64,000 nt of DNA, from assembly GCF_009827575.1 (NCBI RefSeq), contig NZ_WTYR01000001.1, positions 2,701,001 to 2,765,000 on the forward strand, written 5' to 3'. Below, one piece after another: positions 1 through 64,000 of the stretch (positions within the stretch are counted from its first letter, which is position 1; every line of letters starts with the position of its first letter). A model generated the notes under the pieces. That model was given only the letters and a program-made list of their open reading frames with translations. It was not told the DNA's origin and ran no database searches. The translations under genes were made by a program, and so were the position numbers. This DNA comes from Alteriqipengyuania halimionae (GTDB lineage: Bacteria > Pseudomonadota > Alphaproteobacteria > Sphingomonadales > Sphingomonadaceae).

Positions 1-1354
1 TGCCGACATAGTTCCACATGAAGCGGCGGATCTCGGTCCAGTTCTGCTTGATGACGACTTCCTCGTCGGAATCGGTCACGCGGCTGGCATCCCATTCGCG
101 GATCGGCGGCGGTTCGGGCAGCGTATCCCATTTCGCGCAGATATCCTTGCCCGCCGCTTCGCCGAAAACGAAGCATTCGAGCAGGCTGTTCGATGCCAGC
201 CGGTTGGCACCGTGGAGACCGCTTTCGGTCACTTCGCCCGCCGCCCAAAGCCCGGGCAAATCGGTGCGACCGGCAAGGTCGATCACCACCCCGCCGCAGG
301 TGTAATGCTGCGCGGGGACGACCGGGATCGGTTCCTTCGTCATGTCGATGCCCAGCCCGATCAGCTTGTCGTAGATCGTGGGGAAATGCTCCTTCACGAA
401 TTCGGGCGGCTTGTGGCTGATATCGAGATGGACGTAGTCGAGGCCATAGCGCTTGATCTGGTCGTCGTTCGCGCGCGCCACGACATCGCGCGGGGCGAGC
501 TCCATCCGCTCCGGATCGTATTTCTCCATGTAGCGCTCGCCGGTGACGGGGTTGTAGAGCCGCCCGCCTTCGCCGCGCACCGCCTCGGTAACGAGGAAAT
601 TCTTGACCTCGAGATTGTAGAGGCAGGTCGGGTGGAACTGCATCATCTCCATGTTGGAAACGCGGCAGCCCGCGCGCCAGCCCATTGCGATCCCGTCGCC
701 CGTCGCGCCCCTCGGCGCGGTGCTGAACTGGTAGACGCGACCCGCGCCGCCCGCGGCGAGGATCGTCGCGCGCGCAACATGGGCTTCGACCCGGCCGGTT
801 TCCTCGTCGAGCGCATAGACTCCCCAGACATGGCCCGCGCCCGAAAACGGCTCGGCATTGCGCCCGGTGATGAAATCGACGCAGCTCCGGCCCGGCAGCA
901 GGGTAATGTTGGGATTGGCCTTGGCGGCGTTGAGCAAGGCTTCCTGCACCGCCCATCCGGTGGCATCGTCGACATGGACGATCCGGCGATGCGAATGCCC
1001 GCCCTCGCGGGTGAGATGCAAATGTCCGCTGTCGCGGTTGAAGGGGACGCCCAATTCGCACAAGCGGTCGATCGCGGCAGGCGCGCGCTCGATCACGAAT
1101 TCGACCGTCTTGCGATCGTTCAGCCCCGCGCCTGCGATCATCGTATCGCGGATATGGTTCTCGAACGTGTCGCCGGCATCGAGCACCGCGGCGATCCCGC
1201 CTTGCGCCCAGGCGGTCGACCCGCCGGTGAGCGAACCCTTGGCGAGCACCAGCACCTTTTTGCTTTCCGCCAGCTCGAGCGCCGCGGTCAGCCCCGCTGC
1301 ACCCGATCCGATCACGATGACATCGTGCGTAGTGGAGTCATTTCTTTCGGTCAT
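1..1354 (-). CDS. nadB: L-aspartate oxidase (partial, 3' end outside window)
   Basis: FAD enzyme that oxidises L-aspartate to iminoaspartate, the first step of de novo NAD synthesis (with NadA quinolinate synthase, not seen here). The reading frame runs uninterrupted from an ATG at 1354 to the window edge, about 451 residues of a family that is usually about 530. The N-terminus carries the FAD Rossmann glycine motif (IGSGAAG, about residues 15-21). Later come TGGSTAWAQGG, the histidine-rich HLTREGGHSHRRIVH and the QFHPT motif of the fumarate reductase/aspartate oxidase flavoprotein superfamily. Succinate dehydrogenase SdhA is the main alternative, but the GGIAAV and EGGHSHRRIVH context and the lack of neighbouring sdh genes favour NadB. 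A second NAD gene, nadE, lies 44 kb away in the same window. Confidence 0.9.
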   Translation of the reverse strand, partial: MTERNDSTTHDVIVIGSGAAGLTAALELAESKKVLVLAKGSLTGGSTAWAQGGIAAVLDAGDTFENHIRDTMIAGAGLNDRKTVEFVIERAPAAIDRLCELGVPFNRDSGHLHLTREGGHSHRRIVHVDDATGWAVQEALLNAAKANPNITLLPGRSCVDFITGRNAEPFSGAGHVWGVYALDEETGRVEAHVARATILAAGGAGRVYQFSTAPRGATGDGIAMGWRAGCRVSNMEMMQFHPTCLYNLEVKNFLVTEAVRGEGGRLYNPVTGERYMEKYDPERMELAPRDVVARANDDQIKRYGLDYVHLDISHKPPEFVKEHFPTIYDKLIGLGIDMTKEPIPVVPAQHYTCGGVVIDLAGRTDLPGLWAAGEVTESGLHGANRLASNSLLECFVFGEAAGKDICAKWDTLPEPPPIREWDASRVTDSDEEVVIKQNWTEIRRFMWNYVG

Positions 1355-1480
1355 TCCCCCGTCATGGCGGGAGCGCGTGGAGGCCGCAAGCCGGAGTGGA
1401 ATTTCTCAGCGTGGTCCATCACGGCGGAGCTGCCGTGAGGGCAGGGTGGGGGTGGTGGCGCCGCAGGTTTCACCAGGCAA

Positions 1481-3346
1481 TCAGGTTTCGCCCTCGGCCT
1501 CTTCAAGGCAGGTCCGATCGCGTCCCTGCGCCTTCGCCGCATAGAGGCGCTTGTCGGCCAGTGTGATGCAGGCGTCCACCTCGTCCATCTCGTCGAGCAT
1601 CGCGATTCCGGCGCTGAACTCCAACCGGTAATCGGGCGAAAAGGCGAAGCGTTCGTGCGCAGCGGACGCGCGGATCCGATTCACGATGTTTGCTGCCTTT
1701 TGCGCGTTCGTGGCCGGAAAGATCACGATGAATTCCTCACCGCCCCACCGCCCGACGATGTCGCTCGGGCGAACGCAGCATTCCATGATCCGCGCAAACT
1801 CGCGCAGGACCAGGTCGCCCGCATTATGACCGAACCTGTCGTTGCACGATTTGAAGTGGTCGAGGTCGATCAGAGCGATCGATGCGCGCGGCCTTGCCTG
1901 CCCCAGGCCACGGAGCGCCTCCTTCGCTTGTTCGAGCGTTGCCCGCCGATTGGCGAGCCCGGTCAGCGGGTCGGTCATCGCGAGCCGGTGGAACTTGCGG
2001 CGGTGCCGCAACAGAATGAAGATCAGCGCGCCGAGCAGCGCAAGAATCGCAACGGATCCTACGATCACCGCGATCACGAGTCGCAGGCGCGCGCTGCTCG
2101 CCATTTCCTCCGCCGCAAGACGCTTCTGCAATTCCTCGGTCTGAAAGCGTGCCTGCAGCGCGGCGACGCCGTCTTGCAATTCGCGGTCGTGATATTCCTT
2201 GGATATGGCGTTCGCCTTGCGCAACGCAAAATACGCCTCTTCATCACGATCCGTCAGGAAGAGGGCTTGCGCGCGCGCTTCCTGCGCCATGATCCACAGC
2301 AGAGACGGGGCAACGTCGTCGCTTGCCTCCAATATCGGCGTAAGCAATTGCAGGGCTCGAGCCGGGTTACCCCGCTCCACCTCGAGCCTCGCCATGAGCG
2401 TGATGGCCGCTCCGTCTATTCGCTCGCCCGAGTTGGTCAGTCCCTCATAGGCAGCTTCGCAAGCGGGGGCCGCCCGCTCTGTCATCTTGTGCTCGAGATT
2501 GGCGTGGCAAAGCCCCAATTGCGCAAAGTTGACCGCATATGGGTTGCCGTAGCTTCGCGCTTCGCGGAGAGATGCCTCGAAATCCTCAACCGCCCGGTCT
2601 GCCATCTTGCGATCGAGGTAGGAGTAGCCCCGCACGAGCAGCTGATTGGCCGCAAGGTCGCTCAGACCGAGTTCGCGCTGGATCGCGTAAGCTTCCGAGT
2701 GCAGCTCGTCGGAGTAGTCGAAGTCGCGCCCGGCCATCACGATATACGCCAGGATCGATGCCGCATGCGCCCGCTCGAACGAGTTCCTGTTCCGGTCGGC
2801 ATTTCGGTATGCCTGCGTGGCGAACGTCATCGCTTGGAAAGTGCGTCGGATCGCGAAATTGAAAAACGCCAGGTCGGCGCCGCGGCACGTCTTGGCGGGA
2901 CTGCCGTCGGGCAAGGCCTCGAAGTCGGGAACGATCGATTTCAGCGCCTTCGCAACTTCGCCTGCGGCGGTATTCCCGTAAGCCTCGGTGAGGCGCAGAT
3001 AAATGCCGAGGTTATCGGTCGGGCCGAAAGGTCCGCCGATGCTGCGCGCCTTCTTCAACGGCGCTTCGGATGGGGAGCCGCTCATGTTGAGGGCCTGCGA
3101 TTTCGCGACATACAGTTCTGCCAGCCGCCGGCGGTTGGCAGGGTCGGTATTTGCGATGGCGTCGTCGATCATATCGACGGCTGCGGAAGGATCCCGCCCG
3201 GTGGCGAGTTCCATCCGCTTGACGACCGGATCGGAACTACCGACGCAGCGCGCTGCGTTCGCCGGGCTCGTGAGAAGCATGACGACGATCGCTGCCGGAG
3301 CGATGATCTGGTGCCACATCGTCAGCAAGGATGGGAATATTGTCAC
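1481..3346 (-). CDS. TPR-type periplasmic sensor diguanylate cyclase (GGDEF)
   Basis: Predicted membrane-bound enzyme making cyclic di-GMP from two GTP. Its 621 residues begin with a hydrophobic signal segment (about residues 8-31). A long helical, tetratricopeptide-like extracytoplasmic region follows to about residue 415, then one transmembrane helix (about 422-448) and a cytoplasmic GGDEF domain that opens with DPLTGLANRR. The active-site loop is GGEEF (about residue 535). An RxxD motif (RPSD) sits exactly five residues upstream, so the product-inhibition I-site is present. The TPR region probably senses a peptide, protein or cell-envelope ligand, but nothing in the sequence identifies it. 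It is transcribed toward nadB with a 126-base gap. The predicted enzyme activity is solid; the input signal is unknown. Confidence 0.88.
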   Translation of the reverse strand: MTIFPSLLTMWHQIIAPAAIVVMLLTSPANAARCVGSSDPVVKRMELATGRDPSAAVDMIDDAIANTDPANRRRLAELYVAKSQALNMSGSPSEAPLKKARSIGGPFGPTDNLGIYLRLTEAYGNTAAGEVAKALKSIVPDFEALPDGSPAKTCRGADLAFFNFAIRRTFQAMTFATQAYRNADRNRNSFERAHAASILAYIVMAGRDFDYSDELHSEAYAIQRELGLSDLAANQLLVRGYSYLDRKMADRAVEDFEASLREARSYGNPYAVNFAQLGLCHANLEHKMTERAAPACEAAYEGLTNSGERIDGAAITLMARLEVERGNPARALQLLTPILEASDDVAPSLLWIMAQEARAQALFLTDRDEEAYFALRKANAISKEYHDRELQDGVAALQARFQTEELQKRLAAEEMASSARLRLVIAVIVGSVAILALLGALIFILLRHRRKFHRLAMTDPLTGLANRRATLEQAKEALRGLGQARPRASIALIDLDHFKSCNDRFGHNAGDLVLREFARIMECCVRPSDIVGRWGGEEFIVIFPATNAQKAANIVNRIRASAAHERFAFSPDYRLEFSAGIAMLDEMDEVDACITLADKRLYAAKAQGRDRTCLEEAEGET

Positions 3347-3828
3347 ATGGCCGGGTTAGCGACGGCCAGTTGATCAAAGGTTAGCGAGGCATGAAACACA
3401 TCGGGCAGAAAGCTGTGCGGTGAGGCCGGTTGCCCGCGATCCGGTGATGATGACGTCCGGTCGGTCTGGCGCCATCAGATTGCCGGGTGAAGCGATGCGA
3501 ACACGTGTTCCGCTGTTAGACTTCATCAGTTCAAAGAGCGTCCGTATCTCTTGAAGAAAGGCACGTCGAAGCCTTGTCGCAACAGCCAAACGATCGTCCC
3601 GATCGGGTCGGCTGTGCCGACGCAGACGGAGCCTCTGCATGATCCTGCAAAGACTGCATTGCCTTAGGAATTATCATAAACCGGTCCGAAACCGGGTTCG
3701 GACACGGGACGTGTTCATGACCGGGATCTGTGCGGTGTGCGGTGCCGCGATCTGGCGCCGCGACCACCGCGACTGGCGCAAGGGCGCCCCGCCGCCGCAC
3801 AGGCGGAGGGCAAACGGGTGGGCCCGGC
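3347..3828. other. Intergenic region without a convincing gene
   Basis: These 482 bases separate the diguanylate cyclase gene from the ABC ATPase gene. The longest minus-strand reading frame (3374-3640, 88 residues) starts ATG but has mixed third positions (many A and T), unlike the strongly GC3-rich neighbours. It has no well-spaced Shine-Dalgarno and matches no family I recognise. A perfect 7-base inverted repeat lies at 3684-3690 and 3697-3703. The stretch may be a decayed gene or plain spacer; I do not assign a product. Confidence 0.5.
3684..3703 (-). terminator. Inverted repeat, possible weak terminator of the ABC ATPase gene
   Basis: GTCCGAA and TTCGGAC form a perfect 7-bp stem around a 6-base loop, 126 bases downstream of the ABC ATPase stop codon. 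On the minus strand the stem is followed only by a short T-containing tail (CGGTTTATG), so it would be a weak intrinsic terminator at best. It could equally be a protein-binding dyad. Confidence 0.3.
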
Positions 3829-4776
3829 CTAGCCGTCGGCGGTCAGCTGGACGAACACGTCTTCGAGATCGGCTTCGCGGGTGGTGACGTCCTCGATGGC
3901 ATAGCCGTGCTGCTGGATCAGCGCGAGCACCTGGCCCGCGGTTGCCTTGTCGCGATCGTAGGTCACTTCGAGCACGCGGTCGGCAATCGCCTCGCTCTTG
4001 GTGAAGACCTCTTCCATCGGTGGGCCGGCGAGATCCTTGTCGACCGAGACGCGGACGATCTTCTCGCGCGCCATGTCGATCAGCTCGCGCGTGGGCTTGT
4101 TGGCGATCAGCTCGCCGTGATTGATGATCGCGATCCGGTCGCACAATTGCTCGGCTTCTTCGAGATAGTGCGTGGTCAGCACCACGGTCACGCCCTGCTC
4201 GTTGAGCCCGGTGACGAGTTCCCATAGCTGGCGGCGCAATTCCACATCGACGCCGGCAGTCGGCTCGTCGAGCACCAGGATCGGCGGCGAATGGACCATC
4301 GCCTTGCCGATCAGCAGGCGGCGCTTCATGCCCCCCGACAGCGTGCGGGCATAGGCATCGCGCTTGTCGGCAAGGCGGAGCTGCTCGAGGATTTCCATCG
4401 AGCGGCGCTTTTCGGGCGGCACGCCATAGAGCCCGGCCTGGATTTCGAGCACTTCGAACGGCGTGAAAAACGGATCGAACACGATCTCTTGCGGCACGAT
4501 CCCGATGCTCGCTTTCGCATTGCGGCGATTGGCATCGATATCGAAGCCCCAGATCTCCGCGCTGCCCGAACTTTTGGAAACGAGCCCGGCAAGGATGTTG
4601 ATGAGGGTGGACTTGCCCGCACCATTGGGGCCGAGCAGGCCGAACACGCCGCCTTGCGGCACTTCGAAGCTGACGCCTTTCAGCGCGTGCTTGGGCGGCG
4701 CCTTGCCGCTGCCGGGATAGGTCTTGGCGAGGTCGCGAATGGCGATGGCGGCTGGTTCGTTCACGCCGCGACCCAT
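3829..4776 (-). CDS. ABC-2 type transporter ATP-binding protein
   Basis: ATPase subunit of a multidrug, polysaccharide or gliding-type ABC exporter (ABC-2/CcmA-like). The roughly 315-residue product has Walker A GPNGAGKST, signature LSGGMKRR and Walker B LVLDEPT, followed by the switch histidine in TTHYLEEAE. The C-terminal extension of about 90 residues is typical of DrrA/NodI-like ATPases. Start choice is unsure: ATG at 4776, ATG at 4797 and GTG at 4764 are all in frame, and none has a good Shine-Dalgarno; the conserved fold begins just after 4764. No permease gene is adjacent: downstream is the non-coding gap, and upstream the divergent DUF4402 gene. The partner must lie elsewhere or has been lost. 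The exported substrate cannot be told from this subunit. Confidence 0.85.
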   Translation of the reverse strand: MGRGVNEPAAIAIRDLAKTYPGSGKAPPKHALKGVSFEVPQGGVFGLLGPNGAGKSTLINILAGLVSKSSGSAEIWGFDIDANRRNAKASIGIVPQEIVFDPFFTPFEVLEIQAGLYGVPPEKRRSMEILEQLRLADKRDAYARTLSGGMKRRLLIGKAMVHSPPILVLDEPTAGVDVELRRQLWELVTGLNEQGVTVVLTTHYLEEAEQLCDRIAIINHGELIANKPTRELIDMAREKIVRVSVDKDLAGPPMEEVFTKSEAIADRVLEVTYDRDKATAGQVLALIQQHGYAIEDVTTREADLEDVFVQLTADG

Positions 4777-4913
4777 GCCCCAAGCGATGCATCGCACGCA
4801 AGGCCTGCGGATCCCTGGACCGATTCAACCGGCACCGTGTCTGGATGGTAAAGCGAAATTAACCACGATCCTGCAGAAGTCCGTTCACCCGGTGCGGGTA
4901 GACGGGATGCTGG

Positions 4914-5492
4914 ATGGACGGGACAATTATCAGACACGGGCGAATCGCGCGCCGGCTTGCAATGGTGCCATGCGGCATCGCGGGCTTGCTGTGCCTTTTT
5001 GCGCCCCAAGCCGCGCAGGCGCAAAGCGCCAGCGCCGAAGCCCGCGTTACTGTCGTCAGGCCGCTGACACTGGTCAAGATCGACGACATGGATTTCGGAG
5101 CGATCGCGATCGGCAACAGCGGGGGCGGGCAGGTGACGCTCAACCCGGCGACCAGCGAGTGCAGCACGGCAAGTTCGATGGGTTTGCAGGGGCAGTGCCG
5201 GGCGGCGTCCTTCGCCGGCTACGGGGCCTGGCTGATGCGCGTGCGGATCAGCGTGCCGCAACGCGACATCGTGCTCGAAGGGCCGGGGGACGACATCATC
5301 GTCGATGCGTTGACGCTCAACACCAGCCCCGACCTGTGGACCTATCGCACCCGCAATCGCACCGCGAGCGGGCTGATCCTCACCACCGATGGCGTGTTCG
5401 AATTCCGTCTCGGCGGCAGGCTCAATGTCGCGGGCGATCAGGCGCCGGGCCGCTACAGCGGCGAAGTGGTCGTCAATATCGAGTACCAGTGA
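4914..5492 (+). CDS. Secreted DUF4402 domain protein
   Basis: A 192-residue exported protein with an N-terminal signal peptide: basic MDGTIIRHGRIARR, a hydrophobic stretch, and probable cleavage after AAQAQS (about residue 37). The mature part starts with a VTVVRPLTLVKIDDMDFG segment and ends in a beta-strand GEVVVNIEYQ. This is the layout of DUF4402 proteins, small beta-sandwich secreted proteins common in sphingomonads and thought to resemble pilin or adhesin domains. Two cysteines (in the SECSTA and GQCRAA segments) could form a disulfide. ATG at 4914 is used; an internal ATG at 4962 would shorten the signal sequence. It is transcribed alone, divergent from the ABC ATPase. Biological role unknown. 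Confidence 0.75.
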   Translation: MDGTIIRHGRIARRLAMVPCGIAGLLCLFAPQAAQAQSASAEARVTVVRPLTLVKIDDMDFGAIAIGNSGGGQVTLNPATSECSTASSMGLQGQCRAASFAGYGAWLMRVRISVPQRDIVLEGPGDDIIVDALTLNTSPDLWTYRTRNRTASGLILTTDGVFEFRLGGRLNVAGDQAPGRYSGEVVVNIEYQ

Positions 5493-5565
5493 CGCCGAAG
5501 CGGTCTATCAGCCCGTGCGCAAAGCCTCTTTGCGGCTCGCGCACCGGTTGCTAAGGGATGCGGCC

Positions 5566-5790
5566 ATGAGCCAGGTTCCCGATGCCCCCGCCGATAGCGC
5601 CCTCGTACCCGAAACGGTGTCGGTCGATACCCGCAGCGTGTGGTGCGACGGGGCCGAACACATCCGCGCGCCAAAGGGCGTGAAGCCCGTCGCGCTCGGC
5701 CATCCGCGCGTCTACATGCAGATCGACGAGCGCGGTTTCGTCGATTGCGGCTATTGCGATCGCCGGTTCGTCTACGACCCCGCCGCGTAA
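5566..5790 (+). CDS. CHCC-type zinc-finger protein (NDUFS6-like)
   Basis: A 74-residue protein. Its C-terminal half holds WCDGAEH, followed about 35 residues later by DCGYCDRRFVY, giving the C-x(n)-H-x(n)-C-x2-C zinc site of the zf-CHCC family. Mitochondrial relatives are the NDUFS6 accessory subunit of respiratory complex I, and in alphaproteobacteria the small protein is usually encoded alone. ATG at 5566 is chosen because upstream in-frame sequence overlaps the DUF4402 gene in another frame and is not conserved-looking. Zinc binding is well supported by the ligand pattern; association with complex I is known for the mitochondrial family and only inferred here. Confidence 0.82.
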   Translation: MSQVPDAPADSALVPETVSVDTRSVWCDGAEHIRAPKGVKPVALGHPRVYMQIDERGFVDCGYCDRRFVYDPAA

Positions 5791-5875
5791 TTTCGGCAAA
5801 GAAATCCCTCAGCATAGGTTCAGGATATTTCCGGCATACGAGTCGTTATCGATTCGAAACAGTCGGAGAAGACCC

Positions 5876-6298
5876 ATGCGCCCTATCATTGCCTCACTCG
5901 CTTCCGTCGCCGCCCTCGGCCTTGTCGCCGGGCCTGCCTTGGCCAAGGACGACAGCCAGCAAACGCGCGGTGAACAGCAGCTCGAGCGCCTGATCGGCGA
6001 TCGTGTGGCTGGGGATCCCGAGCGGTGCGTTACCACCTTTGCCAATGCCCGGATTACCATCGTCGATGGCGAGGGTATCGTGGTTCGCAATGGCAGCACG
6101 GTTTATCTCAACCGTACGTCCAATCCCGAATCGCTCGACGCCGACGATATCCTCGTGATCCGTCGCTACGGGATCGATTCGAACCTGTGCGAGAACGAGC
6201 AGCTCGAAACCTATTCGCGGAGCGGGAATTTCCTCACCGGCCTCGTGAGTCTCGAGGAATTCGTGCCTTACGCCCGCGCAGATAAAGACGAAGGCTGA
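5876..6298 (+). CDS. Secreted hypothetical protein, 140 aa
   Basis: Unrecognised exported protein. It has a clear signal peptide (MRPIIASLASVAALGLVAGPALA, cleavage after about residue 23) and a soluble mature region of about 117 residues, rich in acidic residues. The mature part has two cysteines (in PERCVTT and SNLCENE) that could pair in the periplasm. A Shine-Dalgarno GGAGAA lies six bases before the ATG. The preceding 86 bases hold no gene and probably contain its promoter. It ends 12 bases before the DUF924 gene, so the two may be co-transcribed. No domain or function can be assigned. Confidence 0.7.
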   Translation: MRPIIASLASVAALGLVAGPALAKDDSQQTRGEQQLERLIGDRVAGDPERCVTTFANARITIVDGEGIVVRNGSTVYLNRTSNPESLDADDILVIRRYGIDSNLCENEQLETYSRSGNFLTGLVSLEEFVPYARADKDEG

Positions 6299-6310
6299 AC
6301 AAGCGCCGCG

Positions 6311-6859
6311 ATGAGCATGGTTGCAAGACCGTGGGCGGCGCAATTGCTGCATTTCTGGTTTCATGAACTCGGCCCCCGCGACTGGTTTCGCGGGGGTTCT
6401 CATGTGGATGCCGCCATCGAGCGGCGGTTTGCCCGCTACTGGAACATGCTCCATCGTCGCCCCGCGGCGGAATTCCTCTCCTCGCCGCGCATGGCCTTGG
6501 GGGCCGTGGTGCTGTTCGACCAGGTGCCGCGCAACATCTTCCGCGACGATCCGCGCGCCTTTTCCAGCGACGGGCTCGCCCGGGCGATCACCCATGGCGA
6601 AATCGCGCGCGGCTGGGATGCGCACTTGAACCGCAAGCAGCGCCAATTCCTCTACATGCCGCTGATGCACAGCGAGGACATTCGCGACCAGGAACTGAGC
6701 CTGAGGGCCTTCGCGGCGCTCGGCACCTCGCTCGATTACGCCCGCAGCCACCACCGGATGATCGCACGCTTCGGGCGCTTCCCGCACCGCAACGACGTGC
6801 TTGGCCGGCGTTCGACCGCAGCAGAAAAACGCGCGGTGGAGGCGGGCTTCAGCTGGTAG
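6311..6859 (+). CDS. DUF924 family protein
   Basis: A 182-residue soluble helical protein of the DUF924 family. Family hallmarks are the N-terminal LLHFWFHELGPRDWF and the central ALGAVVLFDQVPRNIFRDDPRAFSSD, followed by the FLYMPLMHSED segment and the C-terminal FGRFPHRNDVLGR with conserved histidine and asparagine. The family resembles TPR-like alpha folds, and its biochemical function is not established. It follows the secreted hypothetical gene by 12 bases, and its 3' end overlaps the convergent MATE transporter gene by 11 bases. The identification is firm; the function is unknown. Confidence 0.88.
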   Translation: MSMVARPWAAQLLHFWFHELGPRDWFRGGSHVDAAIERRFARYWNMLHRRPAAEFLSSPRMALGAVVLFDQVPRNIFRDDPRAFSSDGLARAITHGEIARGWDAHLNRKQRQFLYMPLMHSEDIRDQELSLRAFAALGTSLDYARSHHRMIARFGRFPHRNDVLGRRSTAAEKRAVEAGFSW

Positions 6860-8225
6860 CGTTCGCGCGTCCCTCGCGCACGAACCACAGCGCCACCGCA
6901 ACTGCCAGCGCGCCGCCCAGCACATTGGCCGAAAGCTCGGCGGCGTAAATCGCATCCTCGCCCCAAGCGCTGCGCAGCAGCCAAGCGACGGGGATCATGA
7001 ACAGCACGACCCGCACGATCGATTGCCCCAGCGCCCAGGCTGCGTGATCGATCGCGTTGAGCGCACCATTGCCAACGATGAACATGCCGAACCCGGCATA
7101 ACCCCAGGCGGCAATCAGGACATAGCGTTCGAAACTGTCCTTCACTGCGCCGTCATCGGCGAACATCGCCGCGAAATCGCTGCGGAAGAACACCAGCAGC
7201 GCTGCGACCGAAAGCCCCCAGACAAGCGAGAAGGCGAAGCTCTGCACCAGGGCCGAGCGCGCGCGGCCCACCTGGCCGGCCCCCCAGTTCTGGCCGACGA
7301 TCGCACCGATCGAACTCGACAGGCCGAGCAGTGGAACGGTGGCGAAGGCCTGCAAGCGTCCGGCTGCGCCGAAGCCCGCGACCGCATCCTGACCCGCGCT
7401 TGCGAGCAGCGCGGTCAGGATCGACAAGCCGACCGGGTTGATCGAATTGGCAAAGGCCGATGGCACCGCCACCCGGCTCAGCGCGCCGGCATCGCGTTTC
7501 ACCATGCAATGGCGGATGGCGGAGGGGGCGAAGCGGATATCGCTCGTCTGCAGGAGGGTGAAGCCGACCGTGGCGGCAATCACCCAGCTGGCCAGCGTGG
7601 CATAGGCGGCCCCGGCAATCCCGAAGCCTTCGAAGCCGAAGCCACCGGTGATCAGGATCGGATCGAGCACCCAGTTCGTCGCCGCCATGGTGATCAGCAC
7701 GGCCATCGATCGCTTGGCCGCGCCCTGGGCGCGCAGCGCGCCGTTGACCGCCATCATGAAGGGCAGGGCGAAGAACCCGATCGCGTACGGGCCCATATAG
7801 GCATCGATCATCGGCAGCAGATTGTCGTCCGCCTGCATCAATTCGAACAGCGGCTGGCGGAGCGCGTAGAGCGCCAGCGCAAGGACGATGCCGACACCGG
7901 CGGCGAGCACGAAGCCTAGATTGGCGAGTCCCTCTGCGTGCCGGTCTTCGCCACGGCCCAATGCGCGGCTGACGACCGAGGCGATCCCGGCCATCACGCC
8001 CACGCCCAGACTGGAAAGCGCCTGCGTCACAGGGAAGATGAAGGCGACCGCCGCCAGTTGCGCCGCGCCCAGCTGACCGATGAAATACGCGTCGACGATG
8101 CCGATCGACATAATCGCCGCGATCCCGACGATCATCGGGGCGGTCTGCGAGACCAAATGCCCGCGGATCGATCCGCGCGTCAGCCTGGCCGAACTCGGCT
8201 CGTCGCTTGTGTCTCCATTTGGCAT
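6849..8225 (-). CDS. MATE family efflux transporter
   Basis: Inner-membrane multidrug and toxin extrusion antiporter of 458 residues with about 12 predicted transmembrane helices, arranged as two similar halves. The first half includes the conserved QTAPMIVGIAAIMSIGIVDAYFIGQLG and GVGVMAGIASVVSRALGRG segments. The second half repeats the pattern with SFANSINPVGLSILTALLASAG and GLSSSIGAIVGQNWGAGQ. Such proteins export cationic drugs or metabolites using Na+ or H+ gradients; the substrate cannot be predicted. The start at 8225 is an ATG giving MPNGDTSDE. The gene stands alone, divergent from the carbonic anhydrase gene across about 120 bases. Confidence 0.9.
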   Translation of the reverse strand: MPNGDTSDEPSSARLTRGSIRGHLVSQTAPMIVGIAAIMSIGIVDAYFIGQLGAAQLAAVAFIFPVTQALSSLGVGVMAGIASVVSRALGRGEDRHAEGLANLGFVLAAGVGIVLALALYALRQPLFELMQADDNLLPMIDAYMGPYAIGFFALPFMMAVNGALRAQGAAKRSMAVLITMAATNWVLDPILITGGFGFEGFGIAGAAYATLASWVIAATVGFTLLQTSDIRFAPSAIRHCMVKRDAGALSRVAVPSAFANSINPVGLSILTALLASAGQDAVAGFGAAGRLQAFATVPLLGLSSSIGAIVGQNWGAGQVGRARSALVQSFAFSLVWGLSVAALLVFFRSDFAAMFADDGAVKDSFERYVLIAAWGYAGFGMFIVGNGALNAIDHAAWALGQSIVRVVLFMIPVAWLLRSAWGEDAIYAAELSANVLGGALAVAVALWFVREGRANATS

Positions 8226-8348
8226 CGCCGCGCCCTAAGGCCAACCTGCGACCCTGCCTAGGCCTTGCGCGCAAAAGAAACGCACCGCACACTCCCGGGT
8301 TCTGCCCAGCAGATTCGCAATCCCGCGTGGAACCGATGGAGACAGAAG

Positions 8349-8903
8349 ATGAGCGACAATCTCGACCGCATCCTGGCCGCCAATGCCGACTATTCCGCAG
8401 ATTTCGGGGACAAGAGCGAGCTGGCGATGCCGCCCGCGCGCAAGCTTGCGATTCTCACCTGTATGGATGCGCGGCTCGATCCGGCGAAGTTCGCCGGGCT
8501 CGAAGAAGGCGATGCGCATGTGATTCGCAACGCCGGTGGTCGTGCCAGTGACGACGCGATCCGCAGTCTCGTGATTTCGCACAAGCTGCTCGGCACGAAT
8601 GAGTGGTATGTCGTCCACCACACCGATTGCGGGATGGAGACCTTTACCGATCCGATCATGCGCGACCTGCTCGCGGGCAGTCTCGAGACCGCCACGATCG
8701 ACGAGAATGGCTGGCGCAACGAGGGCTCCGGCCCGGGCTCGAAGGAAGCCGACCAGATCGCCTGGCTGACCATCGCCGACCTCGCCCAGAGCGTGCGCGA
8801 CGATGTCGACCGGATCAAATCGCATCCTCTGGTCAACAAGTCGATCCCGGTGCGCGGCTACATCTACGACTGCAAGAGCGGCCGGCTCGAAGAGGTGAAC
8901 TAG
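8349..8903 (+). CDS. Beta-class carbonic anhydrase
   Basis: Zinc enzyme interconverting CO2 and bicarbonate in the cytoplasm. The 184-residue product has the beta-class ligand set: Cys38 and Asp40 in TCMDARLD, then His91 and Cys94 in HHTDCGM. The [24 protein letters not shown] stretch and [14 protein letters not shown] place it in the short Rv1284-like subgroup. The start is ATG 8349, with GGAGACAG just upstream; an earlier in-frame ATG at 8265 lacks such a site and would add an arginine-rich tail not found in the family. The stop overlaps the convergent endonuclease III gene by four bases. Confidence 0.92.
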
Positions 8904-9550
8904 GCCACTTCCTCGGCGTAATATTCGCACCAGTCGCTTACCGGACATGCCTCGCATTTCGGTGAGCGGCTGGTGCAGATCCGCTTGCCGAACTGGATCA
9001 GCCAGAAATGTCCGTCGGCAAGCGCCCAGGCAGGTGAGCGGTTTTCGAGCTGCTCCGCCGTCTTGTCGGCGGTCCTCGCGTCGGTCAGCCCGATCCGGTT
9101 GCAGACCCGGTGGACATGGGTGTCGACCGCGATCACGTCTTTTCCGAACGTGAAGCTGAGCACGATGTCGGCGCATTTGCGACCGATTCCGGGCAGACTC
9201 ATCAGCCCTTCGCGGGTATCGGGCACCACCCCGCCGTGCTCTGCCAGCAGCGTTTCGCAGAACCGGCGGATCGAGCGGGTCTTGTTGTTGTAGAGCCCGC
9301 ACGGCTTGATCGCCGCCGCGATGTCGCGATCGTCGAGTTCGAGCATCGCTTCCGGCGTCGTGGCGAGCGCGAACAGGGCGCGGCTCGCCTTGGCCGTATT
9401 GCGATCGAGCGACTGGGCGGAGAGCATGCAGGAAATGCACGAGCGGAACGCGTCGGGCTGGCCCTTCGGCCCTTTCGCCCCCGGCGTGCGCCCGGGCATT
9501 TCCTGCGACAGGATGCGGTAGACCCGCTCTATCTCGGCGCCCGCCAGCAA
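8900..9550 (-). CDS. nth: Endonuclease III (base-excision repair DNA glycosylase/AP lyase)
   Basis: Bifunctional DNA glycosylase/AP lyase that removes oxidised pyrimidines. In 216 residues it shows the helix-hairpin-helix [12 protein letters not shown] with catalytic Lys125, the aspartate Asp143 in VDTHVHR, and a C-terminal 4Fe-4S cluster Cys192-x6-Cys199-x2-Cys202-x5-Cys208. Spacing and length match the family. The start ATG lies three bases after the stop of the upstream ene-reductase gene, so the two are very likely one transcript. A second, more divergent HhH-GPD paralogue lies on the other side of that ene-reductase gene. Confidence 0.93.
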
Positions 9551-9553
9551 GGG

Positions 9554-10687
9554 TCAGGCCGACAGCGGATCGTCGACCGTTTCGAGGGTCGGATAGTCGG
9601 TGTAGCCTTCCGCGCCGCCGCCATAGAACGTGCTCTCGTCGGGCTCGTTATACGGTCCGCCTTGCGCAATGCGGGCGGGCAGGTCGGGATTGGCGAGGAA
9701 CAGGCGTCCGAACGCGACTGCATCGGCATGCCCGGCGTCGATCCATTGCGCCGCTTCGTCGGGTTCGAAATTGCCATTGGCGATGAACGGTCCGTCGAAC
9801 TCGGCGCGCATCTTGTGCAGCACCGTGTCGCCGCTTTCGTCCTTGCCGTCGCCGGTGTGCGAATTGGGGCGGATCACGTGGAGATAGGCGAGCCCGCGCC
9901 CGGCCAGCGCCTTGGCGGCGGCGGGATAGGTCTCGCCCGGCTTGGCGTCTTCGGTGCCGCCCGGTCCACCCTGCGGCGAAAGTCGCACCCCGACGCGATC
10001 CGCCGGAAGCACCTCGCATACCGCGTCGACCACCTCGCGCATCAGGCGCAGGCGGTTGTCGAGGCTGCCGCCATAGTCGTCGCCGCGATCATTGGTGGCC
10101 GAGCGGATGAACTGGTCGATCAGGTAATTGTTGGCGCAATGCACCTCGACGCCGTCGAACCCGGCCTCGGCCGCGCATTTCGCGGCGTGCCGGTAATCCT
10201 CGATCAGGCCGGGGATCTCGTCGGTGCGCAGCGCGCGTGATTCCTGAAACGGAACTTGCGGCCCATCCTCGAGCCGGTCGCCGACGAAGGCCTCGCCCTC
10301 GGGCGTCCAGGCGCTGGCCGAAACGGGCTGGCCGCCATCGGGCTGGAACACCGGATGGCTGATCGCGCCGACATGCCAAAGCTGGCAGAAGATCCGCCCG
10401 CCCGCATTGTGGACGGCGTCGGTCACCGTTTTCCAGCTTTCGACCTGGCTGTCGGTGAAGATGCCCGGCGTCCAGGCATAGCCCTGGCCCTGATGGCTGA
10501 TCTGGGTGGCTTCGGACACGATCAGTCCGGCGCTCGCGCGCTGGGCATAATAGAGCGCGTGGAGTCCGGTCTGTTCGTTGGTCTTCGCTTCTGAGCGGCT
10601 GCGGGTGAGCGGGGCCATGACGATGCGGTTGGTCGCTTCGAACGCGCCGATGGTGACGGGATCGAGCAGGGGGGCGTGCTGGGGCAT
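9554..10687 (-). CDS. Old Yellow Enzyme family alkene reductase
   Basis: FMN-dependent NAD(P)H oxidoreductase of 377 residues, a TIM barrel that reduces activated C=C bonds of enones, maleimides or nitro compounds (NemA/XenB-like). Visible features are the N-terminal TNRIVMAPLTRSRS, the active-site HCANNYLIDQFIRSATNDRGDDYGG region (His and Asn ligands for the substrate carbonyl), and C-terminal FMN-phosphate segments GDAVAFGRLFLANPDLPARI-like in order and position. Start ATG 10687 has a GGAGA Shine-Dalgarno; an upstream in-frame ATG at 10717 lies before that site. It is followed three bases later by nth, and sits between two endonuclease III paralogues. Confidence 0.9.
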   Translation of the reverse strand: MPQHAPLLDPVTIGAFEATNRIVMAPLTRSRSEAKTNEQTGLHALYYAQRASAGLIVSEATQISHQGQGYAWTPGIFTDSQVESWKTVTDAVHNAGGRIFCQLWHVGAISHPVFQPDGGQPVSASAWTPEGEAFVGDRLEDGPQVPFQESRALRTDEIPGLIEDYRHAAKCAAEAGFDGVEVHCANNYLIDQFIRSATNDRGDDYGGSLDNRLRLMREVVDAVCEVLPADRVGVRLSPQGGPGGTEDAKPGETYPAAAKALAGRGLAYLHVIRPNSHTGDGKDESGDTVLHKMRAEFDGPFIANGNFEPDEAAQWIDAGHADAVAFGRLFLANPDLPARIAQGGPYNEPDESTFYGGGAEGYTDYPTLETVDDPLSA

Positions 10688-10747
10688 GAATTCTCCGTTG
10701 TAGGGTTTGAGCACCAAACGGAGCGGAGGGGCACGCCGTTCCAGCCG

Positions 10748-11494
10748 CTAGCCGGAAAGCTGTTTCCGTCCGGTCTCGCACAGCGATTGCGCCACGCAAT
10801 TCGCGCAATCGAGCGAGCGTGGGCGGCACCAGGTTTGCCCGACCTTCTTCATCAGCAGATGATGCTCATCGTAATCGGCCGCCGACCATTCGGGCGGCAT
10901 GGCGGGCATGATCGCGGCATAGGCGCGCGCGGTATCGGCCTTTTCGGGCACCAGCCCCATGCGCTGGAGGATCCGGCGATGATGGCTGTCGAGCACCAGC
11001 ACCGGGCGATCGAGCGTCGAGGCGTTCATGATCCCAGCTGCAATCTTGCGCCCGATGCCGGGGAGCTGTTCGAGCCAGTCCATCGCTTCGTCGGTGGGCA
11101 TGTCCTCGAGATGCGAGAGATCGACCGACCCGCGCCGCGCGATCAGGTCGGTAAGCGAGGCTTTCAGCCGCTCCGCCGCGATGTTGGGGTAGGTCTGGAT
11201 GGAAAGCTCGTCCTGCAATTCGGCGAGCAGGGCGTCGGCCACGCCCTCCCAACTGCCGTACCGTTTCAGCAGGCGATCGGTCGCGGCGTTCGAAATCTCG
11301 GACTTGGTTCGCGCCCCGATCACCCCTTGCACCATCACCCATTCGGGCGCCCGCCATTCTGCCGCCGCGCGCCGGATATGCCCGAAGCGCTGCACCAGCA
11401 GCGGCTGGAGCCGCCGCAACGTATCGGTGCGCGGATCGGGGCCGAGGGGGAGTTCCATCCGCGACCGAATGCCGTTCCTCGCGCCGCTTGCCAA
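10748..11494 (-). CDS. Endonuclease III-like HhH-GPD DNA glycosylase (second paralogue)
   Basis: A 248-residue HhH-GPD protein. It has LPGIGRKIAAGIMN (candidate catalytic lysine, residue 150), VLDSHHRRIL (aspartate 169) and a 4Fe-4S cluster Cys223-x6-Cys230-x2-Cys233-x5-Cys239. The Lys-to-Asp spacing is 19, one more than in the neighbouring nth, and the DTHVHR box is replaced by DSHHRR. It is therefore a divergent subfamily, perhaps with different lesion preference. Residues 1-12 may not be translated: a second ATG at 11458 (MELPLG) is also plausible. Same strand and 60 bases upstream of the ene-reductase gene, so it may belong to the same operon. Fold and cluster are clear; substrate is not. 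Confidence 0.85.
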   Translation of the reverse strand: MASGARNGIRSRMELPLGPDPRTDTLRRLQPLLVQRFGHIRRAAAEWRAPEWVMVQGVIGARTKSEISNAATDRLLKRYGSWEGVADALLAELQDELSIQTYPNIAAERLKASLTDLIARRGSVDLSHLEDMPTDEAMDWLEQLPGIGRKIAAGIMNASTLDRPVLVLDSHHRRILQRMGLVPEKADTARAYAAIMPAMPPEWSAADYDEHHLLMKKVGQTWCRPRSLDCANCVAQSLCETGRKQLSG

Positions 11495-11526
11495 GGATTA
11501 CGCGAGTGATCCCGCTGCGAGAGGCG

Positions 11527-12479
11527 CTATTTCATCCATCTGGCGCGGGCATCTTCGATCTCGGCGGAGTCTCCAGTAGTGGTCATCGCAGCGAAGCCGG
11601 TGTCGCTGGATGGGTCGTAGGTGACCAGCGATTTGTATGGCCCGTTGCTGCCGCTTTGCCAGCTCAGCATACGATTGGCGGGATCGTCATTTTCCCACAT
11701 GAAACGGCCGCCGAGCGTATATCCCTCGTCGGGCGTGTGCACGGTTGTCAGCTCCGCCAAACTCTTCGTGCTGAGGCCGCCCATGTGCGGGAACCGGGCC
11801 AGTGCCACCAGGTCTGCAGGTGTGGTGCCGAGCCCGCCGGCGCACGTCAGGAAACCCGGCAAAGGGGGGCGTCGCTGGCCGGTGCGTCGGCGCCATTCCG
11901 GAGCCGGCCTACGAAGATGCGGCTTGATCCCATCCCGGCGGGACGAAGAACCTCGCGCTCGAGCAACTCGTCCACGGCAAGACCCGCGACTTTTTCGAGC
12001 ACGGCCTGGACCACGATCCAGTTGACCAGATCGTAGGACCACTGCGAGTTGGGAGGGAAGGCCAGAGGACCGGTCGCAAAGCGGCCGATCGCCGTCGTCG
12101 CATCGGGCGTTTGCAGCACGCTTCGCGGATCTTCGCGAACGGCTGGCATCAGTCCATCGGCCAGACCGCTCCGGCTCGCGAGCACTTGCCGCAAGGTGAT
12201 CGGCGCAATCGGCGTTTCGGCAAACTGCGGAAGCAAGCGACCGATCGTATCGTCGAGCGATACCATGTCCCGATCCGTCAGCCGCAAGACCGCGATGGTG
12301 CAGGCGAATTTGCCGATCGAGCCGGCTTCGTACAGCGCGCCGGGGGCGTCTCCGCCATGGGTTTCTGAGATGATATGGCCACCGGGCGTCAGCACGGCTT
12401 CGGCATAGTCGCCGGCAGATACCGGGCTTGAGCAGGCAGCAGCAAGTACGGTTGCTGCAAGCAAGAGGTGACGTCTCAT
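11527..12479 (-). pseudogene. Beta-lactamase/D,D-peptidase-like lipoprotein, frameshifted
   Basis: Serine-hydrolase (beta-lactamase class C/penicillin-binding) family gene split by a frameshift. The N-terminal frame starts ATG 12479 with a lipoprotein signal (lipobox ending in Cys16), has the catalytic SxxK (Ser54-IG-Lys57) and WSYDLVNW, and runs to LRPAGMGSSRIFVGRLRNG, then hits a stop near 11847. The C-terminal frame (GFLTCAGGLGTTPADL to the end, stop at 11527) is one base out of phase. Phase changes inside a run of six C (minus strand) near 11863-11868; adding one C restores a continuous 317-residue protein. The span of 953 bases is one short of a multiple of three. This could be a real inactivation, phase variation, or an assembly error in the homopolymer. 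Confidence 0.8.
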
Positions 12480-12621
12480 CGATGGTATCTCCCGTCCCGA
12501 TGCGGTCGCATCGTCGACGGCATCTAGCTTGAGCGGCGTCGACGTGGAAGCCCGACAGCCAACGACGGCATTGCCCCGCCGCAGACCGCAGCGCTTACCA
12601 AGGCGCGAGTCCGATGGCCGG

Positions 12622-13635
12622 TCAGATATCGACGGCGATTTTCCCGAAGTGCTTCTGGTCCTGTTCGTGGCGGAAGGCGTCGGGGAGGTCGGCGAGCGCG
12701 AAGCGATCCGAGATGACCGGCTCGATGCCCGTGGCCTCGATCGCATCGATCATCCGCAACTGCATCGCGCGGCTGCCGACGGTCAGGCCCTGAAGCCGCC
12801 CCATCTTGCGCATCAGCGCGGCGGTTTCGACCTCCCCCTTCTGCCCGGTGAGCACGCCGATCAGGTGGATATGACCGCCCGGACGGATCGCGTCGATCGC
12901 CTGGTTGACCGTGCCCGGCCCGCCGACCTCGACCACGTGATCGACGCCGCCGTCCGACCAGTCGAACGCCTGTCGGCCCCAGTCGTCGTTGCTTTTGTAA
13001 TTGATCGTGTGATCGGCGCCGAGATCGCGCGCCTTGGCCAGTTTCTCGTCCGAACTGGAGGTGATGATCACCCGCGCGCCTGCCGCCTTGGCGATTTTCA
13101 GCGCGAAGATCGACACGCCGCCGGTGCCTTCGAGCAGCACGGTCTGCCCGGCCTGCAGGTTGCCATCCTCCATGAGCGCGCGCCATGCGGTCAGCCCGGC
13201 GCAGGGCAGGCAGGCAGCCTGCGCGAAGTCGAGATTGGCGGGTATGCGGGTAAAGGCGCGCGCGGGTTTCACGACCTGTTCGCGAGCGAAGCCGTCGATC
13301 CCGTCACCCGGCGTGCTTTCGAAACTGCCCAGCGGCGGGCGGCCATCGTTCCATTGCGGAAAGAAGACCGACATCACCCGGTCGCCGACAGCGAATTCCT
13401 CGACACCATCGCCGACCGCTTCGATTTCACCTGCGCCATCGGACAGTGGGATGCGTCCGTCTTCGGTCGGGATCATGCCTGCGACGACCGCATAGTCGTG
13501 GAAATTGAGCGAGGAGGCGTGCAGCTTGACCCGCACTTCGCCGACCCCCGGCTCGCCCGGAGCGTCGATTTCGACGACTTCAAGACTGTCGAGACTGTCG
13601 AGACTGGCGGGGTTGCGGACTTTGACGGCTTTCAT
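12622..13635 (-). CDS. MDR-family quinone oxidoreductase / NAD(P)-dependent alcohol dehydrogenase
   Basis: Medium-chain dehydrogenase/reductase of 337 residues. The N-terminal GroES-like domain contains the SSLNFHDYAVVAGMIP segment that replaces zinc-ligand residues in many quinone-oxidoreductase-type members, so catalytic zinc is unlikely. The Rossmann domain has LLEGTGGVSIFALKIAKAAGARVI, followed by SDEKLAKARDLGADHTINY, which contacts the NADPH phosphate region. It probably reduces a quinone or an alpha,beta-unsaturated carbonyl with NADPH; the natural substrate is unknown. The first 20 codons contain a 9-base tandem repeat encoding LDS units. It stands alone, 97 bases after guaA on the same strand. 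Confidence 0.85.
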   Translation of the reverse strand: MKAVKVRNPASLDSLDSLEVVEIDAPGEPGVGEVRVKLHASSLNFHDYAVVAGMIPTEDGRIPLSDGAGEIEAVGDGVEEFAVGDRVMSVFFPQWNDGRPPLGSFESTPGDGIDGFAREQVVKPARAFTRIPANLDFAQAACLPCAGLTAWRALMEDGNLQAGQTVLLEGTGGVSIFALKIAKAAGARVIITSSSDEKLAKARDLGADHTINYKSNDDWGRQAFDWSDGGVDHVVEVGGPGTVNQAIDAIRPGGHIHLIGVLTGQKGEVETAALMRKMGRLQGLTVGSRAMQLRMIDAIEATGIEPVISDRFALADLPDAFRHEQDQKHFGKIAVDI

Positions 13636-13732
13636 GGGGTGGCTCCGGTGTGCGCGTGAACAGGTTCACGATGGCAACGGCCAGGCGTCCAAGAAGTTCA
13701 CCCTCGCCCGCAGGTTCTCCGCCCGCGCCGGT

Positions 13733-15307
13733 CTACTCCCACTCGATCGTGCCGGGCGGCTTGCTGGTGTAGTCGTACACCACGCGGTTGATGCCCTGCA
13801 CCTCGTTGACGATGCGCGTGGCGCAATTGGTGAGGAAGCTGGCGTCGAAGGGATAGACGTCCGCCGTCATCCCGTCGGTGCTGGTGACGGCGCGCAATCC
13901 GCAGACGCTGTCGTAGGTGCGGTGGTCGCCCATCACGCCTACGGTTTTCACGGGCAGCAGCACGGCGAAGGCCTGCCAGATCGCGTCGTAGAGCCCCGCA
14001 TTGCGGATTTCCTCGAGATAGATCGCGTCGGCCTTGCGCAGGATGTCGCACCGCTCCTTGGTCACTTCGCCGGGAATGCGGATGGCGAGGCCGGGGCCGG
14101 GGAAGGGGTGGCGGCCGACGAACATGTCGTTGAGGCCCAGCTCGCGGCCGAGTTCGCGGACCTCGTCCTTGAACAGTTCGCGCAAGGGCTCGACCAGTTG
14201 CATGTTCATGCGTTCGGGCAGGCCGCCGACATTGTGGTGCGATTTGATCGTGACGCTCGGCCCGCCGGTGAAGGACACCGATTCGATCACATCGGGATAT
14301 AGCGTGCCCTGCGCGAGGAAATCGGCCCCGCCGATCCGGTTCGCCTCTTCCTCGAACACGGCGATGAACTCACCGCCGATGAACTTGCGCTTCTTTTCCG
14401 GATCGGTCTCGCCCGCGAGACCTTTCATGAAGCGCTCCTCGGCATCCACCACCACCAGCGGAATGTTGTAATGGTCGCGGAACAGCGTCTCGACCTGTTC
14501 GCGCTCGTTCAGCCGCAGCAGGCCGTGATCGACGAACACGCAGGTCAGCTGGTCGCCGATCGCCTCGTGGATCAGGATCGCGGCGACCGAGCTGTCGACA
14601 CCGCCGGAAAGGCCGCAGATCACCTTGCCGTCACCGACCTGTTCGCGGATCTCGGCGATCTTGGTCGCGCGATATTCGGCCATCGTCCAGTCGCCCGCCA
14701 GCCCGCAGACCTTGTGCGCGAAATTGGCGATCAGCTTCGCGCCGTCGGGCGTGTGGACCACTTCGGGGTGGAACTGCGTCCCGTAGAACTGGCGCGCCTC
14801 GTCGGCGATCACCGCGAAGGGTGCGCCGTCGGAGACCGCGACGATTTCGAACCCCTCGGCGAAGCGCGTGACCTTGTCGCCATGGCTCATCCACACCTGG
14901 TGGCGCTCGCCTTCGTTCCACAAACCGTCGAACAGCGCGCAGGACTTGGTGACCGTCAGGAAGGCGCGGCCGAATTCGCCACCTTCACCCGTTTCGTGCC
15001 CGGGCCGCACCTCGCCGCCGAGCTGGTGGGTCATCACCTGCTGGCCGTAACAGATGCCGAGGATCGGCAGCCCCGCCTCGAACAGCATGTCGGGCGCGCG
15101 TGGGCTGCCTTCATCGGGCACGCCGGCGGGCGATCCCGACAGGATGATGCCCTTGGGCTTGAGGCGATGGAACGCCTCCTCGGCCTGCGAAAACGGCGCG
15201 ATTTCGGAATAGACGCCCGCCTCGCGCACGCGGCGCGCGATCAGCTGGGTCACCTGGCTGCCGAAATCGACGATGAGGATGGAATCGGGAAGATGGTCTG
15301 GCTGCAT
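13733..15307 (-). CDS. guaA: GMP synthase (glutamine-hydrolysing)
   Basis: Converts XMP, glutamine and ATP to GMP, the last step of guanine nucleotide synthesis. The 524-residue protein has an N-terminal class I glutaminase domain (nucleophile Cys in [15 protein letters not shown], catalytic His/Glu in FHPEVVHT). An ATP-pyrophosphatase domain follows with the P-loop [12 protein letters not shown], and the dimerisation domain ends in the family-typical PGTIEWE. Full length and complete. The upstream intergenic region holds an AT-rich dyad (15392-15414) close to where its promoter should be. No guaB is next to it in this window. Confidence 0.97.
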
Positions 15308-15391
15308 GGGCCCCGTTAAAGCCCACCGCGCCGCTCTGTCCAGCGCTCCCGATTACCTGAACGAGGAATGAGCGCTGGGCATGCAGTTTTT

Positions 15392-15414
15392 GCAATAAAT
15401 GGTAACATTATTGC
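15392..15414. promoter_or_regulatory. AT-rich dyad upstream of guaA
   Basis: GCAATAA and TTATTGC form a perfect 7-base inverted repeat. The inner bases ATG-GTAA-CAT continue the symmetry with one bulged base, giving an almost fully palindromic 23-base element. It is markedly AT-rich in a GC-rich region and lies 85 bases upstream of the guaA start codon. Position and symmetry suggest an operator for a dimeric regulator, but no regulator can be named. Confidence 0.45.
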
Positions 15415-15458
15415 GCTTGAGAGAATCCCGCCGCTGCACCATTTGGGGGTCACTCCAA

Positions 15459-15513
15459 GCGGCCGTTCGGCAACCGTCCCCTCTCCCCCTTCCCCCAGGT
15501 TCCGGACGGCCGC
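15459..15513. repeat. Long imperfect inverted repeat with pyrimidine/G-tract loop
   Basis: Arms 15459-15475 and 15498-15513 pair over 8 bp, then a G-T pair, 3 bp, one bulged C and 4 bp, about 16 pairs in total. The 22-base loop is CCCC/CCCCC/CCCCC-rich on the plus strand, so it shows three runs of four or five G on the minus strand. It starts 26 bases beyond the ZIP transporter stop codon, so a transcript 3'-end structure is one option. There is no U-tract for classical intrinsic termination. Confidence 0.5.
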
Positions 15514-15539
15514 GACCCTCCCTTCAAAACCCGAAACCT

Positions 15540-20362
<4,823 letters not shown>

Positions 20363-20367
20363 TTGAC

Positions 20368-20410
20368 ATCCCTTCGCGCACTGCTCGGCGCGCAGGGATA
20401 GCCATTTCTT
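20368..20410 (+). terminator. Hairpin downstream of gyrB
   Basis: Six bases after the gyrB stop, ATCCCT-t-CGCGC (20368-20379) pairs with GCGCG-c-AGGGAT (20388-20399) around an 8-base loop, with one mismatch. It is followed by AGCCATTTCTT, a weak T-rich tail. It probably ends the gyrB transcript before the chemotaxis operon. Confidence 0.6.
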
Positions 20411-20451
20411 AACCATCAGCCTCCATTGACGTGCCAGTGCACGCAGTGGGG

Positions 20452-20457
20452 TATACT
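20452..20457 (+). promoter_or_regulatory. Candidate -10 element of the chemotaxis operon
   Basis: TATACT lies seven bases before the cheA ATG (20465). TTGACG at 20426-20431 is 20 bases upstream, longer than the 16-18 optimum. If used, transcription would start at about the start codon and cheA would be leaderless, consistent with the lack of a Shine-Dalgarno there. Confidence 0.35.
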
Positions 20458-20464
20458 TGACGTG

Positions 20465-22846
20465 ATGGATGAGCTGCTGGCGGATTTCGTAGCCGAAACC
20501 CGTGAAATGCTGGAGAAACTGGGGGGCGAGCTCGTCGCGTGGGAAGCCGATCCCACCGAGAGCGAGCGGCTCGACGCGATCTTCCGCTTCGTACACACCG
20601 TGAAGGGCAATTGCGGCTTTTTCGACCTGCCGCAACTGGCCGAACTCAGCCACGCTGCCGAGGATGCGCTGGCCGATTGCCGCTCGGGCGAACGGCAGGC
20701 CGACGAAAAGCTGGTGTCCGCCGTCCTCGCGATCGTCGACCGGATTTCCGCGATGATCGACGCGATCGATGCCGGCGAGGAGATCGAGGGAGACGACGAC
20801 GCACTGATCGATGCGCTCGCGCCGGGCGCGACCGAGGCCGAGCCTGTGATTTGCGTCGAAGAGGTGCGCGACGCCGTCGTCGCCGATCAGGACAAGCCTG
20901 CCGCCAAACAGGCCGCGGCGGCACGCTCGATCCGGCTTCCGGTCGATCTGCTCGACCGGGTGATGAGCGGCGTCTCCGACATGGTGCTCGCCCGCAACGA
21001 TTTGTCGCGCCGCCTGCGCGAAAGTGGAGCGCAGCCGACCATCGACGGTCCGTTCGAGCGGCTCTCGGCGATTCTGGCCGATGTACGTGACGCGATCACG
21101 CGGATGCGGATGCAGCGGATCGAGACGCTGTTTTCCTCCTTCCCGCGGCTGGTGCGCGATCTTGCGCACGAGCTTGGAAAGCAGGTGACTGTCGATCTGG
21201 AAGGCGGCGAAGTCGAGCTTGATCGCGAAATGATCGAGATGATCCGCGATCCGCTGACCCATATCATCCGCAACGCGATCGACCACGGCATCGAAGCGCC
21301 CGCCGAGCGACTCGCCAAAGGCAAGCGCGAAAGCGGGATGCTGAGGATCTCGGCCCGCCAGGCCGGCAATCGCATCAGCATCGCGATCGAGGACGACGGC
21401 AAGGGGATCGACGGTGCCCGCGTGCTGGAGAAGGCGATCGAGAAGGGCATCGTCTCGGCTTCCGAAGGCGCGCGCTACAGCACGACGCAGCGCCAGCGGC
21501 TGATCTTCGAGCCGGGCCTTTCGACCGCGACCGAAGTCAGCGGTATTTCCGGACGCGGCGTGGGCATGGATGTGGTGCGCGCCAATATCGAACGGGTCGG
21601 AGGTTCGATCGAAGTCGAATCGGACCCGGGCGAGGGCACGCGTATTTTCCTGCGCCTGCCCCTCACGCTCAGCATCATTCCCGCGCTCACGGTCGAGACC
21701 GGAGGCCAGCGCTTCGCCATCCCGCGGTCGGCGGTGGTCGAGCTGGTCAGCGGACGGCGCGACAATGTCGATTTCGCGCGGGTGGGCGATTCGCTGCTGG
21801 CCGAACTCCGTGGTCGCCGCGTGGCCTGCTTGCGCTTGGCCGACGTGCTCGGTGTCGAAGGCGAGAAGGCAGCCGAAGACGGTACGCTCGTCCTCTTGCG
21901 TCTTCCGGGCGGAGACCTGTTCGCCATCTCGGTCGACCAGATCCTCGATCACGAGGAACTGGTGGTGAAGCCGATCGCGCCAGCCGTCATGGCGACCGGC
22001 CTGTATGCCGGCACGACGCTGCTCGATGACGGATCGCCGGTATTGCTGCTCGATATCGCCGGGCTTGCGCGCGGCGTCGATCTCGAGGCCGAGGCGCGCC
22101 ATCGCGAGGAATACGAAGCGCGGCAGGAAGAGCAGCGCGCCGAGAAACCGCGCGAGCCAGTCCTGCTGTTCGTAGGCGTCGACGGGCGTCGGCGTGCGAT
22201 CCGGATGGAAATCGTCTGCCGGATCGAAAGCGTCCCGGTATCGGCCATCGACGTGTCGGGCGGCGGGGCGCAAGTCGTGCTGGGCGAAGATATCCTCCCC
22301 CTGGCCGGTCTCGGCGGCGCCGAGCCCGAAAGCGTCGCAAAGAACGGCCGGGTCGGATTGTTCCGCGTCGGCGATGGCCGGACCGAGCTGACCTATGCCT
22401 TCAGCGAAATGATCGACACCGCACAGATCGAACACCAGATCATCACGTCGGAAAGCACCGGCGAGATCGAAGGGCTTACGCTCATCGGCGGCGAGCCGAC
22501 CGAACTGGTCGATGCCCATTGGCTGTTCGCCCGCCATGCCCGCTCTACCGCGACAGGTGAGTCTCCAGTCTGCCGACTTCCGCTGGACGATGCCTGGGCC
22601 CGTCAGCTGCTGCGCCCGCTGGTCGAGGCGGCCGGCTATCGGGTGATCGGCGAGGACGACGAGGGAGAGGCCTCGATCGCGCTCGCTGCGGTCGAAAACG
22701 GTGAGGGGGCGCCACGCGCGGGCAGGGTGATCTGGCTGCGCGAAACGCCCGAGGCGAACGAGAACGCACCGCATTCCATCTATCGCTACGATCGGGCGGG
22801 GCTGCTCGCCGCGCTCGGCGATGCGCGCAGCGGAGGCGAAGCATGA
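20465..22846 (+). CDS. cheA: Chemotaxis histidine kinase CheA
   Basis: Central kinase of chemotaxis, phosphorylating CheY and CheB in response to receptors. The 793-residue order is: HPt/P1 with phospho-acceptor His44 in FVHTVKGNC; a short acidic linker with no visible P2 (CheY-binding) domain; P3 dimerisation from about 155; P4 ATPase with N box (HIIRNAIDHGIE), G1 (EDDGKGID), F box (EPGLST) and G2 (GRGVGMDVVR); and a P5 CheW-like domain. Beyond the usual end there is a second CheW-like segment (VLLFVGVDGRRRAIRMEIVCRI) and about 90 C-terminal residues of unclear, receiver-like appearance. Start ATG 20465 lacks a Shine-Dalgarno; GTG 20462 is adjacent. The stop overlaps the start of cheW by four bases. 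Confidence 0.93.
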   Translation: MDELLADFVAETREMLEKLGGELVAWEADPTESERLDAIFRFVHTVKGNCGFFDLPQLAELSHAAEDALADCRSGERQADEKLVSAVLAIVDRISAMIDAIDAGEEIEGDDDALIDALAPGATEAEPVICVEEVRDAVVADQDKPAAKQAAAARSIRLPVDLLDRVMSGVSDMVLARNDLSRRLRESGAQPTIDGPFERLSAILADVRDAITRMRMQRIETLFSSFPRLVRDLAHELGKQVTVDLEGGEVELDREMIEMIRDPLTHIIRNAIDHGIEAPAERLAKGKRESGMLRISARQAGNRISIAIEDDGKGIDGARVLEKAIEKGIVSASEGARYSTTQRQRLIFEPGLSTATEVSGISGRGVGMDVVRANIERVGGSIEVESDPGEGTRIFLRLPLTLSIIPALTVETGGQRFAIPRSAVVELVSGRRDNVDFARVGDSLLAELRGRRVACLRLADVLGVEGEKAAEDGTLVLLRLPGGDLFAISVDQILDHEELVVKPIAPAVMATGLYAGTTLLDDGSPVLLLDIAGLARGVDLEAEARHREEYEARQEEQRAEKPREPVLLFVGVDGRRRAIRMEIVCRIESVPVSAIDVSGGGAQVVLGEDILPLAGLGGAEPESVAKNGRVGLFRVGDGRTELTYAFSEMIDTAQIEHQIITSESTGEIEGLTLIGGEPTELVDAHWLFARHARSTATGESPVCRLPLDDAWARQLLRPLVEAAGYRVIGEDDEGEASIALAAVENGEGAPRAGRVIWLRETPEANENAPHSIYRYDRAGLLAALGDARSGGEA

Positions 22847-23286
22847 GCGACTTGCTGCTGATCGTGACGATCGCGAACCGCAAGGTCGGGATCCGCGCGG
22901 CCGAAGTGAATTCGGTAATCGCGCTCGACAATGTCACGCCGGTGCCGCGCGTACCGGACTACATTCCCGGCCTCACCGCACTGCGAAGCCGCGCGCTGAC
23001 CGTGATCGATTGCGCGCGTTCGCTCGAACTGGCCGAACCTGTCGCGCTGGAATCGATCGCCTCGCGCAACGCCGCCGTGGTCGAGCATGACGGGCATCTC
23101 TACGCGCTGCTGGTCGACGATGTGTTCGACGTGATGGAAGCGCGGTCCGAACCGACTCCGGTGCCGGGCAGGCTGGCCTCGGGCTGGAAACGGTGCGCGA
23201 TCGGCCTGGTCGAAACCGACGATGCCCCCGTGCTGCTACTCGATCTGGGCCAGGTGGTGGGCGGACCGCTCGAAGAGGCTGCCTGA
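22843..23286 (+). CDS. cheW: Chemotaxis coupling protein CheW
   Basis: Adaptor of 147 residues that links chemoreceptors to CheA P5. The SH3-like double beta-barrel is visible as LLIVTIANRKVGIRAAEVNSVI, followed by the VPRVPDYIPGLTALRSRALTVIDCARSL hairpin and the hydrophobic LYALLVDDVFDVMEA segment. It lies inside the cheA-cheW-cheY-cheB-cheR operon with an ATGA overlap to cheA. No receptor (MCP) gene occurs in the window, so its partners are encoded elsewhere. Confidence 0.9.
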   Translation: MSDLLLIVTIANRKVGIRAAEVNSVIALDNVTPVPRVPDYIPGLTALRSRALTVIDCARSLELAEPVALESIASRNAAVVEHDGHLYALLVDDVFDVMEARSEPTPVPGRLASGWKRCAIGLVETDDAPVLLLDLGQVVGGPLEEAA

Positions 23287-23375
23287 CAAGCGTGGCCACA
23301 TGCGGGCCTTAAGGCGATCGTTACCATCGGGGCCTAGCACGGTCGCAAGCAATTCGTTGAGAAAGCTGGAAACGC

Positions 23376-23741
23376 ATGAAAAAATGCCTCGTCGTCGATG
23401 ATTCGCGCGTGATTCGCAAAGTGTCACGCCACATCCTCGAACCGCTCGGTTTCGACGTCAGCGAAGCCGAAAACGGTCGCGAGGCGCTCGATGTATGCGA
23501 GGTGGCCTTGCCCGACCTCATCCTGCTCGACTGGAACATGCCGGTGATGAGCGGGATCGAGTTCATCACCAAGCTACGCGCCTGCGACGGTGGCGATGTG
23601 CCCAAGGTCGTGTTCTGCACCACCGAAAACGATGTCGCCCATATCCGCGCCGCAATCGAAGCGGGCGCGGACGAATATGTGATGAAACCCTTCGACCATG
23701 AAACGCTGCAGATCAAACTGCAGCTGGTCGGCATGGCCTGA
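23376..23741 (+). CDS. cheY: Chemotaxis response regulator CheY
   Basis: Stand-alone receiver domain of 121 residues. The acidic pocket is CLVVDDS at the N-terminus, the phospho-acceptor aspartate is in DLILLDWNMPVMSG (about residue 52), and the conserved lysine is in EYVMKPF near the end. With no output domain it is a CheY-type shuttle for the flagellar motor switch or a phosphate sink. It follows cheW after 89 bases, the largest gap in the operon, and precedes cheB by 14 bases. Assignment as CheY rests on domain and context. Confidence 0.9.
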   Translation: MKKCLVVDDSRVIRKVSRHILEPLGFDVSEAENGREALDVCEVALPDLILLDWNMPVMSGIEFITKLRACDGGDVPKVVFCTTENDVAHIRAAIEAGADEYVMKPFDHETLQIKLQLVGMA

Positions 23742-23755
23742 GCGGAGACGAGACG

Positions 23756-24859
23756 ATGAGCCAGGCCATGATGGACCGCCGCCCCAGCTTCGGACGCCGC
23801 AGCTCCAGTCGGACGATCCGGATGATGATCGTCGACGATTCGGTGACCGCGCGTTCGGTGCTGATCAAGATCGTTGCAGGCGAGGACGACCTCGAAGTCG
23901 TCGAAGTCGCCGGTACCGCAGAAGAAGCGATCGAAAAGCTCAAGCAGGTCCGGGTCGACCTGATCCTGCTCGATCTCGAGATGCCCGGCATGGGCGGATT
24001 GCGCGCGATGCCGCAGATCCTCGAATTGTCGCGCGGGGCGAGGGTGCTGGTCAATTCGGCTTTGACCGAGAAGGGCGCGAAAGCGACGCTTTCCGCACTG
24101 TCGATGGGGGCCGCCGATACGCTGCTCAAGCCGCGCCCAGGCAAGTTCGACGATGCCTATCGGGCTAATCTGATCGAGAAGATCCGTGTGATCGGCAGCG
24201 CTCTGAGCCGGGTCGAGCCAGCCAGTTTCGAATTGTCGGATCCGCCGGCCAGACCCGCCGCCTCGCGCGGGCGGGCGCAGGTCATCGGGATCGGCGCCTC
24301 GACCGGCGGGATCCACGCGCTCACCCAGATGCTCAAATCGCTGCCCAAGGGACTCGGCGTGCCGATCCTCGTCACGCAGCATCTCCCGGCGAGCTTCATG
24401 CAGGTTTTCGCGCGCCAGCTCGAGCTCGCTTACGATGGCGAAGCAGTGGTGGCCGAGGACGGCATGCCGCTGCGCGCCGATCGCATCCTGATCGCACCGG
24501 GCGAAGCGCATATGGGTGTTCGCCGGGGCAGCGACGATGTCGTCGTGGCCGCATTGTCGCACGACAAGGCCTCGTCGGGCTGCCTGCCGTCGGTGGACCC
24601 GCTGTTTGCGTCGATGGCGGAGTGCTTCGGCGATCGCGCTCTCGGGGTGGTGCTGTCGGGCATGGGCCGCGACGGCGCGATCGGTGCCAAACAGATTCAC
24701 GAGGTGGGCGGGGTCATCATCGCGCAGGACCAGGAAAGTTCGGCGGTGTGGGGGATGCCCCGCGCGGTTGCCGAAGCGGGGATCGCTGCCGCGGTCGAGA
24801 CGCCCGACAAGATCGGCGCGCGGATCGCCGAAATGGCGGACCCGTCGGCCTGGCGATGA
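23756..24859 (+). CDS. cheB: Protein-glutamate methylesterase/glutaminase CheB
   Basis: Adaptation enzyme of 367 residues that demethylates or deamidates chemoreceptors. An N-terminal receiver (IVDDSVTARSVL; phospho-aspartate in DLILLDLEMPGMGG) is joined to the C-terminal esterase. The catalytic serine is in IGASTGGIHALT, the histidine in VTQHLPASF, and the aspartate in LSGMGRDGAIG. The first 20 residues are arginine- and serine-rich and precede the receiver. Its TGA overlaps the cheR ATG (ATGA), so the antagonistic pair CheB and CheR is translationally coupled. Confidence 0.93.
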   Translation: MSQAMMDRRPSFGRRSSSRTIRMMIVDDSVTARSVLIKIVAGEDDLEVVEVAGTAEEAIEKLKQVRVDLILLDLEMPGMGGLRAMPQILELSRGARVLVNSALTEKGAKATLSALSMGAADTLLKPRPGKFDDAYRANLIEKIRVIGSALSRVEPASFELSDPPARPAASRGRAQVIGIGASTGGIHALTQMLKSLPKGLGVPILVTQHLPASFMQVFARQLELAYDGEAVVAEDGMPLRADRILIAPGEAHMGVRRGSDDVVVAALSHDKASSGCLPSVDPLFASMAECFGDRALGVVLSGMGRDGAIGAKQIHEVGGVIIAQDQESSAVWGMPRAVAEAGIAAAVETPDKIGARIAEMADPSAWR

Positions 24860-25719
24860 ACGATTACGCCGAACAGATCATCGCCGATCTCCTGCTCGAG
24901 AGAACCGGGCAGGAGCTGACCGACGCCCGGCGCTGGCGGATCGGCTCGGCGCTATCCGGACTGTTTCGCGAGCGCGGGCTCGACAATGTCCAGCAGCTCG
25001 TCTGCCTCCTTTCGGAACAGCCGGACGATATCCTTGCGCGCGAGACGGTCGAGGCGCTGCTCAACAACGAGACCTATTTTTTCCGCGACCGACCGATGTT
25101 CGATCAGCTTGCGAACGATGTGCTCCCGCGGATTGCCAAGCGCAACGAGGCAAGCAAGCGTATCTCCATCTGGTCGGCCGGGTGCTCGACCGGGCAGGAA
25201 GCGGTCACCCTCGCGATGATCATCACCGATCAGGCCTTGCGATGGAAGGGCTGGACCATCGACATCCTCGCCACCGATGTGTCCGGCAAGGCAATCAAAT
25301 CGGCACGCGACGCGCGCTACACGCAATTCGAAATCCAGCGCGGGCTGGGAGTCAGCCAGATGCTGACCTATTTCGAGGAAACTGCGCAGGGCTGGCAGCC
25401 CCGGCGCGAGATTCGCGACATGATCAGTTTCCGCCAGCAGAACCTGCTCGAGCCGATTCCTAGCTCGCGCAAGTTCGATCTTGTGCTGTGTCGCAACGTG
25501 CTGCTGTATTTTTGCGCCGACACCCGCCGCAAGGCCTTCGACCGTCTGGCCCAGGCGATGGCGCCGCATGGCTGGCTGATGCTCGGGGCGGGAGAGACCT
25601 CGGTCGGGCAGACCGATGCCTTCATTCCGGATCGCAAGCGCCAGGGCCTGTACCGCCCGTTCGGCGCCGATCAGGACGATGGTGCCGGTGTGCAGACGGA
25701 CGTTGCCGCTGTCCGATAA
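24856..25719 (+). CDS. cheR: Chemotaxis protein methyltransferase CheR
   Basis: S-adenosylmethionine-dependent enzyme of 287 residues that methylates glutamates on chemoreceptors. The N-terminal helical domain leads to LLNNETYFFRDRPMF, then the SAM-binding Rossmann fold: IWSAGCSTGQEAVTLAM, ILATDVSGKAI and FDLVLCRNVLLYF. The start at 24856 overlaps the cheB stop; a longer open frame upstream lies within cheB and is not used. A hairpin (25731-25756) follows the stop. Confidence 0.93.
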   Translation: MNDYAEQIIADLLLERTGQELTDARRWRIGSALSGLFRERGLDNVQQLVCLLSEQPDDILARETVEALLNNETYFFRDRPMFDQLANDVLPRIAKRNEASKRISIWSAGCSTGQEAVTLAMIITDQALRWKGWTIDILATDVSGKAIKSARDARYTQFEIQRGLGVSQMLTYFEETAQGWQPRREIRDMISFRQQNLLEPIPSSRKFDLVLCRNVLLYFCADTRRKAFDRLAQAMAPHGWLMLGAGETSVGQTDAFIPDRKRQGLYRPFGADQDDGAGVQTDVAAVR

Positions 25720-25730
25720 ACCGGACAGTA

Positions 25731-25756
25731 ACTCCTTCTCAGTATTGTGAAGGAGT
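25731..25756 (+). terminator. Hairpin after cheR, possible attenuator
   Basis: ACTCCTT (25731-25737) pairs perfectly with AAGGAGT (25750-25756) around a 12-base loop, 11 bases after the cheR stop. It is followed by CGGGCG rather than a T-run, so it is at most a weak terminator between the chemotaxis genes and the GGDEF-EAL gene. Confidence 0.35.
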
Positions 25757-25805
25757 CGGGCGAAGGCGCCTCAGACTAAGGGACCGGGCGGACTTGCGAA
25801 CAGGT

Positions 25806-27323
25806 ATGGGTGATACGAATTCCACGACTCCGCAGAGGCTGGTGCTGAGACCGCTTGCATGGCTGGTCTGCGCGCTGTTCGCCTGGAGCATGTTCGTGGC
25901 CTGGCAATATGGCCGCCACGAGGAGCTGCTGACCACACCCATGATCGCCGCCACGGCAAGTTTCCTGCTCGTGCTGGGCCTGCTTGCACGCTCGCTGCTG
26001 CACAGTTTCTCCCGGATCGAGGAATTGAGCCTCGTCGATGCACTTACCCGGTTGCCCAATCGCCGCGCGCTGCACCGCGATGTCGCCGCAGTCGAATTGC
26101 GCGAGGGTGAGGAATGCGCACTTGCGTTGGTCGATCTCGACGGGTTCAAGTTCGTCAACGATCACCACGGGCATTTCGTCGGCGATCAGATGCTGCGCGA
26201 ATGCAGCCTCACCATCGCCGAGGTCTGCGGCGACGAAGCATGCGCCTATCGCTTGGGCGGCGATGAATTCGCGCTCCTCGCTTACGGTCCGATTGCGGGC
26301 AATCTGCTCGAGGGCATCAGTCGCAGCCTGCTTGAACGGTTGCGCCACCCGCTCTGCGCCGAAGGCCAAGAAATGCGCATCGGAGCGAGCATCGGTCTGG
26401 CACGCCGCCGCCCCGGCGAAAGTGTGTCTAGCGCCGAGTTGGTGCGCGAAGCGGATGTCGCGATGTATGCCTCCAAACGCGGCGGCAAGGCGCGCTGCAC
26501 CTGGTTCTCGCGCGATTTCGACAAGGACAACGAGGCGATGCGGCGGATCGACGCGGAATTGCGCGTCGCGCTCGCCGAAGGACAATTTCGGCTGCACTAC
26601 CAGCCCCTGGTCGATGCCAGGACATGCGAGATCGCGGCGGTCGAGGCGCTGCTGCGCTGGGATCGCCCGGATGGCCAGCAGATCGGCCCGAACGTGTTCA
26701 TCCCGGTTGCCGAAAGCACCGGGATCATCAATCCGATCGGGCTGTGGGTGTTGCGCCGCGCCTGCGAGGATGCGGGCGAATGGGACAACATCAAGCTGTC
26801 GGTCAATCTCTCCGCGGCACAACTGCGCAACCCCGAATTCCCGGTCCAGCTCGGCGTGATACTCGAAGAGACGGGCTTCGATCCCGAACGCCTCGAGCTC
26901 GAAGTGACCGAAACCTCGCTGGTGATCGATCCCGTGGTGGCGGGGCGCAGCCTCGACCTGATCCGCGGCTTTGGCGTCAACATCGCGCTCGACGATTTCG
27001 GCACGGGCTATGCGTCGATCGGCTTCCTGCGCCAGTTCCGCTTCGAAAAGCTCAAGCTCGACCGTTCGCTGATCGTCGATTCGGCTACAGACGAAAGCAG
27101 CCGCGCGATGATGCTGTCGAGCATTTCGGTCGCTCGTGCGCTGAAGATGGCTGTTACAGCCGAAGGGGTCGAAACCGAGGCGCAAGCGGATCTCGCCCGC
27201 ACCGCCGGCTGCGACCACATCCAGGGCTGGCTGTACTTCAAACCGATGCCGGCGGACGAACTCGGTGCAGAACTTACCGCGCAGCGCCGCGGGCGGCTGA
27301 AAAACGGCCGGAACGCGGCCTGA
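25806..27323 (+). CDS. Membrane GGDEF-EAL protein (cyclic di-GMP turnover)
   Basis: A 505-residue protein with two N-terminal transmembrane helices (about residues 15-35 and 45-62) and almost no periplasmic loop. A GGDEF domain follows (DALTRLPNRR; intact RLGGDEFALL), then an EAL domain (VEALLRW, DDFGTGYASIG and EGVETEAQA, which carry metal- and substrate-binding residues). No RxxD inhibition site precedes GGDEF, unlike the cyclase at 1481-3346. Both domains look catalytically complete, so it may make or degrade cyclic di-GMP. It follows cheR on the same strand after 86 bases and a hairpin, which suggests, without proof, a link between chemotaxis and the motile/sessile switch. Confidence 0.88.
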   Translation: MGDTNSTTPQRLVLRPLAWLVCALFAWSMFVAWQYGRHEELLTTPMIAATASFLLVLGLLARSLLHSFSRIEELSLVDALTRLPNRRALHRDVAAVELREGEECALALVDLDGFKFVNDHHGHFVGDQMLRECSLTIAEVCGDEACAYRLGGDEFALLAYGPIAGNLLEGISRSLLERLRHPLCAEGQEMRIGASIGLARRRPGESVSSAELVREADVAMYASKRGGKARCTWFSRDFDKDNEAMRRIDAELRVALAEGQFRLHYQPLVDARTCEIAAVEALLRWDRPDGQQIGPNVFIPVAESTGIINPIGLWVLRRACEDAGEWDNIKLSVNLSAAQLRNPEFPVQLGVILEETGFDPERLELEVTETSLVIDPVVAGRSLDLIRGFGVNIALDDFGTGYASIGFLRQFRFEKLKLDRSLIVDSATDESSRAMMLSSISVARALKMAVTAEGVETEAQADLARTAGCDHIQGWLYFKPMPADELGAELTAQRRGRLKNGRNAA

Positions 27324-27327
27324 TCGC

Positions 27328-28131
27328 TCAGGTTCGGTCGTCCTTTGGCGGCCAGGGAACGAAAGCGGACGTCCGCTCGATATAACCGGCGTATTTGTCG
27401 CCGCGCTTCTTCTTCATCCCGCTTTCGAGCAGCGCCGCGCCCGACCATTTGGTGAGGGTGAAAGTGAGGAATATCGGCCCGGCTACCGTGTAGAGCGCGA
27501 GCCAGGGGTCGACCGCAGCGCACACCAGCCAGATGCCCCACCACGCGCAGGCATCCCCGAAATAATTGGGATGTCGCGTGTACCGCCACAGGCCGGTGTC
27601 GAGCACCTCGCCTTCATTTGCCGGATCGGACTTGAACTGCGCCAGCTGCCAGTCTCCCAGCCATTCGAAGAAGACGCCGACGCCGTAAAGCGCGAACCCG
27701 GCCCACGCCCGCGCGGTAACGGGTGTGGGCGCAGCGGCGCCGAGAATGCCGAGTTGCGCCGGACTCGACACGAGGAACAGCAGCACCGCCTGGCCGAGCC
27801 ACACCTTGACCAGCGCGGCGAGGGCAAAGCGCCCCTTTTCGCGATCCTGGCGCAGCAGCCGTTCATAGCGCTGGTCTTCCCCTTCGCGCCACCAGCGGCG
27901 CAACAGGTGGATGCCGAGCCGGAAGCCCCAGACGGCGGTCATGGCGAGCAGCACGAAGGCGAGCACACCGGGATCGGCAAGCTGCACGAAGCTCGAGATC
28001 GCCAGCATCGCCATGCCCGCGCCCCAGAACGCATCGATGAACGAGACGTCCCCAAGCCGCACGGAGATCAGCCACAAAACCAGCACCACGACAATGAGCA
28101 AAGCCGCATTTATGAGCAATGCGTCAAGCAT
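27328..28131 (-). CDS. DUF1295 integral membrane protein (steroid 5-alpha reductase/ICMT-like)
   Basis: A 267-residue polytopic protein with about seven helices. Its conserved C-terminal motif is LWRYTRHPNYFGDACAWWGIW, followed by GAALLESGMKKKRGDKYAGYIERTSAFVPWPP. These are shared by DUF1295 and relatives of isoprenylcysteine methyltransferases and steroid 5-alpha reductases. The real substrate is unknown. The start ATG 28131 overlaps the stop of the upstream acyltransferase gene by eight bases, so the pair is co-translated. Longer in-frame starts lie inside that gene and are rejected. The gene ends four bases from the convergent GGDEF-EAL gene. Confidence 0.85.
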   Translation of the reverse strand: MLDALLINAALLIVVVLVLWLISVRLGDVSFIDAFWGAGMAMLAISSFVQLADPGVLAFVLLAMTAVWGFRLGIHLLRRWWREGEDQRYERLLRQDREKGRFALAALVKVWLGQAVLLFLVSSPAQLGILGAAAPTPVTARAWAGFALYGVGVFFEWLGDWQLAQFKSDPANEGEVLDTGLWRYTRHPNYFGDACAWWGIWLVCAAVDPWLALYTVAGPIFLTFTLTKWSGAALLESGMKKKRGDKYAGYIERTSAFVPWPPKDDRT

Positions 28132-28747
28132 CGGTTTGTTCACCATCAAGCTGATCGAGCGATTGGGCGGTCTTCTCCAGCACGACGAAGCGCTCGCAAT
28201 CGGGCCTTTTCTCGCGATAGAAAGCCGCGATCCGGGCGAGGTCGGCGCGGTAGTCACCAGTCGGCATGATCGGATCGCCCAATCCACCGCGCATGGTCTC
28301 GTGGTTCACCCAGGCGGGGACGATCGGCACGCCCGCGCCCAGCGCGATGTGGTAAAACCCGCTGCGCCATTCGCCCTTGCTGGTGCGCGATCCCTCGGGC
28401 GCAATGACGAGCGCCATCTCGTCCGCCTGCGCAAACGCTTCGGTCACCGACCGGACGTAGCCGCCGCTCTTATGCCGCACGACGGGAATGCCGCCCATAT
28501 CGAGCATGAAATTGCGCTGAGGGCCTTCGAACAACGTATGCTTGCCCATGAAGCTGGGCTGGATGCCAAGCTCGTGCGCTGCGCCGATGAAGAATATGAA
28601 ATCCCAGTTCGACGTGTGCGGTGCGCCAAGGATGATGAACTTGTCGCAAGGCGGTTTCTCGCCTTCGAGACGCCATCCTTTCCAGCGATAAAGTGCGATC
28701 AGCACACGCTGCACCACGCGCGACAGGAATGATCGTTTGCGCGTCAA
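28124..28747 (-). CDS. PlsC-family 1-acyl-glycerol-3-phosphate acyltransferase-like protein
   Basis: Glycerolipid acyltransferase fold, about 207 residues. Motif I appears as APHTSNWDFIF (H-x4-D active site), motif III as IAPEGSRTSKGEWRSGFYHIALGAGVPIVPA, and the acceptor-binding FMGKHTLFEGP lies between. It resembles the membrane-associated subgroup often paired with DUF1295 proteins. The best start is TTG 28747, preceded by GGGGAGAG at ideal spacing. That Shine-Dalgarno is the 3' arm of a strong terminator hairpin, and the longer frame up to 28789 would run through the hairpin. A GTG at 28717 is another option. Lipid substrate not determined. Confidence 0.8.
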   Translation of the reverse strand: MTRKRSFLSRVVQRVLIALYRWKGWRLEGEKPPCDKFIILGAPHTSNWDFIFFIGAAHELGIQPSFMGKHTLFEGPQRNFMLDMGGIPVVRHKSGGYVRSVTEAFAQADEMALVIAPEGSRTSKGEWRSGFYHIALGAGVPIVPAWVNHETMRGGLGDPIMPTGDYRADLARIAAFYREKRPDCERFVVLEKTAQSLDQLDGEQTDA

Positions 28748-28786
28748 AAAAACTCTCCCCGGGCGCGGTTTAGCACCCGGGGAGAG
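28745..28786 (-). terminator. Intrinsic terminator of the upstream lipoprotein gene
   Basis: An 11-bp perfect stem, CTCTCCCCGGG (28753-28763) with CCCGGGGAGAG (28776-28786), is followed on the minus strand by seven T. It ends transcription of the acidic lipoprotein gene (28832-29359). Its 3' arm GGGGAGAG lies five bases from the TTG proposed as the acyltransferase start, so the structure also carries a ribosome binding site. Confidence 0.9.
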
Positions 28787-28831
28787 CAATGCGATAGTCG
28801 GTCGCGCAGAAGCGCCCGATTTTCCTTGTGC

Positions 28832-29359
28832 TTACTGCTGGTCGCGATCGACCGAGCTGCCGAGCTCGGGCGCGCGCGATGGCATTTCGTCGTCATCGCG
28901 ATTGCGGGCATAGCGATCGCCGTTCACATCGGTGTCTTCGGCGAAGATCAGGTCGCCATCGACCAGCCAGAACGCGTCGTTGCGATAGGCGAAGGTGGCA
29001 GGCTCGCCGTAGAAATCGGCCAGGCGGATGCGATAGCCGTCGTCGTCGACGGTGTAGCTTCCGGTCTGCTCGTTTCCGTCGGCATCGGTGTAGCTGTAGG
29101 TGTTGTCGCTCGACGAGAGACGCACATTGCGGGTTTCGCCCGCATCATCGGCGAAGCTGTAAGAACCTGAATATTCGCCAGCATCATCGATCCTGGTCGC
29201 GGGGCCGGTCGATGTATCTTCGACCATGGCGCTATCGCCGGCAGCGTCGGTTTCGGCTACGACATCGGTCTCGGTCACCGTTTCGTCGTCGGCGCTATCG
29301 CCACAGGCAGACAGCAGGGCCAACGGGGCGGCGGCGAGCATAATGGTATATTTACGCAT
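28832..29359 (-). CDS. Acidic lipoprotein, 175 aa
   Basis: Predicted outer or inner membrane lipoprotein of unknown function. It has a signal peptide with lipobox LLSAC (Cys about residue 19), then an acidic, threonine-rich linker of about 35 residues (DETVTETDVVAETDAAGDS). A beta-rich domain follows with repeated short strands (GEYSGSYSF, NTYSYTDADGNEQTGSYTV, GYRIRLADF). ATG 29359 has AAAGGAG upstream, and a strong terminator follows the gene, so it is a single-gene unit. The longer open frame starting at 29536 runs into the neighbouring intergenic region and is not used. No named family recognised. Confidence 0.78.
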   Translation of the reverse strand: MRKYTIMLAAAPLALLSACGDSADDETVTETDVVAETDAAGDSAMVEDTSTGPATRIDDAGEYSGSYSFADDAGETRNVRLSSSDNTYSYTDADGNEQTGSYTVDDDGYRIRLADFYGEPATFAYRNDAFWLVDGDLIFAEDTDVNGDRYARNRDDDEMPSRAPELGSSVDRDQQ

Positions 29360-29471
29360 GAAATCGGTCTCCTTTGCCCCACCAACGAACGAGTGAGCGA
29401 GCGTTTCCAAAAAAAGGCGAAAAAGTGGCGAGAGATCGGCGGCTGACAAACCGCTGTGTGTTTCGGCCGGA

Positions 29472-30020
29472 TCAGAAACGAAGGTCCGGAAGGAGGGCTT
29501 CTCCGAATACCAGGGTCGCGAAGCCGAATGAGGCACCGAGCCAGAACGCCATGAACCATGACATGCCTAGCCTGCGCTTTCGTGCCAGGCGCACGAACAG
29601 CAGCGCCAACAAAACGCTCACCGCGATCGGCAAGGTCCAGAAGCCGATGCCGAGTTCGAGCCCGACACGCGCTTCGTCGTTGGGATTGGCCACGCTGACG
29701 ATTGCAGCAAGGGCACGGCTCCAAAGGGCCGCGAACACGATCACCGGTGCGAGCCATGCACGGCGATCGCGCCACGTCATGGACCATAGCGCGATCGCGA
29801 TCGTTATTACGGGACCTGCCGCACTAACAATCATCGCGTCGAGCGGAGTGCGATAGTGTCCTGAAGCCAGACCGACACTGTTTATGTTGGCCCGAATTTC
29901 ATAGCCGAGCGCTTTGGCAGCAACGGCATGGCCTGCTTCGTGAAGCACACCCATCGCAATGACCACGAGAAACGTCGCGATGCCGACGACTATCGGCGTT
30001 GTTTTCCTGACTCCGGTCAC
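29472..30020 (-). CDS. M50-like membrane metalloprotease (site-2 protease-like)
   Basis: A 182-residue membrane protein with about five helices. An HExxH zinc motif ([14 protein letters not shown]) sits at the start of the second half of helix 1, as in intramembrane site-2 proteases. A possible third-ligand region is degenerate ([12 protein letters not shown] instead of N-x2-P-x4-DG). Start GTG 30020 overlaps the stop of the carboxylase gene (GTGA), so translation is coupled to leucine-catabolic genes although no functional link is obvious. Proteolytic activity is an inference from the HEAGH motif; it could also be an inactive or chaperone-like member. Confidence 0.65.
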
Positions 30021-31624
30021 ATCCGGAACACGCCGAAGCGCGGGCGATCCTCGATCGGCGCTTCGAGTGTGGCGGCGAAGGCGAGGCCGAGCACGTCGCG
30101 GGTCTGGGCCGGGTCGATCACGCCGTCGTCCCACAGCCGCGCGGTGGCGTAATAGGGATTGCCCTCGTCCTCGTATTTCTGGCGGATCGGGGCCTTGAAT
30201 TCCTCGGCCTCTTCCTCCGACCAGCTATCGGCATCGCGGTGGACGGTGGCGAGAACGGATGCCGCCTGTTCGCCGCCCATCACAGAGATGCGCGCATTGG
30301 GCCAGGTGAACAGGAAGCGCGGCGAATAGGCGCGTCCGGCCATGCCGTAATTGCCCGCGCCGAAGCTGCCGCCGATCACCACGGTGATCTTGGGCACTTG
30401 CGCGGTGGCAACGGCGGTGACGAGCTTGGCGCCGTGCTTGGCGATGCCTTCGGCCTCGTATTTACCGCCGACCATGAAGCCCGAAATGTTCTGCAGGAAC
30501 AGCAGCGGAATGCGGCGCTGACAGGCGAGTTCGATAAAATGCGCGCCCTTTTGGGCGCTTTCGGAAAACAGCACGCCATTATTCGCGAGGATCGCCACCG
30601 GCATGCCCCAGATATGGGCAAAACCGCAGACCAGCGTACTGCCGTATTGCGCCTTGAATTCATGGAATTCGCTGCCGTCGACAAGGCGGGCGATCACTTC
30701 GTGGACGTCGTACGGCGCCCGCACGTCTTCGGGGACGATCGCGTAGAGATCGTCGGCGTCGAATTTCGGCGGGCGCGGATCGCGGATGTCGATATTGGTC
30801 GCCGCTGCCGTGTTTTCGCCCAGATGGCTGACGATATCGCGCACGATGGTGAGCGCGTGCTCGTCATTCTCCGCCAGGTGGTCGACCACGCCGGATTTCT
30901 TCGCGTGAAGATCGCCGCCGCCCAGATCCTCGGCGCTGATTTCCTCGCCCGTCGCGGCCTTCACCAGCGGCGGTCCGGCGAGGAAGATCGTGCCCTGGTT
31001 GCGCACGATCACGGTCTCGTCACTCATGGCGGGAACATAGGCCCCGCCTGCGGTGCAGCTGCCCATCACGCAGGCGATCTGCGGAATACCCAGCGCGGAC
31101 ATGTTCGCCTGGTTGAAGAAGATCCGTCCGAAATGGTCGCGATCGGGAAAGACCTCCGCCTGATGCGGCAGGTTCGCCCCGCCGCTATCGACGAGGTAGA
31201 TGCACGGCAGCCGGTTTTCCTGCGCGATTTCCTGTGCGCGGAGGTGCTTCTTCACCGTCATCGGGTAATAGGTGCCACCCTTCACGGTGGCGTCGTTGCA
31301 CACGATCATCACCTGCCGACCCGAGACACGCCCGATCCCAGCGATCAGACCCGCACCGTTGATCGCGTCCTTGTACATGCCGTTGGCGGCAAGCTGGCCG
31401 ATCTCAAGGAAGGGACTGCCCGGATCAAGCAGCCGCTCGACCCGCTCGCGCGGCAACAGCTTCCCCCGGCCAACATGGCGTTCCCGGCTGCCTTCGGAGC
31501 CGCCGAGCGCCGCCTCGGCCACGGTAGAGCGCAGCTCTGCGGCGAGCGATGTGTTATGCTCGAACCGCGCCTTGGCGTCGGGCGCGTCGCGGTCCAGCGT
31601 GGAGGTGAGGACGGGTGCGGTCAT
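30017..31624 (-). CDS. mccB: Methylcrotonyl-CoA carboxylase, carboxyltransferase (beta) subunit
   Basis: Biotin-dependent carboxyltransferase subunit that carboxylates 3-methylcrotonyl-CoA in leucine degradation. The 535-residue product has the full two-crotonase-fold layout. The start [20 protein letters not shown] leads to [53 protein letters not shown], and the C-terminal [30 protein letters not shown] typical of MCC-beta. The preceding genes encode isovaleryl-CoA dehydrogenase and a PhnA-like protein, the former giving its substrate. The biotin-carboxylase (alpha) subunit is not in the window downstream; the M50-like gene occupies its usual neighbourhood. Confidence 0.93.
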
Positions 31625-31625
31625 A

Positions 31626-31931
31626 TCAACGCTTCTTCACGAATTCGGCGCGCAGGACGAGGCCCTTGATGCCGGGATATTTGCAGTCGATTTCCTGATC
31701 GTCTCCGGTCAGGCGGATCGACTTGATCAGCGTGCCCTGCTTCAATGTCTTGCCCGCGCCTTTGACCTCGAGATCCTTGATGAGGGTCACTTGATCGCCG
31801 TCTTCGAGCAAATTGCCGACAGCGTCGCGCACTTCCACCCGGTCCGCCTCGGCCTTTTTGGCCTCGAGTTCTGAGGCGGGCATCCATTCGCCGCTGGCCT
31901 CGTCGTAGACGTAATCTTCGTCGTTGCTCAT
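31626..31931 (-). CDS. PhnA-domain protein
   Basis: A 101-residue protein with the C-terminal PhnA domain ([26 protein letters not shown] and [13 protein letters not shown]). In place of the classical N-terminal zinc ribbon there is a short acidic segment ([22 protein letters not shown]) without cysteine pairs. The family was once tied to alkylphosphonate use, but its function is not established. It is encoded between isovaleryl-CoA dehydrogenase and methylcrotonyl-CoA carboxylase, overlapping the former by ATGA and leaving one base to the latter, so it is expressed with leucine catabolism. Confidence 0.85.
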
Positions 31932-33094
31932 CCTGCCGCTCCGATCAGTTCGCGCCCGATCAGCATCCGGCGGATTTCGTTCGTGCCCGCGCCGATATCG
32001 AGGAGTTTGGCGTCGCGCATATAGCGTTCGACCGGCCAATCGAGCGTGTAGCCCGCGCCGCCCAGCGCCTGGACGCTTTCGGCGGCCACGCGAAAAGCGT
32101 TTTCCGAGGCCAGCAGAATCGCGCCCGCCGCGTCGAAGCGCGTCGTCTTGCCCGCATCGCAGGCCTTGGCGACGGCATAGGTATAAGCGCGCGCCGATTG
32201 CAGCGCGACGTACATGTCGGCGACCTTGGCCTGCATCAGCTGGAAGCTGCCGATCGGTTTGCCGAACTGGTGGCGTTCGCGCAGATAGGGGATCACCGTG
32301 TCGAGGCAGGCCTGCATTACGCCCAATTGCAAACCGGCCAGGACCACGCGTTCGTAATCCAGCCCGCTCATCAGCACGCCGACGCCGCCGTTCAGCGGCC
32401 CCATCACGTTTTCTTCGGGCACTTCGCAATCGTCGAACACGAGTTCGGCGGTGGGCGAGCCCTTCATGCCAATCTTCTCGATCTTCTGGCCGATCGAAAA
32501 ACCCTTCATGTCCTTTTCGACCAGGAACGCCGTGATCCCGCGGCTGGCGGCATCGCGCGTGGTCTTGGCGTAAACCACCAGCGTGTCGGCAAAGGGGGCG
32601 TTGGTGATCCAGAACTTGGTGCCGTTGAGCACGTATCCGCCCTGGACGCTTTCGGCGCGCAGCTTCATCGAAACGACGTCCGACCCCGCGCCCGCCTCGC
32701 TCATCGCGAGCGAACCGACATGTTCGCCGGAGATCAGCTTGGGCAGGTATTTCGCCTTCTGCTCGTCATTCCCCCAGCGCGCGATCTGATTGATGCACAG
32801 GTTCGAATGCGCGCCGTAGCTGAGCCCCACCGAAGCGCTTGCGCGGCTGACTTCCTCGACCGCGATCACATGCTCGAGATATCCGAGGCCGAGCCCGCCG
32901 TCCTCTTCGGCGACGGTAATCCCGTGGAGCCCGAGTTCGCCCATCGCCGGCCACAGGTCGCGCGGAAACCAGTCCTCGCGATCGACCTTCTCGGCCAGCG
33001 GAGCGATCTGCTCGTCGGCGAAGCGGGCGGTGGTCTCGCGGATCATCTCGGCGGTCTCGCCGAGCTGGAAATCGAAATCGGGTGTAGCGCGCAT
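31928..33094 (-). CDS. ivd: Isovaleryl-CoA dehydrogenase
   Basis: FAD-dependent acyl-CoA dehydrogenase of 388 residues that oxidises isovaleryl-CoA to 3-methylcrotonyl-CoA. Seen in order: [54 protein letters not shown]; and [18 protein letters not shown]. The last holds the glutamate at the position typical of isovaleryl- rather than short-chain acyl-CoA dehydrogenases. The end has [34 protein letters not shown]. Start ATG 33094 has an AGGAGAGA Shine-Dalgarno. It opens the operon ivd, phnA-like, mccB, M50-like. Confidence 0.92.
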
Positions 33095-33214
33095 GGGCTT
33101 GGTCTCTCCTTGCCCAGCGCCATGGCAAAGGCGGGGCGCGCCCGCAAGCGGTGGAGGCACTCGAAACGGGCTGGCGCTTGACGATATCGCGCAAAACGGC
33201 TGTCGGTTAATGCA

Positions 33215-34702
33215 ATGGCACACGACGATTCGAACGCGGCACCCGCCGCCCTTTACGACCTGCCCGATACGGGGCGCGAGGACCTTCGATTGACGGTGCT
33301 GTCGCACTATGAATTCGACGCGCTTCAAGACGATCCCGAACTCCAGCGGATCACTGCCTTCGCTTCGAAACTGTGCGGCACCAAGATGAGCTTCGTCAGC
33401 CTGGTCGATGACGAACGCCAGCATTTCATCGCCCGTGAAGGTTCCGACATGAACGGGACGCCGCGCGAGCAGAGCTTTTGCGCCCATGCGATGCACGGGC
33501 GAGAGATCATGGAAGTGGTCGATGCGCGCGAGGACGATCGGTTTCGCGACAACCCGCTCGTCACGCCGGAAGACGGCATTCGCTATTACGCAGGGGCGCC
33601 GCTGGTGTCCGACGAAGGGCTCGCGCTCGGCAGTCTGTGCGTGATCGATGGCGCGGTACGCACCGAAGCCTTGAGCGATTTCCAGCGCGAAGGGCTCGAA
33701 GTTCTGGCGCAGGCCGTGATGCGGAGGCTGAAGGCGCGGCGTCAAATCCTCGAGCGCGAACATCGCACCGCCGTGGTCGCCGATCACATGCCCGATATCC
33801 TCTGGTCGTGCGACAGCGACGACAATTTCGATTACTACAATCGCCGCTGGACCGAATTCACCGGCATCGAGCCACCGGCCCATGCGAGCGGCTGGGCGCC
33901 CCTGCTCCACCCGGACGAGAAGCGATCCGCGATCGAGAAATGGACGGCCGCTACAAAGAGCGGAGAGCCGTATGAAAGCGAGTATCGCTTCCTCTCGAAA
34001 ACGGGCGAGTGGCGCTGGGTCATTACCCGCGCTTTGCCGCTCAAAGGCGTGGACGGGAAGGTCCGGCGCTGGTTCGGCACGATCACCGATATCCACGACC
34101 AGCGCGAGGCGAGCGAGCAGCGGGATTTGCTGGCGCGCGAACTTTCGCACCGGATCAAGAATATCTTCGCCGTCATCGGTGGGCTCGCCCAATTGAAGAG
34201 CCGCGATCATCCCGAAGCGAAGGAATTCGCCACCAGCTTCGGCGAAGCTATCTCGGCGCTCAACCGGGCGCACGATTATGTCCGCCCTGGCGCCAGCGCC
34301 TCGCGCGACACGCTGCACGGTCTGCTGCGCGAACTCGCCCAGCCTTACACCGTGAACGGGCGCGACAGCGTCGTGATCGAGGGCGAGGACGTGCCGATCG
34401 ATCCTAAGTCGGCCACTCCATTGGCACTCGTCTTTCACGAGCTGGCGACCAACGCGGCCAAATATGGTGCTCTCAATGCAGGCACCGGAACGGTGCGGAT
34501 TGCCAGCCGGATCGACGGCGAGAACGTGGAGGTCGACTGGATCGAGGAAGGCGGGGCCGATGCCAGCGATCCGGGCGAGGACGGGTTCGGCACGCGCCTT
34601 ATTACCATGACCGTGCAGGGGCAGCTCGGCGGCAAGCTCGAACGCGACTTCGGTAAGGACGGCTTCCGCGCGCAGATCGAATTGCCGCTCGCTGCGCTTT
34701 GA
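33215..34702 (+). CDS. HWE-type sensor histidine kinase with GAF and PAS domains
   Basis: Cytoplasmic kinase of 495 residues. Domain order: GAF (about 35-175, with [17 protein letters not shown] and [14 protein letters not shown]), PAS/PAC (about 185-310, [27 protein letters not shown] then [14 protein letters not shown]), and an HWE/HisKA_2 catalytic region. The phospho-acceptor is in [15 protein letters not shown], and the ATPase N box is [13 protein letters not shown]. No transmembrane segment is seen, so the GAF and PAS domains probably sense cytoplasmic cues such as redox, light via a flavin, or small ligands. No response regulator gene is adjacent. The Shine-Dalgarno is weak. It is divergent from ivd. 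Confidence 0.87.
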
Positions 34703-34733
34703 CCTGCTTCCCGCAGCCCCCTAGGCAGGGTGG

Positions 34734-35492
34734 GTGAGCGGGGCGATCCTACAACTCGACGATGTCGCGATGCGCTATGGCGCGGTCGATGCGCTGCGCG
34801 GGGTAACGCGCGACATCGCCGAGGGCAGTTTCACTGCGCTGGTGGGCGCTTCGGGGTCGGGCAAGTCGACGCTCCTCAAAACGATCAACGCGCTGATCCG
34901 TCCCATCGGCGGACGGGTCACGTTCGAAGGTGAGGATGTCGTCACAGTGCCGGGGCCCGCCTTGCGGCGGCGGATCGGCTATGTGTTCCAGGCGATTGGC
35001 CTATTCCCGCATATGAGCGTGGGTGAGAATGTGGGGATCGGGTTGAAGCTTGCGGGCGAGGGCGACCGGGCGGGACGGATTGCGGAAATGCTAGAACTGG
35101 TCGAGCTCGATCCCGCAATGGCATCGCGGATGCCGTCCGAATTGTCGGGCGGGCAGCGCCAGCGTGTCGGCGTGGCACGCGCGCTCGCGCCTCAGCCCGA
35201 CCTGCTGCTGATGGACGAACCCTTTGGTGCGCTCGATCCTGTGACGCGCGACAGCCTGGGCGAGAAGGTGCGCGAGTTGCACGAACGGCTGGGCCTGACG
35301 ACGATCATGGTGACGCACGACATGGCCGAGGCTCTGTTGCTTGCCGATCGCGTGCTGGTGATGAGTGACGGACGGATCGTCGCCGACGAAGCGCCCGGCG
35401 CGCTTCTCGCCGGCGCGGGTGGGGACGAGGCGCAGGCTCTGGTCGCGGTGCCGTGCGCGCAAGCGGAAAAGCTCGCGAGGATCGAGCGGTGA
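34734..35492 (+). CDS. Osmoprotectant/quaternary-amine ABC transporter, ATP-binding protein
   Basis: ATPase of a glycine-betaine, choline or carnitine importer (QAT family). The 252-residue product has Walker A GASGSGKST, signature LSGGQRQRVG and Walker B LLLMDEPFGALD with the Q-loop between. It lacks the CBS-domain extension of classical OpuAA/ProV, as many short QAT ATPases do. The start is GTG 34734 giving MSGAILQLDDVAMRYG. Its stop codon overlaps the GTG start of the fused permease gene by four bases (GTGA). The two genes form a complete importer. Confidence 0.88.
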   Translation: MSGAILQLDDVAMRYGAVDALRGVTRDIAEGSFTALVGASGSGKSTLLKTINALIRPIGGRVTFEGEDVVTVPGPALRRRIGYVFQAIGLFPHMSVGENVGIGLKLAGEGDRAGRIAEMLELVELDPAMASRMPSELSGGQRQRVGVARALAPQPDLLLMDEPFGALDPVTRDSLGEKVRELHERLGLTTIMVTHDMAEALLLADRVLVMSDGRIVADEAPGALLAGAGGDEAQALVAVPCAQAEKLARIER

Positions 35493-37021
35493 GCGCGGTG
35501 TGGACCGCGATGCTGGGGCTCGGTGACAAGCTTGCGGCGCATGTTTTGCTTGCCGCCGCCGCGATCGGGCTGGGGATTGCGGTGGCATTGCCATTGGCGG
35601 TGTGGGCAAGCCGATCGACCACCGTCTCACGCATAGCGCTGGGTTTTGCGAGCCTGGTGCAGACGATCCCCGCACTCGCCCTGCTGGCGCTGTTCTTTCC
35701 GATCCTGCTGAGCCTGCGCGCAGTGTTCGGCGAAGGTTTGCCAACGCTCGGTTTCCTTCCGGCCCTGCTGGCGCTTTCGCTTTATGCGCTGCTGCCGATC
35801 CTGCGCAACGCGGTGACGGCGCGCGAGCAGATGGAGCCCGGCGTGCTCGAGGCGGCCGATGGCGTGGGGATGACGGCCGCTCAGAAACTACGACTGGTCG
35901 AGGCGCCGCTCGCCGCGCCCTATATCATGGCCGGAATCCGCACCGCGGCGGTCTGGACGATAGGGGCTGCGACACTATCGACCACGATCGGGCAGCCCAG
36001 CCTCGGCGATCCGATTTTCGCCGGGCTCCAGACGCAGAACTGGACGCTTGTGCTGGCTGGCTGCATCGCTTCGGCCGGCCTTGCTCTGATTGCGGACACG
36101 CTGCTTGGCGCGATCGAGCGGGGCTTCGCCAATCGCAAGCCTGCGCTGGTCTGGGGCGGTCTTGCCGTAGCGCTGGCGGGAATCGCTGCCTCGGCTTTCA
36201 CGCTCTACGCCCCCGAAGACGATGACACGATCGTGATCGGGGCAAAGCAGTTTTCCGAACAATACATCCTCGCCCGGCTGATGGGGCAACGGCTCGAGGA
36301 TGCCGGATACAATGTCGAATATCGCGACGGACTGGGGTCTGCCGTGGTCCACAGCGCGGTTACGACCGGGGCGATCGACATCGCGATCGATTACACCGGC
36401 ACCTTGTGGACCAACCAGATGAAGCGGGACGATAATCCCGGTCGCGAAGCGGTTTATGAGGCGCTGGTCGATTGGGAAGCAGAAACCACCGGCACGCTCG
36501 TGCTCGGGCGGCTCGGCTTCGAGAACAATTATGGCCTCGCTCTGCGCGAGGATCGAGCCGAGTCTCTGGGTGTCGAGAGTATCGCCGATCTCGCGCGCGT
36601 GGCGCCGCAGCTGACGATCGGCGGGGATCCCGAGTTTTTCGAGCGCCCCGAATGGATCGCGGTGCGCGACGCCTATGGCTTGCGCTTCGGCGAGGCGCGC
36701 AATTTCTCGGCGACCTTCATGTACAACGCACTGCAATCGGGCGAAGCGGATGTCATCAGCGCCTACACATCGGACGGGCGCATCGCGGCGGACAATCTGG
36801 TTGTGCTAAGCGATCCGCGCGGTGCGTTTCCGAGCTACGACGCGATCGTGATGCTCTCGCCCGGAGCGGCAACGGACAAGCGGCTGTTCGAGGCGCTGCG
36901 GCCCCTGCTGGGCACGATCCCTGTCGCGGCGATGCGCGAAGCCAATTACGCGGTCGATGGTGAGGTGAAGGCGACGCCAGCGCAAGCGGCCCGCGCTCTT
37001 GCCGAGCAGGTGGGGTTCTAG
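35489..37021 (+). CDS. Osmoprotectant ABC importer: fused permease and substrate-binding protein
   Basis: A 510-residue fusion. Residues 1 to about 235 form a six-helix permease with the EAA-type loop NAVTAREQMEPGVLEAADGVGMTAAQKL (contact with the ATPase). From about residue 245 comes the OpuAC-like binding domain: VIGAKQFSEQYILARLMGQRL, then DYTGTLWTNQMKR, then SGEADVISAYTSDGRI. Such permease-receptor fusions occur in the OpuA/ProWX type, where the receptor domain faces the periplasm. The start GTG 35489 overlaps the ATPase gene. Ligand (glycine betaine, choline or other) not determined. Its stop overlaps the convergent methyltransferase gene by a few bases. Confidence 0.85.
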   Translation: MSAVWTAMLGLGDKLAAHVLLAAAAIGLGIAVALPLAVWASRSTTVSRIALGFASLVQTIPALALLALFFPILLSLRAVFGEGLPTLGFLPALLALSLYALLPILRNAVTAREQMEPGVLEAADGVGMTAAQKLRLVEAPLAAPYIMAGIRTAAVWTIGAATLSTTIGQPSLGDPIFAGLQTQNWTLVLAGCIASAGLALIADTLLGAIERGFANRKPALVWGGLAVALAGIAASAFTLYAPEDDDTIVIGAKQFSEQYILARLMGQRLEDAGYNVEYRDGLGSAVVHSAVTTGAIDIAIDYTGTLWTNQMKRDDNPGREAVYEALVDWEAETTGTLVLGRLGFENNYGLALREDRAESLGVESIADLARVAPQLTIGGDPEFFERPEWIAVRDAYGLRFGEARNFSATFMYNALQSGEADVISAYTSDGRIAADNLVVLSDPRGAFPSYDAIVMLSPGAATDKRLFEALRPLLGTIPVAAMREANYAVDGEVKATPAQAARALAEQVGF

Positions 37022-38046
37022 TCCGACCAGCCTTCTCCTGCCAGCAGCAGCGCCTTGAACAGCGTGCCCATCTGTTCGGGCGATACCAGCCGGTCGAGCG
37101 CACTGGCGATCTCTTCGGTGCGGGCCGGCGCGGCGGCAATCAGCGCTTCGGCGCGGCGTTCGATTCCCAGCGCGCGCAACAGATCGGACTGTGTCGCGAT
37201 GCCGAGCACCTGCGCCTGCGCGGCGATTGCGGTATCGGCCAGCGCGAGGAAATCGACATGCGCGGTGAGGTCCGCCTCGCCGGGATGGGCGAACGGATCG
37301 ACCTTCTCATGCGCGCGCAGGGCTTGCAGCGTCGATCCGGTGTGCGGGCGGGCATAGCCATAATCCACCACCATTGCCGCGCCGCCTTGCGTCGCGAGCC
37401 GCGTGCCGAGCTCCCGCATCTGCGCGACCTGGGCGGGGGCGGTTTCGATGATCGTCCCGGGCTCGGCATCGCGCCTTTCGCTCGGCAATGCCGCATCCAT
37501 CGGACGGTCGCTTGCCACCGGGACCAGTCGTTCGCCTTCGAGCCCGACCATGCGTTCGCGCCAGCCAGCTTCGGTTTTTACCAGCTGTCGCACCGGCAGC
37601 GCGTCGAAATACTCGTTGGCGATCACGAGCAAGGGGCGATCGTCGGGCAGGGTGGTGAGATCGTCGTGGAACCGGGCTTGCGGCACCGCCTCGGCCTGGG
37701 CTGCGCGCAGGACGGGCGATCCTTCGACGAAATGGACATCGGGGTCGAGCCCGGCCGCCGCCATCGCACGCAACGCGTCCGAGGCCAGCGTCCCGCGGCC
37801 CGGCCCGAATTCGACATAGATGGCGTTGTCGGGCGCGCCCGCTTTCTTCCAGCGATCGGCCAGCCACAGGCCGAGCATTTCGCCGAACATCTGGCTCACT
37901 TCGGGGGCGGTGACGAAATCGCCGCCGCGTCCCAGCGGATCGCGGGTGGCATAATAGTGCGCGTTGCTCTCCGCCATGAACTGCGCGACCGGGATTGGCC
38001 CGGTGTTGCGGATCAGGCGGCGCAGGCTATCGCCATAGTCGCTCAC
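37018..38046 (-). CDS. Class I SAM-dependent methyltransferase, MidA/NDUFAF7-like
   Basis: A 342-residue protein of the DUF185/MidA family; the mitochondrial relative NDUFAF7 methylates an arginine of a complex I subunit. Family marks are FMAESNAHYYATRDPLGRGGDFVTAPEVSQMFGEMLGLW at the start, the SAM motif YVEFGPGRGTLASDALRA, then LLVIANEYFDALPVRQ and MVVDYGYARPHTGSTLQA. Start GTG 38046 overlaps the lgt stop (GTGA), so it is co-translated with lgt; the longer frame to 38142 lies inside lgt. In bacteria the target is not known. The window also holds an NDUFS6-like zinc-finger gene. Confidence 0.87.
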   Translation of the reverse strand: MSDYGDSLRRLIRNTGPIPVAQFMAESNAHYYATRDPLGRGGDFVTAPEVSQMFGEMLGLWLADRWKKAGAPDNAIYVEFGPGRGTLASDALRAMAAAGLDPDVHFVEGSPVLRAAQAEAVPQARFHDDLTTLPDDRPLLVIANEYFDALPVRQLVKTEAGWRERMVGLEGERLVPVASDRPMDAALPSERRDAEPGTIIETAPAQVAQMRELGTRLATQGGAAMVVDYGYARPHTGSTLQALRAHEKVDPFAHPGEADLTAHVDFLALADTAIAAQAQVLGIATQSDLLRALGIERRAEALIAAAPARTEEIASALDRLVSPEQMGTLFKALLLAGEGWSD

Positions 38047-38933
38047 GCCGGAGTGGTGACGGCGCTTTTGCCCAGCGGCGGTTTGCGCAGTGCGCGGACC
38101 ACGAAATACAGGCCGACGAAGAACAGCGGAATCGTCAGCCATTGGCCCATCGAAAGTCCGGTGTTTTCGGCGAATTCAGTCAGCTGCGCATCGGGCTGAC
38201 GGAAGAATTCCATCACGAAGCGAGAGATCGCGATGCCGGTGGCGAAAACGCCGACCAACAGGCCCGGACGCCAGCGCGCCTTGGTGAGCCAGAACAGGCT
38301 CAGCATCACGATCAGCAGGATCAGACCTTCGCCCGCCGCCTGGTAGAGCTGGCTCGGGTGGCGCGGTTCTGGGCCGGCGCCGGGAAACACCATCGCCCAC
38401 GGCACGTCGGAGGAAGCGACGCGCCCCCACAGCTCGCCGTTGACGAAGTTCGCGAGCCGACCGAGCAGCATGCCCATCGGCACCGGCACGGCGATAAAAT
38501 CGCACACCCGCAGGAAGGACAGCCCGCCGCGCCTCGTCACCCAGGTGATCGCCACCAGCACGCCCAGCACGCCGCCGTGGAAGCTCATGCCGCCATCCCA
38601 CAATCGCAGCAGGTTCCAACTGACCCAGCTATCGGGGGTGAAGGTGGTGAACAGGCTCGGCTGGTAGAAGATCGCATAGCCCAGGCGCCCGCCCAGGATC
38701 ACGCCGAGCGTGCAGTAGAAGAACAGGTCGTCGACATGGCGCGGGGCCATCGGTGCGCCCGGCGTCTTGATCGCCTTCATCGTATGCCAATAGGCAAAGA
38801 TGATGCCGAGCAGGTAGGCGAGCGAATAATAGCGCAGGGTAAAGCTGCCGATATGAATGCCTTCCTGAAGGCCCAGATCGGTCCATCGGAGCGGCTCGCC
38901 CGCTACGGCTGCGAGCACTGGTGACAGGTCCAT
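38043..38933 (-). CDS. lgt: Prolipoprotein diacylglyceryl transferase
   Basis: Integral membrane enzyme of 296 residues that attaches diacylglycerol to the lipobox cysteine of prolipoproteins. It has seven predicted helices. The signature RLANFVNGELWGR (about residues 155-170), the upstream GGMSFHGGVLGVLVAI, and the SLAYLLGIIFAY helix match Lgt. Several lipoprotein clients are encoded in this window (28832, 44907, 61083 and the broken one at 11527). Its TGA overlaps the GTG start of the MidA-like gene. Confidence 0.95.
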   Translation of the reverse strand: MDLSPVLAAVAGEPLRWTDLGLQEGIHIGSFTLRYYSLAYLLGIIFAYWHTMKAIKTPGAPMAPRHVDDLFFYCTLGVILGGRLGYAIFYQPSLFTTFTPDSWVSWNLLRLWDGGMSFHGGVLGVLVAITWVTRRGGLSFLRVCDFIAVPVPMGMLLGRLANFVNGELWGRVASSDVPWAMVFPGAGPEPRHPSQLYQAAGEGLILLIVMLSLFWLTKARWRPGLLVGVFATGIAISRFVMEFFRQPDAQLTEFAENTGLSMGQWLTIPLFFVGLYFVVRALRKPPLGKSAVTTPA

Positions 38934-39079
38934 GCGAACTCCCTAAACCCCCTGACGGGAATCATGCTTGATAACCGGCGGCTCAGCGCCCTTCGGCCCT
39001 GCCCATGGCACAACGACCGACAGAGCGAAAGCCACAGCCACGCCGGAAAACACGAGCGGACCAGGAGAGACTTTGGATT

Positions 39080-40774
39080 ATGGCGACCGCACTCGACGAT
39101 AAACTTGCTGGAATCATGGCTGCCCTCACGGCTCCGGGCGCGCCGTTGGAAACGGATACGTACCAACGCTACGGCGTCGATCTCGTTACGCTGAAGAATG
39201 CGCCGCCGACGATGTTCCACCTGATGGCGCATTACTGCAACGAGCATAAGGACAAGGAATTCATCGTCGACGGCGATATCCGGATGACCTTCGGAGAAGC
39301 GTTCGCCGCCTCGATCGCAGTCGGCAAGGCGCTGGTCGCGCACGGCGTGAAGACAGGCGACCGGATCGGCATTGCGGCGCGCAATTCCGCCAACTGGATT
39401 GTCGCCTATATGGGCGTCCTCAATGCCGGTGGCTGCGCGACGCTGTTGAACGGCTGGTGGACCGGAGAGGAACTCGCCGACGGAATCGACCTCGTCGAAT
39501 GCTCGCTTGTGCTGGCCGATCGCCAGCGCGCCGCGCGGCTCGATGGGATCGAACACGGGGCGGAAATCCTCGTATTCGATCACGGTGTTCCCTGGAACGA
39601 GGGCCTCGGTGCGCTGGTGGCAGCCGACGGCGCCGAAGACGCGCAGTTGCCCGCGCTCGGCCCCGACGATCTCGCCACCGTGCTCTACACGTCGGGTTCT
39701 ACCGGCAAGGCCAAGGGCGCCTGGTCCGATCATCGCGGCGTCGTCCATGGTGTGATGAGCTATGCCGCGCAATCGCTGATGGTGCTGCAGCACTTCGAGA
39801 GCATCGGAGAAGCGCCGGGCGCGCAGCCCAGTGCGCTGGTGGTGGTGCCGTTGTTCCATGTCACCGGCGAAGTGCCGCTGTTCCTCCAGAGCTTCGCGCT
39901 CGGCCGCAAGCTGGTGCTGACGCCGAAATGGGATGCGGTCGAGGCGATGCGGCTCATCGAGCAGGAGAAGGTCTCCTACTTCGTCGGCGTTCCGCTGATG
40001 AGCTACGAGATCGCCACGCATCCCGATCGCGACAAGTACGACCTGTCGAGCTGTCAGGCCTATGCCGCCGGCGGTGCGCCGCGCCCGGTCGATCACGTGA
40101 CCAAGATCAAGGACAAGCTTCCCGAAGGTTTCCCGCTGCTCGGCTACGGCCTGACCGAGACCAACGCGGTGGGCTGCGGCAATTTCAACGAGAACTATCT
40201 TGCCAAGCCCGGTTCGACGGGGCGCCCTTCGGAGCCGCTGGTCGACCTCGCGATCCTCGATGACGATGGCAACGAGATGCCGCAGGGCGAGATGGGCGAG
40301 ATCTGCATCCGGTCGATCTGCAATTTCCTCGGTTACTGGAATGACGAGAAATCGACCAAGGAAGCGATTTTGCCCAACGGTTTTTTCCGCACCGGCGATC
40401 TCGGCTATCTCGACGAAGACGATTACCTGTTCATCGTCGACCGCAAGAAGGACATTATTATCCGCGGCGGCGAGAACATCGCCTGTCTCGAAGTCGAACA
40501 GGCGATCTACGGCCACGACGATATTGCCGAATGCTCGGTCTTCGGCCTTCCCGACGATCGTTATGGCGAGCTGCCCTATGCGGTCTATCTGGCCAAGGAC
40601 GGAGCCAGCCTGAGCGAGGACGAATTGCGCGAATACGTCGAAGGGAGGATTGCGAAGTTCAAGGTTCCGGTGCGCTTCTTCGAGGCAAGCGAAAGCCTGC
40701 CGCGCCTCGGCACTGCCAAGATCGACCGCCGCGCGCTGCGCAACCAATACGCGAAGGTAGTCCTCCCAGAATGA
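39080..40774 (+). CDS. AMP-dependent acyl-CoA ligase (fatty-acid-type CoA synthetase)
   Basis: Adenylate-forming enzyme of 564 residues activating a carboxylic acid to its CoA thioester. It has the P-loop VLYTSGSTGKAKGAW, the A5 motif YGLTETNAVG, RTGDLGYLDEDDYLFIVDRKKD with the hinge, and the catalytic C-terminal lysine in PRLGTAKIDRRAL. The acyl specificity cannot be read from sequence. Start ATG 39080 is chosen for its AGGAGA site; an earlier ATG at 39005 adds a basic tail. Its stop overlaps the start of glnD by four bases, an unusual partnership of lipid and nitrogen genes. Confidence 0.9.
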   Translation: MATALDDKLAGIMAALTAPGAPLETDTYQRYGVDLVTLKNAPPTMFHLMAHYCNEHKDKEFIVDGDIRMTFGEAFAASIAVGKALVAHGVKTGDRIGIAARNSANWIVAYMGVLNAGGCATLLNGWWTGEELADGIDLVECSLVLADRQRAARLDGIEHGAEILVFDHGVPWNEGLGALVAADGAEDAQLPALGPDDLATVLYTSGSTGKAKGAWSDHRGVVHGVMSYAAQSLMVLQHFESIGEAPGAQPSALVVVPLFHVTGEVPLFLQSFALGRKLVLTPKWDAVEAMRLIEQEKVSYFVGVPLMSYEIATHPDRDKYDLSSCQAYAAGGAPRPVDHVTKIKDKLPEGFPLLGYGLTETNAVGCGNFNENYLAKPGSTGRPSEPLVDLAILDDDGNEMPQGEMGEICIRSICNFLGYWNDEKSTKEAILPNGFFRTGDLGYLDEDDYLFIVDRKKDIIIRGGENIACLEVEQAIYGHDDIAECSVFGLPDDRYGELPYAVYLAKDGASLSEDELREYVEGRIAKFKVPVRFFEASESLPRLGTAKIDRRALRNQYAKVVLPE

Positions 40775-43530
40775 GCGATCCGCGCCCGGACTCCCCCCGG
40801 GCGATCGTCGATCGCCGTGCGCTGGCGACGCGGATTGCGGATCTGGTGGCCGAGAAGGGCGCGTCAAAGGCGCGCCCTGAAGTCGTCGTGCTGCTCAAGC
40901 AGGCGCTGGAAGACGGGCGCTCCGAACTCGCGGATCGCCTTCTGGCGGCCCCCGGGGCGGGGCACGATATTGCGAGCGACAATGCCTATCTGATCGACCA
41001 GCTGCTGCGGGTCGTGCACGATCATGTCGTTCACGATGTGCTGCCCCAAGACGAAGAGATCCGGGATGCGGTCGATTCCGAGGAACGCTTCGCGATCATG
41101 GCGGTGGGCGGCTACGGGCGCGCTGAAATGGCGCCGCATTCGGACGTCGATATCGCTTTCATCGCCCCGCGCGCCGATGCGCCGTGGTGCGCAAAAGCGA
41201 TCGAGGCGATCCTCTATTTCCTGTGGGACCTCGGTCTGACGGTCGGACAGTCGATCCGCACGCCGAAGGAAACCGTGCAGCTGGCCAAGGACGATCTCAC
41301 GATCCGCACCGCGCTGCTCGAAGCACGTTTCGTATGGGGCGACCGCGCGATCTACGAAGACGTGAGGCGGCGCTTCTGGGCCGAAGTCGTCCATGGCAGC
41401 GAGAAGACGTATGTCGCCGAGAAGCTGGCCGAGCGCAGCGCGCGGCATGAACGGATGGGCGACAGTCGCTACGTCGTCGAGCCCAACGTCAAGGAAGGCA
41501 AGGGCGGGCTGCGCGATCTCCAGACGCTGTACTGGATCGGCAAATATATTCACCGCGTGCGTCATGGGGTGGACCTGATCGAGGCGGGGCTGTTCCGCCC
41601 CTCCGAATATCGCCAGTTCCGCCGGGCGGAGAATTTCTTCTGGGCGGTGCGCTGCCATCTCCACACCATCACCGATCGCAACGAGGACAGGCTGACCTTC
41701 GACGTGCAGCGCGAGGTCGCCGCACGGATGAACTTCGCCGATCGCCCAGGCAAGAGCGCGGTCGAGCGGTTCATGCAGTACTACTTCATGCAGGCCAAAC
41801 GCGTCGGCGCGCTGACCGGGGTGTTCCTCGCCCAGCTCGACGAGCAATTTCGCGGGGCGCCCCGTCGCGGCCTGCTGGCGACCTTCCGCCAGCGCAAGCG
41901 CGAGCTGCGCGGCTACACCGTCTATGGCGGAAAGATCGACGCGCCGACCGACGACTGGTTCAGGAAGGACCCGCAGCGTCTGATCGAGATTTTCCAGCTG
42001 GCGATCGACAATGGGCTCGAAGTCCATCCCGCCGCGATGCGCCGTGCTGCGCGCGACGCGGGACTGGTGCGCGAGCTGCGCGACGATCCGCGGGCCAATG
42101 CGATGTTCCTCGACATCCTCACGCACCGCGACCGGCCCGACATCGTGCTGCGGTGGATGAACGACACCGGGGTGTTCGGCCGTTTCGTGCCCGATTTCGG
42201 CCGCGTCAACGCGCAGATGCAGTTCGACATGTATCACCACTACACCGTCGACGAGCACACCATCCGGGCGATCGGCCTGCTGGCCCGGATCGAGGCCGGC
42301 GAGCTGCAGCGCGACCATCCGCGCGCGCGCGAACTGATCGAACAGCTTGCCAATCGCCGCGTGCTCTATGTCGCAGTGTTGCTGCACGATATCGCCAAGG
42401 GCCGTGGCGGCGACCATTCCCAGCTCGGAGCGGAGATCGCCGAAGAATTGTGTCCGCGTTTCGGAATGGACGAGGAAGAAGCCGAACTCGTCGCATGGCT
42501 GGTGCGCGAACACCTGCTGATGAGCCGCACGGCGTTCAAGCGCGACCTCGCCGACCCCCGCACGATCGAGGATTTCGCCGGCGACGTTCTGACGCTCGAG
42601 CGCTTGCGATTGCTCACCGTGCTGACCGTGGTCGATATCCGCGCGGTCGGCCCGGGGACATGGAACGACTGGAAACGCCAGCTGATCGGCTCGCTTTACG
42701 AACTGACCGAACAGCGGTTGCGGCTCGGCCACCAGAAACACGGGCGGCGCAGCTCGGTCTCGCGTCGGAAAAGCGCGGTGGGCGAATTGCTCGGCGCCAG
42801 GCACCCGCTGGTCGAGTATCCCGGCGAGACCCTGCCCGACAGTTACTGGATCGCCGAACCCGCCGATGTGATCGCGGAGAACCTCGCTTCGCTGGCCGCG
42901 TCCGAGCTTGGCGACATTGCGATCTCATGCCGTCCCGATCCCGAGCGCGGGGCGACTCTGGCAACTGTGATTGCGCCCGACCATCCGGGCCTGTTCTATC
43001 GCATCGCAGGCGGGATCAACGCGGCCGGCGGCAACATCATCGACGCGCGCATTCACACCACCGACAAGGGGGTGGCACTGGATAATTTCCTGCTTCAGGA
43101 TCCCAACGGTCAGCCGATGGGCGAGCGCGACCAGCTCGAACGGCTGCGCGAGAATATCGAAGACGCGCTCTCGCCCGAAGGCGATCCGCTCGAGCCGCAA
43201 TTGGCTCGCAAGCCGCAGACGCAGTGGCGCGCCGAAGCGTTCGATGTGCGCCCACGTGTGCTGTTCGACAACAAGGCCTCGAAACGGCTGACGGTGATCG
43301 AGGTCGTCGCGCAGGATCGGCCCGCACTGCTCTATCGTTTGGGCCGCGCGCTTTTCCGCGCCGGGTTGGTGGTCCATTCCGCTCACGTCGCGACCTATGG
43401 CGAGCGTGCGGCGGACGTGTTCTACGTCACCGACGAGGATGGCGCGAAGGTGAAAGACAAGGATCGCCTGCGCGCGATTGAACAGGCGCTGCTCGAAGCA
43501 AGCCGCCCAAAGGAACTCGAAGCGGCCTGA
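40771..43530 (+). CDS. glnD: [Protein-PII] uridylyltransferase / uridylyl-removing enzyme
   Basis: Bifunctional nitrogen sensor of 919 residues that uridylylates PII protein when glutamine is low and deuridylylates it when glutamine is high. Domains: nucleotidyltransferase (VGGYGRAEMAPHSDVDIAFI), GlnD PII-uridylyltransferase helical region, HD phosphohydrolase (VLLHDIAKGRGGDHSQLGA), and two C-terminal ACT domains (LATVIAPDHPGLFYRIAGGINAAG, and LTVIEVVAQDRPALLYRLGRAL) that bind glutamine. Full length. It overlaps the acyl-CoA ligase gene upstream and is followed after 12 bases by convergent gltX. No glnB or glnK is adjacent. Confidence 0.96.
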   Translation: MSDPRPDSPRAIVDRRALATRIADLVAEKGASKARPEVVVLLKQALEDGRSELADRLLAAPGAGHDIASDNAYLIDQLLRVVHDHVVHDVLPQDEEIRDAVDSEERFAIMAVGGYGRAEMAPHSDVDIAFIAPRADAPWCAKAIEAILYFLWDLGLTVGQSIRTPKETVQLAKDDLTIRTALLEARFVWGDRAIYEDVRRRFWAEVVHGSEKTYVAEKLAERSARHERMGDSRYVVEPNVKEGKGGLRDLQTLYWIGKYIHRVRHGVDLIEAGLFRPSEYRQFRRAENFFWAVRCHLHTITDRNEDRLTFDVQREVAARMNFADRPGKSAVERFMQYYFMQAKRVGALTGVFLAQLDEQFRGAPRRGLLATFRQRKRELRGYTVYGGKIDAPTDDWFRKDPQRLIEIFQLAIDNGLEVHPAAMRRAARDAGLVRELRDDPRANAMFLDILTHRDRPDIVLRWMNDTGVFGRFVPDFGRVNAQMQFDMYHHYTVDEHTIRAIGLLARIEAGELQRDHPRARELIEQLANRRVLYVAVLLHDIAKGRGGDHSQLGAEIAEELCPRFGMDEEEAELVAWLVREHLLMSRTAFKRDLADPRTIEDFAGDVLTLERLRLLTVLTVVDIRAVGPGTWNDWKRQLIGSLYELTEQRLRLGHQKHGRRSSVSRRKSAVGELLGARHPLVEYPGETLPDSYWIAEPADVIAENLASLAASELGDIAISCRPDPERGATLATVIAPDHPGLFYRIAGGINAAGGNIIDARIHTTDKGVALDNFLLQDPNGQPMGERDQLERLRENIEDALSPEGDPLEPQLARKPQTQWRAEAFDVRPRVLFDNKASKRLTVIEVVAQDRPALLYRLGRALFRAGLVVHSAHVATYGERAADVFYVTDEDGAKVKDKDRLRAIEQALLEASRPKELEAA

Positions 43531-43542
43531 AGCCGGTGGGCG

Positions 43543-44880
43543 TTATGCCGCCGCCGCCTCGAGCCTCTCCAACGCGGTCTCGCGGCCAATCAGCGGCAGC
43601 AGCGCGCCCATATCCGGCCCGTGCTCGCGACCGGTCAGTGCCTGGCGCAACGGTAGAAAGAGCTCCTTGCCCTTACGCCCGGTGGTTTCCTTCAGCGTGC
43701 TGGTGAGCACGTGCCACGGGTTCTCGTCCCACTCGATCGCCTTGAGCGCGTTGGCCGCCTGCGACATGTAGAAGCGCGTCTGTTCGTTGAACGCGGGCGG
43801 CACGACCGTACCGGTCACCACGGCCCACCATTCACCTGCTTCGTCCACGCGCGTCAGGTTCGGGCGGATCGCTTCCCATCCGGCTTCATCCATCCCGTCC
43901 GGTACGCGACCAGCGACCTGGGCGAAGGGCAGGCGGTGGACGATCTGCGCATTGAGGCGGTCCAGCTCGGCTTCGTCGAACTTCGCCGGGGCGCGTCCGA
44001 AAGTGGAGAGGTCGAAACCCTCGATCAGCACTTCGCGCTCGACGATCGCCTCGACCGGCAGCGAGGTGCCGAGCCGGGCCAGCAGCGAGAGCAGCGCCTC
44101 GGGTTCGAGGCCTTGTTCGCGCAGCGCTCTGGCCGACAGCGAGCCGAGCCGTTTCGACAGTTTGCCTTCCTTGCCCACCAGCAGCGCCTCATGCGCGAAG
44201 CGCGGCGGTTCGGCGCCGAGCGCCTCGAACATCTGAACCTGCGCGGCCGTGTTGGAGACGTGGTCTTCCCCGCGCAGCACGTCGGTGATGCCCATCTCGA
44301 TATCGTCGACCGCGCTCGGCAGCATGTAGAGCCATGAACCGTCGCCACGGCGGATGACCGGGTCGGAGAGTTGAGCCGGATCGAATTTGACCGGTCCGCG
44401 GATACCGTCATCCCACGCGATCGGAGCATCGTGATCGAGCTTGAATCGCCAGTGCGGCTCTTCTCCGACCGCTGCCTTGGAGGCGCGATCCTCGTCTGTC
44501 AGCTCGAGCGCTGCGCGATCGTAGATCGGCGGCAGACCGCGCCCCAGCTGGATCTTGCGCTTGAGCTCCAACTCCTGCGCGGTTTCGTAGCAGGGATAGA
44601 CCCGGCCCGCTTCGTGCAGCTTGTCGAATGCCTGGTCATATAGCTTGAAACGGTCCGATTGCCGCTCCTCGCCATCGGGTTCGATTCCCAGCCAGGCGAG
44701 ATCCTCGCGGATCGCTTCGACGAACGTTTCTTCGGAGCGCTCGCTGTCCGTATCGTCGATCCTCAGCAGGAACCGCCCGCCATGCTTCTTGGCAAGGAGC
44801 CAATTGTGCAGGGCGGTGCGCAGATTGCCGACATGCAGCAGACCAGTGGGCGAGGGGGCGAAACGCGTGACGATGGTCAT
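43543..44880 (-). CDS. gltX: Glutamyl-tRNA synthetase
   Basis: Class I aminoacyl-tRNA synthetase of 445 residues that charges tRNA with glutamate. The first motif is FAPSPTGLLHVGNLRTALHNW (HIGH-like), and the second is EGKLSKRLGSLS (KLSKR). The length is at the short end of the family, and alphaproteobacteria frequently carry two GluRS-type enzymes, so a second copy with overlapping tRNA-Gln role is possible elsewhere. It is convergent with glnD and is not obviously in an operon; the next gene upstream on its strand ends 26 bases away across its start region. Confidence 0.94.
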   Translation of the reverse strand: MTIVTRFAPSPTGLLHVGNLRTALHNWLLAKKHGGRFLLRIDDTDSERSEETFVEAIREDLAWLGIEPDGEERQSDRFKLYDQAFDKLHEAGRVYPCYETAQELELKRKIQLGRGLPPIYDRAALELTDEDRASKAAVGEEPHWRFKLDHDAPIAWDDGIRGPVKFDPAQLSDPVIRRGDGSWLYMLPSAVDDIEMGITDVLRGEDHVSNTAAQVQMFEALGAEPPRFAHEALLVGKEGKLSKRLGSLSARALREQGLEPEALLSLLARLGTSLPVEAIVEREVLIEGFDLSTFGRAPAKFDEAELDRLNAQIVHRLPFAQVAGRVPDGMDEAGWEAIRPNLTRVDEAGEWWAVVTGTVVPPAFNEQTRFYMSQAANALKAIEWDENPWHVLTSTLKETTGRKGKELFLPLRQALTGREHGPDMGALLPLIGRETALERLEAAAA

Positions 44881-44906
44881 GGGTGCGCTTTAGCGGTGCA
44901 CGGCAC

Positions 44907-45398
44907 TTATTGCGAGAACAGGGTGACGCTGCGTCCGTTTCCGCTCAGTTCGATGCCGTTGGCCCGCGTGCGCTCTGCGCCGGTGGCAGCATCGATGGCT
45001 TCACCCAGCGCGATCCATTCCCGGGTTCGGCGAAAGATTGGGCAATTCGCCGCATTGTCTTCATGCATCAAGAAACGTTTGGTTTCGAGTACGCCCTTTT
45101 CATAGGCATAGCGCCAATGACGTGCGCCACAGCCTTGCCCGTCATGGATCTCGGTGTCCGTGATTGACAGCGCGAAGCCGACCGGAATGTCGAGTTCCTT
45201 TCCGTCAATGCCAGCCACGCGATATTCGCCCACCAGCGATTGCGGCACATCGATCTTGTCGGCCGCAGCAGCATTGTCGGGCGCGCTCGCAGTGCTGTCG
45301 ATGGCGGGCGTGGCATCCCCCTCTTCGGGATTGTCCTGCACCGGCTGGCATGCGGCCAGCGCGAATGCCGGGGCGAGGATCGTGGCGAGAATCTTCAT
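44907..45398 (-). CDS. Lipoprotein with META/HslJ-like domain
   Basis: A 163-residue predicted lipoprotein. The signal ends in lipobox ALAAC (Cys about 17), followed by an Ala/Asp-rich linker. The domain begins LVGEYRVAGIDGKELDIPVGFALSIT and contains IHDGQGCGARHWRYAY and NCPIFRRTREWIALGEAI. The pattern (W/Y-x-V..IdGk...L.f....GCG) looks like a META/HslJ domain, but with moderate confidence. The ATG at 45398 overlaps the nadE stop (ATGA), so it is co-translated with nadE. No known link to NAD synthesis. Confidence 0.7.
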   Translation of the reverse strand: MKILATILAPAFALAACQPVQDNPEEGDATPAIDSTASAPDNAAAADKIDVPQSLVGEYRVAGIDGKELDIPVGFALSITDTEIHDGQGCGARHWRYAYEKGVLETKRFLMHEDNAANCPIFRRTREWIALGEAIDAATGAERTRANGIELSGNGRSVTLFSQ

Positions 45399-47053
45399 TG
45401 CGCGGTCCTGAAGCCGTGGGTGATCGGATAGCGGCGGTCGCGGCCGAAATTCTTGGTGCCGAGCTTGACGCCCGGCGCGCTCTGGCGGCGCTTGTATTCG
45501 GCGCGGTGGAGCAGGTTCTCGACATGGATCACGGTTGCGCGGTCGAAGCCCTTCGACACCAGCTCGTCGACCCCCTGTTCGTGTTCGACGAGGCCGAGCA
45601 GGATCGCATCGAGCACGTCGTAAGGCGGGAGCGAATCCTCGTCCTTCTGATCGGGGCGAAGCTCGGCGCTCGGCGGGCGGTCGATGATACCTTGCGGGAT
45701 CACCTCGCCGCCCGGTCCCCTGGCGAGCCGCGGTACCGCTGTGTTGCGCCAGCGTGCCATGCGAAACACCGTGGTCTTGTAGGCGTCCTTCAGCGGGTTG
45801 TAGCCGCCCGCCATGTCGCCATAGATCGTGGCGTAGCCGACGCTCATTTCGCTCTTGTTGCCGGTGGTCAGCACCATCGGCCCGAACTTGTTCGAGAGGG
45901 CCATCAGCGTGACGCCGCGAATGCGCGACTGGATGTTCTCTTCGGTCAGGTCGACTTCGGTGTCGGCGAAATCGCTTTCGAGCATTTCGTCGAAGCCCTT
46001 CACCGCGGGTGCGATCGGGATTACCGAATGCCGCACGCCCAGCGCCGAGGCGCATTCTTCGGCCAGACCGAGGCTGAGCGAAACCGTGTAGCGCGAGGGC
46101 ATCATCACGCACCACACCCGCTCAGGGCCCAATGCATCGACCGCGAGCGCGGCGACCACGGCGCTGTCGATCCCGCCCGACAAGCCGATCACGACGCCGG
46201 GCATGTGGTTGCGGTTCACGTAGTCGCGGGTGGCAACCATCATCGCGCACCAGGCATCCTCGGGATGTTCGGCGAGATCCTCCTCGACGCCTTCCTCGCA
46301 AAACCAACCGCTTTCGCCCCGCTTCCAGACCGACGTGACTTCCTGTTCGCCCCAGTCGATCATCTGGATCGCCAGGCTCCCGTCGCCGTTCACGACGAAG
46401 CTCGCCCCGTCGAACACCAGTTCGTCCTGCCCGCCCACGCGATTGACATAGGCGAGGGGGAGACCGGTTTCCTCGGCCCGGCGCACGCAGACGTTTTCGA
46501 GCCGGAGCTGGTCCTTCTCGATTTCGTAGGGGCTGCCATTGGGCGACAGCAGCATCTCCGCGCCCTGCGTCTTGAGATAGGCGCAGACCTTGGGGTGCCA
46601 GATATCCTCGCAAATCGGCAGGCCGATCTTCACGCCCTTGAACTCGACCGGTTCGGGCAATGGGCCGGGGGTGAAATGGCGGCGCTCGTCGAACGTGCCG
46701 TAATTGGGCAACTCGTGCTTGTAACGGATCGCCGCAATTCGCCCGTCGCACAGCAGCGCGGTGCCGTTGTAGAGCAGGCCGTCGTCGCGAAACACGCTGC
46801 CCACCAGCATCGCCGGGCCGCCATCGGCGGTGTCCCTGGCCAGATCCTCCAGCGCGTGCGCGGCGCGTTCGATCAGGGCGGGCTTCAGGATCAGGTCTTC
46901 GGGCGGATAGCCGATCAGCTGCATCTCGGGGTAGAGCACGAGATCGCACCCATCGGCCCGCGCGCGCGCTTCGCGCATCAGTTCGACGTTCTTGGCAATG
47001 TCCCCGACCCACTGGGTCATCTGGACGAGGCGGATCGTGAGCGTGTCGACCAT
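45395..47053 (-). CDS. nadE: Glutamine-dependent NAD+ synthetase
   Basis: Last enzyme of NAD synthesis, 552 residues. The N-terminal nitrilase-type glutaminase has the Glu-Lys-Cys triad (VLYPEMQLIGYPPEDL, YKHELPNYGTFDERRHF, GLPICEDIWHP). The C-terminal synthetase has the P-loop VIGLSGGIDSAVVAALAVD and TTGNKSEMSVGYATIYGDMAGG. The start ATG 47053 is chosen because the open frame continues upstream through the rpoC terminator. The stop overlaps a small lipoprotein gene. Together with nadB at 1-1354, it marks two of the steps of the aspartate-to-NAD route. Confidence 0.95.
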   Translation of the reverse strand: MVDTLTIRLVQMTQWVGDIAKNVELMREARARADGCDLVLYPEMQLIGYPPEDLILKPALIERAAHALEDLARDTADGGPAMLVGSVFRDDGLLYNGTALLCDGRIAAIRYKHELPNYGTFDERRHFTPGPLPEPVEFKGVKIGLPICEDIWHPKVCAYLKTQGAEMLLSPNGSPYEIEKDQLRLENVCVRRAEETGLPLAYVNRVGGQDELVFDGASFVVNGDGSLAIQMIDWGEQEVTSVWKRGESGWFCEEGVEEDLAEHPEDAWCAMMVATRDYVNRNHMPGVVIGLSGGIDSAVVAALAVDALGPERVWCVMMPSRYTVSLSLGLAEECASALGVRHSVIPIAPAVKGFDEMLESDFADTEVDLTEENIQSRIRGVTLMALSNKFGPMVLTTGNKSEMSVGYATIYGDMAGGYNPLKDAYKTTVFRMARWRNTAVPRLARGPGGEVIPQGIIDRPPSAELRPDQKDEDSLPPYDVLDAILLGLVEHEQGVDELVSKGFDRATVIHVENLLHRAEYKRRQSAPGVKLGTKNFGRDRRYPITHGFRTAQ

Positions 47054-47103
47054 GCCTCGACGCTTAGGCAAGGCCGCGCGACTTGCATAGTTCCAACCGG
47101 CAC

Positions 47104-47140
47104 GAAAAAGGCCCGGCAGATCGCTCTGCCGGGCCGTTTT
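47104..47140 (-). terminator. Intrinsic terminator of rpoC
   Basis: GGCCCGGCAG (47110-47119) pairs perfectly with CTGCCGGGCC (47126-47135) around a 6-base loop, 34 bases beyond the rpoC stop. The minus-strand product ends in TTTTT, and the plus-strand side also has TTTT, so the element works in both directions in principle, but only the minus strand carries a gene ending here. Confidence 0.92.
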
Positions 47141-47173
47141 CTTTGGCACGAGGGCCGTGGATGGCGGTGCCGC

Positions 47174-51469
<4,296 letters not shown>

Positions 51470-51528
51470 GACTTAAATCCCATTCGGGTAATTCTCTCGG
51501 GGCGGAAGCGGGTGGGGGTCGAAACCCC

Positions 51529-55734
<4,206 letters not shown>

Positions 55735-55932
55735 AAAGGAACGCCTCTTGTGTTTGCGCCGGCCCGGCAGGTGGGCGGGCGCGAATTCGTCTACTCATGC
55801 GCGTGAGCGATACCGGGACGCGAAAAGGCCGCAGCGTAGGACGCACCGATTCCGGCGGCCAGCTGCAGCTTACAAACGTCGCGATATGGAAAGCCTGCTT
55901 CCGTCCCTGGCCAAAACCCGCGCATGAATCGG

Positions 55933-55949
55933 CCTTGCTCGAAGCAAGC
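55933..55949 (-). promoter_or_regulatory. Short hairpin in the rpoB leader
   Basis: CTTGC-TTCGA-GCAAG in the minus-strand transcript forms a 5- to 6-bp stem about 12 bases downstream of the -10 element, so it would form soon after transcription start. A possible leader structure; role unknown. Confidence 0.3.
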
Positions 55950-55960
55950 GGTCGGAAAGG

Positions 55961-55989
55961 CATGTAGGAATTGCGCCGCGCGGGGTCAA
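55961..55989 (-). promoter_or_regulatory. rpoB: Sigma-70-type promoter of rpoBC
   Basis: On the minus strand TTGACC (55984-55989) and TACATG (55961-55966) are separated by 17 bases, the optimal spacing. This predicts transcription start near 55954 and a 5' leader of about 220 bases before the rpoB ATG at 55734. The leader contains a small hairpin (55933-55949). Confidence 0.75.
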
Positions 55990-56027
55990 GATACGGAATC
56001 GGCGGGAAAAGGATAATCGGTCGATGC

Positions 56028-56090
56028 ATATCGTTTTTCGATATTATCGATTGACGATAAGGGATCGCTCCATCATATCGAATTTCGATA
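56028..56090 (+). promoter_or_regulatory. Three operator-like dyads in the DUF2975-XRE promoter
   Basis: Three inverted repeats share the half-site TATCG/CGATA with a 5-base spacer. IR1 is ATATCG-ttttt-CGATAT (56028-56044), IR2 is TTATCG-attga-CGATAA (56044-56060), and IR3 is TATCG-aattt-CGATA (56076-56090). IR2 contains the -35 hexamer TTGACG, and IR3 overlaps the -10 region and ends at the Shine-Dalgarno. The small XRE regulator encoded downstream is the obvious candidate to bind here and repress its own operon. Confidence 0.75.
56051..56079 (+). promoter_or_regulatory. Promoter of the DUF2975-XRE-membrane protein operon
   Basis: TTGACG (56051-56056) and CATATC (56074-56079; or TCATAT one base earlier) are spaced 17 (16) bases. 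A strong Shine-Dalgarno AAGGAGG (56090-56096) precedes ATG 56104. The promoter is embedded in two of the three dyads, so binding there would block polymerase. Confidence 0.7.
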
Positions 56091-56103
56091 AGGAGGCGAT
56101 TCG

Positions 56104-56610
56104 ATGATGCTGACGACAACCATCTGGCTCTTGCGCGTGTGCAATTGGCTCAACTGGATTCTCGCTGCGCTATTCGCCGCCCTCGGATCGATACTGCTGA
56201 TCGATCCCAACCAGTTTCGCGAGCGTTTCATCGCCGTGTTCTCGAACACCGGGGGCGAGGCAATCTTCATCTATTTGGCGGTGGCCTGCGCGGCGGTGCT
56301 CCCGGTCGCCTTCGCAATCCACCTGATCCTCACCCGCCTGATCGCCCTTGTCCGCGACACGCAGGCCGGTGCTGCCTTCAGCGAACGCAATGCGAAGCGG
56401 TTGGCGACGGTCGCGTGGGCGTTGCTGGCCATCAACTTGCTCGATCTGGCGTTCGGACAAGTCTCGATCTGGGCCAGCGCGGTGAGCGGGGAGTATTTCG
56501 GCTGGTCTCCTTCGGTGGCCGGGTGGCTCGCCGTTCCGCTGCTTCTGGTGCTGGCCAAGGTCTTTCGCGAAGGTGCCGCCATGCGCGAAGACCTGGAGGG
56601 TACGGTCTGA
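56104..56610 (+). CDS. DUF2975 membrane protein
   Basis: A 168-residue protein with four predicted helices: LRVCNWLNWILAALFAALGSILL; AIFIYLAVACAAVLPVAFAIHLIL; VAWALLAINLLDLAFG; and SVAGWLAVPLLLVLAKVFREG. The order and the C-terminal segment FREGAAMREDLEGTV fit DUF2975, a family almost always encoded directly before a small XRE regulator. Function unknown; the pairing suggests that the membrane protein senses a signal or controls the regulator. Its TGA overlaps the regulator ATG by one base. Confidence 0.85.
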   Translation: MMLTTTIWLLRVCNWLNWILAALFAALGSILLIDPNQFRERFIAVFSNTGGEAIFIYLAVACAAVLPVAFAIHLILTRLIALVRDTQAGAAFSERNAKRLATVAWALLAINLLDLAFGQVSIWASAVSGEYFGWSPSVAGWLAVPLLLVLAKVFREGAAMREDLEGTV

Positions 56611-56846
56611 TGCCAGCCGAAAACACTTCAGGCATTTCTGTCAGGCTCGACGCGCTGCTGCAGGAGCGCGGCATGACGCTGACCGAGCTTTCCGAACGGA
56701 TCGGACTGACCCTCGCCAACCTATCCATCCTGAAGACGGGCAAGGCCAAGGCGATCCGCTTCTCCACGCTCGAGGCAATCTGTCGCGAACTCGATTGCCA
56801 GCCTGGTGAGCTACTCACCTATCACGATGAAGGAACACGCTCATGA
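56610..56846 (+). CDS. Small XRE/Cro-C1 family transcriptional regulator
   Basis: A 78-residue protein that is little more than a helix-turn-helix: VRLDALLQERGMTLTELSERIGLTLANLSILKTGKAKAIRFSTLEAICRELDCQPGELL. This form (YozG/HipB-like) typically follows DUF2975 genes. The three TATCG/CGATA dyads in the operon promoter are a likely binding target (inference). The stop TGA overlaps the next gene's ATG (ATGA). Confidence 0.9.
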   Translation: MPAENTSGISVRLDALLQERGMTLTELSERIGLTLANLSILKTGKAKAIRFSTLEAICRELDCQPGELLTYHDEGTRS

Positions 56847-57613
56847 AATGGATCATGCAATTCGGACGCGATGCAATCGGCAGCTTCGGCGACGGCTTGC
56901 GCGCCATGAAAGGGCTCCCCTGGCTGTTTGCCGCGATCGTCCTGTGGGAATTCGCCCAGCATATCGTCGAAGTCCGGATCGGGATGTTCGAGAGCGTCGA
57001 GCAGGCGCGCGCTGTCGGTGGCGATGCGTTGCGCATGGTGTTCGGCTGGATCAAGATGCTTTCGGTCTATCTGGGCGGGTTCTTCGTGATCCGCTACCTT
57101 GCTTTGCGCAACGATGGCCTCGCGCTCGCGCCTGTGGGCACGGCGCTGGGCCGCTATGCGCCGTATCTCGTCTACTCCTTGATCCTGTTTGCTGCGATCT
57201 TCTACACACGGGCATTTGCTCCCGCGGCCCATGTCGACACGATCAGGGCCGTGGTGGGCCTGTCGCAGGTCCTCGTCGAACCGTTGCTGATGGCGTGGGT
57301 CGTTGCAACCGCGACCGACGGGGCGATTGGCAACCCGCTATCCTCGGCAAGGCGCACCGGCTGGCTCTACCTTTATGCGCTGCCGCTGTTCCTGCTCGTG
57401 CGCATTCCGATCAATCTTTTGCACGGCGCACTGAACTCGGAGGCGATAGGGCGATCGCAAGGAGTCTTGTGGAGCATGCTTGCGGTCGATGCCGTCGTGG
57501 TCGGCATCCTGATCGCCGTCGTTCCCGCGATCTCGGTGAGGGTGGCACGGCGCATCCGCGAGAAACAAGCGAATGTCACTACGCAGCACGCGGCGACCTC
57601 GGTCCCGGCCTAA
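56843..57613 (+). CDS. Polytopic membrane protein of unknown function
   Basis: A 256-residue protein with about six predicted helices: GLPWLFAAIVLWEFAQHIVEV; MLSVYLGGFFVIRYLAL; YAPYLVYSLILFAAIFYT; VLVEPLLMAWVVATA; WLYLYALPLFLLVRIPINLL; and AVDAVVVGILIAVVPAISV. A basic C-terminal tail faces the cytoplasm. I recognise no family. The ATGA overlap with the XRE gene puts it under the same promoter, so it is probably a third component of the DUF2975/XRE unit. The 3' end overlaps the convergent methionine gene by four bases. Confidence 0.78.
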   Translation: MKWIMQFGRDAIGSFGDGLRAMKGLPWLFAAIVLWEFAQHIVEVRIGMFESVEQARAVGGDALRMVFGWIKMLSVYLGGFFVIRYLALRNDGLALAPVGTALGRYAPYLVYSLILFAAIFYTRAFAPAAHVDTIRAVVGLSQVLVEPLLMAWVVATATDGAIGNPLSSARRTGWLYLYALPLFLLVRIPINLLHGALNSEAIGRSQGVLWSMLAVDAVVVGILIAVVPAISVRVARRIREKQANVTTQHAATSVPA

Positions 57614-58746
57614 CTGTCCAGCGCGCGGCCAAGATCAGCGATGATATCGCTGGCCGCTTCCAAACCGACCGATAATCGCAGCAGGCCCGGCGTAATTCCC
57701 GCCCGGGCCTGCGCTTCGTCGGGCATACCGCGATGGGTCATCGTTGCGGGTACGCAGATCAGCGAGGAATGGGCCCCGAGCGAGCTGGCGAGGTTCACCA
57801 GTTCCAGCCGATCGAGAAAGGCCTCAACCGCCGGACTTCCGCCGACCAGGTCGAACGCGATCATGAAACCGGGCCCCGTTTGCTGTTGCTCCGCCAGCGC
57901 ATGGTCGGGGTGATCGGTGAAGCCCGGATAGTGGACCGCGGCGACCGCGTCGTGATCCGCAAGATAATCCGCGACCGTCCGCGCGTTCGCTTCCATCGCG
58001 GCGACGCGCAGGGGCAGGGTGCGCAGACCGCGCAATGTGCGCGCGGCGGCATCGGGCGAGCCGAACAGTCCGGCCGCATTGGCCCAGAACTCGATCCGCT
58101 CGATCAGCGCGGCATCGCGCGCGAGCAGTGCCCCGCCCACGCAATCGCCATGGCCGTTAATCGCCTTGGTGGTCGAATGCATCACGAGGTCGCAGCCTAA
58201 GGCGAGCGGTTGCTGCCGGCACGGCGTAGGGAGCGTATTGTCGGCGACGGTCAGCGCGCCGGCTTTTTTTGCCTTGGCGGCGACGCTGGCGATATCGGTC
58301 AGCCGGAGGAGAGGATTGCTCGGCGTCTCGATCCACACCATCGCCGTCTCGGTCGCGAGCGCGGCGTCGAGGGCATCGTCGTCGGTCAGGTCGACGAATT
58401 CGACCGACAGCCGGCCTTGCTCTGCCAGCGCCTCGAGCAGGCGATAGGTCCCGCCATAGCAGTCGTGCGGCGCAATCACCCGGGCAGAGGAGGGGATCAG
58501 GAGCAGCGCGAGGAGCGCCGCGGATTGCCCGCTGCTCGTCACCACGCCGCCGTTCGCGCCTTCGAGTTCGGCCAGTCGCGTGACCAGTTCGTCGCGATTG
58601 GGATTGGCGCTGCGCGAATAATCGGGCGAGGGCTTTTCGTCGGGGCTGTCCCAGCGATAGCTGTCGGATCTTCGTAGCGGTGCCACGATATCGCGCCCTT
58701 CGCGGCTGGCGGCCGCGACCACCGTACCCGGTGCGCGGCTGCTCAC
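57610..58746 (-). CDS. Cystathionine gamma-synthase family PLP enzyme
   Basis: Trans-sulfuration enzyme of 378 residues. The Schiff-base lysine is Lys194 in MHSTTKAINGHGD. PLP-binding residues are in SSGQSAALLALLLI, APHDCYGGTYRLLEA and VADNTLPTP. It uses acyl-homoserine with cysteine (cystathionine gamma-synthase, metB) or with sulfide (metZ/metY); the sequence alone does not separate these. The start is GTG 58746, overlapping the metX stop (GTGA). It is the last gene of the hom-metX operon behind the SAM riboswitch candidate. Its neighbour metX gives the acylated homoserine it needs. Confidence 0.87.
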   Translation of the reverse strand: MSSRAPGTVVAAASREGRDIVAPLRRSDSYRWDSPDEKPSPDYSRSANPNRDELVTRLAELEGANGGVVTSSGQSAALLALLLIPSSARVIAPHDCYGGTYRLLEALAEQGRLSVEFVDLTDDDALDAALATETAMVWIETPSNPLLRLTDIASVAAKAKKAGALTVADNTLPTPCRQQPLALGCDLVMHSTTKAINGHGDCVGGALLARDAALIERIEFWANAAGLFGSPDAAARTLRGLRTLPLRVAAMEANARTVADYLADHDAVAAVHYPGFTDHPDHALAEQQQTGPGFMIAFDLVGGSPAVEAFLDRLELVNLASSLGAHSSLICVPATMTHRGMPDEAQARAGITPGLLRLSVGLEAASDIIADLGRALDS

Positions 58747-59759
58747 AATCCTGGCACCAGCGGGGCGACAAGGCTGGCAATCGCGCGCGGCTCCTTCAGA
58801 AAGGCGTCGTGGCCATACAGGCTGGAGATCGCATGGAAACGCGCATCGGGCAGCGCTGCGGCCAGATCTTCGAGCTGTTCGAGCGGGACCAGACGATCCT
58901 CCGCCGCGCCGATGACCGTTACCGGCACGCGAATGGCGCGCGGGTCTACGCGGTGGCGGTCGATCGAGGCGCTGAGGCTGAGGAAGCGGCCGGGCGACAT
59001 CACCGCGTCGAACCCGTCGCCGCGCGCGCGAAGGTAAGCACCGGCCGGCGACGCGTCGGTGGGCGCGGAGCCCTCTATCCCGCTGGCGAAACGCGCGCCG
59101 AATTCCTCCGCCGTGCGATAACAGGTCATGCCGAGCCCGCGCGCGATCGAGAGCGCTTCCGCGCCGCGTCCGCTTTCGAGACCAAGCGCGACCACGCGGC
59201 GCTGCAACTCACGCTGCGCGCTGGCAAACGGGTGGGGGGAAGCAGGTGCAGAGATCGCCGCCACGCGGCCCACCCTTTCGGGGCGCTCCGCTGCCAGCGC
59301 AAGCGCGACCATCCCGCCATAGGATGCGCCCAGCACCAGATCGGCGCGTGCGATACCCAGCGCATCGAGCGCGGCACAAAGGCACGCGGCCTGATCGCCG
59401 GTGGAGGGCGCGAAACCCCCGCTCGGATCGGCGGCGAATTCGATGCCGACCACACGAACACGATCCGGATCGACCGCGCAGCCACGTCCTACCACGCCTT
59501 TCCACCAGGTCTCGTCGCCTGCCGGGGCCACCACCTCGGGCGTGGCCGATATTCCGCCGAGCACCACCACAACGGGCGCGGCGGAGGGACCGATGGCGCA
59601 AGCACGGAAGGGCGCCAGCTTGTTTGCCAATTCTTCGGGAGGCGCGACCTCGACCTGTCGCAGGCAACAGTCGGTTTCCGGATCGACCGTCCGCGGTTCT
59701 TTTTTCGGTGTGCCCGTAATTCGGGCTTCGGTAATTCGGGGTTCGGCGAGGGCGCTCAT
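58743..59759 (-). CDS. metX: Homoserine O-acyltransferase (MetX type)
   Basis: Alpha/beta-hydrolase of 338 residues that acylates homoserine from acetyl- or succinyl-CoA. The catalytic triad is visible as Ser146 in GASYGGMVAL, Asp288 in GAAEDRLVP and His317 in LYGHDAF. Whether it takes acetyl- or succinyl-CoA cannot be said. The N-terminal 20 residues contain a 15-base tandem repeat encoding RITEA-like units. The ATG at 59759 overlaps the homoserine dehydrogenase stop (ATGA), so hom and metX are co-translated. Confidence 0.88.
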   Translation of the reverse strand: MSALAEPRITEARITGTPKKEPRTVDPETDCCLRQVEVAPPEELANKLAPFRACAIGPSAAPVVVVLGGISATPEVVAPAGDETWWKGVVGRGCAVDPDRVRVVGIEFAADPSGGFAPSTGDQAACLCAALDALGIARADLVLGASYGGMVALALAAERPERVGRVAAISAPASPHPFASAQRELQRRVVALGLESGRGAEALSIARGLGMTCYRTAEEFGARFASGIEGSAPTDASPAGAYLRARGDGFDAVMSPGRFLSLSASIDRHRVDPRAIRVPVTVIGAAEDRLVPLEQLEDLAAALPDARFHAISSLYGHDAFLKEPRAIASLVAPLVPGL

Positions 59760-60757
59760 CGGGCCAGCTCCGCTGCGATGGCGCGAAGATCGCCCATGAT
59801 CGCCTCTGCGGTCGGCTCACCGCCGGCACCCGGGCCGTGACACGAGAAGCGCTGCCCGCCTTCCAGCGCGATGGTCGCCACGTTGCCTTCGCCGTCGGGC
59901 ACATCGCCCGCGAACCCGTCGGCCGGCACCAGGCTCACTGTCGCGCAGGTCGGTTTGATCACGCAGGCCTGGACATAGCGCACGCCCGACGCCGCGATCT
60001 CGGCGGCGCGTGCCGGGGTGAGCGGCTCGACCATCACCGGATAATCGTCGGGCGCATGGCCGAAGGCTTCGGCGGCGACGATCCGGCTTTTCGCGGTGGC
60101 ATCGGCGCCGGAAAGATCGTTGGTCGGGTCCGCCTCGGCGAGCCCTGCTGCCTGCGCCGTCTCGAGGGCAGACTGGAAATCGGTGCCGCGTTCAATTTCG
60201 TGGAGGAGGTAATTGAGCGTGCCGTTGAGCACCGCGTCGATCCGCGCGATGTTTCCGGCCGACCTGGCTTCGGCGACGGTTTCGAGAACGGGGGCGCCGC
60301 CGCCCACCGCCGCGCTGAAGCGCAGTTGTGCTCCATGGTCGCGTGCCAGTTGGGCGAGCGCGACATACTCGGCGTCGATCACCCGCTTGCTCGCGCTGGC
60401 CAGCGACTTTCCGCGCGCCAGCACTGCCCGGCTGACTGCGAGGCCGACTTCGTCGCTGCTCAGCGCATCGACGAAGATATCCGCCTCGCTCGCGGCGAAA
60501 GCGGCTGCATCGGTGATCGGCGCTATCTTCGGCTTCACCGCGCGGGCGCGCGCCGGATCGCGCACCAGCACAGCAGTCAATTCGAAGCGTGGATCATCCT
60601 CGATCGCGCGGACCAGGGCCGCGCCTACGGTCCCGAGCCCTGCTACCGCCACCCGGATCGGATCAGTTTTGCTGTCCGGGGAGGGAGCCGAGCTCTCGGT
60701 GGTACACTGGTCCTGGCGCGGGGCCGGGCCGTTGGAAAATTCGGAAATCGCAAGCAC
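59756..60757 (-). CDS. hom: Homoserine dehydrogenase without ACT domain
   Basis: NAD(P)H-dependent reduction of aspartate semialdehyde to homoserine, the branch point to methionine. The 333-residue product has the Rossmann motif VAVAGLGTVGAALVRAIEDD. The substrate domain shows VLNGTLNYLLHEIERGTDFQSALETAQAAGLAEADPTNDLSGADA. The usual C-terminal ACT (threonine-inhibition) domain is absent, since the family is about 430 residues when present. This suggests a methionine-dedicated copy controlled through RNA. GTG 60757 is proposed as start, with AGGATACGAG just before it; a frame extending to 60829 runs into the riboswitch region. Confidence 0.87.
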   Translation of the reverse strand: MLAISEFSNGPAPRQDQCTTESSAPSPDSKTDPIRVAVAGLGTVGAALVRAIEDDPRFELTAVLVRDPARARAVKPKIAPITDAAAFAASEADIFVDALSSDEVGLAVSRAVLARGKSLASASKRVIDAEYVALAQLARDHGAQLRFSAAVGGGAPVLETVAEARSAGNIARIDAVLNGTLNYLLHEIERGTDFQSALETAQAAGLAEADPTNDLSGADATAKSRIVAAEAFGHAPDDYPVMVEPLTPARAAEIAASGVRYVQACVIKPTCATVSLVPADGFAGDVPDGEGNVATIALEGGQRFSCHGPGAGGEPTAEAIMGDLRAIAAELAR

Positions 60758-60799
60758 GTCTCGTATCCTCGAATACGGTGACGATACTGCCTTTTGGAT

Positions 60800-60912
60800 A
60801 ACCCCGCTCGGTTGCCCTTCTGGCCGCATCGTCCTGTTGACAGGACCGCCACCTTGCCCGGGAGGGCAGGTTGGCGTGGCCGCGAACGAACTCGCGCCAC
60901 TCTTGATGCAGA
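60800..60912 (-). ncRNA. S-box-type (SAM-I/SAM-IV-like) riboswitch candidate before the methionine operon
   Basis: On the minus strand the core has P1 (60905-60909 pairing with 60826-60830), then ATCAAGAG. P2 is GTGGC/GCCAC (60896-60900 with 60876-60880). P3 has GCCAACC...AGGTGGC with an inner TGCCC/GGGCA stem (60848-60875). P4 is an almost loopless hairpin GTCCTGT/ACAGGAC (60831-60846). The order, the AACC/AAGG internal bulges in P3 and the P1-closing GATGC are those of the SAM-I superfamily. Past P1 a GGGCAACC...GGGGTT segment could be the pseudoknot of SAM-IV. The operon behind it makes methionine precursors, as expected. A downstream hairpin (60767-60781 region) may hide the GTG-start Shine-Dalgarno. 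Confidence 0.72.
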
Positions 60913-60937
60913 CGGCAGGATTTCTCCGGTCCGTCTG
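60909..60937 (-). other. Accessory hairpin 5' of the riboswitch core
   Basis: CAGACGG (60909-60915) pairs with CCGTCTG (60931-60937) around a 15-base loop, directly 5' of P1 on the transcript and sharing two bases with it. It may stack on P1 or be a transcription-start structure. Confidence 0.35.
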
Positions 60938-61020
60938 GTTCCATGACTAGGATGGCGCGCGCTGCGGGTCAACCCGTATCCGTATCGGCGGGAAATCGTG
61001 CGCGCCGATGCAAATATCGC

Positions 61021-61049
61021 TTGGCGGGGACGGTAAATAAGGCGATAAT
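61021..61049 (+). promoter_or_regulatory. Promoter of the small acidic lipoprotein gene
   Basis: TTGGCG (61021-61026) and GATAAT (61044-61049) are spaced exactly 17 bases. This predicts a start near 61056 and a leader of about 27 bases carrying AGGAA before ATG 61083. Confidence 0.7.
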
Positions 61050-61082
61050 ATGGCGGTCAATCATGACACAGGAATCACGAAT

Positions 61083-61313
61083 ATGAAAAAGCTTGTTCTC
61101 GTCGCTCTCCTTCCGTTCGCCGTCGCCGCTTGCGACAAGCCGGCCGACGAAACGGTTGCGGAAGAAGAAGTCGTTGAAGTCGAAGCCGCTCCGGTTGACG
61201 CCACCGCGACCGACCCGATGACCGCCGAGACCCCGGCCGCCGACGCCATCGCCACCGACGCTCCGGTCGGCGAAGAAACCCCGGCTCCGGAAGCGACCGA
61301 AACCCCGATGTAA
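61083..61313 (+). CDS. Small acidic lipoprotein, 76 aa
   Basis: A 76-residue protein. Its signal MKKLVLVALLPFAVAAC ends in lipobox VAAC (Cys about 17). The rest is low-complexity acidic and proline/alanine/threonine rich (DETVAEEEVVEVEAAP, then TPAPEATETPM) without a fold, like a periplasmic spacer. A Shine-Dalgarno AGGAA precedes the ATG. The gene has its own promoter and a strong terminator, so it is expressed alone. Composition resembles the linker of the lipoprotein at 28832-29359. Function unknown. Confidence 0.8.
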   Translation: MKKLVLVALLPFAVAACDKPADETVAEEEVVEVEAAPVDATATDPMTAETPAADAIATDAPVGEETPAPEATETPM

Positions 61314-61363
61314 TGAAACCGGGCCCGGCTGTCGGCCAGGCCTGCTTGTTCCATTCGAAACAC

Positions 61364-61396
61364 GAAGGCCCGCCGGTTTCGGCGGGCCTTTTCGTT
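61364..61396 (+). terminator. Intrinsic terminator
   Basis: AAGGCCCGCC (61365-61374) pairs with GGCGGGCCTT (61381-61390) around GGTTTC, followed by TTCGTTT. It ends the small lipoprotein gene and, by symmetry (CGAAAAGGCCC on the other strand), could also act for the minus-strand Lon-domain gene ending at 61428. Confidence 0.88.
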
Positions 61397-61427
61397 TGGG
61401 GGACCTTCTCGTTTGTGGGGCGAGTGC

Positions 61428-62042
61428 CTATTGCAGCGTGACGCGGTCCTCGTCGCTGTCGCGCGCACCGAAGAACTGCATCAGCTGGACCAGCAGCTCG
61501 CAGCGCGATCTGAGATCGTCGGCTTCTAACAGGGCCTGCTTGCTGGCATGGTCGAACGGCGCGATCTGGCTCACGCCGTCGATCAGCGTCTCGTCGTCGA
61601 GCTGTGCGATCGAACCCCAATCGACGCTGTAGCCTTGCGCATCGGCAAAGCGGCGCGCCTCGCGTTCGAAATCGGCGCGGGCGATCGTGCTCAATGCCTG
61701 GTTGAGGCGATCCTCGATCAATTCGGCTTCGACCTGGCGGAACTGCGTCGTCACGTCGAGTTCGCGCACGATGGCGAATCGCGATTCGCCTTCGAGCACG
61801 ATGTCGAAGCCGCCGTCGTCCTTGGCCTCGACCTCGCCGATCTTCCCGAGGCACCCGATTCGGAACAGCGGCGAGCCCTCCTCGGGTTTTTCGGGCTGGA
61901 TCATGCCGATTCGCCGATCGCGGGCCAGCGCATCGGTCACCAGCGCGCGGTAGCGCGGCTCGAAGATGTGCAGCGGCAGGTGCAATCCCGGAAACAGGAT
62001 CGCGCCGGGCAGCGGAAAGATCGAGATGCGCTGAGCGGGCAT
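61428..62042 (-). CDS. Lon N-terminal (substrate-binding) domain protein
   Basis: A 204-residue stand-alone version of the ATP-dependent protease Lon substrate-binding domain (LON/PUA-like). Clear family segment: ISIFPLPGAILFPGLHLPLHIFEPRYRALVTDALARDRRIGMIQP. It has no ATPase or protease domain and probably acts as an adaptor or a folding factor; role unproven. It starts two bases after the thioredoxin-like gene stop on the same strand, a pairing common in alphaproteobacteria. Confidence 0.9.
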   Translation of the reverse strand: MPAQRISIFPLPGAILFPGLHLPLHIFEPRYRALVTDALARDRRIGMIQPEKPEEGSPLFRIGCLGKIGEVEAKDDGGFDIVLEGESRFAIVRELDVTTQFRQVEAELIEDRLNQALSTIARADFEREARRFADAQGYSVDWGSIAQLDDETLIDGVSQIAPFDHASKQALLEADDLRSRCELLVQLMQFFGARDSDEDRVTLQ

Positions 62043-62044
62043 GC

Positions 62045-62950
62045 CTATCCGAACAGGATCAAAGAGAGCTGGCGACGTTTATCCGCTACCCACGGGTCTT
62101 CGAGACCGACCGCTTCGAAGATCTGCAAGAGCTTGGCCTTGGCCGCGCCTTCATTCCATTCGGGCTCGTCGCGCACGAGGGCGAGCAGTGTGTCCGCCGC
62201 CTCGTCGCGCCGGCCGGCGGCGAAGGCCTTCTCGGCGAAATCGAATTTCTCCTGCGCCCCGCCGCTCTCGGCTGCGGCGCGCGCTGCATCGAGCTCACCG
62301 TCATCGACGTGCTCGCCTGCCAGCTCGACCGCGCTTTTCGCCTGGGCGACCGCGGGATCGTCTTGGATTTCGGCGGGAACGGCGTCGAGCGCGGCCTGCG
62401 CTTCGTCTTTGAGACCGGCCAGCGCCAGTGCGCGAATCAGCCCGGCATGGGCCTCGGCGCTATCGGGCTTCATCTCGACGATCTGGGCGAAAATACCCGC
62501 CGCGCGCTCGCCATCGCCGCCCGCGAGCACTTCCTCGCCCATAGCGATCAGCGGGGCGATATCCTGCTCGGGCTGCCCACCCGCTTCATCGCCGGACTGG
62601 ATCGGCAATTGCGCAAGAATCTGGTCGAGCATCTGCTTCATCTGCGATTCGCTGCGCGCCTTGGTCAGGTCGGCGACCGGCTGGCCCTGGAACATCGCAT
62701 AGATGGTCGGGATCGACTGGACCTGGAACTGGCTCGCGATGAACTTTTCCTGGTCGACGTCGACCTTCTTCAGGATCACGCCCTTGTCGGCGTACTCGGC
62801 CGCAACCTTCTCCAGCATCGGGGCGATCGCCTTGCACGGCCCGCACCAGTCGGCATGGAAATCGAGGATGACGAGATTCGTCATCGACGGCTCGACGATG
62901 TCTTTCTTGAAGCGTTCGACGGCCTTCTGCTCGTCGATATTGAGACCCAT
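62045..62950 (-). CDS. Thioredoxin-domain co-chaperone with TPR tail (YbbN/CnoX-like)
   Basis: A 301-residue protein. The N-terminal thioredoxin domain has an intact WCGPC (Cys36, Cys39) and the cis-proline (QSIPTIYAMF). About 170 C-terminal helical residues form TPR-like repeats (APLIAMGEEVLAGGDGERAAGIFAQIVEMKPDSAEAHAGLIRAL). This layout is that of YbbN/CnoX, which protects and hands oxidised substrates to GroEL or DnaK; the CGPC site here suggests redox activity as well. Start ATG 62950; a TTG at 62959 with AGGGGA upstream is possible. Co-transcribed with the Lon-domain gene. Confidence 0.88.
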   Translation of the reverse strand: MGLNIDEQKAVERFKKDIVEPSMTNLVILDFHADWCGPCKAIAPMLEKVAAEYADKGVILKKVDVDQEKFIASQFQVQSIPTIYAMFQGQPVADLTKARSESQMKQMLDQILAQLPIQSGDEAGGQPEQDIAPLIAMGEEVLAGGDGERAAGIFAQIVEMKPDSAEAHAGLIRALALAGLKDEAQAALDAVPAEIQDDPAVAQAKSAVELAGEHVDDGELDAARAAAESGGAQEKFDFAEKAFAAGRRDEAADTLLALVRDEPEWNEGAAKAKLLQIFEAVGLEDPWVADKRRQLSLILFG

Positions 62951-63117
62951 GCTGGCCAATGCGTTTCCCCTATCTACGGTGTGCGTCCTATTTGGCCATT
63001 CTTCGCGCTTTGTGAAGGGCAGGAGCAAAAGGCGCATTTTTTGGCTTGCGGGCGGAAAACACCGCTGCTAGTTGCGCGCCTCTCGCAAGGGGCACGACCC
63101 CTTCTTTCGATGGATAT

Positions 63118-63192
63118 GCGGGCGTAGCTCAGGGGTAGAGCACAACCTTGCCAAGGTTGGGGTCGGGCGTTCGAATCGCCTCGCCCGCTCCA
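63118..63192 (+). tRNA. tRNA-Gly (anticodon GCC)
   Basis: Acceptor GCGGGCG/CGCCCGC (63118-63124 with 63182-63188), D arm GCTC...GAGC, anticodon arm CAACC-TTGCCAA-GGTTG giving GCC, T arm GGGCG-TTCGAAT-CGCCT, discriminator T and an encoded CCA (63190-63192). All stems pair. It lies in the spacer between the thioredoxin gene and DoxX. Confidence 0.97.
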
Positions 63193-63291
63193 TCGAAACA
63201 TTTTCTCGACAGACACGATCAACCGCCTCCGGCGGACGCGGCAGCCACCGGCGCGCAGCGTGTCGGCATGCGCGCGATGGTGGTCCTGTGA

Positions 63292-63849
63292 TCAGGTGCC
63301 GGCTTTGCCGTCGCCGTCGGTATCGACCACCGGTCGCTCTACGACGACGTCGGTGTCGTCGCGGCCCCGCGCAGCCTCGGCAAGACCTTCGGCGCGGCCC
63401 TCCGCACGGGCCTTGTCGAGCTCGGCCTGATGGGTCTCGGCGCGCGCCTCATTGGCTTCGACTTCGCCTTCGCGACGCGCGCGCACGGTCTTCCAGCTCC
63501 CAACGAGATGGCCATAGGCAAAGGTCAGCAGCAGCCCGCCCGCGACGGCGAGGTTGAGCCACAGCAGGTCGACCTGTGCCGGATCGTTGAAATCGCGGTG
63601 GAAGAACAGGATCGTCAACGCGGTGAAGACGAACAGCACGAGCGAGGCAATTCGCGTCGCAAAGCCCAAGGCGAGGGCGAGGCCCGCCACGATCTGGATC
63701 ACGGCCGCGGGGATCACCAGCGAGGGATCGAGACCCGCGCTGAGGAAATCGGCCCCGGCCCGCTCGGGATCCATGATTTGGTTGGCGCCCGCGACGACGA
63801 ACAGGATGGCGATCAGGATACGACCGAGGATTGCAGCAATGGTAGCCAT
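63292..63849 (-). CDS. DoxX family membrane protein
   Basis: A 185-residue protein with four helices typical of DoxX: LGRILIAILFVVAGANQIMDP; LVIPAAVIQIVAGLALALGF; IASLVLFVFTALTILFFH; and LLWLNLAVAGGLLLTFAYG. A highly charged cytoplasmic tail of about 65 residues follows (REGEVEANEARAETHQAELDKARAEGRAEGL...). The charged tail is unusual in this short family and looks coiled-coil. DoxX proteins act in membrane redox complexes; role here unknown. A Shine-Dalgarno GGGGAAA precedes ATG 63849. Confidence 0.85.
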   Translation of the reverse strand: MATIAAILGRILIAILFVVAGANQIMDPERAGADFLSAGLDPSLVIPAAVIQIVAGLALALGFATRIASLVLFVFTALTILFFHRDFNDPAQVDLLWLNLAVAGGLLLTFAYGHLVGSWKTVRARREGEVEANEARAETHQAELDKARAEGRAEGLAEAARGRDDTDVVVERPVVDTDGDGKAGT

Positions 63850-63882
63850 GTCGAATTTCCCCTTTGATGGGTGAGGTGCGGA

Positions 63883-64000
63883 TCAGCTTTCGGGTTCGAA
63901 GGTCAGTTCGGCGCGTTCGCGCAGACGCTCGACCAGCGCTTCACCCAGGATGCTGCCGGGCGTGCCGACGCCGCCTGCATGCTCGCTTTCGAGCAGCGCC
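63883..64000 (-). CDS. Saccharopine dehydrogenase-like enzyme (partial, C-terminus only)
   Basis: The last 38 codons of a gene that begins beyond the window: SEHAGGVGTPGSILGEALVERLRERAELTFEPES, stop TGA at 63883. The GGxxTPxSxxGxALVERLRERAxLTFE pattern resembles the C-terminus of saccharopine-dehydrogenase-like (trans-acting enoyl reductase type) proteins, but the fragment is short and the call tentative. It probably precedes DoxX in the same direction with a 33-base gap. Confidence 0.5.
   Translation of the reverse strand, partial: ALLESEHAGGVGTPGSILGEALVERLRERAELTFEPES

Follow-up and report, generated by a model that had tools for sequence, protein, structure and literature searches.

The leader described here has its closest described counterparts among the SAM riboswitches. 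According to the available text of one report, the SAM-I/IV riboswitch has an undivided P2, keeps P4 and is without PK-1, and the SAM-IV riboswitch carries P5 and PK-2 (PMC6890682). The "SAM-I-IV-variant" of Weinberg et al. 2010 is presented, in the available text, as sharing features of SAM-I and SAM-IV while being without the P2 internal loop (PMC2864571). A riboswitch-controlled met operon that includes hom has been described in Xanthomonas campestris, where a SAM-I riboswitch governs metA-metB-hom mainly through translational control by SAM (PMC7270179, available text). Our leader resembles that system in preceding a met operon with hom and in its presumed translational control; the two differ in that the Xanthomonas leader is a SAM-I riboswitch with a tRNA-sensing platform before metA-metB-hom, whereas the leader examined here is of the SAM-I/IV class and precedes hom-metX-CGS. 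In some Alphaproteobacteria, SAM-II/SAM_alpha (RF00521) controls hom-metXC or metA, and for the Sphingomonadales (7 genomes) the available text of the same study gives SahR-type control alone (PMC4239095). Cobalamin riboswitches have been reported in a Sphingomonas, and the available text of that report makes no mention of a SAM riboswitch (PMC6970198).

We scanned the window, meaning the whole 64-kb stretch of DNA that was analysed, with the covariance models of Rfam release 15. The SAM-I/IV riboswitch (RF01725) was matched on the minus strand at 60914-60798 over its full length (model positions 1-99 of 99), scoring 54.0 bits where the gathering score is 41.1 (E 4.6e-6 for the 64-kb window). 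No other riboswitch match in the window exceeded its gathering score, and this one again stood alone when matches up to E 10 were listed at 60700-61000, a listing that shows only the best of overlapping matches within one clan. Across the 2.81-Mb genome, RF01725 was matched nowhere but in the hom leader up to E 10. The initial annotation had called a SAM riboswitch of the S-box (SAM-I) type and had proposed a scan with the SAM-I, SAM-IV, SAM-I/IV and SAM-II models; that scan upheld the riboswitch but not the S-box label, given that RF01725 was the best class at the locus. Because the best clan match was RF01725, we assigned the leader to SAM-I/IV and rejected SAM-I (RF00162) as its class; the covariance model confirms this class, for which SAM binding is predicted. 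We consider it very improbable that the leader is a SAM-I riboswitch after all. It does share the core blocks and P4 with SAM-I, and SAM-I is the switch ahead of metX in 9 of the 11 related loci that were scanned, as well as in one genome from within the family. Apart from the clan result, however, a genome search that scored 150 of 170 candidates gave no SAM-I match up to E 10 (its positive control gave a match in 7 of 14 genomes), the P2 helix is without an internal loop, and both P5 and a covarying pseudoknot between the P3 loop and the tail are present. SAM-II, which has another fold than SAM-I/IV, was rejected as the class, with no match in the window or up to E 10 at 60700-61000; a genome search (150 of 408 candidates scored, positive control silent) likewise gave no SAM-II match. 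SAM-IV (RF00634) was also rejected, given that RF01725 was the clan best and that no SAM-IV match fell at the locus; the one SAM-IV match in the genome (18.4 bits; 150 of 584 candidates scored) lies elsewhere. The leader resembles SAM-IV in having P5 and PK-2 after P1, but according to the available text (PMC6890682), SAM-IV has PK-1, a divided P2 and no P4, whereas the window leader has P4 and an undivided P2.

All of the features that follow lie on the minus strand. Directly downstream of the leader are the three genes that had been proposed as its operon: hom (59756..60757), encoding a homoserine dehydrogenase of 333 aa with an inferred GTG start at 60757 and no ACT domain reported; a metX-type homoserine O-acyltransferase gene (58743..59759), whose best NCBIfam model was PRK08775 at 284.7 bits, under that model's cut-off of 296; and a CGS/metB gene (57610..58746), which domain matches place as a cystathionine gamma-synthase-like PLP enzyme. 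An in-frame ATG at 60829, inside the 3' strand of P1, is an alternative start for hom and would let a gene finder begin hom inside the riboswitch (357 versus 333 aa).

The aptamer (60798..60914) shares with SAM-I/IV its core blocks, P1, P3, P4, P5, PK-2 and a P2 without internal loop, and the window copy keeps intact the core blocks that do not vary across the family. The conserved elements and the order of P1, P2, P3 and P4 read in the initial annotation are present, as is its closure of P1 by GATGC: the 5' strand GCATC (60905..60909) pairs with the 3' strand GATGC (60826..60830), an assignment based on the Rfam match and covariation. P2 (60876..60900; strands 60900-60892/60885-60876), drawn from the sequence and the Rfam alignment, is one undivided helix with a single bulged G at 60881. 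P4, GTCCTG/CAGGAC (60831..60846; strands 60846-60841/60836-60831), was identified from sequence and covariation, and P5, GCC/GGC (60814..60824; strands 60824-60822/60816-60814), from the Rfam match and covariation. P3 (60848..60875) was identified from the Rfam match, a swap test and covariation, and its loop UCCCG (60863-60859), the 5' side of PK-2, can pair with the tail CGGGG (60802..60806), the 3' side, which is likewise backed by the swap test and covariation. We aligned 41 family aptamers, which comprised 27 of the 28 family loci (L027 left out) and 14 new loci from g54, another genus of the same family. Measured against the structure including the pseudoknot, 94.6% of 1260 pair cells held standard pairs, 16 of 31 pairs had changed on both sides, and 95 double-change cells were counted versus 34.6 in shuffles, a number that 0 of 500 shuffles reached. 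The helices thus covary in the related genomes, as the initial annotation had asked of P1 to P4. In P4, all 4 counted pairs showed double-sided changes and 98.1% of cells were paired, and P5 was paired in 94.5% of cells. The SAM-IV-type pseudoknot that had been suspected also gained support, with double-sided changes in 4 of the 5 PK-2 pairs and 75.7% of cells paired, a figure that is low partly because the tails of threonine-aldolase-type loci sit one column out of register in this alignment. When the P3 loop of each locus was paired with its own tail or with the tails of other loci, own tails were favored among the class loci (25 loci, 0 of 5000) and the family loci (24 loci, p 0.0016); the hom-type group of 17, in which PK-2 shows little variation, gave p 0.16. 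The fold of the 201-nt leader had a z of -3.4, with 0 of 200 shuffles as good.

The window leader differs from SAM-I/IV as described in adding a helix that abuts P1 and, by our reading, an anti-P1 translational platform. The added helix, P0, is a hairpin of CAGACGG/CCGTCTG (60909..60937; strands 60937-60931/60915-60909) that lies outside the Rfam match and whose last G doubles as the first base of P1. The initial annotation had recorded this 7-bp hairpin directly 5' of P1 and treated it as extra; the hairpin is there, but its arms are matched across the leaders of the lineage. The region 60940-60900 with P0 has a predicted folding energy of -15.6 kcal/mol (z -4.4), which 0 of 200 shuffles reached. 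In an arm swap among the 17 hom/metX-type leaders, whose mean ungapped upstream identity is 0.29, the own arm paired at -12.15 versus -8.78 kcal/mol for the arms of other loci (0 of 5000 permutations), and the result held when the near-duplicate L151 was removed (0 of 20000) and when the window locus was removed as well (0 of 20000). For the 24 other family leaders this swap yielded p 0.70, and for the 25 class leaders p 0.03. When the upstream arm was shuffled instead, 0 of 500 shuffled sets reached the mean of the hom/metX-type group, compared to 161 of 500 for the other family leaders and 115 of 500 for the class leaders. Single loci reached p<0.05 in the fixed-window test in 6 of 17 hom-type, 4 of 24 other family and 2 of 25 class leaders. 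We relied on the swap and fixed-window tests because a free-end shuffle test was weak (no more than 3 of 60 shuffles did as well in 5 of 17 hom-type, 2 of 24 other family and 1 of 25 class leaders). Collectively, this comparative evidence indicates that P0 is a lineage-specific helix supported at the level of the group rather than of the single locus; given the p of 0.03 in the class group, P0-like pairing may also occur outside the hom/metX-type lineage. The predicted probability of P1 in the window leader was 0.72 with P0 and 0.56 without it, a small shift that fits a tuning role. The sequence TTGACC lies at 60972-60967, about 30 bases upstream of P0, and it is our guess that it could set P0 at the 5' end of the transcript; a scan for consensus promoters found none on the minus strand there.

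Downstream of the aptamer, the anti-P1 segment GTATCGTC (60780..60787) is complementary to GACGATGC (60833-60826), which is made up of the 3' strands of P4 and P1, or can instead pair with the start-codon region; a GGC immediately 5' of GTATCGTC can reach P5. The predicted anti-P1 duplex of the window has an energy of -17.7 kcal/mol (p 0.03 versus 300 dinucleotide shuffles). Of the 101 overlapping 16-base stretches into which the aptamer can be divided, 8 form a better duplex with the segment than the tested stretch does. Among the 17 hom/metX-type leaders, this complementarity had a mean z of -3.4 and p<0.05 in 15, the others standing at 0.050 and 0.053. The segment has two sequence solutions, a GGCAGCRTCGTCC type and a AGCCACATCTCCC type, and both are complementary to the same strands. 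The mean z in the 24 other family leaders was -1.1, and because just 6 of these 24 reach p<0.05, the anti-P1 platform appears, from these comparisons, to be lineage-specific. The leader tests leave out L027 and L056, both under the Rfam cut-off, and the class leader tests leave out L033 and L059, which have short flanks.

When not paired with P1, the same segment could contribute to a start-codon-masking stem (60754..60787), in which the hairpin CGTATT/GATACG (60777-60762) is extended by CGTC/GACG (60783-60780/60760-60757) onto the first base of the GTG; a Shine-Dalgarno-like GAGG (60770-60767) lies within this stem. The CGTAT/ATACG hairpin at the ribosome site had been noted in the initial annotation and is indeed present before the GTG, but it is the inner part of this longer start-masking stem rather than a stand-alone ribosome-site hairpin, and by itself its fold has a z of only -1.9 (12 of 200 shuffles as good or better). 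We rejected this hairpin alone as a mask of the Shine-Dalgarno sequence, given that predicted Shine-Dalgarno access is unchanged with P1 (p 0.75 over 17 leaders, in which the starts of L150 and L154 were one base off) and that start-codon access changes. Computed with the corrected starts of L150 and L154, and with PK-2 and ligand energy omitted from the folding, the unpaired probability of the window start codon was 0.06 with P1 forced, 0.58 with the 5' strand of P1 withheld and 0.12 with both P1 strands withheld, a condition that makes the anti-P1 pairing impossible. The means over the 17 leaders under the same three conditions were 0.28, 0.49 and 0.33 (p 0.0017 and 0.020). Withholding P1 produced no rise in start access in 4 of the 17 (slightly lower in L145 and L156, unchanged in L150 and L154); access stayed high (0.72-0.88) with both P1 strands withheld in L003, L145, L152 and L156; and the predicted anti-P1 probability was at most 0.05 in L146, L148, L150 and L154. 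Because the unconstrained probability of P1 in the window leader is 0.59, the model describes this leader as nearly bistable.

Since it is start-codon access and not Shine-Dalgarno access that follows P1, we read the platform as one that would mask the start codon, being OFF with SAM. A working aptamer could instead stop transcription early, through Rho or by another route. In the wider class, SAM-I/IV leaders such as L032 and L048 have a hairpin with a T run, which could point that way, but hairpins of this type could equally mask the ribosome site, no terminator-like site was found at 60700-61100, and the complementarity conserved among the leaders runs on into the stem at the start codon, and we regard control by termination as unlikely here. 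Ten class leaders (L032, L036, L037, L041, L044, L045, L047, L048, L053 and L057) have a hairpin 3' of the aptamer. Most of these hairpins are of a CTCC/GGAG type, a T run often precedes the ATG, and they could serve either as terminators or to mask the ribosome site. For the window leader, comparison across loci showed a predicted aptamer, a pseudoknot and a post-aptamer segment complementary to strands of P4, P1 and P5, and we consider it likely that this SAM-I/IV riboswitch represses translation of hom-metX-CGS at high SAM. In this model of start-codon masking, SAM binding would stabilize P1, P4 and PK-2 and leave the segment 60787-60780 available for pairing around the GTG start, which would extend the CGTATT/GATACG hairpin and hide the start codon. 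When SAM is absent, the segment would invade P1 and P4, and the start codon would be released. P0 probably stacks on or insulates P1 and would thus bias the switch.

The first gene that would be controlled in this way, hom, is the sole source of a homoserine dehydrogenase domain (PF00742) found in the genome, and by Pfam at E 1e-5 no ACT domain was found in this hom or in the AK-hom proteins of G185 and G228. Two proteins (L140:3755-5473 and L141:2068-3828) combine aspartate kinase and homoserine dehydrogenase domains in a single chain behind a SAM-I/IV leader, and no ACT domain was reported in these fusions. Given that no ACT domain was found in hom and that it carries the only PF00742 domain found in the genome, the host may regulate its homoserine supply largely through SAM-dependent translation of this gene. 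The other genome of the genus (G059, rated 99% complete) had no match to PF00742, SAM-I/IV or metX and is a possible methionine and threonine auxotroph. The Lon-like gene that flanks the operon is 84% identical in that genome, where the ORFs beside it differ by eye, and nothing matching the other flank of the operon turned up in 4 genomes; these comparisons did not establish that the operon sits at a conserved site.

The SAM-I/IV class occurs patchily among relatives. RF01725 was matched in 27 of 249 sampled genomes of the same family (26 over the cut-off), in 26 of 289 sampled genomes of the class (25 over the cut-off), in 1 of the 2 genomes of the genus and in 16 of 26 genomes of g54. The patchiness, together with a sister genome in which both the aptamer and a hom domain are missing, could suggest a relic whose fold is still recognizable and whose regulation has been lost, but the core blocks are intact, the match is full length and above the cut-off, and the anti-P1 and P0 pairings are intact, so that we find a relic highly improbable and retain a functional riboswitch as our reading. 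Judged by N-terminal sequence, the first genes of the 28 family loci were metA (12), threonine-aldolase-like (7), hom or AK-hom (3), threonine-dehydrogenase-like (1) and unassigned (5), and those of the 16 g54 loci were AK-hom (5), hom (3) and metX (8), with two of the AK-hom proteins run in Pfam. The threonine aldolase and threonine dehydrogenase names are ones that we presume from the look of the sequences rather than from a model at that level. Pfam placed the first-gene proteins of L007 and L046 as homoserine O-succinyltransferase, those of L020 and L024 as beta-eliminating lyase, that of L021 as zinc alcohol dehydrogenase and that of L045 as methylenetetrahydrofolate reductase. The SAM-I/IV leaders of L020, L022-L026 and L028 (aptamer from 1501) stand before a threonine-aldolase-like gene, and that of L021 before a threonine-dehydrogenase-like gene. 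One genome (G115) has two SAM-I/IV aptamers, L015 before metA and L028 before a threonine-aldolase-like gene, and another genome of the class (G532) has four SAM-I/IV matches (L033, L057, L058 and L059).

The metX pathway itself is served by more than one switch class. MetX relatives at E 1e-20 or better were found in 3 of 199 sampled family genomes, namely the window genome, G185 (57% identity, in the same SAM-I/IV operon) and G023 (45%); G228 and other g54 genomes also have metX and possibly lie outside the 199-genome sample. In G023, within the same family as the window genome, a SAM-I riboswitch (87.5 bits) precedes metX-CGS, and a 6S RNA match (55.1 bits; L142:3336-3492, minus strand) adjoins that SAM-I-led operon. 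Among named genomes, the best 80 of 549 MetX relatives (39-49% identity) include examples from Brevundimonas, Asticcacaulis, Rhodanobacter and Dyella, and 11 of these 80 were scanned with Rfam: SAM-I stood directly before metX in 9, and the other two (L077 and L081) had no riboswitch above the gathering score. The initial annotation had noted that alphaproteobacterial met genes often use SAM-II, which holds for some of them according to the available text (PMC4239095), but the class met in these related metX loci was SAM-I. Different SAM switch classes thus serve one pathway in related bacteria, given SAM-I in 9 of the 11 metX loci and in G023 and SAM-I/IV in the window and in g54. That one class was exchanged for another, in whichever direction and by whichever route, is something that we infer. 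Among the matches listed in a literature search lying mostly outside subscription papers, no title or abstract opening described SAM-I/IV before hom-metX.

In summary, our analysis settles the class of this methionine-operon leader as SAM-I/IV and offers a concrete, mutable model of a SAM-I/IV expression platform together with a new peripheral helix. The riboswitch class is a known one; what is new, as judged by comparison, is the P0 helix and the platform in this lineage. We tentatively entertain, at somewhat less than even confidence, the full combination: a SAM-I/IV form with an added, covarying P0 that sets the stability of P1 against the anti-P1 segment, that stands on a pathway otherwise commonly served by SAM-I and that, by controlling the only homoserine dehydrogenase domain found, may let SAM also gate the homoserine supply to threonine in this organism. 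The wider scan suggests that SAM-I/IV leaders of the family also precede metA and threonine-aldolase-like genes, and threonine breakdown may be under SAM control at those family loci with threonine-aldolase-like or threonine-dehydrogenase-like genes.
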